Positions 1-64,000 of a stretch of DNA of 64,000 nucleotides are shown piece by piece. This DNA comes from Desulfobacterium sp. (GTDB lineage: Bacteria; Desulfobacterota; Desulfobacteria; Desulfobacterales; Desulfobacteraceae). Both the position numbers and the translations under genes were made by a program. Numbering within the stretch: the stretch's first letter is position 1; every line of letters starts with the position of its first letter. The stretch is from NCBI GenBank assembly GCA_016342325.1, contig JAEINR010000007.1:53017-117016 (forward strand). Reading direction: 5' to 3'. The notes under the pieces are model-generated. The model saw only the letters and a list, made by a program, of their open reading frames with translations, made no database searches and was not told the DNA's origin.

Positions 1-234
1 CACCGGTTCGATGCCCATCTGCTTGAGATGGATGCAGGCGGCAAGGGAACTCATCCGGGTCGTGGATGTCTGGTTGTCGGTAATATTGACGGCATCCACA
101 TGATCTTTGATCAAAGCCCCCTTTGAAGTGACAGCCGCAGGATCGCTGCCCCGGGGGGGACCACACTCACTGGTTACGGCAAGATTGCCCTGTTTCAGAA
201 TCTTTTCCAGTCTACTCGGTGTATTTAAGCTCAT
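1..234 (-). CDS. metF: methylenetetrahydrofolate reductase (MetF-family) N-terminus, truncated by window edge
   Basis: Manual reverse-strand translation MSLNTPSRLEKILKQGNLAVTSECGPPRGSDPAAVTSKGALIKDHVDAVNITDNQTSTTRMSSLAACIHLKQMGIEPV; ATGA overlap with the stop of the upstream metV-like gene. Confidence 0.8.
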   Translation of the reverse strand, partial: MSLNTPSRLEKILKQGNLAVTSECGPPRGSDPAAVTSKGALIKDHVDAVNITDNQTSTTRMSSLAACIHLKQMGIEPV

Positions 235-899
235 ACCTGAACATCCTCCCTCACCACTTTTCGGGGCCCCCCTGCCCGTTCCGTTGACCAATCCTTAATG
301 GGCGCCACGATTTCGTAATCCTCCATTCTGCCAAGGGCCTTTAACCGGTCAATGATCAACTGCCATGCGCAGTCAAGCTCGGCGTTGATCTCGCACTTCC
401 CCTTGGTGGACCCGCCGCAGGGACCGTTCATGATCCGTTTGGCGCATCTTGAAATCGGACAGATACCCGCCGTCTTTCCCAGCACGCACTCCCCGCAGGC
501 CTGGCACCGTTCGGTCCACATGCCCCGCTGCTCGTTGGCGCCCAGAAAACAGGTGTTGACCCCGGGGAGCACCGGCGTTGTGAGATATTTCTCCGCGGTA
601 AACTGGACCCCCACCCCGCAGGCAAGGGAGAGAACGGCATCGTACTGGTCGACCACGTCCCGGATCTCCTCAAGATATTCATGGTCGCACTGGCGCTCCA
701 GGGTCCGCTCATGGATTTTCCGCTCCTGTCCCTCCTTGAGAAAGTGCATCCGAAGCACGGAAGCCAGGACTTCCACCTCCTTCTTTCCCCCGGCCTCGCA
801 CACGGTAACACACTCGTTGCATCCAAGGACTAGGATCCGCTCGTAATTCTTGACCTGGTCAATGATCTCTTGAATGGGCTTTTTATCGGCTATTATCAT
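231..899 (-). CDS. metV: MetV-like zinc-binding protein (methylenetetrahydrofolate reductase C-terminal domain family)
   Basis: ORF 231..959 with probable start at internal Met (MIIADKKPIQEII); Cys-rich CNECVTVC and CQACGECVLGKTAGICPISRCAKRIMNGPCGGSTKGKCEI motifs; next to metF. Confidence 0.8.
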   Translation of the reverse strand: MIIADKKPIQEIIDQVKNYERILVLGCNECVTVCEAGGKKEVEVLASVLRMHFLKEGQERKIHERTLERQCDHEYLEEIRDVVDQYDAVLSLACGVGVQFTAEKYLTTPVLPGVNTCFLGANEQRGMWTERCQACGECVLGKTAGICPISRCAKRIMNGPCGGSTKGKCEINAELDCAWQLIIDRLKALGRMEDYEIVAPIKDWSTERAGGPRKVVREDVQV

Positions 900-962
900 C
901 TGGATGACCTCTTTTTTATATGAAACTCCGGTTAAACGATAAGCTAGGCCTGACCCCATTTT

Positions 963-1403
963 CTAGGCAGCCAGTTTCCGTTTCCGTATGGCTTCCCTGA
1001 TGGGGGACGGCCCAAGCCCACGAATCCGCTGGTCCATCTCATTGGCGTACTTTGCAAACAGGGGCCCCTCGCCGGAGGACAGATTGTACATCTGAACCCG
1101 CTCGCCCCCCACGCCCACGGCATCCAGGAGGCGGGCGACCTGTTCAACCCGCTTTCTTGCCCTGAAATTGCCGGTACTGAAATGGCAGTCCCCCTCCATA
1201 CATCCCACCACATAAACGCCGTCCGCCCCCCGCTCAAAGGCCCTGAGCATGTGGATCAGATCAATTTTTCCGGTACAGGGAAGACGGATGATCCGAAAAT
1301 CCGCCGGGCACTTCAACCTCATGGAACCTGCCAGGTCCGCGGCTGAATACCCTCAATAGTTACAGCAGAACGCAAGAATCACAGGTGTAAAGTCCTTTGT
1401 CAT
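963..1403 (-). CDS. mvhD: MvhD-family hydrogenase iron-sulfur (delta) subunit, putative selenoprotein with in-frame UGA at 1353-1355
   Basis: Frame of ORF 963..1322 continues upstream: [16 protein letters not shown](UGA)GYSAADLAGSMRLKCPADFRIIRLPCTGKID; matches the MvhD CCNWCxYxxAD motif with UGA at the third Cys; ATGA overlap with hdrA. Confidence 0.88.
1323..1338 (-). promoter_or_regulatory. candidate bacterial SECIS hairpin for mvhD
   Basis: GGACCT-GGC-AGGTTCC (one bulged U), starting 14 nt after the UGA with a G-initiated apical loop. Confidence 0.65.
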
Positions 1404-4400
1404 ACGACCTCCTCCAGCAAGGCTTCCACCTTGCTGAGCAATTGGTTGTCCTCATACCAGTTCAGTTTGATGGTCTTGGCCGGGCATTCGGATGCACACA
1501 CGCCGCACCCGTGGCAGAGGGCAGCGTCTATGAAACTCACCCCCTCGTCATTGATTACCGGAACTTCATAGGGACAGGAGCGAACACAGATGAGACAGGA
1601 AGCGCAGTGTTCGGGATCCACCTCTGCCGTCACAGCGGAGAGGGTGAGATACTCCTGGGAAAGGAAGGTCGTGGCCCTTGAGGCGGCGGCCATGGCCTGG
1701 CTGATGGTCTCACTGATCAGCTTGGGACTGTGGGCCGTTCCGCAAATAAACACGCCTTCGGTTGCCGATTCCACGGGCCTGAGCTTCACATGGGCCTCCA
1801 TGAAAAACCCCTCCGGGTTCCGGCCGATCTTGAGAATGGAGGAGAGCTCTTCCGTGTCAGCGGCGGTCACGCCGGCGGAAAGCGCCAGAAGATCGGCATC
1901 CACCGCAAGCTTTCTGCCAAGGACATGGTCTGTGAAGGTCACCAGAAGTCCCGTGTCCGTCTCTTCCACCACCGGGGGATCCTCCCGGTCAAATCGGAAG
2001 AAGAGCACCCCGAGATTCCTTGCCTCGGTATAGTATTCTTCGAGCATGGCATACATCCGCATGTCCCTGTAGAGGATGAACACCTGGGCGTCGGGATTGC
2101 GTTTCTTGATGGTGAGGGCATTTTTCACTGCCGCCTGGCAGCATACCCTGGAGCAGTTGGGATTGTCCGCATTCCTGGACCCCACACACTGGATCATCAC
2201 CGCCTGGTCGACGTCACCTGCCCCCTCGTCTTCAAGCCGTTGGGAAAGTTCGGTCTGGGTGACCACCCGGTCGCTCTCAGGATAGAGGTACTCCACAGGG
2301 GTGTACTCGTCAGCTCCGGTGGCGATGATCATCACGCCGTGGTCGATCTTTCGTTCGTACATGCCCGGCCCCACCAGCACCTCGGTGGTAAAATTGCCCT
2401 TATACCCGGTGAACCCGACAATGAGGGATTCCTTGAGCACCTGGATCCGTTCATGGGCCTCGACCCGGGCCGCAAGTTTTGCCACATAATCCCGGATGTC
2501 CGCCCCCTCCACCGTGGTGATCAGGCGGTTTCCAAGGCCTCCGAGTTGATTTTCCTTTTCCACAAGCACCACGTCAAAGCCCTGGTCGCCAAGGCCCTTT
2601 GCTGCGGTCATGCCGGCAATACCGCCGCCGATCACGAGGGCCCTCTTTGTAACCGAGATCCTTTTTTCATGGAGGGGAGTAAGGGTTGCCACCCGTGCCA
2701 CGGCCATGCGAACCAGATCCTTTGCCTTGTTCGTGGCTTTTTCAGGAGTGTCATAGTGCATCCAGGAATCCTGGTTTCTGATGTTTGCCATCTCAAACAG
2801 GTACTTGTTGAGTCCGCTCTTCTCCAGGGTATCCATGAAGATGCTCTCATGGGTCTTTGGGGTGCAGGAAGCCACCACCACCCGGTTGAGCCCCTCCTCC
2901 TGGATCTTCTTTTTGATCCCGTCCTGGGCATCCTGGGAGCAGGTAAAAAGGTTCATTTCCGTATATACAACGTTGGGCAATGTTTTGGCATAATCGTTCA
3001 CCAGGTCAACATCCACGATGCCGGCGATGTTAATGCCGCATTTGCAGACAAAGACACCAATCCTGGGCGCTTCCTTGCGAACATCCCGCTCCTCAACCGG
3101 TTCCACCGACCGGGTGCGGGTATTTCTCGCCCGGACAAGCGCCTTGCCGGCGGCACAGGCGGCTCCGCTTGCTTCCGTGACCGAGGAGGGGATATCCTTG
3201 GGCCCCTGGAACACCCCTGCCACATAGACCCCGGGCCGTGAACTCTCCAGGGGATTGAAGGGAGAGGTCTTTGCAAACCCGTAGGTGTCAAGGTCCACCC
3301 CCATGCGCCGGGCAAGGGCCTGGTTTTCCGGGGGTATCTCAAGGCCCACGGACAGGATCACCATGTCAAATTCCTCGGTGACCATGGTTCCGGTTTCGTC
3401 CGCGTAATTCAGAATTAGATTCCCGGTTTCCCTGACCTCATCCACGCTGTGGATCCTTGATTTCACGAACCTCACATTGTCCTCGTCCCTGGCCCGGGCA
3501 TAATATTTCTCGTAATCCTTGCCAAAAGTGCGCATGTCCATGTTGAAAATGGCGCAGTCAAGCGCCTTTTTCGAATGCTCCTTGGCGATCATGGCGTCCT
3601 TGACCGCATACATGCAGCAGACAGAAGAGCAATAGCCGTTATTGCACCGGTTGGTGTCCCTGGAGCCGATGCACTGGAGCCAGGCGATCCTGTCTGGCTC
3701 TTTGTTGTCCGACGGCCGGGCAAGATGGCCCATGGTCGGACCGCCTGCACTCAGGATCCGCTCAAACTCAAGGCTTGTCATGACATTTGGGGACCGCTTG
3801 TACATGTATGTGTCGTCAAGGTTTGACGGATCAAAGGGCCGACTTCCCGAGGCCATGATCACCGAGCCCACGGAAAGATCCCGCTCCACCGGCAGTTGAA
3901 AATGATCGATGGCGCCGGCAAGGCAGGCGTCCACGCACTGGTAGCACTCGGAGCAGATGCCGCAGGAAAGACAGCGGGAGGCCTCCTCCATGACCTGGTC
4001 AAGGTTAAGTCCCAGGTTCACCTCGTTAAAATTTTCCGCCCTTTTTTCCCTGGCAAGCTTTTGGTGGGCAACCCTGGGCTTATGGGGTTCGCCCAACACC
4101 TCGGGCTTTTCAAACTCAAACTGACGCTCCCGGTCCAGGGAGAGGTCCTCGTTATTGAGGTAACGATGGATGCTGGTTGCCGCGGCCTTGCCCGAGGCCA
4201 CGGCATCCACCACGGATTTAGGGCCGTACACGGCATCTCCGCCTGCAAACACCCAAGGGATAGGGGTCTGGAGGGTGACGCCATCTGCCTTGAGTCCACC
4301 CTGGGGGGTAACTGAAATCCCCTGGGGGTCGGCAAACGAAAGTTCTCCGGTCTGGCCGATGGCAACGATCACATGGTCGCAGGCCAGGGTGGTGATATCG

Positions 4401-5842
4401 GTCTCATCATATTGGGGATTAAATCGGCCGTTCTTGTCAAACACGGACCTGCACCGCTTGAACTCCACGCCTGTGACAAACGCCTGTTTTCCAATGAACC
4501 GAACAGGCCCCAGGCTGTTTTCAATGGCCACCCCCTCCTCCAGGGCATCCTCGATCTCATAGTCCCAGGCGGGCATCTCCTCCCTTTTCTCCAGGCAGAC
4601 CATGATGACCTCTTCGGCCCCAAGACGCCGTGCGGTCAGGGCGACATCCACGGCCACATTGCCGCCGCCGATGACAACCACCCGTCCGTCAAGCCGTTCT
4701 GCGGTTTCCAGGGCCGCCGCCTTGAGAAAGGAGACCCCCTTGAGCACCCCGTTGAACCCTTCGCCGCTAATCCCAAGCCCCCGGCTTCCGTGGAGACCGA
4801 CGGCGATAAACACTGCGCCATACCCCTCTTTTTTAAGGCTGTCCAGGGTGATGTCGATGCCGAACTCCACATGGGTCTGGATATCGACCCCCAGGCCCTC
4901 GATGACGGCGATCTCCTTTTCAAGTTCTGTGTTGGGCAGGCGATACCCGGGAATTCCCACGGCCATCATGCCGCCCTTGACGGGCAGCTTTTCAAACACC
5001 GTGACCCCGTATCCCTGCTGGGCCAGGAAATAGGCCGCTGTAAGCCCGGCAGGACCCGCGCCCACGATGGCAACCCGCTCTTCCCTCTTTTCCGGAATTT
5101 CAGGCAGATAGGGTTCATCTCCTTCAAGATCGAGATCCCCGAGGAACCGATGGAGGTGCTGGATGGCCAGGGGACCCTCGAGGCCCCCCCGGGTACACTC
5201 GGCCTCACAGGGATGATGGCACACCCTGCCGCAGGATCCCGGAAACGGATGCTCCTGTTTGAACAACTTCAGGGCCTCTTGATGCTTGCCCTGGCCCATG
5301 AGCGCGATGAACCCCTGGATGCTCACATGGGCGGGACAGGTTGCCTTGCACGGCGCAGTGGAGCGCTTCGAAATGCCGAAAGCGCCGGGAATCGCCTGTT
5401 CATACTGCTTGAAGATCGCCTTTCTCGTGTTGAGTCCCTGGTTGTGCTCGCTTTGCACATCCACCGGACACACCTTGGCACACTCCCCGCAGCTGGTGCA
5501 TTTTGAAAGATCCACATACCTGGGCTTCTCTCGAATCCGGGCCGTGAAGTCACCCTTTTCCCCCTCAAGTGCCAAAAGCTCCGTATTGGTTAACAACTCA
5601 ATGTTCAGATGCCGGCCGACCTCGACCAGTTTCGGTGAGATGACTCACATGGTGCAGTCATTTGTGGGGAACGTCTTGTCGAGCTGGGCCATCATCCCCC
5701 CGATGGCATGGGAGCGCTCAACCAGGTAGACATAGTAGCCTGAGCTTGCAAGATCGATGGCAGACTGCATCCCTGCAATGCCGCCCCCCAGCACCATGAC
5801 CGCCCCGGCAATATTATTTGTGGACATCGATCTTTCCGTCAT
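1400..5842 (-). CDS. hdrA: Large HdrA-like protein (HdrA with inserted GltD-like NAD(P)H oxidoreductase module plus second HdrA module), putative selenoprotein with in-frame UGA at 5645-5647
   Basis: ORFs 5645..5842 and 1400..5596 lie in one frame: ...[46 protein letters not shown](UGA)[33 protein letters not shown]...; GltD-like [23 protein letters not shown] and [29 protein letters not shown]; second Rossmann motif [17 protein letters not shown]; ferredoxin motifs at C-terminus. Confidence 0.9.
5612..5629 (-). promoter_or_regulatory. candidate bacterial SECIS hairpin for hdrA
   Basis: CTGGTC-GAGGTC-GGCCGG (6 bp with G-U pairs), loop begins with G, starts 15 nt after the UGA. Confidence 0.6.
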
Positions 5843-5925
5843 ATCATACCCCCTACCCTTTTAATCGTTTCGGTATCGGCTTTTTCCCTGCGGATTGATG
5901 AGCGATTTCCATCAGATCATCCCGC

Positions 5926-6810
5926 CTACCCTTTTAAACCTTCCATGACCCCCAGTATTTCGGGAAGCTTTCCTTCCCATCCCATGCACGAAACATTGAC
6001 ACCGCCAAAGCCATGTTCCCTCACCCCGGCAATCAGCTTCTTTGCCATTTCAACCGAGGCCCTTACCTTATCAGGCGCCTGTTGAAGGGTCTGGATCACC
6101 GTATCCGGCAGGGTGACATGGGAAACGTTCCTGGCCATGTACCTTGCCATGCCCAGGGACTTCAAAAGCAGGACCGTGGGAATGATGGTGACTCCGTTCT
6201 TCATGGCGGTTCGCAAAAACGGCTCTGTCATGGAAAACTCAAACAGGGGCTGGGTGATGAAATAGCGAACGCCAAGGTCGATCATCCGCTTCATCCGGTC
6301 AAGCTCCTTCTCCCGCTCCCCGCCCCGAAGACAGGTTTCAAGGGCTGCACCCTTGAGAATATCCGGGGTGCCGTTCAGCTCAACACCGGCGAAATCGCGT
6401 CCGTTTTCAAGGGAGACAAGCCCTGCCAGGAGTTCGTCCAGGGTGATATCGTACACCGCTTTTGCGTCAACATGGTCCCCCTTTGACGGTTCCTCACCGG
6501 TCACCACCATGAGGGCATCGATCCCCAGGGCATTGGCAGCCAGGATATCGCCCTGGAGTGCAAGGCGATTCCTGTCCCTACAGGAGACCTGCATAATGGT
6601 GCCAAGCCCGTTCTGCCGAAGCACCAGGCTTGCCCCGAGGGAGGTCATGCGCATGACACCACTGGTCATTTCCGGCACAAGAAAGGCATCGACAACGCCC
6701 TTGACATTGAGGGCATTGTTTACCATGACCGAGACATCCGTTCCCTTGGGCGGATCGATCTGAACAAGACAGGCGAATTCGCCGGTTTCTAACCTTTTCC
6801 TAAACTGCAT
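5926..6810 (-). CDS. metF: methylenetetrahydrofolate reductase family protein (second MetF paralog)
   Basis: MQFRKRLETGEFACLVQIDPPKGTDVSVMVNNALNVKGVVDAFLV...MVVTGEEPSKGD...FITQPLFE TIM-barrel motifs. Confidence 0.85.
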   Translation of the reverse strand: MQFRKRLETGEFACLVQIDPPKGTDVSVMVNNALNVKGVVDAFLVPEMTSGVMRMTSLGASLVLRQNGLGTIMQVSCRDRNRLALQGDILAANALGIDALMVVTGEEPSKGDHVDAKAVYDITLDELLAGLVSLENGRDFAGVELNGTPDILKGAALETCLRGGEREKELDRMKRMIDLGVRYFITQPLFEFSMTEPFLRTAMKNGVTIIPTVLLLKSLGMARYMARNVSHVTLPDTVIQTLQQAPDKVRASVEMAKKLIAGVREHGFGGVNVSCMGWEGKLPEILGVMEGLKG

Positions 6811-6970
6811 GGGTGCACCTCCGAAAAAGCGATCCGGTTAATATAACGATTTTTTCGCGTATGGTTAATAGCCGTATACTGAGATGAGCATTATATAAAT
6901 GCGATACGAACGATAGCGGGGTGGTAAAACTCTATGATTAGCTGTAAAAAGCGCTCAAAGAGCCCATCTC

Positions 6971-7022
6971 ATCTAATTTACAAATTTCGTCTGATTTACA
7001 GATCTTATCTGATTTTACAAAT
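6971..7022. repeat. three imperfect 18-bp-period direct repeats, consensus (A/G)TCTGATTTACAnAT
   Basis: ATCTAATTTACAAAT (6971), GTCTGATTTACAGAT (6989), ATCTGATTTTACAAAT (7007) in a divergent intergenic region. Confidence 0.6.
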
Positions 7023-7264
7023 TCTGCATGGGTTTTTATAATATTTACTAATTGAATCATGGCGGGTTTGTCAAGAGTTATTTACTAACTGAAGGATATT
7101 CGCCATTATCAATGGGAGAATAAAACCCCATTGAGATCCAATCCGGGGTTACCCCCTATATTAAGGTTGATTTATGAAGGTAGATTAATTATAGATATCT
7201 ATTATAGTTGATCGATTTTTATCCGGAGAGAGACGAAAGCGGGCCAGACATACTAAGAGGTGCA

Positions 7265-9427
7265 ATGATATCGCGAAACAGAACATTTGAAAGGATCAGA
7301 CAGTCGGGAAACCTTCCCCAGCTTCCCCAGGTGGTGATCAAGCTGATCGATGCCTGCAACGACGACGAAACAGACATCCGGGATCTGTCCCAGATCATTT
7401 CCGCGGATCCCGGGCTGACATCCAGGTTGATGGCGATCATCGGTTCTGCCTATCTCAATATCCCCAAGGCCCCTGACACCATCGAGGCCGCCGTCGTGTA
7501 CCTTGGAATGGATACCATCAAAAACATCGCGATCAGCGCCTCTGCCATGCATGTGTTCAAGCTCTCCAGTATCAAGTCCGAGTTCAATATCGCAACCTTC
7601 TGGAACCACTCTTATAAATGTGCTGTTCTCGCAAAAAAAATCGCCATGGAATTTAAGCACTCCCAGCCGGATGAAGCGTTTCTTGCGGGACTCCTCCACG
7701 AGATCGGAAAACTCATGCTTGTCCGGAACTTCCCCGAAGAGTATGGGGAGATTATGGCGAACCAGGGGGATGAAAAGGACCGAATCGCAGCAGAGAAGGA
7801 GAGATTCGACACAACCACCGAGGAGATCAGTTCCTGGCTGTTCGACCAGTGGCACCTGAGTCCCCTCATGGCCGATGCCGTGCTTTACGTAAACGCCCCT
7901 CCCGGGGAGATCGCCAACGCCCTGGATCTTGTAAAGATCGTCTTTGTTTCCAACCGCCTTGCAGACAAGGGCGCGGAAGATCCGTCCGTGCTCGAGCTCA
8001 GCGGGATTAAACACACCCGGCTTGCAACCATGCTCACCCAGGCCGAGGAGGAAGCAAACACCATGGCCAAGAGCCTGGGCATCCCGACACCGGATTCCAA
8101 CGATTGCCAAGTGCTGGCCGACGACGCCCTGACCCGAAAGATCAAGGAGATCGCCCTCTTCCACGGGACCCTCCAGAACCTTTTGAATGCCGAAGAGATC
8201 GACTCGGTCCTGACCATCACCGAAAACGGCATCAAAATACTCTTCAACATTCCCCGGATCTTCTATTTTCTCTTTGATAAAGAAAAAAACCTTTTAACCG
8301 GAAAGGGCAACCCCAAGGACAAACACCACAGGATACTTGAGACCATTGCCATCCCCATGTCCAACACCTCAAGTTTTCTGACCACCTCGTTACAAAATAA
8401 CCGGATCATAAACAGCCTGGCGGCCAACAGCAACACGCCTGCCATCTCGGATATCCAGCTCACCCGGCTCCTGGAAACAGACGGTCTCTGCTGCATTCCC
8501 ATGAAGGCCTTTGACAACCCCGTGGGGGTGATTGTCCTTGGCATTGACCAGGTTCACAAAAACATGCTGATGGAGAACAACTCCCTGCTGAAGCTCTTTT
8601 CACGCCAGACAGCCATGTGCCTCCAGTCCCTGAACCATCGAAAAGAGTCTGAATCCATCCGCCAGAACGAAAGAATGCAGGCCTTTTCCGCCATCACCCG
8701 GAAGATCGTCCATGAGGTGAACAACCCCATCGGCATCATCACCAACTACCTGACCCAATTGAGCATGAAACTACCGGACAAACATCCGGTGCAGCCGGAG
8801 CTCAAGGTGGTCAAAGAAGAGATCGACCGCATCGCGGGGCTTATCCGCAAGCTATCGGATTTTTCAAAACCGAACATTGCCGAGTTCCAGTCCGTTGATA
8901 TCAACCAGCTCTACTCGGCACATCTTGAGTTCATCAAGAAGTCTTACCTGTTACCCAGGGGCATTGAGGCAAACCTGGTTGCCGCCCCGGATATTCCATC
9001 CATCACCACCGACAAGAACGGTCTCAAGCAGGTGCTGATCAACCTTGTTAAAAACGCAGCCGAAGCAATGGAGAACGGCGGTAGAATCAATATCAATATC
9101 CGCTTTGTTCCGGGATCATCCAAGATATTGATCGATGAGAAACGCAAAACACCGGGCAACATCGAAATCACCATCCAGGACAACGGGCCTGGAATTCCCG
9201 ATGCCGTCAAGGAGAAGCTGTTTGAACCCTACAACAGCACCAAGGGAGCCGACAACTCCGGGCTTGGACTCTCCATTGTTCACTCCATCATCCGAAGTCT
9301 CAGCGGCAGTATCACCTGCAAGAGCCGTCTAAATACGGGAACCTGCTTCACGATCCTGTTACCGGTTACCTCGCCGAAACCGGTTCTTTACCAGGTCATT
9401 GATGATGAACCCATTCATCAACACTAA
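7265..9427 (+). CDS. HDOD-domain protein with GAF-like region and C-terminal histidine kinase
   Basis: N-term LPQLPQVVIKLIDACNDDETDIRDLSQIISADPGLTSRLM (HDOD); kinase H-box TRKIVHEVNNPIGIITNYL, N-box LVKNAAEAM, DNGPGIP, GLGLSIVHSII. Confidence 0.85.
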   Translation: MISRNRTFERIRQSGNLPQLPQVVIKLIDACNDDETDIRDLSQIISADPGLTSRLMAIIGSAYLNIPKAPDTIEAAVVYLGMDTIKNIAISASAMHVFKLSSIKSEFNIATFWNHSYKCAVLAKKIAMEFKHSQPDEAFLAGLLHEIGKLMLVRNFPEEYGEIMANQGDEKDRIAAEKERFDTTTEEISSWLFDQWHLSPLMADAVLYVNAPPGEIANALDLVKIVFVSNRLADKGAEDPSVLELSGIKHTRLATMLTQAEEEANTMAKSLGIPTPDSNDCQVLADDALTRKIKEIALFHGTLQNLLNAEEIDSVLTITENGIKILFNIPRIFYFLFDKEKNLLTGKGNPKDKHHRILETIAIPMSNTSSFLTTSLQNNRIINSLAANSNTPAISDIQLTRLLETDGLCCIPMKAFDNPVGVIVLGIDQVHKNMLMENNSLLKLFSRQTAMCLQSLNHRKESESIRQNERMQAFSAITRKIVHEVNNPIGIITNYLTQLSMKLPDKHPVQPELKVVKEEIDRIAGLIRKLSDFSKPNIAEFQSVDINQLYSAHLEFIKKSYLLPRGIEANLVAAPDIPSITTDKNGLKQVLINLVKNAAEAMENGGRININIRFVPGSSKILIDEKRKTPGNIEITIQDNGPGIPDAVKEKLFEPYNSTKGADNSGLGLSIVHSIIRSLSGSITCKSRLNTGTCFTILLPVTSPKPVLYQVIDDEPIHQH

Positions 9428-9439
9428 AGGAAAACATCA

Positions 9440-10405
9440 TTGAAGCCATTGACCCGAACCACGCCAAAACGTTTCCCTCCCCGTAAAACAGGAGAGATCC
9501 TGGCCAGGGAGGGATTGATCACCCAGGAAGATATCGACAGGGTTCTTGCCATCCAGAAACAAGGGAAGGCGTCTCCCCTGTGGGATTCAAACCGACTCTT
9601 CGGGATGATTCTGTGCGACCTGAATCTCATCACTCCCCTTGACATTTACTGGGTTCTTCATAAATACAAAAAGCTTGTATCCATGGACCAGGCCCTTCTC
9701 AAGGACGGCAAGGTTTCGGCCAAAGCACTGGCCCTGGCCCATGGGGCAGCAAGGGCATCGGACACCTCCCTCTTTGCCGCCCTGTTGAACCAAGGGGCAG
9801 TCACGGTGGTTGAGCTCCAGAAACGTTTGTACGACCTCTACCGAATCCCCTACCGGACCCTCCAGGAGTTCAGGTTTAACCCGGCCATGGCAGAGGATCT
9901 TTCAACCATCGTGGAAAAACGCCTTGCCCTCAAGCATAGGATGATCCCCCTGGTCCTCCAGGAAAAGGTGATCCTGGTGGGCATCATTGAACCCGACGCC
10001 CTGTTGGCCATGAAAAAGCTAAGCGCCCGGTTTCCCCTTCTCAGATTCAAGGCGGTATTCATCCCTTTTTCTGAATTCAAGACCCTGTTCAACCAGCTTT
10101 ACCGGAAGGGCGGCCCACCCGTACGCCAGCAACGCTCCCCGGATCTATCGCTTCTGCTCAACTTCAGGATTACCATCACAGACCCGAAACGTGAAAGCGA
10201 CAAGATCCAGTCCCTGTACAAGCGCTACGAAATGGTGAGGACATTGACCCAGGGCAGCCATTGCACAACACGGTCACAGGCCTTCCATGACTTCATCGTT
10301 GGCGAGCACAAAAAACTAAGGGATAGATACAGGGTTACACGGATGGTCTATTTTCTCAAGAAACAGGGGCAGGATCCCATTGTCGTCGCTGTCCCAAAGG
10401 ATTGA
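9440..10405 (+). CDS. hypothetical protein with GspE/MshE N-terminal-like domains
   Basis: GEILAREGLITQEDIDRVLAIQKQ and a second repeat-like segment; no clear enzymatic motif. Confidence 0.55.
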   Translation: MKPLTRTTPKRFPPRKTGEILAREGLITQEDIDRVLAIQKQGKASPLWDSNRLFGMILCDLNLITPLDIYWVLHKYKKLVSMDQALLKDGKVSAKALALAHGAARASDTSLFAALLNQGAVTVVELQKRLYDLYRIPYRTLQEFRFNPAMAEDLSTIVEKRLALKHRMIPLVLQEKVILVGIIEPDALLAMKKLSARFPLLRFKAVFIPFSEFKTLFNQLYRKGGPPVRQQRSPDLSLLLNFRITITDPKRESDKIQSLYKRYEMVRTLTQGSHCTTRSQAFHDFIVGEHKKLRDRYRVTRMVYFLKKQGQDPIVVAVPKD

Positions 10406-10415
10406 AACACATCAC

Positions 10416-11471
10416 ATGCCAAGAGTAATAACCATCACCAGCGGCAAGGGCGGCGTCGGAAAAACCAGCATCAGCCTCAACCTTGCCCTTGAACTTGCCT
10501 CGGCAAACCAGCGGGTCTGCCTGTTTGACGCGGATCTAGGCCTTGCAAACATCAACATTCTCACCGGTATTCAGCCGGAAAACGATCTTGAAAGCGTCAT
10601 CGACGGCAGCCTCGAACTGTCGGAGATCGTCATCAAAAATTACCAGGGGATCGACATCATTCCCGGAAGCAGTGGCGTGGAACGAATGGCGGATCTCACC
10701 CAGGAGGAGGCCAAACGGCTGATCCGTTCGTTCCTGGGCCTTGGGGAGTATGACTATTTCATTTTTGACACCTCCGCCGGCATCTCATCCCAGGTCCTCT
10801 CCTTCTGCATGGCCAGCCACGAAATTCTGCTTGTGATCACCCCGGAACCCACCTCCCTCACCGATGCCTATTCGCTCTTGAAGGTCCTCTCCCGTAAGGG
10901 CTACAACCGCACCGTAAACGTGGTGGTCAACCAGGTAACACAATCAAGCAGTGCCAAGAAGGCTTACGGCCAGCTTCGGGAAACGGTCAACCGGTTTCTC
11001 TCCATCAAGCTCAGCCCCCTTGGCATCGTTGCCAGGGACAAACACGTTCCCATGGCTGTGATCGCCCAGACACCGTTTCTCAAGCTGTTTCCCGATTCAC
11101 CCGGGTCAAGATGCATTCAACTTCTTGGAAGGAAGCTCCTCGCCAGGGAGAAAAACATGGAACCCATCTCCCTTGAACAGTTCTGGCACCGCTGTTTAGG
11201 CTTTCTCTCAAAGGGCCGACCTGCTGCCGGAGCCAAGCGCAAACACCACGAAGTCACCCGGCCGAAAACCACCGAAGCCGTGGCGGGGCAAAAACCCGAT
11301 ATCACGGTCATGCTTCAACGGATAGAAACAAAGATCTCCATGCTGATGGACGAAATGAAACAGATCAGAAAGATAGTGGCGCACCAGGAGAACCAAACGG
11401 AAGACACGCCTGCACCGCCTGGTGAGGTGGAACTCGATTTTGAAGCGTGGTTTTCGAAGAACCGTGGGTAA
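10416..11471 (+). CDS. MinD/ParA/FlhG-like ATPase
   Basis: MPRVITITSGKGGVGKTSISLNLALELA deviant Walker A; DADLGLANINILTGI. Confidence 0.85.
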   Translation: MPRVITITSGKGGVGKTSISLNLALELASANQRVCLFDADLGLANINILTGIQPENDLESVIDGSLELSEIVIKNYQGIDIIPGSSGVERMADLTQEEAKRLIRSFLGLGEYDYFIFDTSAGISSQVLSFCMASHEILLVITPEPTSLTDAYSLLKVLSRKGYNRTVNVVVNQVTQSSSAKKAYGQLRETVNRFLSIKLSPLGIVARDKHVPMAVIAQTPFLKLFPDSPGSRCIQLLGRKLLAREKNMEPISLEQFWHRCLGFLSKGRPAAGAKRKHHEVTRPKTTEAVAGQKPDITVMLQRIETKISMLMDEMKQIRKIVAHQENQTEDTPAPPGEVELDFEAWFSKNRG

Positions 11472-11542
11472 TTTTTACAGGATCACAGAGAAAAAGGGGC
11501 GGGATAAACCATAACAGGCACGGGGAACATGGAGCATGCTCC

Positions 11543-12442
11543 TCACTCCCGGTCCTGGAGCTCCAGGATCCGGTCATACACTGTTTTTCGGTGAAGATTG
11601 AATCGTTTGGCAAGGGCCTTTGCAAGGGCCGAGTTTTTTTGCCGCTGCCCCTGGCCTTGAAGGGCGGTAAGGATCTCATGGTCGAGCCCCTCTTCCGACA
11701 CCAATGGCCCGGTCACCCCACCGGCTCCGGACACAAAGAGAGCACACTCTCCTTTGACCGACATCCGTGCCTTAAGGGTGTCACTGATATCACTTAAGTT
11801 CCCCCGAAGGTACTCTTCATGGATCTTTGTGATCTCCCGGGCAAGCATCCCGGGCCGATCCCCCATGGCCTCGACGATCTCGGCAAGAAGCGCGAGTATC
11901 CGCCGGGGAGATTCGTACAACACAAGGGTGGCGCGCTCGTCTTTCAAGGACTCAAGAAGATTCCGGCGCTTTCCCGACTTTCTCGGCAAAAAACCCAAAA
12001 ACAGAAAGGAATCCGTTGCCAGTCCGCATACGCTGAGACCGGCCACTGCGGCAGAGGGACCTGGAACAGGAATGACCCGGATGCCTTGTTCGGCACACGC
12101 CTTGATCAAACGGTACCCCGGATCCGACACAGAAGGGGTGCCCGCATCCGAGACCAGGGCAATATCATCCCCCTGTTTCAAGCGAAGAATGAATTCCGGA
12201 ATCCGGCCCTCTTCATTGTGCTCGTGGCAGGATACCAGGGAATTTTTGATCATGTAATGGGAAAGAAGTTTTCCGGTATGGCGGGTGTCTTCGGCGGCAA
12301 TAATCTTGACCTCTTTGAGAATTCTCACCGCCCTGAAGGTGATGTCTTCGAGATTGCCGATGGGGGTGGCCACGATATAGAGGGTTCCCGGAGAACCGGG
12401 ACGGGGTTGGTCTGTTTCACTCTGCCTGGAATGCATTTTCAA
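11543..12442 (-). CDS. rsmI: 16S rRNA (cytidine(1402)-2'-O)-methyltransferase
   Basis: GTLYIVATPIGNLEDITFRAVRILKEVKIIAAEDTRHT...ALVSDAGTPSVSDPGYRL. Confidence 0.95.
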   Translation of the reverse strand: MKMHSRQSETDQPRPGSPGTLYIVATPIGNLEDITFRAVRILKEVKIIAAEDTRHTGKLLSHYMIKNSLVSCHEHNEEGRIPEFILRLKQGDDIALVSDAGTPSVSDPGYRLIKACAEQGIRVIPVPGPSAAVAGLSVCGLATDSFLFLGFLPRKSGKRRNLLESLKDERATLVLYESPRRILALLAEIVEAMGDRPGMLAREITKIHEEYLRGNLSDISDTLKARMSVKGECALFVSGAGGVTGPLVSEEGLDHEILTALQGQGQRQKNSALAKALAKRFNLHRKTVYDRILELQDRE

Positions 12443-12782
12443 TCAACTCTATCTTGAATCGGTTGTTTTTCTCGTAAAGGGCCACCACATCAAACCGGAC
12501 CCTCACATCGGCCAACCTGTTTTCCCTTAAGAAATGGCGGGCCCCCAGAACGATCTTCTGCTGCTTGGCCGGTCCAACGGCCTCCCTGGGCCCTCCCTTT
12601 GAAAGGGTGGATCTCGCCTTTACCTCCACAAAAACCAGGGTGTCGCCATCCTTTGCAATGATGTCGATCTCAGCTGCCCTGGTTCTGTAATTTCGTTGGA
12701 CAATGGTGAATCCCTGCCCTTCAAGAAAGAGGCAGGCGGCATCCTCGGCCAGCCGTCCCAACCGCTGCCGCTTGTCCGACAT
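12417..12782 (-). CDS. YraN family protein (UPF0102, endonuclease-like)
   Basis: GRLAEDAACLFLEGQGFTIVQRNYRTRAAEIDIIAKDGDTLVFVEVKAR. Confidence 0.93.
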   Translation of the reverse strand: MSDKRQRLGRLAEDAACLFLEGQGFTIVQRNYRTRAAEIDIIAKDGDTLVFVEVKARSTLSKGGPREAVGPAKQQKIVLGARHFLRENRLADVRVRFDVVALYEKNNRFKIELIENAFQAE

Positions 12783-13375
12783 TAGACGCTCCCCACACCT
12801 TTGAAGCTAAACCGGTGCACCGGGGTCGGACCGAGCTCGGCCAGGGCCTGTTTGTGGGCCTTGGTCGGGTATCCCTTGTGCCGGTCAAACCCATATCCCG
12901 GATAAAGGCGGTGGATATCCACCATGAGCCGGTCCCGGGTAACCTTGGCCACAATCGAGGCGGCGGCAATGGAAATACTCAACGCATCCCCCTTGATGAT
13001 GGCCTGCTGACTGATGGATGAATCGATGGTGAACGTTCCGTCGATCAAAAGATGATCCGGAAGGGGATCGATGCCAAGCACGGCCCGTTTCATGGAGAGT
13101 AACGACGCTCGGAGGATGTTGAATTCATCAATTTCATGGTGGGATGCGCTGCCCACAGAGACGGCCAGGGCATTCTCCATGATCACCGTGTAGAGGATGT
13201 CCCGCTTCTTTGGTGTCAGCTTCTTGGAGTCGGTGATCCCCTGGTCCGGGAAATCATCCGGCAACAGAACTGCCGCAGAAACGACAGGACCGGCAAGGGG
13301 TCCCCTGCCGGCCTCGTCAACGCCTACAACGCGACGGTATCCCGTTTCCTGAGCCTTATGTTCAAAGGTCCACAT
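12782..13375 (-). CDS. rnhB: ribonuclease HII
   Basis: VVGVDEAGRGPLAGPVVSAAVLLP...ITDSKKLTPKKR...YGFDRHKGYPTKAH. Confidence 0.95.
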   Translation of the reverse strand: MWTFEHKAQETGYRRVVGVDEAGRGPLAGPVVSAAVLLPDDFPDQGITDSKKLTPKKRDILYTVIMENALAVSVGSASHHEIDEFNILRASLLSMKRAVLGIDPLPDHLLIDGTFTIDSSISQQAIIKGDALSISIAAASIVAKVTRDRLMVDIHRLYPGYGFDRHKGYPTKAHKQALAELGPTPVHRFSFKGVGSV

Positions 13376-13386
13376 GGAAATAGGAA

Positions 13387-13734
13387 TTATACCATACGTC
13401 TTTCTTTAATTCGTGCAGCCTTACCCCGGAGATTTCTGAGGTAGTAGATCTTGGACCTGCGTACCCGGCCCTGGGTTACCACTTCGATCTTGTCGAGGGC
13501 AGGGGAGTTCAGGGGGAAAATTCGCTCAACACCCACGCCGCCGGAGATCTTTCTGACGGTAAAGCGGGCACTGGCCATTCCCTTGGTTTTTTTGATTACA
13601 ACACCGGCAAAAACCTGGATTCTCTCTTTCTCGCCCTCTTTGATCTTCACGTGTACCTTAATGGTATCGCCAGCTCTGAAATCAGGCATATCGAGTCGAA
13701 GCTGCTCACGTTCCAACTGCTCAATTACATTCAT
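13387..13734 (-). CDS. rplS: 50S ribosomal protein L19
   Basis: [33 protein letters not shown]...[16 protein letters not shown]. Confidence 0.97.
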
Positions 13735-13766
13735 TATCGTCCTTCCTCTCTTAATTTATACTTTTC

Positions 13767-14381
13767 TTATACGCTTAATGTTTCTAAGGATGCGGCTATT
13801 GAGGCCGTTTCCCGTGAAGAGATCACCCGGTCCAGCATGATTGATACGGCCGATCTCACAGAAAGGTGATTATACCCGTTTACCCCGTAAATGGGATCAA
13901 GGACAAAACCACACTCCTTCACAAATTCCTCTGAAAGGCCCCAGGCAGTGCCAAAGGCAAGGAGATGGGCAGATTCGCTGCCAAGTTCCCTGGCAAAAGC
14001 TGCCGGGGAAACCGTGTCTCCGCTCTTTGCTGCACTGGTTGCCACTGTCACCACTGGTTTGCCTGTCTCCTCCTCGATTTCAGCCATTGCTTCTTCAAAA
14101 GAGGAAACAACCCGGATCAGTTCCAGGGCCTGTTTTCGAAACGGATTCAATTTACTGCCCACCCCCTTGGTCCAGTGGGCAATAACCTCGTGGGCAAGGG
14201 TCTGCTGGTCCTCAAGCGGTGTAACAACAAAAAAGCCCCGAACCCCGAAGGTGATCGACGCCCTGGCAATGTCGTGGAGATCAATGGTCGTCAAAGCCGA
14301 CGCAATGGTATCTCCGCGCTTGTTGGATACCGGGTGGTGGATAAGAGCCAGATAGAGATTACTCGTTGATAAGGGTTTCAA
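13767..14381 (-). CDS. SPOUT-type RNA methyltransferase, trmD-associated
   Basis: [34 protein letters not shown]...[23 protein letters not shown]. Confidence 0.8.
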
Positions 14382-15120
14382 GTTCCTGGCACCATGATTT
14401 TAATAGTTTTCTCTCCTCTGGATCGAGACTTCTCTGTTTGAAAAGATCCGGCCGCTTTAAAAATGTTCGTTTCAAAGACGAGGCCTGCCGCCAGCGTTCG
14501 ATCTTTTGGTGGTCTCCGGATAACAGAACATCCGGAACAGCCAGGGTCTCGAACTCGGGAGGCCTTGTGTAGTGGGCATATTCTAAACGATCGTTTTGAA
14601 ACGAATCTATTTCAGCGGAGGTCTCTCCCCCGAGAACCCCGGGCAAAAGCCGTGTTACCGCATCAATGATCACCATGGCGGCAAGTTCTCCGCCGGTCAT
14701 CACATAGTCGCCAATGGAGATTTCATCGTCCACCAGGCTATGACAAATCCGCTCATCAACACCCTCGTACCGGCCGCAAATAAAAATCAAGCCATTGCCT
14801 TCTTCAGCAAGTTCCAGGGCCAGTTTCTGGTCAAAGGGCCTGCCCTGGGGGCTCATGTGAACAACCCGGGAACCCGGCGCCTCTGCCTTGGCCGCCCTGA
14901 TGGCGGCGGCAAGGGGTTCCGGTTTCATGACCATTCCGCAGCCGCCTCCGTAGGGCCTGTCATCCACCGTGTTATGGCGGTCACAGGAAAAATCCCTGAT
15001 ATTAATGGAGCGGCCTGTGATGGCCTGTTTTTCCACTGCCCTGGCAATTATGCCATGGTCAAAGAAGGGATCAACAAGTTCCGGGAAGAGCGTCAGGACC
15101 GTAAATTTTCTAGTTTCCAA
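14359..15120 (-). CDS. trmD: tRNA (guanine-N1)-methyltransferase
   Basis: [27 protein letters not shown]...[18 protein letters not shown]; likely TTG start at 15120, rather than the 15420 start of the ORF call. Confidence 0.94.
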
Positions 15121-15121
15121 C

Positions 15122-15625
15122 CTACAACCCCTCCGGAAGATCGATGACCATCTCGCCCGCTTCAAGATCCACACGGATAACAACCGAGGCGAGTCCGGGA
15201 ACAAGGACTTCCCGCTCGCCTCCCTTGACGACAAAAACATCGTTGCTTCCGGTCTCGATGACGGAATCAATGCTGCCCAGCAGACCAAAGGTCCGGTCCA
15301 CAACCTTGAGCCCCATGAGATCTTCCCAGTAATAGGAATCCTCTTCAGGTTCCGGCAGCATAGTCCTGTCAACCAGAAGCTCAGCTCCCACAAGGGTTTC
15401 GGCCACGTCCCTGTCCACACCGGAAAGCAACAGCAGCACGCCCTTTTTAAGGGGAGATGCCTTCACAACTTCATACATTTGATCGGTTTTTCCAACCCTT
15501 CGTACAACTAGGTCGAGTCCTTGTCTGAATGTTGCCACAGATCCGGCAAACGACCTGATCTTGAGGAACCCTTTTAACCCGTGCACTCCGGTTACCTGAC
15601 CAAGGGTAAACAGAGTATTTCCCAT
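15122..15625 (-). CDS. rimM: ribosome maturation factor RimM
   Basis: [22 protein letters not shown]; position in trmD operon. Confidence 0.93.
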
Positions 15626-15629
15626 GTAG

Positions 15630-15860
15630 TTACTCCACGATCTCAAGCACTGTACGCTTTTTGAGTTTTGCAGATGCTGCGCTCAAAATTGTTCTCATGG
15701 CACGGGCTGACCTGCCCTGCTTTCCGATCACCTTACCCAGATCCTCTTTTGCCACCTTAAGTTCAAGCACAGAAGTCTGGCTACCCTCCACTTCTGATAC
15801 TTCAACCTCGTCAGGATTATCAACCAGTGCCTGTGCGATGTATTTAACCAGCTCTTTCAT
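15630..15860 (-). CDS. khpA: KH-domain RNA-binding protein KhpA
   Basis: [18 protein letters not shown]...[16 protein letters not shown]. Confidence 0.93.
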
Positions 15861-15912
15861 AACGCCATCTCCTTATAAATGGGGTATTGAGAATATGGGT
15901 CTGATACAATTA

Positions 15913-16167
15913 TCATGCAGGTGTGGAACTGAATCCTTCTTTTTTCAGGATGCTCTTCACTGTTGTTGTCGGAATGGCACCCTCGCCCATCCAGTACCGG
16001 ATTCTGTCCTCATCCAAGTTAACTACAGCGGGCTCAACCATGGGATCATAGGTTCCAAGGCTTTCAAGGAATTTACCATCCCGGGGAGCCTCGTTATCTG
16101 CTGCTACGATTCTGTAAAATGGCTTCTTTTTAGCTCCGCGTCTAGCCAATCTGATCTTAACTGACAT
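15913..16167 (-). CDS. rpsP: 30S ribosomal protein S16
   Basis: MSVKIRLARRGAKKKPFYRIVAADNEAPRDGKFLESLGTYDP. Confidence 0.98.
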   Translation of the reverse strand: MSVKIRLARRGAKKKPFYRIVAADNEAPRDGKFLESLGTYDPMVEPAVVNLDEDRIRYWMGEGAIPTTTVKSILKKEGFSSTPA

Positions 16168-16180
16168 TTACTTTTTCTCC

Positions 16181-17506
16181 TTAGAACGGAAGCATGCCCT
16201 TTAGGGAACGCATGCCGCCTTTATTTAATTTTTTGACCATCTTCATTGTCTGTGTGTAACTTTTGAGAAGCTTGTTCACATCCTGAACCGTGGTGCCGCT
16301 TCCCCTGGCGATCCTCTTTTTCCTGCTACCCTTGATCATGGCGTGGGTTCGCCGTTCTTCAGGGGTCATGGAGCTGATGATCGCCTCTATCCTAACGAAC
16401 TCCCGTTCATCAATATTCATGCCCGAAAGCATTTTTTTATTGACACCGGGAAGTAGCCCGATAAGTTCCTTGATGGATCCCATCTTTCTTACCGAGGCCA
16501 TCTGATCCCGGAAATCCTCAAGGGTAAACTGATTTTTTTTGAGCTTTTGCTCAAGTTTTTCTGCCTTTTTCTGGTCAACCGCATCCTGGGCGCGTTCAAT
16601 GAACGACAGGGTATCCCCCATCCCCAGAATTCTTGAGGCCATGCGCTCGGGATGAAACGGCTCAAGTGCGGTGGATTTTTCACCAACGCCGATGAACTTA
16701 AGGGGCTTTCCGGTAACGGCCTTAATCGAAAGTGCCGCACCTCCCCTTGCATCACCATCCATTTTTGTCAGGATCACACCGCTCAAATCAAGGGCCTTGT
16801 CAAATGACCCGGCGATATTGACGGCATCCTGCCCTGTCATAGCATCTGCAACCAAAAGAATTTCCGACGGATTGAGCCCGGTTTTCAGTCCGACAAGCTC
16901 TGCCATCAACTCCTCATCCACATGGAGCCGACCCGCAGTATCCACCAGCAGGGTGTCATACCCCTCTTCCCTGGCCCTTTTCTCAGCAGCCATACAGATA
17001 TCCAGGGGTTTCATCTCCTGGGTTGACGGAAACACCGGAAGACCAAGCTGGGTGGCGAGCTTTTTCAGCTGATCTATGGCAGCCGGCCTGTAAACATCTA
17101 CAGGAACCAGATAGGGGCGTTTACCGTTTTTTTTCAAGTAAAGAGCGAGTTTTCCTGCGGTGGTTGTCTTTCCTGCGCCCTGGAGACCCACAAGCATTAC
17201 GGAATTCGGTGTCTTACCGTCTAAGTCCAACGCCTCATGGGAAGACCCCATCATGCGAGAGAATTCGTCATAAACGATCTTGATAACCTGCTGTCCCGGA
17301 GTCAGGCTCTCCATCACCTCCTGACCCAGCGCTCTTTTCTTTATATCTGAAATTACATTTTTTGCAACCCTGTAATTCACATCCGCTTCAAGAAGTGCCA
17401 TGCGGACCTGCTTCAGACCCTCATCAATGGCCTTCTCCGTAAGGGCTCCACGTCCCTTGAGCTTTTTGAACGCAGAGTTAAGCTTATCACTCAAGTTGTC
17501 AAACAT
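16181..17506 (-). CDS. ffh: signal recognition particle protein Ffh
   Basis: VMLVGLQGAGKTTTAGKLALYLKK...DTAGRLHVDEELM; M-domain. Confidence 0.97.
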   Translation of the reverse strand: MFDNLSDKLNSAFKKLKGRGALTEKAIDEGLKQVRMALLEADVNYRVAKNVISDIKKRALGQEVMESLTPGQQVIKIVYDEFSRMMGSSHEALDLDGKTPNSVMLVGLQGAGKTTTAGKLALYLKKNGKRPYLVPVDVYRPAAIDQLKKLATQLGLPVFPSTQEMKPLDICMAAEKRAREEGYDTLLVDTAGRLHVDEELMAELVGLKTGLNPSEILLVADAMTGQDAVNIAGSFDKALDLSGVILTKMDGDARGGAALSIKAVTGKPLKFIGVGEKSTALEPFHPERMASRILGMGDTLSFIERAQDAVDQKKAEKLEQKLKKNQFTLEDFRDQMASVRKMGSIKELIGLLPGVNKKMLSGMNIDEREFVRIEAIISSMTPEERRTHAMIKGSRKKRIARGSGTTVQDVNKLLKSYTQTMKMVKKLNKGGMRSLKGMLPF

Positions 17507-17626
17507 AATAATTCATCAAACCTTGATCATGGATTAAAATCTTGAAATTAGTATTTATTTCATGATAAGTCAAGGGAAAAGCGCTGTGAGCGCCAGATGC
17601 ACTTTTAAACTCTATGGGGAAAATTA

Positions 17627-18670
17627 TTGGAACACAAGAGAGAGATCAAAAACTTTACAAGGGAAGCGCTTGTCGAATGGTTCGAACAGATGGGAGAGAA
17701 ATCCTTTCGGGCGGGCCAGATTTTCAAATGGCTCTACCTGCGCCAGGCCAATAGTTTTGATGAGATGACCGATATCGGCAAAGAGCTGCGGGAAACGCTT
17801 AAGGAGAATTTTTCCATATCACGACTGGCGCTTGAGCGTTCGGAACGCTCCAAGGACGGCACTGAAAAGCTGCTGTTCCGTCTCCAGGACAACGCCTACA
17901 TTGAAGCCGTACTCATACCGGAAAAGGATCACTACACCCTCTGCATCTCCACCCAGGTCGGCTGCGCCCAGGCATGCAAATTCTGTCTTACGGCAAAGGG
18001 CGGCTTTGAACGAAACCTCACCACAGCTGAAATCGTTGACCAGGTGAGGGACGCCAAGGCACTGGTGGTCGCACGGGATAGCGCCAAACCCATGTCAAAC
18101 ATCGTTTTCATGGGCATGGGAGAACCCCTTGCAAACTACGACGCCGTTGTAAAAGCACTCTCAATCATCACAGATAGCGATTACGGGCTGAAATTCTCCT
18201 CCCGGAGGGTCACCGTATCCACCTCAGGTCTTGTGCCGGAAATCCTAGCCCTCGGCAACGAGACAGAGGTCAACCTGGCCGTTTCCCTCAACGCAACCAC
18301 GGAAGAAACCCGCTCCATGCTCATGCCGATAAACCGGCGCTACCCCATGGAAGAACTGCTGAAAGCCTGCAAAAGCTTTGAGATGAAGCCGAGAAAGAAA
18401 ATCACCTTCGAGTACATCCTGATCCAGGGAATCAACGACAGCGACGAGGATGCAATGCGCCTGATCACGCTCCTACGGCCCATCCGCTCAAAGGTCAATA
18501 TCATCCCCTTTAACGAACACGACAAAAGCAATTTCAAACGCCCCCCAAAAGAAAGGATCCAGCGGTTTCTCCAGATCCTTTTGGACAGAAACGTCACCGC
18601 CATGGTCCGCAAGAGCAAGGGCGACGACATTTCCGCTGCCTGCGGTCAGCTGAGGGCAAAAAACCACTGA
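17627..18670 (+). CDS. rlmN: 23S rRNA (adenine(2503)-C2)-methyltransferase
   Basis: radical SAM CKFCLTAKGGFERNL; FMGMGEPLANYDAVVKAL; TTG start. Confidence 0.95.
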   Translation: MEHKREIKNFTREALVEWFEQMGEKSFRAGQIFKWLYLRQANSFDEMTDIGKELRETLKENFSISRLALERSERSKDGTEKLLFRLQDNAYIEAVLIPEKDHYTLCISTQVGCAQACKFCLTAKGGFERNLTTAEIVDQVRDAKALVVARDSAKPMSNIVFMGMGEPLANYDAVVKALSIITDSDYGLKFSSRRVTVSTSGLVPEILALGNETEVNLAVSLNATTEETRSMLMPINRRYPMEELLKACKSFEMKPRKKITFEYILIQGINDSDEDAMRLITLLRPIRSKVNIIPFNEHDKSNFKRPPKERIQRFLQILLDRNVTAMVRKSKGDDISAACGQLRAKNH

Positions 18671-18687
18671 CCCGCCGGATAATTTAA

Positions 18688-19689
18688 TCAGATAATAAGA
18701 TCCCCCATGACCGACGTGTCAATGGCCGTAACAACGACCCGCTCTTCCGTGTCCCGGGACTTGACCAGCACCGAGACCTCCTGGCCAGGCACTGTTTTGG
18801 CGTAACCGGCACAGATAGCCCCGGCCCTCTTCACCATCTCCCCTGATGGTGTTGAGGGTATCAGGACAATGGGCCCCGGGATGTCCGCCATCCGTATCAG
18901 CACACCGGATTCCGGAACATGGAGGTGCTCTATACCGGCATTGTCCGCCTGGGATCGCCCCACGACGATTTTGGTTTCAGGATCGAGCCTAAAATGACGA
19001 CCATAGCGCAAGAGATAGAGATCCTTTTTCACGTAGGCTTTCTGAACGTAGAGAAGATCCCTGAGCCGCTGGGAAAAGTTTTTGTCGGTCAACAGGCACC
19101 CGCCGGCAGGCGCCGGATAGTCGGTCACATTGAACCGCTTTGCCATGGCTATCTGTTCCTTCCTGGACCGGCCGGTAATTGATCCCAACCGCTCCCGGTC
19201 CACCAATCCCTGGCGTTCCACCTCGGTTTCGGGAAGCACCTGTGCGCTGAGGGGTCTCAGGATGGCACCGTCAAACCCAGAGCGCTTCTCCACGTACCGC
19301 ATGGAGCGTTTGTTCTGGGAAAAAGGCCGCTGCCCCGCCACCTCTCCGCTGAAGAGAAAATCAAACCCCTCTTCCACCATGATCTCCCCAGCCTTGGCAA
19401 ACATCAGCGAGTGGCAGTCCATGCAGGGGTTCATGTTCTTTCCATAACCGGCCGGAGGATTTTTCAGCATCTCCATATAGACGTCCGTAATATCCTCAAC
19501 CCGGATGGGGATATTGTTCCTCTTGGCCGCCTTGATGGCGGCATCGGGAAGAAAAAACGGGGTTTTGAAACTGACCCAGGTCACATCAATACCCTGCTCC
19601 CGCAGAACAAGTGCACTGAGGATGCTGTCAAGCCCTCCGGAGGTGAGCCCCAAGGCCTTTACTTTTCTTGAAATTATTTTTGTATTCAT
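18688..19689 (-). CDS. PP-loop tRNA thiolation-like protein (MnmA/ThiI-related)
   Basis: KALGLTSGGLDSILSALVLREQGIDV PP-loop; NPCMDCHSLMF; AGGCLLTDKNFSQRLRDL. Confidence 0.75.
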   Translation of the reverse strand: MNTKIISRKVKALGLTSGGLDSILSALVLREQGIDVTWVSFKTPFFLPDAAIKAAKRNNIPIRVEDITDVYMEMLKNPPAGYGKNMNPCMDCHSLMFAKAGEIMVEEGFDFLFSGEVAGQRPFSQNKRSMRYVEKRSGFDGAILRPLSAQVLPETEVERQGLVDRERLGSITGRSRKEQIAMAKRFNVTDYPAPAGGCLLTDKNFSQRLRDLLYVQKAYVKKDLYLLRYGRHFRLDPETKIVVGRSQADNAGIEHLHVPESGVLIRMADIPGPIVLIPSTPSGEMVKRAGAICAGYAKTVPGQEVSVLVKSRDTEERVVVTAIDTSVMGDLII

Positions 19690-20235
19690 CTACTCTTCTG
19701 TCTTTTTCTTTTCCCAGAACTCTCGGCTTTCCTTGAGAATTTCATCGATATCGTCGTCCAGGCTTTCAGCCTCCCCGTCATCACCCAGGGCAAGATCATC
19801 GAGACTAATCTCCGAGTCCTCCGCGGAAAAATCGTCAAGGCCGAATTCGACTCCCTCCGGGGATAGATCATCCCCATCAAGAACCCCAGGTTCTATCTCT
19901 GAATTCTCATCTAAAGGCTCGGGTTCCGGATCTATGTCAATTAATTTTCCCGGCGGTTCGGAAGCAGTCGTCCCCTCTTCCGCCCCATCCTGTTCCGGGA
20001 TATGGTTTCCATCACGATCAAACATCAGGCTCAGGTCCACCTTAAGCTCCAGATCCACCCGGAACGCCACCTGATTATCGTGGACAACGATCTGCCCACC
20101 GGTTGTGTCAACCGAGGAGATGTTGATCTTTTTCTTTACGATCTCCCTGACAGCATCCCAGTCAAGATCCTCCTTGACGGCATCAATCAAATCCCGCTCT
20201 CCGGTTCTGATAATTTCCGGATCCGTTACCTTCAT
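19690..20235 (-). CDS. hypothetical acidic protein
   Basis: intact ORF abutting 18688..19689; Asp/Glu-rich C-terminal half. Confidence 0.6.
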   Translation of the reverse strand: MKVTDPEIIRTGERDLIDAVKEDLDWDAVREIVKKKINISSVDTTGGQIVVHDNQVAFRVDLELKVDLSLMFDRDGNHIPEQDGAEEGTTASEPPGKLIDIDPEPEPLDENSEIEPGVLDGDDLSPEGVEFGLDDFSAEDSEISLDDLALGDDGEAESLDDDIDEILKESREFWEKKKTEE

Positions 20236-20281
20236 GTATCACCTCATCCCAAAAAAGAGTCCTGATCCAAGGAGACCAGAG

Positions 20282-21655
20282 TTACCGGCTACAGGCCACA
20301 TCTGCAAAACGCTTATCCACAAATTTCTCAAGATCGATGATCTTTCCAATCCCCATGATATCATGCATATACCGCTGGATTTTATCCAAATCCTCATTCA
20401 CCGGATAGAGGTCATCCATGCGGATGGCCTGGGGCTGGGAAAACACCTTCTGTAACACGGCCGGATTGAGCCCCATCTTGCCCTCGGGATCGAGGAACTT
20501 CACGGCAATGTCCGCTGCCCTTGCCTTGTCCGCCTCGATATACTTGCCGGATTCGACAATCATGGTAACAAACTCCTGGGCGGCCTCAGGATAGTTTTCA
20601 ATGAAATCCTGCTGCATGGCGACCACACAGCAGGGATGGTTCTCCCAACGGGTGGAAGAGACAAACTCGAGGTTGCCGATTTCCGTTGCAATGGCCTTGG
20701 TTGCAATGGGCTCGGCAACCATGAATCCGGCAACGTCCTCGTTCTCCTTCATGATGCCGGGCATCTTGATGGGGGGCACGACCTCAAACCTGACATTGAT
20801 GGCTTTTTTTCCGGGCACTCCCGGCTTGAGTCCCAGCTCTTTCAGGAACTGGTGGGCCAGCATATGATGAACACTCATCTTGTGGGGAATATCCACGACC
20901 TTGTACTTGTAAAAACTCTGCAGGGAATCAAACCGGGGGTCATAATTACGGCTCCTTACAAAGGTACTGCCGTTCTTGTGGGCCAAAAGCACCAGGCGGA
21001 TGGGTGAATCATAGGCAAAGAGGTCCATGGCAATGGGAGCCAGAACAAATGCAGCGTCAAGTTCAGCGCTTTCAAGCCCCTCCTGGATGGGATTCCACCC
21101 GGGCTTACGGTCGGTATTGAGAACAAAATGCTTCGGCGTTACCTCGCCCAGGTCTATCCGATGCTTCAAAGCGCCCAGGGCAAGATGGTCGGTGATCTGG
21201 ATGTGGGCCACATTGAGCTCCACCTTGCCGTCCACGACCCGCCTTTCCTTTTTAACAACACCGGCGTCAGTCTCCGGGGCAAACACCTTTTCGATGGCGT
21301 CCTTGATCTGCTTCGAATCAAAGGGTTTGGGCACATGGCCGTTTCCGCCGGCCTCCATGATAACGATCTGCTGCCCCTTGTCCGCCTGGGCCGTTGCCAT
21401 GATAAAGGGAAGTGCCTTGTACGCCTCCTGACTCCTGAGCCACTGGAGAAACTCAAGTCCGTCCTTCTGGGGCATATTCCAATCACTGATGACAAGATCA
21501 GGTTCCACCGACTTCACCTTTTCGATTCCATCGTCCCCATTCACAGCCATGACAATATTCTCAAACCCCGCCTTGTTCAACATCTGCTTGAACATCATGC
21601 GCATGGTGCCGGAATCGTCTGTAACAAGAATTTTTATCTTTGGATCTACTGCCAT
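20282..21655 (-). CDS. CheY receiver domain fused to NMT1/SsuA-like substrate-binding domain, no signal peptide
   Basis: MAVDPKIKILVTDDSGTMRMMFKQMLNKAGFENIVMAVNGDDGIEKV..PDLVISDWNMPQKDGLEFL..; then AHIQITDHLALGAL...ENHPCCVVAMQQDFIENYPEAAQEFVTMI. Confidence 0.85.
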   Translation of the reverse strand: MAVDPKIKILVTDDSGTMRMMFKQMLNKAGFENIVMAVNGDDGIEKVKSVEPDLVISDWNMPQKDGLEFLQWLRSQEAYKALPFIMATAQADKGQQIVIMEAGGNGHVPKPFDSKQIKDAIEKVFAPETDAGVVKKERRVVDGKVELNVAHIQITDHLALGALKHRIDLGEVTPKHFVLNTDRKPGWNPIQEGLESAELDAAFVLAPIAMDLFAYDSPIRLVLLAHKNGSTFVRSRNYDPRFDSLQSFYKYKVVDIPHKMSVHHMLAHQFLKELGLKPGVPGKKAINVRFEVVPPIKMPGIMKENEDVAGFMVAEPIATKAIATEIGNLEFVSSTRWENHPCCVVAMQQDFIENYPEAAQEFVTMIVESGKYIEADKARAADIAVKFLDPEGKMGLNPAVLQKVFSQPQAIRMDDLYPVNEDLDKIQRYMHDIMGIGKIIDLEKFVDKRFADVACSR

Positions 21656-21811
21656 AACAAGGCTCCTTATTTGTTTAAAACTTGAGACATGAACACCTGG
21701 AACATGTCGGCCCCTCAACTTTATCGCTATCGTCCCCAGGGCCTTCTACTATTTTTATTAAAGAGCAGGCACAACCTGTGCCTGCTGCCGTTTATCGTCT
21801 GTTATTACCCA

Positions 21812-22621
21812 CTATTCCACCCAGGACCAGCTGACCAGCCTCTGGATCTTCTGTAGCCCCCTGTCAAGCAAAAACCCAAGGATACCGATGGCGATGATCA
21901 TGGCCATGAGCCTGTCATAGGACATGGTATCCCTGGCATCATTAATCAGATACCCAAGTCCGCTTGAGACCCCCAGAAACTCGGCAGGGACGAGCACAAT
22001 CCAGGCCACCCCCAGTGCCAGGCGAAGGCTTGCCATCACATTGGGCAATGAAGCGGGCACGATGATGGTCCGAATGAGTTGCAGGTGGGTGGCCCCCTGG
22101 TTCAACGCCATGCGCACCAATCTTGTATCCACACTCATCACCCCGATTGCCGTGTTGAGCATGATCGGCCAGACAGTGGCCATAACGATCAAAAAGTTGA
22201 TCGCAGATTCAAAACTTGCAAACACCAGCAGGGCAACCGGCATCCATGACAGGGGGCTGATCATTCTTAAGAACTGGATGGGGGAGTAGGAAAGACTTCT
22301 CAGTTTTGGATAGAAACCAATCATCATGCCCCCGGGGATCCCAATGGCCGCGGCAATGGTGATCCCGGTGAGCACCCGCCGGAGGCTGGCCCACACCGAC
22401 ACCCAGAAGCGCCCTTCGGTTGCCGCAAGAAAGAGGGCTTTCAGCGTCGGCAACGGCAAAAAGCCGTAAAAGGACTCAAACTTTGGATCGGAGAAAAACA
22501 GGGTACAGGCCACGATCCAGACAAACACAAAGAGCACCATCCCAAGGATCTCATACCGGAACCCGGGCTGTTCACGGTCAAACAGGAGGTTAACCCAGTT
22601 CGCCCGGGAGACTTTTTCCAT
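21812..22621 (-). CDS. ABC transporter permease (SsuC/TauC/NrtB-like)
   Basis: GIPGGMMIGFYPKLRSL...SPLSWMPVALLVF...EFLGVSSGLGYLINDARDTMSYDRLMAMII. Confidence 0.88.
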   Translation of the reverse strand: MEKVSRANWVNLLFDREQPGFRYEILGMVLFVFVWIVACTLFFSDPKFESFYGFLPLPTLKALFLAATEGRFWVSVWASLRRVLTGITIAAAIGIPGGMMIGFYPKLRSLSYSPIQFLRMISPLSWMPVALLVFASFESAINFLIVMATVWPIMLNTAIGVMSVDTRLVRMALNQGATHLQLIRTIIVPASLPNVMASLRLALGVAWIVLVPAEFLGVSSGLGYLINDARDTMSYDRLMAMIIAIGILGFLLDRGLQKIQRLVSWSWVE

Positions 22622-22628
22622 AAAGTTG

Positions 22629-23834
22629 TTAATCGATTTCAATGATCTCTTCCCTTGATAAAGGGTGCGCCACATCTAAAGGGAAAAAACGTCCATAGTC
22701 CCGATTACTATCCATCGCCTTTCGCACAAAGCTGTCATCCACCAACTCTCCTGCTGCCCGTGCCGAATCAATATTTTTCAAGAAACTGTTGTCGCCTTCC
22801 ACAAGGGTTTTTCCCATCTGCTCCAGGACAAACCGGGTGGCCGACGGAAACGGATAGGGCTGAAACCCGATTCTCTGAATATCCCATTCGGGATGCATGA
22901 TCGCCCTTGGCAGGGGACCCGTGGTATATGCCTTGAGATCGTATCCGGTGAAAACCCGTTTAAGGACTTTTGCCTCCACGGGAAGATACCCCTCACCGTC
23001 CCGGCTCAATATGTGGGCCGCCTGTTCCCGGTTCTGTTCGCACCAGAGCTGGGCCCTGACCACGGCATTGACAGCCTTTTGAACGAATGCGGGTCTCCTT
23101 CGGGTCAACTCCTCCCGGGCCACCAGGACACAGCAGGGATGATTTTTCCAGATATCCCCGGTAAACCGCATGATCCTTGCCCGAACCTTCATCTCTGCAA
23201 GGGCGTTGAACGGTTCTGCAACAATAAAACCGTCGATCTTACGGCCGAGGAGCGCCGGCGGCATCTCCGGGGGCGAAAGGATAAAGAGATTCACTTCATT
23301 GGGTTTCAAGTGACTGTTCTGGGGCTTGATCACCGGCGTAAGTCCCCGGGCCCTCAATCCGATTTGAAGAACGAGATTGTGGGTGGAATACCAGGACGGA
23401 ACAGCAATCTGCTTACCGCCAAGATCGGCAAACCCTCTGATGTCTGAATCGCCGTGCACGGTCATGGCGCTTCCGTTGGTGTGATCCCATCCCAGCACCT
23501 TGACAGGCATCTTCTGCTTGAACCGCATCCACACGGGCATGGGAAAAAGCATGTGGGTAAGATCGAACTTGCCTGCCATGAATGACTCTGCCAAGACCTT
23601 CCATGACCTTACCATAACTGGTCTTGGCACAACAAGCCCTTCTTCAAGAAAAAAACCGAGACTGTGGGCGATGAGAAGCGGTGCTGCATCGGTGATGGGA
23701 AGATACCCGAGCCGAAGCTCCTCCTTAGCAGCAAACGCTGGCAGGCAGGGAGAAAACAGGGAGGCACCGAGGGTTGCGGCAGCCTGTCCAAGAAATCGCC
23801 GCCGTTGAATGTTATTGGGGTCGGATGCTTTCAT
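22629..23834 (-). CDS. ABC transporter substrate-binding protein (CmpA/NrtA/SsuA-like) with Tat-like signal
   Basis: NNIQRRRFLGQAAATLGASLFSPCLPAFAAKEELRLGYLPITDAAPLLIAHSLGFF. Confidence 0.88.
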   Translation of the reverse strand: MKASDPNNIQRRRFLGQAAATLGASLFSPCLPAFAAKEELRLGYLPITDAAPLLIAHSLGFFLEEGLVVPRPVMVRSWKVLAESFMAGKFDLTHMLFPMPVWMRFKQKMPVKVLGWDHTNGSAMTVHGDSDIRGFADLGGKQIAVPSWYSTHNLVLQIGLRARGLTPVIKPQNSHLKPNEVNLFILSPPEMPPALLGRKIDGFIVAEPFNALAEMKVRARIMRFTGDIWKNHPCCVLVAREELTRRRPAFVQKAVNAVVRAQLWCEQNREQAAHILSRDGEGYLPVEAKVLKRVFTGYDLKAYTTGPLPRAIMHPEWDIQRIGFQPYPFPSATRFVLEQMGKTLVEGDNSFLKNIDSARAAGELVDDSFVRKAMDSNRDYGRFFPLDVAHPLSREEIIEID

Positions 23835-24598
23835 AAAAACCTCCTGTTGCCCACATAGGAGCGTTTGAACTTCTCCAGGATATCCTGCTTGTACCCCTTG
23901 AACTTGGGATCATTGACATTCCTGGGATAATCAAGATCAATATCAAAAGTATCAATGATCCCTGCGGGGTTACCGCCCAGGAGCACCACCCGGTTACCCA
24001 GCAGGGTGGCTTCCTCGATGTCATGGGTCACAAACACCACCGTGAACTGCTCGCTCAACCAGAGATTGACCATCTCCTCCTGGATATGGGCCTTTGTAAA
24101 GGTATCCAGGGAGGCAAAAGGTTCATCCATGATCAATATTTCCGGCTGTCCCATGAGTGCCCTGGCAAGGCAGGCCCGCTGGGCCATCCCCAGGGAGAGT
24201 TCCGCAGGTTTTGCATCCTCAAAACCTGAAAGCCCCATGACTTCTATAAACTGGGTCACCCTGTAGTTGAGCCGTTCACAATCCCCCCTGAGCCGACACC
24301 CGTAGGAGACATTCTCCCGCACGGTAAGCCAGGGAATGAGCGTCGGTTGCTGAAACAGCATGGTTCTTGAAGGGTGAATGTCACTCACTTTTTTACCGTC
24401 GACCCGGATGGTTCCGGTGGTGGGAGATTCAAACCCTGCCAACATGTTTAGAAACGTTGTCTTGCCACAGCCCGATTCCCCAAGGAAGATAACGAAATCC
24501 CCCTGGTTGCTGGAAAGGGAAACATCATTAAACACTAAATGCCGGGTTCCGTCGGATCTCAGGTAACTCTTTGATACCTTATCAAATTCGATTTTCAA
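23831..24598 (-). CDS. ABC transporter ATP-binding protein (SsuB/TauB-like)
   Basis: FLGESGCGKTTFLNMLAGFESP; ELSLGMAQRACLARALMGQPEILIMDEPFASLD. Confidence 0.93.
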   Translation of the reverse strand: MKIEFDKVSKSYLRSDGTRHLVFNDVSLSSNQGDFVIFLGESGCGKTTFLNMLAGFESPTTGTIRVDGKKVSDIHPSRTMLFQQPTLIPWLTVRENVSYGCRLRGDCERLNYRVTQFIEVMGLSGFEDAKPAELSLGMAQRACLARALMGQPEILIMDEPFASLDTFTKAHIQEEMVNLWLSEQFTVVFVTHDIEEATLLGNRVVLLGGNPAGIIDTFDIDLDYPRNVNDPKFKGYKQDILEKFKRSYVGNRRFL

Positions 24599-24601
24599 AA
24601 T

Positions 24602-25525
24602 TTATCTCACAACCCCTGCTTTGCGCGCAAAACTCAACTCAAGACATCCACCCACACCCGTTTCACAACCAACACGTCCCAACGCCTCTTGCATATAATC
24701 ATGTATAATCCCGAGCGTTTCAATATCGGGAAGAGAACACGCCCCTGCCCGCCCGACTACCTGTTTGCCAATCATCTTTTCAACAACCCCTGGATCCTGC
24801 CCCAGGAACGAAACTGCCGCAGCCACAAGATCATTGGGACGCATCCCAGGGTTAACAAAGTTTTTCACAAGCTCAAACACCGCATCAGGCCAGGCATTAA
24901 TCACGGCGTCCCGGAGGACAAACACAGACGATGGGTGACCCGGCCACAAGGTTTCCGATTCACAGACCATGGTGCCCACGCCGGATTCCACAGCCAAAGA
25001 GACAAAGGGTTCCGGTGCAATGAAACCACCGATTCTTCCCTCCCTGTCATATTCCATGGCCTCGGCCATCATTGCCGGCGCCATGGATTCAAGAACGACA
25101 TCGGCGGTGACTGCTGTCCCGGCCTCGAGTCCCACGGATGCCATGACCCTGTGAACAAGAAGGGTGTGTATTGACAGCTCGTGGGGCACAAGGACCGTCC
25201 GTCCCTTAAAATCAGCCATGGTCTTTATGTTCGCCCCCAGGCGCTTGACAAGCCCTGCCCCGGACCTTGCCCCCTGGAGCAAAATCTTTACATCCGCTCC
25301 GGCCGAGATAAGGTCGATGGCGGCAGGAGCGGGAAGGAATGCCCCGTCAATGCCCTTGTCACACAACCGCTCCAGTACCTGGTGCCAGCCGTTCATGGAA
25401 ACAGGCTCAAGGAACAGGTATTCAAGCTCCCTTCCCCAGGCCAAAGGCCCAAAGGCTGCGATGCCCAAGGCAAGGTGATCAACCGCTCTTAGGTGACCGA
25501 TCCTGACAACCGGCTTTTCCCCCAT
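24602..25525 (-). CDS. leaderless NMT1-like substrate-binding-domain protein
   Basis: start MGEKPVVRIGHLRAVDHLALGIAAFG; shares DHLALG, (I/V)PHxxSxHxLLxH and xxxHPxxVxxxxD motifs with the CheY-fused domain; upstream ORF extension to 25630 is encoded by dispersed repeat R1. Confidence 0.8.
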   Translation of the reverse strand: MGEKPVVRIGHLRAVDHLALGIAAFGPLAWGRELEYLFLEPVSMNGWHQVLERLCDKGIDGAFLPAPAAIDLISAGADVKILLQGARSGAGLVKRLGANIKTMADFKGRTVLVPHELSIHTLLVHRVMASVGLEAGTAVTADVVLESMAPAMMAEAMEYDREGRIGGFIAPEPFVSLAVESGVGTMVCESETLWPGHPSSVFVLRDAVINAWPDAVFELVKNFVNPGMRPNDLVAAAVSFLGQDPGVVEKMIGKQVVGRAGACSLPDIETLGIIHDYMQEALGRVGCETGVGGCLELSFARKAGVVR

Positions 25526-25584
25526 CAACTCTCCTGTCTGTCCGCCCCCATAAACACCATTACTCGTTTCCTGGGCTGCCCAGA

Positions 25585-25662
25585 ACCTGGACAAGCCGGA
25601 ACCAAAAAAGTTTTCTAATCCCCTTGCCAAAATAGCACGAGAATAAAAGCAAAGAAGCTAAA
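25585..25662 (+). repeat. dispersed ~78-bp repeat, copy R1
   Basis: ACCTGGACAAGCCGGAACCAAAAAAGTTTTCTAATCCCCTTGCCAAAATAGCACGAGAATAAAAGCAAAGAAGCTA. Confidence 0.8.
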
Positions 25663-25748
25663 AATCTTTTTTTAACACAAGGGAGCCTTACTGTGCAACG
25701 TTTATATGGGATTGAACCTTGATCTGGGAAAGAGAATAGGTTACAAGG

Positions 25749-26330
25749 ATGAAGGGTTTTTTCAGACAGATCCGACAACCATCATCAACATCTTACGACC
25801 ACACCGGGCCATCAGAAATGAAAGAAAACGCATCCCCCCCCATTGTAGGCGAGTATCTACTGAAACCTGGCTTCATCTACCTGCCCCGTCATCCCACTGC
25901 CATATCTGCCGTGCTCGGATCGTCCGTCTCGATCTGCCTTTACGACAGAAAGCTTGGGATCGGAGGAATGAATCACTTTCTCTTTCCTTGCGCCCTCCGC
26001 CCCAAGCGACCAACGGCAAAATACGGAAACGTTGCCACAACAGCCCTGATACGGATGATGCTCAAAAACGGTGCCACCCTTAAACACATGGAGGCCCAGG
26101 TGGTCGGGGGCGCCTTTCAGCCCAAGTTCATGTCCCGGGACATCGGTATGACCAACCTTGAAACGGCCAGAGACATGCTGAAGAAACAAAAAATCCGCAT
26201 CGTTTCCGAGGATGTAAGGGGAGAGCTTGGCAGGAAAGTCGTGTTCAACACAACCCATTGCGAAATTGCCGTAATAAAGGTGGGACGACTGCGGCGCTCC
26301 GACTGGTACCCCTACGACCCGGAACGATAA
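25749..26330 (+). CDS. cheD: CheD-family chemoreceptor glutamine deamidase
   Basis: AVLGSSVSICLYDRKLGIGGMNHFLFP...GNVATTALIRMMLKNGATLKHMEAQVVGGA. Confidence 0.9.
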   Translation: MKGFFRQIRQPSSTSYDHTGPSEMKENASPPIVGEYLLKPGFIYLPRHPTAISAVLGSSVSICLYDRKLGIGGMNHFLFPCALRPKRPTAKYGNVATTALIRMMLKNGATLKHMEAQVVGGAFQPKFMSRDIGMTNLETARDMLKKQKIRIVSEDVRGELGRKVVFNTTHCEIAVIKVGRLRRSDWYPYDPER

Positions 26331-26341
26331 CTCCGCTTTCG

Positions 26342-26486
26342 GGGGTCAGGCTTAGCTTGTTGCCGCTATTGAACTCACCGGGGTCAGGCTTAGCTTATTG
26401 TCACTTTTGTCTGGTGGCTTGGGCTGTTGCAATAAGCTAAGCCTGACCCCATTTGACGTGACCCCATTTGGCCTGACCCCAATTGG
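26342..26486. repeat. GGGGTCAGGCTTAGCTTATTG repeat cluster with perfect 21-bp inverted repeat (26380-26400 / 26430-26450)
   Basis: direct copy at 26342, inverted pair with 29-nt spacer, then truncated tgaccccatt/cctgaccccaatt units. Confidence 0.85.
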
Positions 26487-26491
26487 CGCGA

Positions 26492-28189
26492 TTACAAGCG
26501 GCCCTTTTTTAAGATGGCAACCAGCAGCCATATTCCCATGAACGCCGCGGCAATGAACCCGACAATCCCGATCAGGGAGACCCCGAATACAATGGGGGGC
26601 ACATCTGAGTTGATCACCTGGGCAGAGCCCATTATCAGGGCGGCGATGATGATGGCAAAGGCGATTCGGTTGCTGATCTGATCATAGGTTGCAAGCATCT
26701 GTTCGAGCCCTTCAAGCCGGACGTTTACCCCGATTTTCCCAAGTTTGGCAAGGCGGAGAATCTCCAAAAGATCCGAGGGAAAAAGCCGGGCAAACCGCAA
26801 AGACTCCCTTAAAACCCCCATGACATCCTCGGACACCCTTTTGGCCGAAAGCCGGGATAGTTTTGCAGCCCTCACATAGGGAGCGGCCGTGGCAATCATA
26901 TCAAAGTCGGGGTCAAGGCCCTTGGCCACCCCCTCCACTGCGGCAAAGGCCTTCATCATCAGGAAGAGATCCGGCGGAATTCTCAAGCCGTGGTTTGCCG
27001 CCATATCAAGGATATCGTTGATCACCCGCCCGATGCGTATTTCCTTCAGGGGCTTTTCCAGATGCAACCCGGCAAATTCGGTCATATCCTTTTCAAGGCG
27101 CCCCAGGTCAGGCTCGGTATCATAGTCGGCAAGCTCAAGAAGAAAACGGGCACCAAGCCTCATGTTCTTTGAATGGACACAGTGGATAAGATCCACAAAG
27201 GTCTCCCGGGTCTGCCTTGGCACAAAGCCTGCCATGCCGAAATCCACCGGACAGATCACATTACCGGGAAGGACAAAGAGGTTCCCGGGATGGGGGTCTG
27301 CATGGAAAAAGCCATGATCAAACACCTGTTTCATCACGAACTGGGCCCCGTTTTGGGTGATGGTACGCCGGTCCATGCCCTGGCGGTCGAGTTCCTCCCC
27401 GGCCGAAATCTTCACCCCCCGGATAAACTCCATGGTCAGCACCCGGAGGCTGGATTCATCCTTAAAGAAGCCGGGAATGTGGACGGTACGGTCCGTGGCA
27501 AACTGCCTGGCCATCCGCTCCATGTTGGAGGCCTCAACCGAATAGTCCAGTTCCTTTGAGAGGCTCTTGGCAAACTCCTCCACCATGCGAACCGGCCTGT
27601 GGGGTGCGATCTCCTCCACATGGGTCTCGGCCAGGGTGGCAAGGTGGTGCATGATCTCAAGATCCACCTCGATGAGCTTGCGGATCCCCGGACGCTGGAT
27701 TTTAACCGCAACCTCGCCGACCCCGGCAAGGCCCGCCCGATGAACCTGGCCGATGGAGGCCGATGCAATGGGCGTTCGGTCCATGTATTCAAATATCTCT
27801 TCATGGGAGCGGCCGAATTCAGAAGAGATGATCCCTGCGACCTCGTCAAAGGAGAAGGAAGGAACATTGTCCTGGAGTTTTGCAAGCTCAGTCAAAAGGG
27901 TCACTGGAATGAGATCCGGCCGGGACGAAAGAATCTGGCCGAATTTGATGAAGGTGGGGCCGAGTTCCTCAAAAATCATCCGTATCCGCATGGCCCCGGA
28001 AAGCTTCTCAAACCGATCCCCCCTGTTCCGGGAGATCAGCTTGAGGCCGATCTCGATGTACTGGTCGATGTTCAGGGCATCGATGACATTGCCAAACCCG
28101 TACTTAAAAATGATGGTAAGGATCTGGCGATACCGAAGAAAGTGGCGATACCGTCTGCCAAGGCCCCCTATTTTTCGAATACTGATCAT
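26492..28189 (-). CDS. ABC1/UbiB (AarF) family atypical kinase
   Basis: GPTFIKFGQILSSRPDLIP...ASIGQVHRAGL..VAVKIQRPG...GFFHADPHPGN. Confidence 0.94.
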   Translation of the reverse strand: MISIRKIGGLGRRYRHFLRYRQILTIIFKYGFGNVIDALNIDQYIEIGLKLISRNRGDRFEKLSGAMRIRMIFEELGPTFIKFGQILSSRPDLIPVTLLTELAKLQDNVPSFSFDEVAGIISSEFGRSHEEIFEYMDRTPIASASIGQVHRAGLAGVGEVAVKIQRPGIRKLIEVDLEIMHHLATLAETHVEEIAPHRPVRMVEEFAKSLSKELDYSVEASNMERMARQFATDRTVHIPGFFKDESSLRVLTMEFIRGVKISAGEELDRQGMDRRTITQNGAQFVMKQVFDHGFFHADPHPGNLFVLPGNVICPVDFGMAGFVPRQTRETFVDLIHCVHSKNMRLGARFLLELADYDTEPDLGRLEKDMTEFAGLHLEKPLKEIRIGRVINDILDMAANHGLRIPPDLFLMMKAFAAVEGVAKGLDPDFDMIATAAPYVRAAKLSRLSAKRVSEDVMGVLRESLRFARLFPSDLLEILRLAKLGKIGVNVRLEGLEQMLATYDQISNRIAFAIIIAALIMGSAQVINSDVPPIVFGVSLIGIVGFIAAAFMGIWLLVAILKKGRL

Positions 28190-28192
28190 CCC

Positions 28193-28504
28193 CTAATCGT
28201 CGGTCTTCATGTCGGCGAGCATGGCCTTGATCCCGCGGATCTCTTCCTTGAGCTCCTTGATCTCCGAACTTCTTGGGATATCGGCCTTTTCAAGGATTTT
28301 TTCCACGGTTGATTCCACCTTTTTGTCGAGCTTTGCCCGGGCATCATCATAATTTTCCATGAGATCCTCCATAAATTTTTTGCCCTCTTTCTGGTCCATC
28401 TTGCCCTGGTCTGCAAACTCTTTGGCCAGCTCTTCGATCTCTTTTTTGGACCTCAGGGCCAGGCCCACACCGGTCAAAAGACTCTTTTTCATGTACTCTA
28501 ACAT
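28193..28504 (-). CDS. phasin-like / PHA-granule regulator-like coiled-coil protein
   Basis: MLEYMKKSLLTGVGLALRSKKEIEELAKEFADQGKMDQKEGKKFMEDLMENYDDA. Confidence 0.65.
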   Translation of the reverse strand: MLEYMKKSLLTGVGLALRSKKEIEELAKEFADQGKMDQKEGKKFMEDLMENYDDARAKLDKKVESTVEKILEKADIPRSSEIKELKEEIRGIKAMLADMKTDD

Positions 28505-28599
28505 GGTTCGGTTCCTCCTTGAATTTAGAAAACAGTAACGGAACACGGGAGCAGTGGGTCCCGGGGAATAGCCCCTGCCCACTGCTCAATTATACCTAT

Positions 28600-30447
28600 C
28601 TATTTTGATCCAAAGGATGCCTCGGGCATCTCCTCTACGCTGGTATCTCCCTCGACAATGGCATCCATTTTTGCAAGGGCCGACGGAAGCAGGGTGTTGA
28701 TGAAGAACTGTGCCGTCCTTATCTGACCGGCATAATAGGCGGCATCCTTGTTGGTGGCCGCCTTTGCAGCCACGGTTTCCCAGTCAAGGCTACCCGCTTT
28801 TTTGGCAAGCTTGGGAGCCGCCACCGATGCCCGCCAGAGAAGCATCCACGCCATGGCCACATCCCCTGTGACCTCAAGAAAAGGATGGGCAAAGGAGTAG
28901 GCGTTCAACACATCCTTGGATTTTGCCCGCTCACCGATCACCTTTGCCGTACTGACAAGGCGGTCAACCGCCTTCTCAACCCGATCGGTAATGGCGGTCA
29001 GCCCGTCGACCTCCCTTGCCCTGACGATCACGGCCCGGATCTCCTCTATAAAATCGGTAAAGAGCTTGCCACCCTTCATGGCAAGCTTTCTTCCCAGCAA
29101 GTCCATGGCCTGGATCCCGTTGGTGCCCTCGTAGATCATATAGATTCTTGAATCCCTCATGAGTTGCTCAACGGGAAACTCCTTGATATACCCGTAGCCG
29201 CCAAAAACCTGTACGCCGTGGCTGCACACCTCAAGGGCGCGATCCGTGACATAGCCCTTGACAAGGGGGGTCAACAGCTCAACCATGTCGGCGTACTTTT
29301 CCCGCTCCCCAGGATCATCCGTGGTGGCGGCGATGTCCGAGCACTTTCCGTTGAAGTAAATCAGGCTTCTCATGCCCTCGACCCAGGCCTTCATATTCAA
29401 CAGCTGGCGCCTCACATCCGGGTGCTCGATGATGGCGCAGTCCTTGGCGTCCGGATCCCTTGACTTGAGAAGATTCCTTCCCTGGACCCTTGTCCTGGCA
29501 TAATCAAGGGCATACATGTAAGAAGCCGTGGAAACGGCAAAGCCCTGGAGCCCGACAAAGGCACGGGCCTCGTTCATCATCTTGAACATGGCGGGCATGC
29601 CCTTGTTCTCCTCTCCAAGCAGGGTACCGATGCTCTCGCCCTTTTCTCCAAGGGAGAGGGTACAGGTGGCATTGCCGTGGATCCCCATCTTCTCTTCAAT
29701 GCCCGTACACACCACGTTATTAAACTTACCCAGGCTGCCGTCCCCATTGACATGGTACTTTGGAACGAGAAAGAGGGAGATGCCCCGGGTTCCCGCAGGC
29801 GCCCCTTCGATCCGGGCAAGCACAGGATGGATGATGTTCTCCGCAAGGTCGTGCTCCCCTGCCGAGATGAATATTTTGGTTCCGGTGATGGAGTAAGTTC
29901 CGTCATCGTTTTTCCTGGCCGTTGACGTCAGCGCTCCCACATCGGAACCCGCCTCGGCCTCGGTGAGAAGCATTGTCCCGCCCCACTCACCGGAAAACAT
30001 CTTTTCCTGGTAGAGCTTTTTCTGCTCATCGGTACCAAACGACTCCACCAGGGTTGCCGCACCGTGGGTCATGCCGCTGTAGAGCATGAACGCCGGGTTG
30101 GCGCCAATGAGATATTCGTTGGCAGCAAGTCCCACAAGCTTGGGCATCCCCTGGCCGCCGACCGCAGGATCGTCGGTCATGGCAAGCCATTCTCCCTCTT
30201 TATATAGTTCCCAGGCCCGGTGAAAGCACTTTGGAACAGTTACCTTTCCGTTATCAAAGATACATCCCTCTTCGTCCCCTGGCTGCTGGGTCGGCAGAAT
30301 CTCCTTGACTGCCAGATTCCTCGCCTCTGAAACAATGAGATCAACCGTCTTTTTATTGAACTCGGCAAAGGTCTCGTGGTCCACCAGCCCAAGCTGTTCA
30401 TGCAGAACAAAATCAATATCTCTCCGATCTGAAATTAGCTGTGCCAT
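28600..30447 (-). CDS. acyl-CoA dehydrogenase (large, C-terminal domain type)
   Basis: LTEAEAGSDVGALTSTARKNDDGTYSITGTKIFISAGEHD; CSHGVQVFGGYGYIKEFPVEQLMRDSRIYMIYEGTNGIQAMDLL. Confidence 0.94.
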   Translation of the reverse strand: MAQLISDRRDIDFVLHEQLGLVDHETFAEFNKKTVDLIVSEARNLAVKEILPTQQPGDEEGCIFDNGKVTVPKCFHRAWELYKEGEWLAMTDDPAVGGQGMPKLVGLAANEYLIGANPAFMLYSGMTHGAATLVESFGTDEQKKLYQEKMFSGEWGGTMLLTEAEAGSDVGALTSTARKNDDGTYSITGTKIFISAGEHDLAENIIHPVLARIEGAPAGTRGISLFLVPKYHVNGDGSLGKFNNVVCTGIEEKMGIHGNATCTLSLGEKGESIGTLLGEENKGMPAMFKMMNEARAFVGLQGFAVSTASYMYALDYARTRVQGRNLLKSRDPDAKDCAIIEHPDVRRQLLNMKAWVEGMRSLIYFNGKCSDIAATTDDPGEREKYADMVELLTPLVKGYVTDRALEVCSHGVQVFGGYGYIKEFPVEQLMRDSRIYMIYEGTNGIQAMDLLGRKLAMKGGKLFTDFIEEIRAVIVRAREVDGLTAITDRVEKAVDRLVSTAKVIGERAKSKDVLNAYSFAHPFLEVTGDVAMAWMLLWRASVAAPKLAKKAGSLDWETVAAKAATNKDAAYYAGQIRTAQFFINTLLPSALAKMDAIVEGDTSVEEMPEASFGSK

Positions 30448-30683
30448 AATCGTAATTTCCCCTTATCCCTATCTATTGAGTTAATGGTTTCATATAGGAC
30501 TCTAATCTTCCTAAGGCAATACAAGATGAAAGTCAACACGGGAGCAGAAGATTTAATCTTTGCCCAGGGGGGCCAAACCGCGCTTTCTCCCTCAAACCCC
30601 CTCCCAGGGCCGATGATGAAAAAATCTGATTGACATCTATTTTTTTTTCTGGTTAGGTCAAAAATTAAGCTCAATATTTAATA

Positions 30684-30727
30684 GCTATTCATTTACACAA
30701 TTGAATGGCTATTCATTGACACACAAT
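30684..30727. promoter_or_regulatory. putative tandem operator, two GCTATTCATT(T/G)ACAC copies 24 bp apart
   Basis: copies at 30684 and 30708 between divergent genes, 20-64 bp upstream of 30748. Confidence 0.45.
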
Positions 30728-30747
30728 CGTTAATTTTAGGAGATCCC

Positions 30748-32463
30748 ATGCTAATCGGACTTGACGTTGGCGGAACCCACACGGATGCAGTTCTCCTGAG
30801 TAAAAAGGGCCTCAAACGAAAAATCAAGGTGTTGACCGACCCATCGGATCTGTTCAACACCGTCCTTTCCGGCCTGGATCTTCTCCTTGACAACATCGAC
30901 CCCCTGGACGTCAAACGCATTGTTCTAAGCACCACCCTTACCACCAATGCTGTTGTTCAACAGCGGATCGATCCCGTTGGAATCATCGTAAGTTCAGGCC
31001 CCGGCATCGACCCCAGGCTATTTCGCACCGGCAATCACTACTTTCCCGTGGCCGGATCCATCGACCACAGGGGCAGGGAAAGAAGTCCTGTAGACCCGGC
31101 CGAGATTCGGACCATAGCCAAGATTCTCAAGAAAGAAGGAATCAAGCACGTGGGAGTCATTGGAAAGTTCTCGCCTAGGAATCCCTGCCACGAGCTTCAG
31201 ATCCAGGCGCTCCTGGCAAAGGATTTCAGCAAAATTTTTCTAGGCCACCACGTCTCCGGCAACCTCAACTTTCCGAGGAGAATTGCCACGGTCCACCTCA
31301 ACACAGCGGTTTACAGCATGCACAAAAAGTTTTTCCATGCCGTGAAGCGCTCCCTTGAGCAGCAGGGAATCAAGGCGCCCATCCAAATTCTAAAGGCGGA
31401 CGGCGGCACCATGAACCTTGAATCCTCCATGGATTTTCCGGGCCAGACCATTCTCTCGGGCCCTGCCGCGAGTGTCATGGGCGCCATCGGCTATGCCCCC
31501 AAGGACCAGGATGTACTGGTGCTGGATATCGGGGGCACCACAACGGATATCGCCATCCTGGTAAAGCAGGCCCCCCTCCTGGAACCCGTGGGCATCGGCA
31601 GGGGGATATACAAAAGCCTGATCCGATCCCTTAAGACCTACTCCAAGGGACTGGGGGGGGACAGCCATGTCAGGGTGGAGAACGGCGCCATCACCATCGG
31701 CCCGGACCGATCCGGACCTGCCATGGCCTTTGGCGGGTTACACCCTACCCCCACCGACGCCATGGTCGTCCTCGGCCTCATGGAGGCCGAAAATAAAGAA
31801 TCCTCCCTTGGGGGCATGGCAGACATTGCAGACAAACTCGGCACGACACCCCTCAAGGCCGCCCAAACTATTTTCCAGACCGCCTGCGCAAGAATCGTTG
31901 AGGAGGCGATCAAGATAGTGGACCGTATCAACCGGAAACCCGTCTATACCGTCCATGAGTTTCTGGAGGGATATCGCATCCAGCCCCGGAAAATTCTTCT
32001 CCTGGGAGGACCGGCCCCCTATTTTGCCAATGAAATAGAGCGCCAGTCCGGCATTGAAACCCAGGCGGTTCCGGCATGCTCGGTGGCCAACGCCATTGGC
32101 GCCGCCCTTGCCCGGACCACCTGTGAAGTATCCCTCCTGGCAGATACGGAACTTGGCATTGTTGCGGCACCGGAAGAGGATTTCAAGGAACCCATCTCAA
32201 AGAGCTATACTGAGGAGGATGTAATCGAACGCGCCTACGCCCTGCTCAGCGAGAAAGCCCTGAAATCGGGTTCATCCCCGGACGATCTCGAGGTGGAGGT
32301 GATCGAATTCCAAAAATTCAATATCGTCCGTAAGTTTTCAACCCAGGGGAAAATATTCAGGGCCAAACTCCAGGTAAAGCCCGGTCTTATCAAGGGCTAT
32401 GACCAGGTCTACACCCAACTGAACAAAAACAATGATGGTACACCATCGGGGGCAGAATGCTGA
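30748..32463 (+). CDS. hydantoinase/oxoprolinase family protein
   Basis: MLIGLDVGGTHTDAVLLS...LSTTLTTNAVVQQRIDPVGIIVSSGPG...VLDIGGTTTDIAIL. Confidence 0.88.
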   Translation: MLIGLDVGGTHTDAVLLSKKGLKRKIKVLTDPSDLFNTVLSGLDLLLDNIDPLDVKRIVLSTTLTTNAVVQQRIDPVGIIVSSGPGIDPRLFRTGNHYFPVAGSIDHRGRERSPVDPAEIRTIAKILKKEGIKHVGVIGKFSPRNPCHELQIQALLAKDFSKIFLGHHVSGNLNFPRRIATVHLNTAVYSMHKKFFHAVKRSLEQQGIKAPIQILKADGGTMNLESSMDFPGQTILSGPAASVMGAIGYAPKDQDVLVLDIGGTTTDIAILVKQAPLLEPVGIGRGIYKSLIRSLKTYSKGLGGDSHVRVENGAITIGPDRSGPAMAFGGLHPTPTDAMVVLGLMEAENKESSLGGMADIADKLGTTPLKAAQTIFQTACARIVEEAIKIVDRINRKPVYTVHEFLEGYRIQPRKILLLGGPAPYFANEIERQSGIETQAVPACSVANAIGAALARTTCEVSLLADTELGIVAAPEEDFKEPISKSYTEEDVIERAYALLSEKALKSGSSPDDLEVEVIEFQKFNIVRKFSTQGKIFRAKLQVKPGLIKGYDQVYTQLNKNNDGTPSGAEC

Positions 32464-33773
32464 AAGCGTCAAAAAAAACAGGCCTTGTCTTTTTTCCGGC
32501 ATTTGACTGGGCCATAGACCCGACCCATCCGGAACGGGAAGAGCGTCTCCTCTACACCCAGGACCAGGTCATGGAAGAGGGGATCTTCGACATCAACGGT
32601 ATCGAAGAGTACAAGCCCGACCTGGTCACGGCCGAAGATATCCAGCGGGTTCACTTCTGCGTTCCGGACGAGGCCGCCATCACCACCCAGTCCCACCTCA
32701 TCAGTGCCGGCGGAGCCAAGGCCATTGCCAGGGCCGTGATGGAAAAAGAGATCCAGCGGGGATTTGCCCTGATCCGTCCACCGGGCCACCACGCCATGCG
32801 GGTCGCCCATGGCGGCAGGGGGTTCTGCCACATCAACATGGAAGCGATCATGGTGGAATACCTGAGGCAGGAGCACGGGGTCAAAAGGGTGGCCATTGTG
32901 GATACGGACTGCCACCACGGGGACGGCACCAACGACATCTACTGGCACGATCCCGACACCCTGTTCATCAGCCTGCACCAGGACGGACGGACCCTTTATC
33001 CGGGAACCGGTTTCACCCATGAGCTGGGAGGCCCCAATGCAAAAGGCACCAACCTCAACATCCCCCTCCCCCCCGGCACCTCCACCGAAGGGTACCTATA
33101 TGTGATCAACAACACGGTGCTGCCCATCCTCGAAGAGTTCAAGCCCGACCTCATCATCAACTCGGCCGGACAGGACAACCACTACACCGACCCCTTGACA
33201 AACATGAAGTTTTCCGCCCAGGGCTATGCCGAGATGACCCGGCTCCTGAAGCCGGACATTGCGGTTCTCGAGGGGGGGTATGCCATTGAGGGCGCCCTGC
33301 CCTATGTCAACCTCGGTATCATCCTGGCGTTGGCTGACATGGACTTCTCGTCCGTGGTTGAACCCGATTACGACCCCGTACGCCTTGAACAGACCTCCCA
33401 TGTAACCGACAAGATCAAGCGCACCTCGGATGTCATCAACCGGTACTGGAGCCAGCGCAAGGAGCTCAGGGCCAAGGCCGGCACCCACGGGGAGATCCAG
33501 CAGAGAAACCGGGAGATCTTCTACGACACCGACAACATCTTTGAGCGGCAAAAAGAGAAAATCCGAATATGCAGGGATTGCGGCGGTGCCTTTGAAATCG
33601 ACTCCCAGGCCTCCACGGGCAACCATGTTCTCTGTGTCCACATCCCGTTAAACGCCTGCCAGGACTGCATCGATGCCGGGCACGCCATGTTCAGAAACGC
33701 CGACATGGACCGTTACAACCGAGCCTTTCTCCAGGACCAAACCCAGGACCACTACACCATCAAACAGAGCTGA
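32457..33773 (+). CDS. histone deacetylase/AcuC family protein with C-terminal Cys-rich extension
   Basis: RPPGHHAMRVAHGGRGFCHINMEAI...VDTDCHHGDGTNDIYW...DPDTLFISLHQDGRTLYPGTG; tail ICRDCGGAFE..CVHIPLNACQDCIDAGH. Confidence 0.9.
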   Translation: MLKASKKTGLVFFPAFDWAIDPTHPEREERLLYTQDQVMEEGIFDINGIEEYKPDLVTAEDIQRVHFCVPDEAAITTQSHLISAGGAKAIARAVMEKEIQRGFALIRPPGHHAMRVAHGGRGFCHINMEAIMVEYLRQEHGVKRVAIVDTDCHHGDGTNDIYWHDPDTLFISLHQDGRTLYPGTGFTHELGGPNAKGTNLNIPLPPGTSTEGYLYVINNTVLPILEEFKPDLIINSAGQDNHYTDPLTNMKFSAQGYAEMTRLLKPDIAVLEGGYAIEGALPYVNLGIILALADMDFSSVVEPDYDPVRLEQTSHVTDKIKRTSDVINRYWSQRKELRAKAGTHGEIQQRNREIFYDTDNIFERQKEKIRICRDCGGAFEIDSQASTGNHVLCVHIPLNACQDCIDAGHAMFRNADMDRYNRAFLQDQTQDHYTIKQS

Positions 33774-33789
33774 GACCTTTTGCTTTCCC

Positions 33790-34695
33790 ATGAAAAACCC
33801 TAAAGACCAACTTACCGAACGGGCCCGGGTCATCCAGGCCCTTCGCAGCTTTTTCATTCAAGACAACTATCTTGAGGTAGAAACCCCCATACGGATACCC
33901 GCCCCGGCACCCGAGGCCCACATCGACTCGTTTGAGTCGGAAGCATGGTTTCTCCAATCCTCCCCGGAGCTTGCCATGAAACGCCTTATGACCAGGGGCC
34001 ATGACCGGATTTTCCAGATCTGCAAATGCTTTCGAAAGGAGGAACGGGGGGACCGCCACCTGACGGAACTCACCATGCTGGAGTGGTATACTGCCGGCCA
34101 CACCTACCGCAACCTCATGGAACAATGCGCCCTCCTGGTCCGTCACGTGGCCAAAGAAACCGGTTCCGGAAATAGCTTAACCTACATGGGGGAGACCATC
34201 GACCTTTGTTCTCCATGGCAAATACTCACTGTAGGGGAGGCCTTTGCCCGATATACCGACACCACCCTTGAAAAGGCTGTTTCCGACCAGAGCTTTGACG
34301 AGCGCATGGCCTTTGAGATCGAGCCCAGCCTTGGCCGGGGGAAACCCACCTGCATCATGGACTATCCGGCGTCCATGGCAGCACTTTCACGGCTGAAACC
34401 CGAAGATCCGCGCTTTTCAGAGCGGTTTGAGTTCTACATCGCAGGCATGGAGCTTGCCAACGGCTTTTCCGAGCTGAACGACCCGGTGGAACAGAGAAAA
34501 CGGTTTGAAGCTGAGGCTGAAATCCGCGCAAGGAAAGGAAAACCCACCACGCCCATGCCCGAACCCTTTCTCAGGGATCTTGGCTCCATGCCGAATACAG
34601 CAGGGATCGCCCTTGGGGTGGACAGGCTCGTCATGCTCTTCACCGACTCCCCCTCCATTGACGATGTTGTTGCCTTTACCCCGGAAGCGTTGTAA
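33790..34695 (+). CDS. epmA: elongation factor P--(R)-beta-lysine ligase (EpmA/GenX/PoxA)
   Basis: class II LysRS-like: SPELAMKRLMTRGHDRIFQICKCFRKEERG..LTELTMLEWY; GIALGVDRLVMLF. Confidence 0.9.
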   Translation: MKNPKDQLTERARVIQALRSFFIQDNYLEVETPIRIPAPAPEAHIDSFESEAWFLQSSPELAMKRLMTRGHDRIFQICKCFRKEERGDRHLTELTMLEWYTAGHTYRNLMEQCALLVRHVAKETGSGNSLTYMGETIDLCSPWQILTVGEAFARYTDTTLEKAVSDQSFDERMAFEIEPSLGRGKPTCIMDYPASMAALSRLKPEDPRFSERFEFYIAGMELANGFSELNDPVEQRKRFEAEAEIRARKGKPTTPMPEPFLRDLGSMPNTAGIALGVDRLVMLFTDSPSIDDVVAFTPEAL

Positions 34696-34726
34696 AAAGA
34701 AATAAACAAAACCATAAGGAAAATTA

Positions 34727-35455
34727 ATGATAAAAATAGAAAACCTGCATAAAAATTTTGGAGCCATTGAGGTGTTGAAGGGCGTAGATCTTGAGATTCA
34801 CCAGGGGGAGGTCGTGGTCATCATCGGGCCCAGCGGATCCGGAAAAAGCACTCTGTTACGCTGCATCAACAAGCTTGAAACAATCACCTCGGGAAAAATC
34901 ACGGTGGACAACTATGACCTCTACGATGCCGCCACCGACATCAACATGATCCGCACCGAAGCGGGCATGGTGTTTCAGCAGTTCAACCTGTTTCCCCACA
35001 TGACGGTGCTGAAGAATATCACCCTGGGACCCGTGAAGGTGAGAAACATGAGCCAGGCCGATGCCGACAGCCTCGGACTGAAGCTGCTGGACAAGGTGGG
35101 GCTGAAGGACCGGGCAAACAACTATCCGGATCAGCTCTCAGGCGGCCAGAAGCAGCGGGTGGCCATCGCCCGTTCCCTGGCCCTGCAACCAAAGGTGATG
35201 CTCTTTGACGAACCCACCAGTGCCCTTGATCCGGAACTGATCGGCGAGGTGTTGGATGTGATGAAACAGCTTGTAAAGGACGGCATGACCATGGTGGTCG
35301 TGACCCATGAGATGGGCTTTGCAAAGGAGGTGGCCGACAGGGTGATTTTCATCGACGAGGGAAAGATAATGGAGGATAACAATCCTGAAGCATTTTTCTC
35401 CAATCCGAAAAACGAACGGCTCAAGGATTTCATCGGCAAGGTGATCGGCCACTGA
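34727..35455 (+). CDS. polar amino acid ABC transporter ATP-binding protein (GlnQ-like), solitary
   Basis: [65 protein letters not shown]. Confidence 0.93.
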
Positions 35456-35476
35456 TTATCCGGCACATACCCTCTT

Positions 35477-35554
35477 AACCTGGACAAGCCAGGGCCAAAG
35501 AGGGTCTCTAATTCCCTTGCCGAAACTACACGAAGACCAGGGAGAAAAACCTAG
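35477..35554 (+). repeat. dispersed ~78-bp repeat, copy R2
   Basis: ACCTGGACAAGCCAGGGCCAAAGAGGGTCTCTAATTCCCTTGCCGAAACTACACGAAGACCAGGGAGAAAAACCTA. Confidence 0.75.
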
Positions 35555-35964
35555 GTGCTCTGGCGGTCAATATCAGGACTGTCGCAGGAGGGGCATCCCT
35601 TGGGCCGTCCGGTTCCCGGAGCCTCTGACCACTTGTGGCCGCAAGCGCCACAGCCGAACAATCGCTCGGTGATGACCATCTCGTAGTGACCACCCTGGAC
35701 ACTGATCGCCTTTCCGTTGATGATGGCGTCCGCCACTGTCTTTCTGGCGTTTCTTAATATTCTTCCAAAGGTGGCCCTGGACACGCCCATCTCCTGGCCG
35801 CCCTGCTCATGGGAGAGCCCTTCAAGATCGGCCAGACGTATGGCCTCCCGTTCGTCCACGGTGAGGCACACCTCCAACAGGTCAAACATGGGAATGCCCC
35901 TTGGCTTGAAATAACTGACTTCAGGTTTATATCCCACTCGTCTGCTTATTAACGGTCTGACCAT
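35551..35964 (-). CDS. DUF134 family putative DNA-binding protein with C-terminal zinc ribbon
   Basis: FDLLEVCLTVDEREAIRLADLEGLSHEQGGQEMGVSRATFGRILRNARKTVADAI; CGACGHKW...CPSCDS. Confidence 0.85.
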   Translation of the reverse strand: MVRPLISRRVGYKPEVSYFKPRGIPMFDLLEVCLTVDEREAIRLADLEGLSHEQGGQEMGVSRATFGRILRNARKTVADAIINGKAISVQGGHYEMVITERLFGCGACGHKWSEAPGTGRPKGCPSCDSPDIDRQST

Positions 35965-36005
35965 TTCAACTTTCCAACTATTTTTTAAAGATTATTCCTA
36001 GGCAA

Positions 36006-36047
36006 AAGAGGGGATTCCCTTGTTAATAAGAAAACCCCCTCCCTTTT
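36006..36047 (-). terminator. probable rho-independent terminator downstream of sat
   Basis: reverse-strand GAGGGG...CCCCTC stem followed by TTTT. Confidence 0.5.
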
Positions 36048-36086
36048 TACCTATCGCTAACTAAAGAATTCTGATGTAAAACCGTC

Positions 36087-37364
36087 TTACATCTTGCTTC
36101 CTTCAGCATGGCTCTGGAGCTTAACTTCAACTTTTTCAGTCAGGCTTGCATAGTACTCGCGGAGGATAACGAGAACTTCCTCACGACCAAAGTGATCAAC
36201 CACTTCCTCACCATGGGAGAGGGCGTGACGGAGCTTTGTACCGGAAAGGATGACCCTGTCGTCCTTGCCGTGGGGGCAAGTTCTCATGGAAGCCATACCG
36301 TCGCACTTTTTGCAGTAGAAGGTCCAGTCGATCTTAAGAGCCTCACAGAGAAGTGCCTTTCCAGCCTCTTCGGGGGTCGGGATAATCTCAAAGATCTCCT
36401 GGGCCTCGAAGAGTGTATAGAAATCACCAACGCCTGCATGGTCACGGCCGATGATCATCTTGTTGACGCCGTAGTTCTGACGGAAGGTTGCGTGGAGCAG
36501 GGCCTCACGGGGACCGGCATAACGCATGTCAAGGGGATATCCACCGTTAACGACATGCTCGGGAACAAAGTAATCCTTGATCAGCCTGTCGATACATTTT
36601 ACACGAACGTCTGCAGGGATATCACCGGGTTTGAGGCTACCGATGAGAGAATGGATGAGAACGCCGTCACATACGTCAAGGGCGATCTTGCAGAGATGCT
36701 CGTGGGAACGATGCATGGGGTTACGGAGCTGCATGGAAGCAACGTTTGCCCAGCCTTTCTCGTCAAAGATTGCGCGGGTCTCTTTGGGAGTAAGGTAAAC
36801 ACCCTTGAACTTCTCGGGGAACTCACCCTCGGAAAGAACTTTTACAGGACCTGAAAGGCAGATCTCTTTTCTGGCCATTACAGCCTGAACGCCCGGGTGA
36901 TCTTCCATGGCAATCTTCCAGAAGTCAGCGTCAGCAGACTCTTCGCCCTGACCCTTATAAACCTTCTCACACTCCCATTTTTTATCATCTTCGGTCATCT
37001 CGAACTTCTCAGCGATCTTCATGGTAGCAAAGATCTCGCCGTTTCTCTCGAGTGTGATCTCGTCGCCTACGTTGATCTCGGCAGCTTCATCTTTTGATGC
37101 GTCAAGCATTACGGGTACTGGCCAGAATGTACCGTCTGCAAGAAGGAAGTCAGCACAAACGCCTTTCCAGTCAGCCTTTGTCATGAAACCATTAAGAGGG
37201 CTGAATCCACCGATACCGAGCATGATGAGGTCACCCTTTACCTGGGAGCTGATCTCAACTTTTTTAAGCCCTGCTGCTTTTTTCTGCTCTGCCTCAAGTT
37301 CTGCGCCTTCGAGCTTGCAACAAACGAGTCCTTTTCCGCCATGGGGGGCAACTAATTTAGACAT
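36087..37364 (-). CDS. sat: sulfate adenylyltransferase (ATP sulfurylase)
   Basis: [19 protein letters not shown]...[18 protein letters not shown]...[13 protein letters not shown]. Confidence 0.97.
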
Positions 37365-37397
37365 ATAACGTGTTCTCCTTGTTTAATATTAACCACA

Positions 37398-37421
37398 ATA
37401 AATGTTTTACCAAACATTTAT
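37398..37421. promoter_or_regulatory. putative palindromic operator upstream of sat (site 1)
   Basis: ATAAATGTTT-TACC-AAACATTTAT perfect 10-bp inverted repeat. Confidence 0.6.
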
Positions 37422-37459
37422 ACAAATTCGACCAACGGTCTGACTACAACGTATAAAAC

Positions 37460-37485
37460 AATAAATGTTTCTACGAACATTTATT
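37460..37485. promoter_or_regulatory. putative palindromic operator upstream of sat (site 2)
   Basis: AATAAATGTT-TCTACG-AACATTTATT perfect 10-bp inverted repeat, centre 63 bp from site 1. Confidence 0.6.
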
Positions 37486-37628
37486 CAATTCCATCAAAAA
37501 TTCTTATTTCAATTAATAGTGATTGGATTTTTTGTCAAGGATAATTATTGTTTTATAGCTTCTCGTACATGAATATAACCGATTTCTTGACAGGCAAATA
37601 AGGTCGGCATTAATTCAAGTGTAAAAGT

Positions 37629-38249
37629 CTATAAGTTAAGCAGAACCCCGACCTGGGCCATGGCATTGAAATGATAATCTGCTGTTAACGAAGGGTTTTT
37701 AAACGAAACAAATGGGGCCCCGACCCCTGATGCCGCCATTTCGTCAAATTCGGAATCCCCGATAAAAAGAAGCTCTTTGGCCTGCAGATTAAATTGATCC
37801 ATAATCTTAAGGAGCTGATCCGGCGATGGTTTCGGTTTTTCCACATCCGCCGCCGTCACCACTGCATCAAAACTGTCCTCAAGGTCGAAGGCCTTTAGCA
37901 CCGCATCCATGGTATTGGTTCGGTTTGTGGCAACGGCCCGGATGTATCCCCTGGTCTTCAGCGCCTCCAGCAAGATTTTCAACCCCGGCTCCATAACCAT
38001 GTGACGGATGAAATCTTTGTATTTCAGACCTTTCATATACGCATACACATCGTCAAAGCCGTTCTTTTCCGGAAAAAGGTATTCAATGGCATCCTTGATC
38101 GAAAACATGTGCACCTTGACAAACTGCTCATCGGTCAGGGCAAGCTTATTAAAATGGGCAAGGAGTTGGTTGTAGTAGAGCCTGTTCACCTCTGCCGTGT
38201 CAAACATCACACCGTCGCAGTCAAAGACCACGGCCTTTATTCTGTCCAT
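37629..38249 (-). CDS. HAD-family hydrolase (phosphoglycolate phosphatase-like)
   Basis: IKAVVFDCDGVMFDTAEVN...AVATNRTNTMDAVL..KPKPSPDQLL..LFIGDSEFDEMAA. Confidence 0.9.
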   Translation of the reverse strand: MDRIKAVVFDCDGVMFDTAEVNRLYYNQLLAHFNKLALTDEQFVKVHMFSIKDAIEYLFPEKNGFDDVYAYMKGLKYKDFIRHMVMEPGLKILLEALKTRGYIRAVATNRTNTMDAVLKAFDLEDSFDAVVTAADVEKPKPSPDQLLKIMDQFNLQAKELLFIGDSEFDEMAASGVGAPFVSFKNPSLTADYHFNAMAQVGVLLNL

Positions 38250-38306
38250 ATCCCACTCTGTTCCATCTGATTTTTGTTTAAATACAACACAACTCTGTCC
38301 TGTCCC

Positions 38307-39029
38307 TTAAGGAGCTGTGGAACTGAGCGTTCCCTTGACAGCTATGTTTCCGAACACCCGGATTTTCATTTCGGGTTGAAAGACACTGTCCGTCTTCAGG
38401 GTGATCACCTCATAATAACGGCCAACAACCTTTTTGGTGTTGGTCACCACAAGCTCCCAGGATTTTTTCTTATCTTTGGTCTGCTTCAACTCAATATCGA
38501 TATTTTTACCGGCGTCAAAGGATCCATCCTTGATTGAAAAATCGTATTTTTCAGCAGGGACAATGGTAACGATGCTCTGGATGATCTCCCCAGGCGTTCC
38601 CACGAGGTGGACCACCTTTGGCGTGACCGTGGCGATTTTCTCGACCTGGCCAGACATTTTTAACACCAGGGTTTCTGCGTTTTCAACACCTGTGAACACT
38701 TTTATCTTTTTAGACAGAGGTCTTCCACCATACCCGAGGGTGTTCAGCCTGATCTCTACGTTTCCTTCCCCACCTGGGGAAATCTCGCTGTCATGGGAGA
38801 CAGCGGTGCAGCCTCAGCCGGTTTCCACTTTCCGTATAAACAGTGTCTCACTGCCTTCATTTCGAATGACAAAGGTATGGCTAATCTTTGCGCCCTCGGC
38901 AACGGTACCAAAGCTGAAATCGGGTTCTGTCACAACGGCCTTGGCAGGGGAGGTGCCAGCCCACGCCCCGGGTATTCCAGTTATGCCTACAATAACGAGT
39001 GCCATAAGCACCACCAACATGTTTTTCAT
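38307..39029 (-). CDS. DUF1573-family exported protein, putative selenoprotein with in-frame UGA at 38814-38816
   Basis: ORFs 38814..39158 and 38307..38699 lie in one frame: MKNMLVVLMALVIVGITGIPGAWA...FSFGTVAEGAKISHTFVIRNEGSETLFIRKVETG(UGA)GCTAVSHDSEISPGGEGNVEIRLNTLGYGGRPLSKKIKVFTGVENAETLVLKMSGQ...; UGA at the first Cys of the family CGCT motif. Confidence 0.75.
38766..38805 (-). promoter_or_regulatory. two tandem hairpins after the DUF1573 UGA (SECIS candidates)
   Basis: CGCTGTC-TCCCAT-GACAGCG (starts 8 nt after UGA, loop lacks leading G) and TTCCCC-AGGT-GGGGAA (loop with G, starts 32 nt after UGA). Confidence 0.4.
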
Positions 39030-39141
39030 GATAGCAAACCTCTTTATATAATTTACACGATCAAAATTATCTAACTCAATAGAAATAGATACAACCTTCG
39101 GGTTTGTCAAGACCGAATAATGTAGAAACACCGCCAACGGA

Positions 39142-41412
39142 TCATCTTTCAATGCCAAGCAAAAGATTGAAGCGTTGACACAGTTCAGGGGAGGACGCCA
39201 CAGGCTTACCGTCCAAAGAGAGGACCGGGACCGCTCCCATCAGGGCGTTGGTAAGGACAAGGTAACCCTCAAGGGCCAGTTCGGCTGGCATAAGGCGTTT
39301 CCTGACGATCCTGTACCCCCGGCTTTCAAGCTGTTCAACAAGGATCTTGCTGGTAATCCCGGGCAAGGCATGGTCGGACAGGGGAAGGGTCACCTTTTTT
39401 TCATGGATTGCCATGATGCTGCAAGTGTTGGTCTCGGACACCGTTGCATCCGGATTCAGGATCAGGGCTTCATCTGCCGCGTTTGCAGCGGCGTAGCGCC
39501 CCGCCTGGAGGTAGTATAGATAGTTCAGGCTCTTATGGTCTGCAAGGGGGGTGTGGCGGGGGTGGGGATAGGTAATAAGATCGATCCCCTGTTTACCGGA
39601 AAGTTTAAGACGGTGGACATAGGGCCGGATAAAGGCGCCCAAAAAGGCATCTCCTGAACCATTGTCGGCAGCAATTATTTTAAGGGCAAACACCCCTTTG
39701 TCAAATCCGTTTGCCCGAACAAGCTGTTCAACGACCAGTTCCCAGGTGATATCAGGCATTGGGGTTGGAAAGAGCCTGGACCAGGACCCACGTAATCGAT
39801 CAAGGTGCGCGTCAAGGAAAAGCGCTTTTCCATCCCCTACCCGGATTGTCTCAAACACCCCGGCACCATGCTGGAATCCCGGAGAGGTGGCCGCAACCAT
39901 AACGTCATCCTCGAACATCAGCTGACCGCAGCTCCAGGCGTACCGACGCTCCAGGTCCACCCGTCCGGCACTGTTCTCCAGGGTCTCCATCAGAGTCTTT
40001 CCCTTGTGAAGGGTCTCCTGGAACTCTTTTTCAGGATCAGAATCATACACAATTCCGCCGCCGACACAAAAGCTTAGTTTGTCCTCCGCAATGACGGCCG
40101 TGCGGATGGCAATGGAGAGATCCAGGGTGTTGTGGAAGCTCAGGTATCCAATGGAGCCCGTGTAGACATGCCTGTTTATGGATTCGAGTTCGTCGATAAT
40201 CTCCATGGCCCTTACCTTGGGACAACCGGTAATGGAGCCGCCTGGAAAGGTTGCACGCAAAAGATCCACACTGCTCTTTTCTTCAGCAAGGTCTGCCGTA
40301 ACAATGGAGACAAGGTGAAACACGTTGTCATAGGGTTCCAGCCGCTTGTGCTCCCGGACCCTGACACTGCCCCCGGTTGCCACCTTGCCGAGATCGTTTC
40401 TCATGAGATCAACGATCATGGAGAGTTCGGCATCATCCTTAAAGCTCTCCTTGAGCTCGGTTTTTAACCGCTGGTCCTCCTCCGGGGTGGTGCCCCTTGG
40501 GAAAGTCCCCTTGATGGGACGGGTCTCCAGGTTTCTGCCATCCTGCTTGATGAACCGCTCGGGCGACGTGGAGACGATCTGGTGGTCGCCGGCATTGACA
40601 AAGGCAAAAAAGGGAGCGGGATTTTTTTTAAACAACGCCTGGAACAGGGCAAATGGATCACCGCCGAATCCTGTTTCAAACCGCTGGGAAAGGTTTACCT
40701 GGTAGATATCACCGGCCTTGATATACTCGATAATCCTTGCCACGGACGCCATGTAGGCAGACTTGGAGAAATTGGATCGAAATCCCTGGCTGTCGATGCG
40801 GAAGCCCTTGTGTCCAGAGCTCTCAACGGATTTCAGAGAATCTATGGAAGTAAGGGTGGTGAAGAATCTGCTTCGAACCGCTTGGATCCGCTCCTGATCG
40901 GACGGATCCCCGGGCGCTTGCGCGGTCAGGGGAATGGAAAGGGTGGTGGTTCCGGTGTGTCTGTCGTGGATCAGAATAACCCGGGGGACGTAGAGACACA
41001 GATCAGGCAGGTTTCGATCCATGCAGGTGACAGGAAGGGTTTCGATGCGCTGCTTCAAGTCATAGGCAAAATAACCAAACAGCCCTGCCCCCACGGGTCC
41101 AGAGATACCGGGGGCATCCATGGAGAAACGGTCAACCAGAGCGTCCACACAATCAAAGGGATCGTCCTCAAACGAGGCATGCTCGCCAAAGACCTCCATG
41201 GTGATGCTGCGGCCCTTTGCCCTGAGAGCAAGCCAGGGATCAACGGCAAGCATGTGGTACCGGGCACAGTCCAGATCTGTTCCACTCATCAGGACCACGG
41301 TTCCGGTAAGACCCGAGAACAGTGAAGCAACAGTGTCAAAGGGGGCGGGCAGGTTTATCAATTCCTGGTGAACCCGCCCCATGGATGGCAGTTGAGAAAT
41401 AAACGATTTCAT
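39142..41412 (-). CDS. pabB: aminodeoxychorismate synthase component I fused to class IV aminotransferase (PabB-PabC type)
   Basis: GDIYQVNLSQRFE...RPIKGTFPRGTTPEED...FPGGSITGCPKVRAMEIIDELE; C-terminal FETIRVGDGKALFLDAHLDRL...LNPDATVSETNTCSI. Confidence 0.92.
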   Translation of the reverse strand: MKSFISQLPSMGRVHQELINLPAPFDTVASLFSGLTGTVVLMSGTDLDCARYHMLAVDPWLALRAKGRSITMEVFGEHASFEDDPFDCVDALVDRFSMDAPGISGPVGAGLFGYFAYDLKQRIETLPVTCMDRNLPDLCLYVPRVILIHDRHTGTTTLSIPLTAQAPGDPSDQERIQAVRSRFFTTLTSIDSLKSVESSGHKGFRIDSQGFRSNFSKSAYMASVARIIEYIKAGDIYQVNLSQRFETGFGGDPFALFQALFKKNPAPFFAFVNAGDHQIVSTSPERFIKQDGRNLETRPIKGTFPRGTTPEEDQRLKTELKESFKDDAELSMIVDLMRNDLGKVATGGSVRVREHKRLEPYDNVFHLVSIVTADLAEEKSSVDLLRATFPGGSITGCPKVRAMEIIDELESINRHVYTGSIGYLSFHNTLDLSIAIRTAVIAEDKLSFCVGGGIVYDSDPEKEFQETLHKGKTLMETLENSAGRVDLERRYAWSCGQLMFEDDVMVAATSPGFQHGAGVFETIRVGDGKALFLDAHLDRLRGSWSRLFPTPMPDITWELVVEQLVRANGFDKGVFALKIIAADNGSGDAFLGAFIRPYVHRLKLSGKQGIDLITYPHPRHTPLADHKSLNYLYYLQAGRYAAANAADEALILNPDATVSETNTCSIMAIHEKKVTLPLSDHALPGITSKILVEQLESRGYRIVRKRLMPAELALEGYLVLTNALMGAVPVLSLDGKPVASSPELCQRFNLLLGIER

Positions 41413-41437
41413 CGGACCGTGATCAATCTTGCGTCCA

Positions 41438-42058
41438 TCAACGCAAAAAAGGATTCATCCTCCGCTCCTGGAGGATAGATGTTTCAGGTCCGTGCCCCGG
41501 ATAGACAATGGTCTTTTCGTCAACCCCGAGGAGCTTCTCTTTAATGGAGGAGATCAGGGTGTCGTAGTCGCCCCCGGGCAGATCGGTCCGGCCGATGGAA
41601 CCGGCAAACAGGGTATCCCCGCTGAACAGTGCCCCCTCCGTGTAAAGGCAGACCCCGCCCCGGGAGTGACCCGGGGTGTGGATCACCCTGAGGGTGATAT
41701 TGCCGAAGGTCAGCTCGTCCCCATGGGCCATATTGCGGTCCGAGGGGGGAGAATTCTCCGACTTGAGACCAAAGCTTGCGGCAGCTTTGTTGAGATCCTT
41801 GAGCATGGGTTCGTCGTCTGCGTGGATCAACAGCTCTGCCCCGGTGATCTCCTTCATCCGCTTGTTAGCACCCACATGGTCGAAGTGACCATGGGTATTG
41901 ATGATGTATTTCACCTTGAGGTTTGACTCGGACAGGGTCATGAGTATCCTGTCCGCCTCGTCCCCGGGATCGATAACCACGGCCTCTTTTGTATCTTCGC
42001 AGCCAAGGACGTAGCAATTGGCCATGATGGGCCCAACTTCAAGCTTCTTTATGATCAC
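41438..42058 (-). CDS. MBL-fold metallo-hydrolase (glyoxalase II-like)
   Basis: YIINTHGHFDHVGANK...HTPGHSRGGVCLY..LFSGDTLFAGSIGRTDLPGGD. Confidence 0.93.
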   Translation of the reverse strand: MIIKKLEVGPIMANCYVLGCEDTKEAVVIDPGDEADRILMTLSESNLKVKYIINTHGHFDHVGANKRMKEITGAELLIHADDEPMLKDLNKAAASFGLKSENSPPSDRNMAHGDELTFGNITLRVIHTPGHSRGGVCLYTEGALFSGDTLFAGSIGRTDLPGGDYDTLISSIKEKLLGVDEKTIVYPGHGPETSILQERRMNPFLR

Positions 42059-42068
42059 AACAGTCTCC

Positions 42069-42485
42069 TTAGTCTATATTTTCCGATAGGCGAATACGAT
42101 CAAGTACCCCGTTGATAAAAGAACCCGACCCCCTGGTACCGAACCGCTTGCCGATCTCCACCGCCTCGTTAATGGAGACGCTGGAGGGAATATCGGGGCG
42201 CTTCACCAGCTCAAAGGTCGCAATGCGCATGATGTTCCGATCAACAACCGGCATTCGTGAAATCTTCCAGTTGCTGGAACATCGGTTCAACAGGGTATTG
42301 ATCTCATCCCTGGACGCGGTAACACCCTCCACCAGTTCCAGGAAAAAGGGTTTGACCGGTTCCGTTACCATCTCTTCAAAATTAGTGCAAAACAACTCCA
42401 GCAGCTCGGCCGGATCGCCCCTGTCCATATCAAAATAGAAAAGAGCCTGAAGGGCAAGCTCCCGTGCCAACCTGCGGTCACCCAT
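42069..42485 (-). CDS. nusB: transcription antitermination factor NusB
   Basis: RRLARELALQALFYFD...VVDRNIMRIATFEL..SVSINEAVEIGKRFG. Confidence 0.95.
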   Translation of the reverse strand: MGDRRLARELALQALFYFDMDRGDPAELLELFCTNFEEMVTEPVKPFFLELVEGVTASRDEINTLLNRCSSNWKISRMPVVDRNIMRIATFELVKRPDIPSSVSINEAVEIGKRFGTRGSGSFINGVLDRIRLSENID

Positions 42486-42486
42486 A

Positions 42487-42963
42487 CTATTCTGTCTTCT
42501 CCATGGTGGTCATGAGATTGACCATCTCAATGGCGGCAAGGGCGGAGTCAAAGCCCTTGTTACCGGCCTTGGTACCGGCCCTCTCAATGGCCTGTTCGAT
42601 GCTGTCTGTTGTGAGGACGCCGAAAATAACCGGCAGTCCGTAATCCAGGCTCACTGTGGCAATTCCCTTGGAGACCTCGGCACACACATAATCGTAGTGA
42701 CTGGTGGCCCCACGGATAACAGCGCCCAGGCAGATGACGGCGTCATATTTTTTCGAGGCGGCCATGGCCTTTGCAACAAGGGGGATCTCAAATGCGCCGG
42801 GCACCTTAACAAGGGTGATATCCTCGTCTGCTGCCCCGCTTCGCTTTAAGGCGTCAATGGCGCCGCCCACAAGCCTTTCGGTGATAAAATCATTGAATCT
42901 GGCGGCAATGATTCCAAATTTCTTTCCATCTGCCCGAAGGCCTGCTTCAATTATCTGTGGCAT
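42487..42963 (-). CDS. ribH: 6,7-dimethyl-8-ribityllumazine synthase
   Basis: [25 protein letters not shown]...[34 protein letters not shown]. Confidence 0.97.
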
Positions 42964-42996
42964 CTTGAATTCCTTATCTGGTTATGTGAAAAATGA

Positions 42997-44202
42997 TCAG
43001 CACTGTTTCAGGAGGTGTCCCATCTTCAGCTGCTTGCACTTAAGGTATCCCTTGTTGAACTCATTGGGCGGAACCTCAATGGCCACCTGCTCCACGATGC
43101 TCAACCCATACCCCTCAAGCCCGATCATCTTCGTGGGATTATTGGTCATGAGCCGCATCTTTTTCACCCCGAGATCCACCAGCATCTGGGCGCCCACGCC
43201 GTAGTCGCGCATGTCGGCTTCAAATCCGAGTCTCAGGTTGGCCTCAACGGTGTCGCATCCCTGGCGCTGGAGCTCGTAGGCCTTGAGTTTGTTCACAAGC
43301 CCGATTCCCCGGCCTTCCTGGCGAAGGTAAAGGATCACGCCGGAGCCCTCATTGTCCATCATGGCCATTGCCTTGTGGAGCTGATCGCCGCAGTCACATC
43401 GCATGGACCCAAAAATATCACCGGTCATACATTCGGAGTGCACCCGAACCAATATCTCTTTGTCCGGATCGATCTCGCCCTTGACCATGGCGATGTGGGT
43501 GAGGTTATCCAGGTCATTTTCATAGGCAATAATCCTGAATTCACCGCCGAACTCCGTGGGGATAACGGTCTCGGCCGCCTTTCTCACAAAGGATTCGGTC
43601 TTCAGCCGATACTCCACCAGGGCCGCGATTGAGCAGATGCCGATGTTGTGCTCTTGGCTGAACTCCTCCAGGGAAGGCATCCGTGCCATGGTGCCGTCCT
43701 CGTCCATGATTTCACAAATCACGCCGGCAGATTTCATCCCTGCAAGGCGGGCAAGATCCACGGAACCCTCGGTCTGGCCGACCCTGGCCATGACGCCGCC
43801 GTCCCGGGCCCGCAAGGGGAAGATGTGACCAGGTCTTGCAAGGTCACTCGCACTGGCCCCATCGGCAACGGCTGCCTGGATGGTGGTGGACCTGTCAGCA
43901 GCGGAGATGCCGGTGGTGACGCCCACTTTGGCCTCAATGGAGACGGTGAACCCTGTCTCGAACTGGGAAGTGTTGTCCTCCACCATCATGGGAAGCCCAA
44001 GGTTGTCCGCCATGTCAGCGGTCATTGAGAGACAAATAAGTCCCCGTCCGTATTTTGCCATGAAATTGATGGCTTCGGGGGTGACGGCCTCGGCGGCCAT
44101 GGTGAGATCCCCTTCGTTTTCCCGGTCCTCGTCATCCACCAGAATAACCATGCGTCCGGCTTTGATATCTTCAATGGCCTGTTCTATTGTAATCTGCGGC
44201 AT
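42997..44202 (-). CDS. ribBA: bifunctional DHBP synthase / GTP cyclohydrolase II
   Basis: [17 protein letters not shown]...[15 protein letters not shown]...[18 protein letters not shown]. Confidence 0.97.
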
Positions 44203-44220
44203 TTAATCTTATTCCACTCC

Positions 44221-44889
44221 TTATAAAAATCCTTTTTTCGCCAGAAGTTCCATGCTTATCGACCCTGTTTTCGAATCAGTCCCGGCAGTCGCATCTGTCG
44301 TGTTTCTTTTAAGGAAACTGTTAACGTACTTTCCTATCATATCGGTCTCGATGTTGATCTCGTCCCCAACGTTCCTGATCCCGATGGTCGTGATCTTGGC
44401 GGTGTGGGGAATGACGCTCACATCAAAGTCTTTGTCGCTGCACCTGTTAATAGTAAGACTGATTCCATCGATTGCAACCGATCCTTTTTCGATTATTTCC
44501 CCGGCAAGGGTCGAAGGGATGCCGATGGTGACGATCACGGCGTTGCTCTTGACAGTTTTGGCCAGCACACGTCCGGTTCCGTCGATGTGCCCGGAAACAA
44601 GGTGACCGTCCAGGCGGTCGGAAAGCCTCAATGCCCGTTCAAGGTTGAGCCGGGCACCGGGAGCAAGGTGTTTGAATGTCGTGCGCACCACGGTTTCCGG
44701 TGCCATATCCACCTCAAAAAGCGTGCCCTTCAGGGTCACAACGGTGAGGCATGCGCCGTTGACGGCAATGGAATCCCCGATCTTTGTGTTGCTAAGATCC
44801 ATGTCCGTAAAGATGGCAAGCCGTTTTCCCTCGCCATTGGGCTCTATTTTCTTGAGGGTGCCAGACCCTTCAATGATTCCAGTAAACAC
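44221..44889 (-). CDS. ribE: riboflavin synthase (alpha)
   Basis: MFTGIIEGSGTLKKIEP...LVSGHIDGTGRV. Confidence 0.96.
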   Translation of the reverse strand: MFTGIIEGSGTLKKIEPNGEGKRLAIFTDMDLSNTKIGDSIAVNGACLTVVTLKGTLFEVDMAPETVVRTTFKHLAPGARLNLERALRLSDRLDGHLVSGHIDGTGRVLAKTVKSNAVIVTIGIPSTLAGEIIEKGSVAIDGISLTINRCSDKDFDVSVIPHTAKITTIGIRNVGDEINIETDMIGKYVNSFLKRNTTDATAGTDSKTGSISMELLAKKGFL

Positions 44890-44903
44890 CGTGATTCTCC
44901 CAA

Positions 44904-46007
44904 TTAACTATTTTTCAGATATCCCGTAACCAGGATATCATCATCGAAACGCTCCACTGCAACCCGATTGAGTTGAATGGCGTCCTTCATCAGGGCAGGG
45001 CCTTTGCCCCGGCACATGGGAACCCCGTCATCCCCGCCCAACAGCTTGGGCGCCATGAAGAGATACGCTTTGTTGACAATTCCTGCGGCCAGGGCCGAAT
45101 GGATCACACTGCCGCCACCCTCGATCAGCACGCTCATCACACCGAGCTCGCCGATCTTGACCATGAGACTGTCAAGATCGATCATCCCTCCTTTTTCCGG
45201 GAGGGTCAGCAATTGAACGCCACACTCCTGGAACAGGGCCCTGCGTTCAGGATCGGCATTGGCGGATGTGGCTAGGATGGTTTTTGCATTGGAGTCCTGG
45301 GTCAGCACCTTGGCATGGATATCCATGGTCAGGCGGGTATCCAGGATGACCCGTATGGGGTCCCGGGTGTCAACCCCCTCGATCCGGGTGGTGAGGGAGG
45401 GATTGTCAGCCTTTACCGTTCCTGCGCCGACAAGAATGGCATCCACCCAATGCCGCAACTCGTGTACACGTCCTCTGGAGCGTTCGTTGGTGATCCATTT
45501 GGAATCTCCGGTGCGGGTGGCAAGCCTTCCGTCCAGGGTGGAGGCACACTTTAAAACCACAAAGGGGCGCTTGTCGTTCTTCACATACCAGATAAAATCT
45601 TCGATGAGAATCTCGGCCCGAACGCGACTGATGCCCACCTGGACCTCGACACCCTGTTCCCGCAAGAAACGAATACCGCCGCCGCCCACAAAGGGATTGG
45701 GGTCTTCCGTACCCACAAACACCCGCTTGATCCCCGCGTCGAGGATCTTCCGGGTGCAGGGCGGCGTCCTGCCCGTGTGGTTGCAGGGTTCCAGGGTCAC
45801 ATAGATGTCGCTGCCCCTTGCAAGGTCCCCTGCATCATCAATGGCCTCGACCTCGGCATGGGCAAGTCCCGGCCCGTGGTGCCACCCCTGTCCGACAATG
45901 GTGCCGTTTTTGACCACCACCGCCCCCACCATGGGGTTTGGAGAGGTATATCCCCTGCCCTTCTCGGCAAGAGAGATGGCCAGATCCATGTACGCTTGAT
46001 CAGTCAT
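44904..46007 (-). CDS. ribD: bifunctional riboflavin deaminase/reductase RibD
   Basis: AEKGRGYTSPNPMVGAVVVKNG..GPGLAHAEVEAI..YVTLEPCNHTGRTPPCT. Confidence 0.97.
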   Translation of the reverse strand: MTDQAYMDLAISLAEKGRGYTSPNPMVGAVVVKNGTIVGQGWHHGPGLAHAEVEAIDDAGDLARGSDIYVTLEPCNHTGRTPPCTRKILDAGIKRVFVGTEDPNPFVGGGGIRFLREQGVEVQVGISRVRAEILIEDFIWYVKNDKRPFVVLKCASTLDGRLATRTGDSKWITNERSRGRVHELRHWVDAILVGAGTVKADNPSLTTRIEGVDTRDPIRVILDTRLTMDIHAKVLTQDSNAKTILATSANADPERRALFQECGVQLLTLPEKGGMIDLDSLMVKIGELGVMSVLIEGGGSVIHSALAAGIVNKAYLFMAPKLLGGDDGVPMCRGKGPALMKDAIQLNRVAVERFDDDILVTGYLKNS

Positions 46008-46497
46008 TGTCAGAACTTCCGTCGGTTTTCCGGGATTTTTGCCGTTCAAGGGGAATAAGGCTTTTCAGCTCCTCGATAAAATCATCGACATCCTTGAATT
46101 CCCTGTAGACAGAGGCGAACCTCACATAGGCCACATCATCCAAGACATGGAGTTGTTCCATAATCTTATTGCCAACGATCCTGGAGGAAATCTCCTTGTC
46201 GTTGACCTCCCTGAAATCACGCTCAATGGAATCTACGATCTCTTCGATCTGATCCATGCTGATGGCACGCTTTTCACACGCTTTTTTTATACCGTTCAGG
46301 ATCTTGTCACGGTTGAACACCTCCCGGCGGCCGTCTTTTTTCACGACCATCACGGGCAGTTCCTCAACCTTCTCGTAGGTGGTAAACCTGCGCATGCAGT
46401 CCAGGCACTCCCTGCGCCGACGGATGGCAAATTCGCTGCGGCTAAGCCTCGAGTCCACCACCCGGTTGTTCAATCGTCCGCAATAGGGACACTTCAT
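46000..46497 (-). CDS. nrdR: transcriptional repressor NrdR
   Basis: MKCPYCGRLNNRVVDSRLSRSEFAIRRRRECLDCMRRFTTYE. Confidence 0.97.
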   Translation of the reverse strand: MKCPYCGRLNNRVVDSRLSRSEFAIRRRRECLDCMRRFTTYEKVEELPVMVVKKDGRREVFNRDKILNGIKKACEKRAISMDQIEEIVDSIERDFREVNDKEISSRIVGNKIMEQLHVLDDVAYVRFASVYREFKDVDDFIEELKSLIPLERQKSRKTDGSSDND

Positions 46498-46509
46498 ATC
46501 AGGACCTCA

Positions 46510-46962
46510 TCATTTTAACGCCGTAAGCTCAATCCCGGCCTGGTCGAACATGGTTTCAGACATGGGATCGTTGTACCCGTCACCAAAGTAAACCTTGGTA
46601 ATGCCTGCGTTGATAATCATTTTTGCACAGATTGAGCAGGGCTGATGAGTGCAGTAAAGGGTGGCCCCCCGCACGGAGATGCCATGGCAGGCCGCCTGAA
46701 TAATGGCGTTCTGCTCGGCATGTACGCCCCGGCAGAGCTCATGCTTCTCCCCGGAAGGAACATTGAGCTCTTCCCTGAGGCATCCGGCTATGTCACAATG
46801 GGTAATGCCCGTGGGCGCACCATTGTAGCCGGAACAGAGGATTCTTCTTTCCTTAACAAGAATCGCCCCCACCATGCGCCGGGTGCAGGTAGCACGGGTG
46901 GCGACAAGGCGGGCGATTCCCATAAAATACTCATGCCATGACGGCCTTGAACCATCACCCAT
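46510..46962 (-). CDS. dCMP/cytidine deaminase family protein
   Basis: [30 protein letters not shown]...[33 protein letters not shown]. Confidence 0.93.
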
Positions 46963-48224
46963 TAGTTTGCGTTTCCCTCGTAGAGGGGAAATGCCTTGCA
47001 AAGGTCTCGCACCTCTGCATGCACGGCGTCTGTGGTCGAAGGATCCTCAAGCACGTCACAGATAAAACCTGCAACACGCTTCATCTCAGCCGCCTTCATT
47101 CCCCTGGAGGTCAGAAGGGGCGTTCCAATTCGAATGCCGCTTGTCACCATGGGTCCCCTTGGATCGTTGGGAACGGAATTCTTGTTCACCGTGATGCCGG
47201 CCGCCCCAAGACGGTTCTCGGCATCCTTTCCGGACAACCCCTTGTTGGTGAAGTTCATCAACATGAGGTGATTGTCGGTGCCGCCGGAGACAAGCTCTAT
47301 TCCGCGGTCCATAAGACTCTGGGCAAGGACACCCGCATTGGTCACCACCTGCTGCTGGTACAGGGCAAAGCTTGGGGAAAGCGCCTCTTTGAAGGCCACA
47401 GCCTTGGCTGCAATCACGTGCATCAAGGGTCCGCCCTGGATGCCGGGAAAAATCTGGCTCGAGATCTTGGCCCCGATCTCGTTGGATGAAAGGATCATCC
47501 CGCCCCTGGGACCCCGGAGGGTCTTGTGGGTAGTGGAAGTGACAATATCGGCATAGGGAACCGGAGAGGGATGAACCCCGCCTGCCACCAATCCTGCGAT
47601 GTGAGCCATATCCACCATAAACAAGGCGTTGTTTGCCTTTGCAATATCGGAGAACGCCTTAAAGTCGATGATCCTGGGATACGCGCTGGCACCGGCCACG
47701 ATCAATTTTGGCCGGTGTTTTTTAGCAAGGTCCGCCACCTCATCCATGTCGATCATCTCTGTTTCTGACGAAAGACCGTAGTGAACGAAGTTGAAGAGCC
47801 TGCCTGAAAAGCTGACGCCACTCCCATGGGTCAGGTGACCTCCATGGGAAAGATCCATGGCAAGCACAGTATCACCGGGCTTGATCACGGCAAAATAGGC
47901 AGCCATATTGGCCTGGGAGCCGGAGTGGGGCTGAACATTTGCATACTCGGCCTTGAACAGATCCCTTGCCCTGTCAATTGCCAGCGTCTCCGCCCGGTCA
48001 ACCACGGAACATCCGCCATAATACCGCCTTGACGGGTATCCTTCGGCATACTTGTTTGTCAAAACCGAGCCCTGGGCAGCCATGACTGCCCGGCTTGCGG
48101 TATTTTCAGATGCGATGAGTTCGAGCCCCTGCTCCTGCCGTTGCTCCTCTTGTCTGATGATCTCTGCAATTTCCGAGTCGATTTCAGTAATCGTGGTAAT
48201 GTCCAACCCTCTCTCCTTTTCCAA
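46962..48224 (-). CDS. glyA: serine hydroxymethyltransferase
   Basis: [39 protein letters not shown]...[15 protein letters not shown]. Confidence 0.97.
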
Positions 48225-48227
48225 TTC

Positions 48228-48668
48228 CTATCTTTCGATGCTCAAAATTCTATCCAGGTGCCTTCCCCCCTCAAACGGGGTTTCAAGCCAGGTTTTCACC
48301 AGCTCAAACGCAAGGGCATCACCGACCACACGGCCGCCAAGAACAAGAATATTTGAATCATTATGCTGACGGCTCATACGCACCGAAAAAATATCGCTGC
48401 AGAGCGCTGCCCGCACCCGGGGAAACCGGTTGGCGACCATTGACATGCCAAGACCGGTGCCGCACAGCAGGATACCCCTGCTGTACTCGTTATCAGACAC
48501 AGCCTGGGACACTTTTTTGCCGTAATCCACATAGTTTACAGACTCTTCGCTGAATGTTCCCGCATCCTTTACTTCAATGCCAAGGCTTGAAACAAAGGTT
48601 ATGATCTTCTTTTTCAGGCCAAAAGCCGCATGATCACTTCCGACTATAATGGGATTTTCTCTATCCAT
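48228..48668 (-). CDS. rpiB: ribose 5-phosphate isomerase B
   Basis: IIVGSDHAAFGLKKKI..GILLCGTGLGMSMVANRFPRVRAALCSD..SRQHNDSNILVLG. Confidence 0.95.
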   Translation of the reverse strand: MDRENPIIVGSDHAAFGLKKKIITFVSSLGIEVKDAGTFSEESVNYVDYGKKVSQAVSDNEYSRGILLCGTGLGMSMVANRFPRVRAALCSDIFSVRMSRQHNDSNILVLGGRVVGDALAFELVKTWLETPFEGGRHLDRILSIER

Positions 48669-48682
48669 GGACCTGCCTGCTC

Positions 48683-48916
48683 CTAAGATTTCAACCTGAT
48701 ATACTCAATGGCATCATTAACCGTGAGCATCTTTTCAGCATCATCATCATCAATATCGATGTCAAACGCCTCTTCCATGGACATGACAAGCTCAACCAGT
48801 GCAAGGGAGTCAGCCCCGAGATCGTCGACCAGCGACGCCTCGGGTACAACATCCTCAATATCCACACCCTGGAGCTTTTCCGCAATTATCTTTTTAACCT
48901 TTGTCTCAACAGTCAT
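48683..48916 (-). CDS. acpP: acyl carrier protein
   Basis: [26 protein letters not shown]. Confidence 0.97.
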
Positions 48917-48960
48917 TGTTAGAGAACCACCTCCGTAAAGGGTTAGGGAAAAACCGACTG

Positions 48961-49146
48961 CTACTCTTCTTCAGCAACAGCCTTTACATTCAATCCGCGA
49001 TATGCACCACACTCGGGACACGCTGCGTGGGGAAGCTTTGCTTCCTGGCACTCGGGACATGTGGTGATGGTCGGAGCCGCAACCTTCTGATGTGTACGCC
49101 TCTTCCGACCACGACTCTTTGAGTTTTTTTGCTTTGGAACTGCCAT
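48961..49146 (-). CDS. rpmF: 50S ribosomal protein L32
   Basis: [51 protein letters not shown]. Confidence 0.98.
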
Positions 49147-49352
49147 TTGTATTTCCTCCTAACCATCTAATTTGTTTCAAAATATACTGTAGTTTCATGT
49201 TTACCAATAAACGTTAATATCTAAATTAACCGGCAAGAATTGTCAAGAAAATAATCACCGCAACCCAATATCACTTGCCCAATCCCGGGGCCTGTGATAT
49301 TTCCATCCCCCAGGATTTACATGATAAAACCAGATTGATTTACGGAGCAACT

Positions 49353-50759
49353 ATGGATACAGTCATAACACGATTTCCCCCCAGCCCCACGGGCTACCTT
49401 CATATCGGAGGGGCACGCACAGCCCTTTTCAACTGGCTATGGGCACGGAAAACCGCCGGCAAATTTGTTTTAAGAATCGAAGATACGGACGAGGTCCGCT
49501 CCACAAAAGAATCGGTGGATGCCATCTTTGAATCCTTGAAATGGCTTGAGATCGATTGGGACGAAGGTCCTTTCTTCCAGACCGAGCGCTACCCTATTTA
49601 CCGTGAGTACATTCAAAAGCTTGTGGCTTCCGGCCATGCTTACTACTGCAGCTGCACCCCGGAAGAAGTGGATGCCATGCGGGAAGCGGCCAAGGCCAAC
49701 GGCAAGCGCCCCATGTACAACGGGAAATGCAGGGAACTCAATCTTACGCCCGGCAAGAACATGGTGGTCAGACTCAAGGTGCCGAACAACGGCGCCACTG
49801 TGGTGGAAGATGTGGTCAAGGGCCCCACCTCGTTCCAGAACAGCGAAATCGATGATTTCATCATCCAGAGAAGCGACGGCAGTCCCACCTACAACCTGGC
49901 AGTTGTGGTGGACGACCTTACCATGGGGATCAACACCATCCTCCGGGGGGATGATCATCTGGTAAACACCCCCAAGCAAATCCTCCTTTATAAGGCCCTT
50001 GGGGCGGAATCACCGATCTTCGGCCACGTTCCCATGGTGCTCGGCCACGACAAGGCAAGGCTCTCCAAGCGCCACGGCGCCACCAGTGTCGAGGAGTACC
50101 GGGATATGGGCATCCTGCCGGACGCCATGCTCAATTATCTGGTAAGGCTTGGCTGGTCCCACGGCGACCAGGAGTTTTTCACCCGGGAAGAGCTCATCGA
50201 AAAGTTCGACATAGAGCACATCGGGCGCTCCCCCTCCATGTTTGACATGGACAAGCTCATGGCCCTCAACGCCAAACACATCCAGGCCAAGACAAGCTCG
50301 GAAATCGCAGAGGCCCTTATTCCCTATCTGGCAGCCAAGGGAATCTGTGTGGAAAACACTGAGGCCACCCGGCTTGCCGTTGAGTCCCTCCAGCCAAGAA
50401 GCAAGACCCTGGTTGAGATGGCCGAGGCTTCCCTCTTCTATTTTCAGGAGACACTGGAGTTTGATGAAAAAGCCGTTAAAAAGTTCCTCAAACCCCAGGC
50501 GCTTACGCCCCTGACCGAGAGTGCGGACCTCATCGAAGCCCTGGCGGATTTCACCGAGCCCGCCCTTGAGGCGATCTTCAAGCAGGTAATGGAAAAGCAT
50601 GAACTCAAGTTCGGAAAAATCGCCCAGCCCTTAAGGGTAGCCCTGACCGGCAAGACCGTGAGCCCGGGAATCTTTGAAATGATCCTGGCCCTTGGCCAGG
50701 AAAAAACCGTCGCCCGCATCAAGGCGGCAGTAAAGCGCATTCCCCCGGCAGCAGAGTAG
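49353..50759 (+). CDS. gltX: glutamyl-tRNA synthetase
   Basis: VITRFPPSPTGYLHIGGARTALFNWLWARK; KARLSKRHGATSV. Confidence 0.97.
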   Translation: MDTVITRFPPSPTGYLHIGGARTALFNWLWARKTAGKFVLRIEDTDEVRSTKESVDAIFESLKWLEIDWDEGPFFQTERYPIYREYIQKLVASGHAYYCSCTPEEVDAMREAAKANGKRPMYNGKCRELNLTPGKNMVVRLKVPNNGATVVEDVVKGPTSFQNSEIDDFIIQRSDGSPTYNLAVVVDDLTMGINTILRGDDHLVNTPKQILLYKALGAESPIFGHVPMVLGHDKARLSKRHGATSVEEYRDMGILPDAMLNYLVRLGWSHGDQEFFTREELIEKFDIEHIGRSPSMFDMDKLMALNAKHIQAKTSSEIAEALIPYLAAKGICVENTEATRLAVESLQPRSKTLVEMAEASLFYFQETLEFDEKAVKKFLKPQALTPLTESADLIEALADFTEPALEAIFKQVMEKHELKFGKIAQPLRVALTGKTVSPGIFEMILALGQEKTVARIKAAVKRIPPAAE

Positions 50760-50790
50760 CCCGACCCGGACCTGTTGGCAGTACGACATA

Positions 50791-50830
50791 AAACGGCGCA
50801 GTGGAAATTTTTCCCCTGCGCCGTTTTTTC
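50791..50830 (+). terminator. rho-independent terminator after gltX
   Basis: AAACGGCGCAG...CTGCGCCGTTTTTT 11-bp stem with T-run. Confidence 0.85.
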
Positions 50831-50871
50831 TTTTGCAAAAAAGAGATAAGGGGGGACGTCGACTATACGGC

Positions 50872-51279
50872 TTACTTTAATCCCATCTCGTTGAAGAAGC
50901 CGGTGTATTTCTTATCCGTCCCCATGATGTGATCCTTTAGCCAATCACTCAAGAACCCCATGACATTAATGGTCAAAGACAGTTCTTTTTTTTCAAATCC
51001 CCCTTTGAAGGCAACAACCTTTTGGACAAAAGCAGCATGCTCTTTTTTGTGATTTTCCGTATCCGGATATCCAAATTGGGCGAAATAGGTCTCTTCGGTT
51101 TTGAAATGAATCGCGGTATAGCTGATTAAACTATTCACAATCTTCCCCAAAACATCTTTTCCCTTGCCCAGCTTCATGGCCTCATTCAGTTCATTGATCA
51201 TGGCGATAAGCGTCCGGTGCTGCTGGTCAATCTCTTCCACATTTACACTAAGCGTGTCGTTCCAGGTGATCAGAGCCAT
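50872..51279 (-). CDS. bacteriohemerythrin
   Basis: WNDTLSVNVEEIDQQHRTLIAMINELNEAM...HFKTEETYFAQFGYPDTENHKKEHAAF. Confidence 0.95.
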   Translation of the reverse strand: MALITWNDTLSVNVEEIDQQHRTLIAMINELNEAMKLGKGKDVLGKIVNSLISYTAIHFKTEETYFAQFGYPDTENHKKEHAAFVQKVVAFKGGFEKKELSLTINVMGFLSDWLKDHIMGTDKKYTGFFNEMGLK

Positions 51280-51475
51280 CTTACCCTCCTTTTTTTTGAT
51301 TTTATCAACCATTTATTCACACGGTCTTTTATCACTGACAAAATGGAGAAAAGATTATTCTCAAGCAATTTTTTCTTGATTTGTTTTCATCGGGAAACCA
51401 ATGCATGTCGTCCCAAAGAATACATATTACTGTAATCCAGACCCACACACTATTCAATTGAAAAACGATTATAAT

Positions 51476-52327
51476 TCAACCCTTTTCGAACAAGATGCCG
51501 GAATACCCGACAAAGCTGTCCCCGGGACTCTTTTCATAGCTTGTTGCGTAGTCGAGCTTAATTCCCCTTTCGGCCCCCATGGCCTGGGATGCGGTTGCCG
51601 CCGCCGCGGCCGCGCCGGCGCAGCAGAGGTTGTGGTTCTCCCGGCCCTGGGCCAGGATGGCATCGGCATCCATGGAGACCATGGCCTTGACGGCCTTGGG
51701 ATCATTGGTCCTTTTGACCCAGTCATGGGCGGTGTCGCCGATTCCTTCGGGGGTAAATCCGTAGTTGAGTCCGTAGTGGGTCATGTCCGTGGAGCCGATC
51801 ACTTTCATGGCAACCCCCATTTTAGAGGCAATCCCAGCGGCAGCCGTTCCCATGACCCGGGCAAGGCTTGAAGGAGGAACCCCCACAGGTACGATGGCCG
51901 CCCTGGGAAAAAAATGTTTTACAAAGGGGAGCTGGACCTCGATGGTGTTGTCCTCGGGAAACACTGCCGGAGTCATGGGCGTCGCCCCCACCATATGGGC
52001 AAGGGCCTCGGCAAACGCTCCATGGACCGCAAGATCCCCAAAGGGCGTCTCCCAGGCGCCCTTTACCATGACGCAGGGGGTTGAACCCGGATGCATGTGA
52101 AGGCCGAACAGCAGAACCACATCCACATCCTCGGCCGCCATGCTTCCGATCACCCTGCAGGCAATGGAGCCGGAGTAGTACCAGCCGGCATGGGGCACGA
52201 TTCCCCCCACATACTCTCCCTGGAGTTTTCCTTTCCCCTGGGCGAGAAACCTGGCAATATCGAGTTCACATCCCGGGGCCCCGGATGGATACCAGGACCC
52301 GCTGAATGCCGCTTGTTTTCTCTCCAT
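51476..52327 (-). CDS. AmmeMemoRadiSam system protein B (MEMO1 family)
   Basis: AGSWYP-like FSGSWYPSG; GGIVPHAGWYYSGSIACRVI; STDMTHYG. Confidence 0.88.
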   Translation of the reverse strand: MERKQAAFSGSWYPSGAPGCELDIARFLAQGKGKLQGEYVGGIVPHAGWYYSGSIACRVIGSMAAEDVDVVLLFGLHMHPGSTPCVMVKGAWETPFGDLAVHGAFAEALAHMVGATPMTPAVFPEDNTIEVQLPFVKHFFPRAAIVPVGVPPSSLARVMGTAAAGIASKMGVAMKVIGSTDMTHYGLNYGFTPEGIGDTAHDWVKRTNDPKAVKAMVSMDADAILAQGRENHNLCCAGAAAAAATASQAMGAERGIKLDYATSYEKSPGDSFVGYSGILFEKG

Positions 52328-52339
52328 AACTCCCCTCCT

Positions 52340-52416
52340 ACTCTGGACAAGCCAGAACCAAAGAAGTTTTCTGATTCCCTTGCCAATACAACACGAGAAC
52401 CAGAGTTAAGAAACTA
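52340..52416 (+). repeat. dispersed ~78-bp repeat, copy R3
   Basis: ACTCTGGACAAGCCAGAACCAAAGAAGTTTTCTGATTCCCTTGCCAATACAACACGAGAACCAGAGTTAAGAAACTA. Confidence 0.85.
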
Positions 52417-52495
52417 ACCTGAACAAGCCGGAAGCAAATAAATGTTCTGATCCCCCTGCTAAAATAACACGAGAACCAGAGCGAAGAAGCAATAA
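52417..52495 (+). repeat. dispersed ~78-bp repeat, copy R4 (tandem to R3)
   Basis: ACCTGAACAAGCCGGAAGCAAATAAATGTTCTGATCCCCCTGCTAAAATAACACGAGAACCAGAGCGAAGAAGCAATAA. Confidence 0.85.
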
Positions 52496-52497
52496 TG

Positions 52498-53160
52498 CTA
52501 AATCTTTGATCGCACCTTTGATTCAAGCCAGTTGATCCAGGGCTCGAACCCCTCTTCTGTTTTTGCAGACAACTCAAACACCGGCATCCCCGGATGCACC
52601 TGGGTCATGTTGTCCACGGCCTCTTTTGCATTAAAATCCAGGTAGGGCAAAAGATCGACCTTGTTGAGGATGGCTGAATCGGCAAGCCGGAACATCAAGG
52701 GGTACTTCAAGGGTTTGTCTTCACCCTCGGTGACGCTCAGCACAACGGTTCTTGCATCCTCTCCAATGTCAAACTCGGCCGGACATACCAAATTGCCGAT
52801 GTTCTCGACAATGAGAAGATCCAGGTTATCAAGATCAAGCTCTTTGGCCGTTTTTTCAATCATATGGGCCGCAAGGTGGCAGTCGCCGCCAAACTGATCC
52901 GTGTTGATCTGGACGGCCACGGCACCTGTCGCCTTGAGCCTGTCAGCGTCATTGCAGGTACAGATATCCCCTACGATGACCCCGGTCCGTATCCCGGGCA
53001 TGATCCTTGAGAGGGTCTTGCAAAGGGTTTCGGTCTTTCCGGATCCGGGGGAGCTCATCATGTTCAGGACAAACACCTTTTTTTCCGCAAAAAATTTCCG
53101 GTTCTTTTCGGCCATGGTCTCGTTGGCTGCCAGCACCCGCTTCTGAATCTTTATCTCCAT
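52498..53160 (-). CDS. hypB: hydrogenase nickel incorporation GTPase HypB
   Basis: VFVLNMMSSPGSGKTETLCKTLSRI...NIGNLVCPAEFDIGE. Confidence 0.96.
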   Translation of the reverse strand: MEIKIQKRVLAANETMAEKNRKFFAEKKVFVLNMMSSPGSGKTETLCKTLSRIMPGIRTGVIVGDICTCNDADRLKATGAVAVQINTDQFGGDCHLAAHMIEKTAKELDLDNLDLLIVENIGNLVCPAEFDIGEDARTVVLSVTEGEDKPLKYPLMFRLADSAILNKVDLLPYLDFNAKEAVDNMTQVHPGMPVFELSAKTEEGFEPWINWLESKVRSKI

Positions 53161-53203
53161 AGTCTTTTGCCTAATCCTAATGTTGTCTCTTTTTCGATTT
53201 TTA

Positions 53204-53551
53204 TCAATCTGCGATCTCAAGGGACGATATCTCAAGTTCCCTTCCTGAGAGAAGTTCCACGGTTCCGTCCGTGCAAGCAGGGCATCGGAACGCCGGTCCC
53301 TCCACCACCCATTCGTGGCCGCAACTTTTGCACCTTGCCCTCACATCCACCTCGTCGATCACAACCCTTGCCCCCTCAAGGGGGGTATCCTTGGCGATGA
53401 TCTCCATGCAGAACCGAAGACTGTGCTCCACAACCGCCGCAAGTTTGCCGATCCTGAGGTTAAGGACTTCAATCTTTGGATTCTCGATCTCGCTTGGGAT
53501 CGCATCAATGGCAATATTCGCTATCTGCTGGGCCACACCCATCTCGTGCAT
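53204..53551 (-). CDS. hypA: hydrogenase nickel incorporation protein HypA
   Basis: MHEMGVAQQIANIAI...ARCKSCGHEWVVEGPAFRCPACTDGTVELLSGRELEI. Confidence 0.95.
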   Translation of the reverse strand: MHEMGVAQQIANIAIDAIPSEIENPKIEVLNLRIGKLAAVVEHSLRFCMEIIAKDTPLEGARVVIDEVDVRARCKSCGHEWVVEGPAFRCPACTDGTVELLSGRELEISSLEIAD

Positions 53552-53561
53552 CGATCCCCTC

Positions 53562-54740
53562 CTATATCCTATCCATGGCCCGTTTAAACGCCGACCTTGA
53601 CCGTTCTATTGTACCGTCATCCACACAAAAGGCCAAACGGAAATATCCGGGTCCACCGAATCCGGTTCCCGGCACGGCCAGGATCAGCTCCTCCTGGAGC
53701 ATTCCCACGAACTTCACGTCATCCTGGATGGGGGATTTTGGGAAGATGTAAAAGGCCCCGGGAGGCGTAGTAAAGGTATAGCCCGCATCATTAAGTATGT
53801 CGCAAAGCAGATCCCGCTTTCTTCGATAGGCGTCGATATCCACGCTGGCCCCCTGGATAAGGGGAAGCACCCGTTGCATCAAGGCCGGGGCATTGACAAA
53901 CCCGAGGATGCGGTTGGTCAGGGCAAGGGCCGGCAGGAGCTGATCCCGGAAGGAGCAGGCGGGATTGACAATAAGGTAGCCGATCCTTTCCCCGGGAAGG
54001 GAGAGATCCTTGGAGTGGGAGGTTGCGACGATGGTGTTCTGATAGGCCGGAAACACCGGGGGAATCACGGTGCTGTCAAACACGATCTTTCTGTAGGGTT
54101 CGTCGGACACAAGATAGATGGTGGTACCAAACTCGGCCCCTTTTTTCTCCAGGAGCTCGCCCAGGGCGGACAGACTCTCTTTGGAGTAGATCTGGCCGGT
54201 TGGGTTGTTGGGGGAATTGACGATCAACACCTTGGTCTTTGGAGTGATGGCCGCTTCCATGGCAGCAAGGTTCAGGGTGAAATCCGCGTTTGCCTCAACC
54301 GTCTTGAGCACGCCCCCATGGTTGTCCGCATAAAAGGTGTACTCGACAAAAAAGGGTCTTGGCACCAGCACCTCGTCTCCGGGGTTGAGCAAGGCCTTTA
54401 AGATGATGTTCAGGCCGCCTGCCGCGCCACAGGTGATCACGATGTCATCGGCGGAGAGAACAGCGCCCTGCTCTTCCCCCACGTTGTCTGCAATGGCCTG
54501 GCGCACGGCGGGATATCCGGGATTGGGCATATAGCCGTGGATATTCTCCCCCTTTTGGGAAGCAACTTTCTCAAGGGCCTCCTGGAAGGCCCGGGGCGGT
54601 TCAAGGTTTGGGTTGCCGATGCTGAAATCAAACACTTTGTCTGCTCCGTGCAGGGCCTTAAGCCTTCCGCCCTCTTCAAACATCTTCCGGATCCAGGAGG
54701 ATTTGGACAGGGTCTCTTCAATCTTCGCTGCGATGGTCAT
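53562..54740 (-). CDS. class I/II pyridoxal-phosphate aminotransferase
   Basis: DFSIGNPNLEPP...VNSPNNPTGQIYSKESL...SHSKDLSLPGERIGYL. Confidence 0.93.
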   Translation of the reverse strand: MTIAAKIEETLSKSSWIRKMFEEGGRLKALHGADKVFDFSIGNPNLEPPRAFQEALEKVASQKGENIHGYMPNPGYPAVRQAIADNVGEEQGAVLSADDIVITCGAAGGLNIILKALLNPGDEVLVPRPFFVEYTFYADNHGGVLKTVEANADFTLNLAAMEAAITPKTKVLIVNSPNNPTGQIYSKESLSALGELLEKKGAEFGTTIYLVSDEPYRKIVFDSTVIPPVFPAYQNTIVATSHSKDLSLPGERIGYLIVNPACSFRDQLLPALALTNRILGFVNAPALMQRVLPLIQGASVDIDAYRRKRDLLCDILNDAGYTFTTPPGAFYIFPKSPIQDDVKFVGMLQEELILAVPGTGFGGPGYFRLAFCVDDGTIERSRSAFKRAMDRI

Positions 54741-54743
54741 GGA

Positions 54744-55880
<1,137 letters not shown>

Positions 55881-55972
55881 TCAAAGCGATGTAATCCGTA
55901 ACGTTGGCTCCACCTCTTCGACCCATTTTTCGTTGGGGCCAAAGCGCAAATACCCTGCTTTGGCCATGCCGG

Positions 55973-57031
55973 TTATTCGATGAGCATGGCATCGCCATAG
56001 CTGAAAAATCGATAGTTTGATTGAACGGCCTCTTCATAGGCCCGGAATATCTTATCCTTTCCGGCAAAGGCGGAAACGAGCATGAGAAGGGTGGACTCGG
56101 GCAGGTGAAAATTGGTGATAATGGCGTCCACCAGCTTAAACCGGTAACCCGGATAGATAAAGAGGTCGCAAACGCCTCCCCCCGACGCGACCCGCCCTTC
56201 ATCATCCGCTGCAAACTCCAGGGTCCGTACGCTGGTGGTGCCCACGGCAACCACCCGTCTGCCCTCCTGCCTGGCCTGGTTGATGGTCTGGGCACTCTGG
56301 TCGGAGATGTGATAGGATTCCCTGTGGATCTTGTGGTCCCGAATGTCATCCACCCGGACTGGTACAAAGGTGCCATACCCCACATGGAGGGTGACGGTGG
56401 TAAACTCAATTCCTTTTGCCCGAAGTGCCTGCATCAGGGAATCGGTAAAGTGAAGCCCAGCCGTGGGGGCGGCAACCGCGCCCTCTTCCGTGGCATACAC
56501 GGTCTGGTAGTTCGTCCGGTCCTGGGCACTCAACCCGTTGTTCCGCCGGATATAGGGTGGCAACGGCAGCTCTCCCCGGCTTTTCAGGGCCGTGACAACA
56601 TCATCGTCGCAAAAGAACCTGAGCTCGAACAGCCCGCCTTTCCGCTGTTCAACCCTGGCCGTAATCTCGTCGCCCAGGTGAAGGATGGCCCCCTCTTTGG
56701 GGCTTTTGGACGCCCGCACAAGGCAGTCGCACTGGAAATACCCGTTGGCTTCAAGGCACTTCAACCCGGTGGCATAATCAACGATCATCACCTCCACGGC
56801 CCCGCCCGTGGCCTTGTTGCCCTTGAGCCGTGCCGGCACAACCTTTGTGTTGTTGATCACCACAAGGTCGCCGGGGTTGAGCAGATCCAGTATATCCTGG
56901 AATCTGTGGTGGGAAAGATCGCCCCCCTCTTTGTCAAGCCGCAGCAGTCTTGATCCGTCCCGGGTCTCACAGGGAACCTGGGCGATTCTATCCTCTGGAA
57001 GGTCATAGCAATAATCAGTCAAACCATACAT
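55973..57031 (-). CDS. queA: S-adenosylmethionine:tRNA ribosyltransferase-isomerase
   Basis: YDLPEDRIAQVPCETRDGSRLLRLD..LVVINNTKVVPARLKG...AAPTAGLHFT; ATGA overlap with the DUF2065 gene. Confidence 0.96.
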   Translation of the reverse strand: MYGLTDYCYDLPEDRIAQVPCETRDGSRLLRLDKEGGDLSHHRFQDILDLLNPGDLVVINNTKVVPARLKGNKATGGAVEVMIVDYATGLKCLEANGYFQCDCLVRASKSPKEGAILHLGDEITARVEQRKGGLFELRFFCDDDVVTALKSRGELPLPPYIRRNNGLSAQDRTNYQTVYATEEGAVAAPTAGLHFTDSLMQALRAKGIEFTTVTLHVGYGTFVPVRVDDIRDHKIHRESYHISDQSAQTINQARQEGRRVVAVGTTSVRTLEFAADDEGRVASGGGVCDLFIYPGYRFKLVDAIITNFHLPESTLLMLVSAFAGKDKIFRAYEEAVQSNYRFFSYGDAMLIE

Positions 57032-57222
57032 CAGCCAAGATTCCTCCCCAGATATACAATGCCGAGCCCCAACACCATGAGCATGCATCCGAACCTGCGC
57101 AGGGACCCATCAGGAAGGGTCACAACCACCTGAATCATCTCCTTCATCCGGGCGGGAAAGGCAAAATAGGGAAGCCCCTCCACAATCATCACCATGCCCA
57201 TCACACATAAAAAAAATTCCAT
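57031..57222 (-). CDS. DUF2065 family small membrane protein
   Basis: MEFFLCVMGMVMIVEGLPYFAFPARMKEMIQVVVTLPDGSLRRFGCMLMVLGLGIVYLGR. Confidence 0.85.
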   Translation of the reverse strand: MEFFLCVMGMVMIVEGLPYFAFPARMKEMIQVVVTLPDGSLRRFGCMLMVLGLGIVYLGRNLG

Positions 57223-57478
57223 TGACGATCATCCTCTTTTAACCTCCCTGGCGGATATCGTGTACCGCTGTCACCGGCCAGGGCGTTCCATGAACTGTAT
57301 AAAACGGCGTTCCCGCCGAAGGTTGCATTTTTCTGCAAACAGTCAATATAACATAAAGAATAATATTGATAAATCAAATCATCGAGGTTATAAGATATTG
57401 TTATATTTTGTATGCTATCCAAGGATTTAATCGTTAACGCTGCCCCAGGGGCGGCCAAGAGACAGGAATAACAGATTT

Positions 57479-58903
57479 ATGCGGTTTGAACCTGTAATAG
57501 GGCTTGAAGTCCATGCCCAGCTAGACACCAACACAAAAATTTTCTGCAACTGCTCCACCAACTTTGGAGCCTCCCCCAATGCCCATACCTGCCCGGTATG
57601 CACCGGAATGCCAGGGGTTCTTCCCGTGCTCAACCACCAGGCAGTCACCTATGCCATCAAGACCGCCCTTGCCACCAACTGCACGGTTGCAAGGGAGAGC
57701 CGGTTCGACAGGAAGAACTATTTCTACCCGGACCTTCCAAAGGGGTACCAGATCACCCAGTATGCCGCCCCCATTGCCGAGCACGGACATCTGAACATCG
57801 AACTTGAGGACGGCAGCGAAAAAAGGATCGGCATCACCCGGATCCACATGGAAGAGGACGCAGGCAAACTGATCCATGACCCCGACCGACCTAGGAGCAT
57901 GGTGGACCTGAACCGAACCGGAATCCCCCTGGTTGAGATCGTCAGCGAACCCGACATCCGGACCCCAAAGGAAGCAGGGGCGTATCTTCGAAAACTCCAC
58001 GCCATTGTCCGCTACATCGGCATTTGCAACGGCAACATGGAAGAGGGAAGCTTTCGCTGCGATGCCAACATCTCCCTACGACCCGTTGGCCAGGAAGCGT
58101 TCGGCACACGGACGGAGCTGAAGAACCTCAACTCCTTCAGAAACGTTGAAAAAGCCATTGCCTACGAGATCCAGCGCCAAACCTACCGCCTTGAAGAGGG
58201 CCATAAGATCGTCCAGGAGACCCGCCTCTGGGACACGGCCAGGAACCGAACCGCGTCCATGCGGAGCAAGGAAGAAGCCCACGACTACCGGTACTTTCCG
58301 GAGCCGGACCTGGTTCCCCTGATCGTTGATGACGACTGGATGACCGAGGTGAAAGAGAGCCTTCCCGAACTTCCCGATGCAAAACGGGCACGGTTCATGG
58401 CGCAATACGCCATGTCCGGCTATGATGCCTCGGTGTTAACCGCCACAAGAAGCCTTGCCGACTATTTTGAAGAAGCGGCCAAAGACCTCAAGGAGACAAA
58501 ACTTGCCGCCAACTGGGTCATGGGTCCAGTGCTCGGACTTCTCAACGGGGAGGTCACCATCGACAACGTTCCGGTTACGGCCGGTCTCCTTGCAGAACTC
58601 CTGAAGCTCCTTGAAGCCAACACCATAAATGGCAAAGCTGCCAAGACCGTATTCGACGAAATGGCCGCCTCAGGAAAGGCACCGACACAGATTGTCAAGG
58701 AGATGGGACTGGAACAGGTGTCCGACCAAAGTGCCCTGGACGACATGGTCACCCAGGTCATGGATGCCAACCCGGATGAGCTTGCAGCCTATCGCGGCGG
58801 CAAGACCAAACTCTTCAGCTTTTTCATGGGACAGATCATGAAACAGAGCCGTGGCAAGGCCGACCCCAAGGTCATCACCCAGATTCTAAAAGAAAAATTA
58901 TAG
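57479..58903 (+). CDS. gatB: Asp-tRNA(Asn)/Glu-tRNA(Gln) amidotransferase subunit B
   Basis: [49 protein letters not shown]. Confidence 0.97.
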
Positions 58904-58918
58904 CCAAGGAGTTTTAAT

Positions 58919-59701
58919 TTGAAGCCCATCGACTCAATCACAACCATCGCCCGGATAGGATTCCTATCCGTTGCGGTATCGGCCCTCCTGTTCCAGGGAC
59001 CGGCCTTGGCAACCAGCAAAAAGATCGCCATTCTTCCCTTTGAGATCCATTCCCAGAAAGAACTCTCCTATATCGGGGACGGAATATACCAGATGCTGAC
59101 CTCCAGGCTGTCATGGAAAGAGCGCGTCCTGGTGGCGGAAAGCAATGAACTTGCAACCGCTTCCAACGACTCCATGGCTGCGGTGGCTGTTGCCACGGCT
59201 GCCGACTATGTGATTTCCGGCAGTCTCACTGAATTTAACGGCGCATTCAGCCTGGACACCACGGTCTTCAAACCCAGCGACAACACCAGCGAAACCTTCT
59301 TCGGCCAGGCAAGCTCCATGGACGAGATCATCCCGGAACTCGATATCCTGGCAGCAAAGATCAACCACAGGCTGTTTGACCGAAAAACCGCGGCCCTTGA
59401 AACCGTAAAAAACACATCTGCCGACCCTGAAATCTTCGACATCAGGGCAAACCCAGAAAAACTCATGCCCCGCCCAATGGAAACCGACGCCAAAGAGAGC
59501 CCCTTCTGGAAAGTATGGGAAAACGGCACCGCCTCTTCCCGCCCAGACGCTGGTGAAGACAAACCCTTCTGGAAGTTCTGGCACAAGGATGCCCCTGAAG
59601 ACCCATTTGAGGCCGCAGAAGAGATCGAGGTGACCGGGGACATGGATTACGGTGACGAGGCAATGGATGAGGAAGACAAACCCTTCTGGAAGGTGTGGTA
59701 A
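58919..59701 (+). CDS. exported FlgO/TolB-N-like protein with three PFWK(V/F)W motifs
   Basis: signal peptide; KKIAILPFEIHSQKELSYIGDGIYQMLTSRL; ESPFWKVW, DKPFWKFW, DKPFWKVW(stop). Confidence 0.7.
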   Translation: MKPIDSITTIARIGFLSVAVSALLFQGPALATSKKIAILPFEIHSQKELSYIGDGIYQMLTSRLSWKERVLVAESNELATASNDSMAAVAVATAADYVISGSLTEFNGAFSLDTTVFKPSDNTSETFFGQASSMDEIIPELDILAAKINHRLFDRKTAALETVKNTSADPEIFDIRANPEKLMPRPMETDAKESPFWKVWENGTASSRPDAGEDKPFWKFWHKDAPEDPFEAAEEIEVTGDMDYGDEAMDEEDKPFWKVW

Positions 59702-59737
59702 TGCAACCCTAGATCCGTATGATGACCATTGAGATAC

Positions 59738-59776
59738 AAAAAGCCCCGGAAGATTGCTCTTCCGGGGCTTTTTTTT
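59738..59776. terminator. bidirectional rho-independent terminator
   Basis: AAAAGCCCCGGAAGA-TTGC-TCTTCCGGGGCTTTTTTTT. Confidence 0.9.
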
Positions 59777-59786
59777 GCTTACCTTA

Positions 59787-59863
59787 ACCTGGACAAGATA
59801 GAACCAACGAGGTTCTCCGATTCTCTTGCCCCAATAGCACTACAATAAAGCTAAGGACCTAAA
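59787..59863 (+). repeat. dispersed ~78-bp repeat, copy R5 (diverged)
   Basis: ACCTGGACAAGATAGAACCAACGAGGTTCTCCGATTCTCTTGCCCCAATAGCACTACAATAAAGCTAAGGACCTAA. Confidence 0.7.
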
Positions 59864-59875
59864 TTCAGATGTCGC

Positions 59876-61486
59876 TTAGAACGTCAGGGTCAGCTTATGG
59901 TAGAGTGTGTAGATATCAGGATCAATATCGGGGTTGACCGTACCGGTTTTCCGGCTCGCCCAGTAGTCGCCGCCGTCAAGGTATGCCATGGTGGCCTGAT
60001 ACTCCAGATTCTTTGTGAGGTTCCAGGTAAAGGAACAATCATACTCAATGCCCTGGTCGTCATCATACTGCATTCCGTCCGGTACCGCGTCGGCCTTGGA
60101 AACCCCAGCGATAAACCCCAGGGTGATGGCGTCTGTGACAGCATAATCAACACCGGCATAGAACATCTGATACCCGTCCAACATGGCAGTGGAGGGTGTT
60201 CCGAAACCGTCACCGATATGATTACCAACGCCTGCGAGGCTCGTGTTCATGCCATGGGCGTCGTCATTGAGAATAAACAATTTTTCCCAGTCTGCACCAG
60301 GTGACACATAGCCCATGGACTCGATGTCATCGTCGGTATAGTCGGCATCACCCTTGACATGGGCAAATCCGAATTGTACTGTCCCAGGACCGAAATTATA
60401 GCCGCCCTCGAAAAAATAGGCAAAGGCCTTGAGGTCACGATCCTTAGCGCCTGGATTGTCGTATTCCGCCGTACCAAAAGCGTAGTCAAGCTCTGCAGCG
60501 ATCTCGAAATCACCGAACTTGCCCTCAAAATATGGCGCAAGCAAGATAACCTTTGCCTGGCATGCGCCGCCCCTTGTAGCAACAACGTTCATGGGATCAT
60601 CGGCATTGCCGCCGAATGAAACCGGTGCACCCAGTACCGCGTTCTGGGCTTGAAAATTAGGGTTGGCCCCTATAAACGCCATTGTATTTGCACCGGGGGT
60701 GCCACCGTCCATGGCAATGGCGGTTCCGTACCCGGTCAGAGCACCCGCATAGTTTGCAACGGCGCCGCTGGTATTCATTGAAGAGTAGGCAATCTGGTCT
60801 TTATAGACGTCATTGAAACTGCCAATGGCAAATGCCTGGCCCGGATCCTGGAACTTCTTAAAATTGTACAACGCAGTCAAGAGACCGGTGGAATAATTCT
60901 TGGTTTTATAGGTAAAGCCGAGGTAGTACTTGTCATTATCTTCATCGCTGACCGCGGTGCCCTTGTCGTTTTCCGTAACCTTTTCCGCAACAGCACCGAT
61001 GTAGAAGGTGCCCTCTCCAAGGGGAATGGGCAGAATATACTTGATTCTGTCAGTATCGTCCTCATCATCGCACCAGGAGGTACCCCAGGTCACCCCTTCC
61101 ATGCGTCCCACCTGAAACAGACCGATGGGGCTTTTCCAGGTAAGATACCCCCGATCGAAATCGATGTTGTCGTCGTCGGTGTCGTTGTCGATGCCGGTAT
61201 CGTTAGTCCCGTTGTCAAAGGCGGAATCCTTTGAGGAGAGGACCTTTTCAAGGGCGTCAAACCGGGTGGTGAATTTGAGGTCTTCCGTAAGGATGAAATC
61301 GGTTTTTACCCGCAGCCTCATCTGGCGAAAATCACTGGTTGCATCGTTCGTATTCATGTTCTCGCTTGAATTGAGGATTCCCTCAAACTCAGCGCTGCCG
61401 CTAAACTCAACATCCACTGCCATTGCCGGCAACGCCAGCCCTGTGACTAAGCAGAAAAAAACAGCCACCAACATCATTTTCTTCAT
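59876..61486 (-). CDS. porin-like outer-membrane beta-barrel protein
   Basis: MKKMMLVAVFFCLVTGLALPAMAVDVEFSGSAEFEG signal peptide; alternating beta-strand pattern; C-terminal TLYHKLTLTF. Confidence 0.8.
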   Translation of the reverse strand: MKKMMLVAVFFCLVTGLALPAMAVDVEFSGSAEFEGILNSSENMNTNDATSDFRQMRLRVKTDFILTEDLKFTTRFDALEKVLSSKDSAFDNGTNDTGIDNDTDDDNIDFDRGYLTWKSPIGLFQVGRMEGVTWGTSWCDDEDDTDRIKYILPIPLGEGTFYIGAVAEKVTENDKGTAVSDEDNDKYYLGFTYKTKNYSTGLLTALYNFKKFQDPGQAFAIGSFNDVYKDQIAYSSMNTSGAVANYAGALTGYGTAIAMDGGTPGANTMAFIGANPNFQAQNAVLGAPVSFGGNADDPMNVVATRGGACQAKVILLAPYFEGKFGDFEIAAELDYAFGTAEYDNPGAKDRDLKAFAYFFEGGYNFGPGTVQFGFAHVKGDADYTDDDIESMGYVSPGADWEKLFILNDDAHGMNTSLAGVGNHIGDGFGTPSTAMLDGYQMFYAGVDYAVTDAITLGFIAGVSKADAVPDGMQYDDDQGIEYDCSFTWNLTKNLEYQATMAYLDGGDYWASRKTGTVNPDIDPDIYTLYHKLTLTF

Positions 61487-61677
61487 CTTTTCTCCCCTTC
61501 TTCTTGTTAAAAAAGACAAGCAATAATAAGAATCAGCAAACAGCTCTTGGGACACAAAAGTGATCAGTGTTCTCCCGCGAAACCATGTGCCACCTTCTTC
61601 CTTCATGCCCCCATCAACGATCAAAGAACATGAACCCTTTTCTATGAATTACACATTTGGTCCTAGTATTGTCAAGC

Positions 61678-61711
61678 GTTTTATTACCTAAACAGCGTTT
61701 AGTAGCAAAAC
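61678..61711. promoter_or_regulatory. imperfect palindrome upstream of porin gene
   Basis: GTTTTATTACCTAAAC-AGC-GTTTAGTAGCAAAAC. Confidence 0.45.
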
Positions 61712-61820
61712 AACTACTCATCACCAAGAAATGATAGCAACATAAATGAAGAGGATGAAAATCCGTTAAAAAGACTGACTGAGCGGAATGAAGAGAATGA
61801 TGCGCAACATGGCAGGGTTC

Positions 61821-61860
61821 AGACCCGGCCGATCTTCACCGAACGACCGGGTCTTTTTTA
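61821..61860 (+). terminator. plus-strand rho-independent terminator with no obvious plus-strand gene upstream
   Basis: AGACCCGG...CCGGGTCTTTTTTA; flanking genes are both on the minus strand. Confidence 0.65.
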
Positions 61861-61892
61861 CTAAACCGTGGTTGAGCACCCACGGGTATTGA

Positions 61893-63536
61893 CTACAGTT
61901 TTTTTACAACAACTACGGTTTGCTTTTTATTCAACAGGGTTCCTTTGTCCAGGCCGATGCAGTAAATCAATTCAGCCCTCCCGTCGTTGTCCAGATCCTC
62001 CAGGGCCCAATCGGTTATGCAACCGCTCACCTGGGCGGTTTCCCAGACCGTTTTCATGCCGGAAGCGTTCCAGGCCAGGCACTTTATGGAACCGGCGGTG
62101 AATTTTCTAAACCTGTCGAGGAACCCCTTTGAAAGGTCACGGTTGTGCACCACGATGGCCTCATTGCGACCATCCTGGTCAAGGTCCGCCACAGCCATTC
62201 TTGAATTGATATAGTGCCGTTCCTGGTCCTGGAGATCCTGACCATCTTTTTCTCCCAGAAACAGTGGTGTAGACCCAAAGGAGGACGCACTTGCCCATTG
62301 GTTTTGGCCGGTTGATCGCGTCAGGGTCAGTTTTCCTGCACCATCGAGCCATAGGGTCTGCTCGGATCCGGTTCCAAGAAGGTCCCCCTTCACAAAGCTG
62401 AAGAGATCCACATCCCCGGGAAGCGCAACCGCATCACTCTTTCCATAACCTGACCCGTCCCAGGCGAGAAAGTAGACCCCGCCGCTGAAAAGGTCGGAGT
62501 ACCCCCCGTGCTGGCCGACAAGGCGTTTACGTCCATCCAGATCCACCACCCTGAAATACCAATCGCTGTCTGCAACAACGGTTTGTAACGCCCCCTGGTT
62601 CCACTCCAGGACCAAAGAACGAACACCGGCCTTTCGATCAACACAGGTAACAAAGATCTCGGCTTTCCCATTCCCGTTCACATCGGCAACATCTACGGCT
62701 TTAAAAGCGTTGTATCGTTTCCCTTTGAAGGCGCCTTTTTTAACAAGTGTTCCCCCCTTAAGAGAAAACAGACTGATAGCGTGTTCCTCCATAAAGACCA
62801 GATCGGCACGGCCATCACCGTCCACATCTCCTGAAGCAAGACCGGAGAATCGGGTGTTAAACGTCCGACTCCTGAAAACCTCGTCCATGGCAACAGGAGT
62901 GGCTATTGGGGGTTGAGAAAGGTTCTTGGAGGGTAAGGTGACTGCATCTTTTTGAACGTCGTTTTGGGGTAGAGAGACCCCCTTTAAACCGAACGTCTCC
63001 GGTTGGGATGCTGGAACGGGTCCGCCCTGAACAACGGCTTTTACCTTCTCAGAGATCACTGCAGCATGGCGAACAATATCCGACTGGCTGGAACCGGACT
63101 CATGAAAATAGCACACCACCCTGCCCGTGTTGAGATCGATGAGTTCGGCATCCGTGCTGACCGTGGCCCCCATAACGGTCAGACTCCCCTTGACAATATA
63201 GTCCACTCCGCTGAAGGCTTCGGTGGTATTCAAGGTTTTCAGGACCTCGGGATTGATTTCAATGGAATAATCCTTAAAGGGTTTCCGTCTGCACTGTACC
63301 TGGATCCGGTCGGTATCCCCGACCCTGGAACAGACCATTCGGGTAAGCCCCTTGCCAAGAAAGGCCACATCCTCCTGGGCCAGGACCTCAAAGGGAAAGA
63401 TGGCAACGGTTTGGGCATTGTCTGCCCACGCCCGGTCTGAATTCAAAAACAGGCATAAAACAGCCAAAACAATGAAAAGGGATGAAACCCCACGTTTATT
63501 GCTCACTTTGCGACTCCTTAGGTTAGGGTGATTCAT
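61893..63536 (-). CDS. exported FlgO/TolB-N-like plus FG-GAP/VCBS-repeat protein
   Basis: NAQTVAIFPFEVLAQEDVAFLGKGLTRMVCSRV; repeats SGDVDGDGRADLVFM, VADVNGNGKAEIFV, VADLDQDGRNEAIVV, LEDLDNDGRAELIYC. Confidence 0.75.
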   Translation of the reverse strand: MNHPNLRSRKVSNKRGVSSLFIVLAVLCLFLNSDRAWADNAQTVAIFPFEVLAQEDVAFLGKGLTRMVCSRVGDTDRIQVQCRRKPFKDYSIEINPEVLKTLNTTEAFSGVDYIVKGSLTVMGATVSTDAELIDLNTGRVVCYFHESGSSQSDIVRHAAVISEKVKAVVQGGPVPASQPETFGLKGVSLPQNDVQKDAVTLPSKNLSQPPIATPVAMDEVFRSRTFNTRFSGLASGDVDGDGRADLVFMEEHAISLFSLKGGTLVKKGAFKGKRYNAFKAVDVADVNGNGKAEIFVTCVDRKAGVRSLVLEWNQGALQTVVADSDWYFRVVDLDGRKRLVGQHGGYSDLFSGGVYFLAWDGSGYGKSDAVALPGDVDLFSFVKGDLLGTGSEQTLWLDGAGKLTLTRSTGQNQWASASSFGSTPLFLGEKDGQDLQDQERHYINSRMAVADLDQDGRNEAIVVHNRDLSKGFLDRFRKFTAGSIKCLAWNASGMKTVWETAQVSGCITDWALEDLDNDGRAELIYCIGLDKGTLLNKKQTVVVVKKL

Positions 63537-63652
63537 GAAATGAGAATAAAGCTATACAATCACAACCTAAAAATAAAGGATTAATTGACCCGGGGGAGAT
63601 ATTTAGTGGGGAAAACCTGGAAAGAAATGGGGGGGGGGGAAGGGAGGGATAA

Positions 63653-63691
63653 CAAAAAAAGCCGTGCAGGAGAAAAGCGCTCCTGCACGGC
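63653..63691 (-). terminator. rho-independent terminator for the partial gene at the window end
   Basis: GCCGTGCAGGAG...CTCCTGCACGGC with T-run on the minus strand. Confidence 0.85.
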
Positions 63692-63727
63692 AAATTTTCA
63701 ACTCAATTAAGTCAGCACAAGGCTGTC

Positions 63728-64000
63728 TTAGAAGCTGAGGCTCAGACGTGTACCAATTTCCATGGGATTCTCGTCGTTTGAACCTTTGTAGGTAGCGTCG
63801 TCAGCAAAGAGGTACGCTGCAACAACTTCTACTTTAAGGTTCTCGATGAGCATGTAAGTGGCTTTGAGATCAATCTCAGCGCCGAGCTTATCTTCACCAT
63901 TTGCATCGTCTTCGTTCAGCATTGCATACCAAAGATCTGCATCAAAGGAGAGTTTGTCAGAAGCTTTGACGGTTGTTCCAAAGTTGATGGCTGTGATGTT
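63728..64000 (-). CDS. outer-membrane beta-barrel/porin-like protein, C-terminal fragment cut by window edge
   Basis: NITAINFGTTVKASDKLSFDADLWYAMLNEDDANGEDKLGAEIDLKATYMLIENLKVEVVAAYLFADDATYKGSNDENPMEIGTRLSLSF; terminal aromatic. Confidence 0.75.
   Translation of the reverse strand, partial: NITAINFGTTVKASDKLSFDADLWYAMLNEDDANGEDKLGAEIDLKATYMLIENLKVEVVAAYLFADDATYKGSNDENPMEIGTRLSLSF

Follow-up and report, generated by a model that had tools for sequence, protein, structure and literature searches.

A selenoprotein described as a "DUF1573 domain-containing protein", with the motif UGC, is credited to Zhang and Gladyshev 2007 in the tables of two publications (PMC9312934, PMC13188914). Under the name OS_HP2 (pfam07610, motif UxC), it was counted in 2008 among the selenoproteins of ocean metagenomes (PMC2398784). 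The consensus of the bacterial SECIS element (bSECIS), as set out in PMC13188914, comprises an apical loop of 3-9 nt in which G occupies one or both of the first two positions and is followed by G or U, an upper stem of 4-16 bp, a spacing of 16-37 nt between the UGA and the apical loop, and an energy of at most -7.5 kcal/mol. A two-hairpin RNA element for OS_HP2 is not mentioned in the available portions of PMC9312934, PMC13188914 and PMC2398784, and a non-exhaustive literature search found no two-hairpin SECIS; the original 2007 description of the family may show one.

The gene considered here lies in a stretch of 64,000 nucleotides of Desulfobacterium sp. DNA, referred to as the window. The initial annotation had presented its product as a new selenoprotein and knew of no established selenoprotein with a DUF1573 domain. 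The family is not new, however, because the protein matches the NCBIfam model NF041425, "OS_HP2 family (seleno)protein", with 115.4 bits (curated cut-off 100) and the published tables already list a DUF1573 selenoprotein with the motif UGC. The window protein is a member of this family, identical to the described proteins (NF041425; PMC9312934, PMC13188914, PMC2398784) in its domain, the position of Sec and the UGC motif, and nothing in the protein itself sets it apart from the OS_HP2 literature. For a selenoprotein family known since 2007, the analysis contributes one more well-supported member, together with a survey across the phylum. The signal of two hairpins that follows the UGA carries more weight than the protein, as it represents a testable variant of the way in which bacteria mark Sec codons and bears on the spacing that SelB measures. 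The explanation that very likely accounts best for the locus as a whole is an exported OS_HP2 selenoprotein whose mRNA would carry a displaced SECIS together with a spacer or stimulatory hairpin.

The gene and its product

The gene and the features of its product are the following.

38307..39029, minus strand: OS_HP2/DUF1573 selenoprotein gene, ATG start, 240 codons plus TAA
38955..39029, minus strand: signal-peptide-like hydrophobic N-terminus, residues 1-25 (from the sequence; helix 3-17 in the model)
38643..38930, minus strand: DUF1573/HYDIN-type Ig-like domain 1, residues 34-129, carrying U72-G-C74 (Pfam, model and fold match)
38340..38633, minus strand: second beta-sandwich domain, residues 133-230 (model)
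38814..38816, minus strand: UGA, almost certainly read as selenocysteine (U72); TGA in 79 and Cys in 16 homologs
38808..38810, minus strand: Cys74 of the U-G-C motif, nearly invariant (homolog comparison)

The coordinates 38307-39029 and the read-through peptide given by the initial annotation are correct, with a single in-frame TGA and then the TAA; the strand had been left unstated, and the gene runs on the minus strand from 39029 to 38307. Translation with the TGA as one residue yields 240 aa with a single U at residue 72, the surrounding peptide being ...LFIRKVETG-U-GCTAVSHDSEISPGGEGN..., with the motif U-G-C in the context ETG-U-GC-T. The Pfam DUF1573 profile (PF07610) matches residues 34-129 with 68.5 bits (cut-off 26.1) and runs across the UGA, in line with the earlier observation that the sequence is typical of the family on both sides of this codon.

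The structure model consists of two beta-sandwich domains with a mean pLDDT of 91.6, and places U72-G-C74 in and beside the loop between strands 63-69 and 74-79. The fold matches are HYDIN-type Ig domains, as found in proteins of the ciliary central apparatus, and 2qsv, an uncharacterised protein of Porphyromonas; by sequence, the solved structures gave only chance-level matches apart from this same 2qsv. No enzymatic fold was recognised among the fold matches, and the fold does therefore not suggest an enzyme. From its sequence, the protein appears to be an exported, two-domain Ig-like protein (HYDIN/ASH-type) with a putative signal peptide. The UxC pair suggests chemistry of the selenenylsulfide or dithiol type outside the cytoplasm, in which U72 and C74 might act together in thiol-disulfide, related redox or metal reactions. 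A putative extracytoplasmic redox role is accordingly put forward tentatively, at slightly less than even probability.

The gene neighbours do not point to a redox partner. A pabB/pabC-type gene upstream and a HAD hydrolase gene downstream are shared by some relatives, while elsewhere the neighbours include RNase H, a glycosyltransferase, PfkB and others; the pabB/pabC and HAD hydrolase neighbours say nothing about a redox role. One subgroup of OS_HP2 proteins (L009, L010, L012, L038, L040, L041, L042) carries an extended C-terminal tail in which Gln, Asn and Lys abound. Two further DUF1573 proteins are encoded in the window genome (L043 and L077, on contigs C28 and C93), with Cys in place of Sec.

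UGA as a selenocysteine codon

Homologs were searched for in 58 genomes, comprising the window's own and those of relatives up to the same order, of which 55 gave matches. In the 70 same-order homolog genes that were extracted, the codon aligned to U72 is TGA in 56, TGC in 8 and TGT in 6, and no other codon occurs. This pattern greatly exceeds what chance would produce, and Sec at the first Cys of the CGC motif is strongly supported. A family search extended to 297 genomes of the phylum yielded 30 loci; the 26 that were new contributed 23 TGA and 3 Cys codons at this position. The alternation of UGA and Cys that the initial annotation had suggested looking for is found across the phylum: the 95 homologs, which represent numerous genera and families, comprise 79 UGA and 16 Cys forms. 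The two following residues, G73 and C74, are nearly invariant. A short-peptide scan of the genome contigs returned only two distant matches, and a search of plasmids for homologs gave only distant DUF1573 proteins from Bacteroidota.

On a tree of the 95 sequences, the Sec/Cys label requires 7 changes, and several Cys groups are nested within Sec groups. This fits repeated replacement of Sec by Cys, a direction suggested by a tree with midpoint rooting only.

The machinery for decoding is present, as the window genome encodes selA, selB, tRNA-Sec (selC; anticodon UCA) and selD, all four of the genes whose presence had been proposed as a check. The selD gene (L036 and relatives) likewise encodes a selenoprotein, its reading frame containing a TGA with a canonical SECIS. 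From its gene content, the host appears to be a sulfate-reducing member of the Desulfobacterota. The window also contains, as noted earlier, two other Sec genes, both on the minus strand. One encodes an HdrA-like selenoprotein (DCTM-U; 1400-5842, TGA 5645-5647) with a canonical single SECIS, AGGU at +23, and the other an MvhD/FrhD-like selenoprotein (FCCNY-U-GY; 963-1403, TGA 1353-1355) with a SECIS loop GGC at +21.

The UGA at 38816-38814 almost certainly directs Sec insertion, a conclusion drawn from the comparison of homologs. The initial annotation had considered a nonsense mutation to be the main alternative, and indeed the stop cuts the ORF and a single assembly of the strain was seen. 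A nonsense mutation, pseudogene or sequencing error can nevertheless be rejected, its probability being negligible, because 79 of the 95 homologs share this TGA and purifying selection persists beyond it. Relaxed selection beyond the UGA, named earlier as an observation that would speak against Sec, is not seen: when the window gene is compared with the relative closest to it (L001/L002, 75% identity), dN/dS is 0.31 before the UGA and 0.29 after it, and the remaining gene pairs examined likewise show constraint past this codon. Ordinary read-through, in which another residue is inserted, or a truncated regulatory product with termination as the dominant outcome, has in its favor that bacterial UGA codons can be leaky. 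However, the codon alternates with Cys only, and a SECIS-like structure is tied to the UGA forms, both of which fit selenocysteine specifically and make read-through of this kind highly improbable.

Two hairpins downstream of the UGA

The RNA following the UGA is predicted to fold into two hairpins.

38786..38805, minus strand: hairpin 1, 7 bp, loop UCCCAU without G, 9-28 nt past the UGA; conserved stem
38765..38782, minus strand: hairpin 2, 7 bp, loop AGGU, loop start 39 nt past the UGA; putative SECIS

Both hairpins had been pointed out in the initial annotation, and both proved to be real and conserved across the UGA members of the family. The folding energies, which refer to isolated RNA windows and not to ribosome-bound mRNA, were compared with two null models, one with codons shuffled within amino acid and column, and the other with codons drawn from the gene itself. 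Over 55 UGA genes, the mean energy of the hairpin 1 window is -5.8 kcal/mol, compared to -3.6 (column shuffle) and -2.1 (own-gene codons), and that of the hairpin 2 window is -8.9 kcal/mol, compared to -7.0 and -5.1, respectively. The corresponding z-scores range from -9.8 to -15.3, values that come from related genes and hence overstate the number of independent events. No clear excess stability is seen at either window in 13 Cys genes. As the windows had been picked after the folds were seen, the energy test was rerun on 23 fresh UGA genes, giving -7.7 vs -2.8 for hairpin 1 and -10.7 vs -6.1 for hairpin 2. A sliding window with no preset positions likewise gave a double peak across 78 UGA genes, while 16 Cys genes lacked any peak of note.

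Covariation was assessed on 28 sequences from outside the window gene's own clade, with 500 shuffles. Hairpin 1 displays double-sided changes in 7 of 7 pairs, while the covariation of hairpin 2 is weaker, with 12 double-change cells; in each case the score was reached by 0 of 500 shuffles, a count that the relatedness of the genes again makes look more independent than it is. Both hairpins are present with at least 4 bp in 51 of the 55 UGA genes of the order, hairpin 1 being predicted as weak or absent in a few UGA members (L068, L066, L069), and both are missing from nearly all Cys members. One Cys gene (TGC; L063) that sits within a Sec group keeps both hairpins, and is likely to have exchanged Sec for Cys recently, with the SECIS left as a remnant. 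An Rfam scan of the region gave no relevant match, and kissing between the two loops, inspected by eye, is not conserved.

The earlier description of hairpin 1 as having the right distance and the wrong loop, and of hairpin 2 as having a G-containing loop too far away, is accurate and turns out to be a conserved property of the family. A G within the first two loop bases is found in 50 of 55 UGA members for hairpin 2 and in only 2 of 55 for hairpin 1, where it should be kept in mind that the loop Gs of hairpin 2 are also dictated by Pro-Gly-Gly codons. Like the bSECIS consensus, hairpin 2 is a stem-loop past the UGA with a G early in the loop, then G or U, and it satisfies the limits on stem, loop and energy (4-nt loop and -9.8 kcal/mol in the window gene). 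It departs from the consensus in its spacing, which is 38 nt in the window gene and mostly 37-39 nt in OS_HP2 instead of 16-37 nt, and in the extra conserved hairpin that lies between. Of the 70 UGA genes having both hairpins, 68 have the start of the hairpin-2 loop at +38 to +40, and when the length of hairpin 1 is subtracted the position becomes mostly +18 to +25 in these 70 genes. The hairpin-1 loop starts at +14 to +21.

As controls, the selenoprotein genes for HdrA, MvhD and SelD were taken from the same genomes. The loop is AGGU at +23 in 30/30 HdrA genes, GGC at +21 in 19/19 MvhD genes, and mostly GGU or GGC at +21 for SelD (14 rows, 2 apparently spurious), and each of the three shows one peak of excess structure, that is, one hairpin. 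The AGGU loop of hairpin 2 in the window gene is the same as that of HdrA, but is located at +39, some 18 nt too far downstream.

Proposed decoding mechanism and its alternatives

In the proposed mechanism, the UGA would be decoded as selenocysteine via SelB and tRNA-Sec, with SelB binding hairpin 2 through the AGGU loop. Hairpin 1 would fold the intervening RNA such that the hairpin-2 loop is brought to the usual effective distance, or could instead exert a stimulatory or termination-blocking effect. Hairpin 2 is probably the SelB site, while a role as spacer or stimulatory element is assigned to hairpin 1 with somewhat less assurance. In the simplest model, SelB would bind hairpin 2 and hairpin 1 would absorb the extra RNA.

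Eukaryotes possess a selenocysteine redefinition element (SRE), for example in SEPN1, which is a stem-loop near the UGA that boosts recoding besides a separate SECIS. Hairpin 1 shares with it the position near the UGA and the existence of a separate, putative SECIS. It differs in being bacterial, lying within the coding region and directly preceding the putative SelB site, and any functional likeness is only by analogy. An SRE-like stimulatory role for hairpin 1 fits about as well as that of a spacer.

Two other assignments of the hairpins have to be weighed. Hairpin 1 could itself be the SECIS, recognized by SelB without a loop G, with hairpin 2 being secondary. Its loop start is near or within the classical range of distances, and it covaries more strongly than hairpin 2; however, the loop lacks a conserved G, is variable in both sequence and register, and is unlike the HdrA, MvhD and SelD loops read by the same SelB, whereas the loop of hairpin 2 matches them. 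This assignment is thus unlikely. It is more doubtful still that hairpin 2 results simply from the conserved IPPGGEGK peptide and that only hairpin 1 is selected as RNA. The codons of this peptide are GC-rich and pair to some extent in the nulls as well, at -5 to -7 kcal/mol, but hairpin 2 is about 2 to 4 kcal/mol beyond the synonymous nulls in the UGA genes and not in the Cys genes.

Returning to hairpin 2 as the putative SelB site, the arrangement could be regarded as a bipartite SECIS, in which a hairpin 1 of variable sequence keeps the more distant hairpin, with its GG(U/C) loop, at the effective SelB distance and is needed for efficient Sec insertion; we give this generalization an even chance. 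If it is true, the spacing rule is set by the three-dimensional distance and not by the nucleotide count. Search programs that demand a spacing of 16-37 nt may overlook or mis-score genes with a two-hairpin signal of this kind.

Finally, a second selB adjoining a second, divergent tRNA-Sec gene (anticodon UCA) was observed in six relatives (L198-L203; genomes G030, G050, G047, G051, G057 and G044, the selB match in G044 being partial), which possibly constitutes a second, putative Sec-decoding pair.
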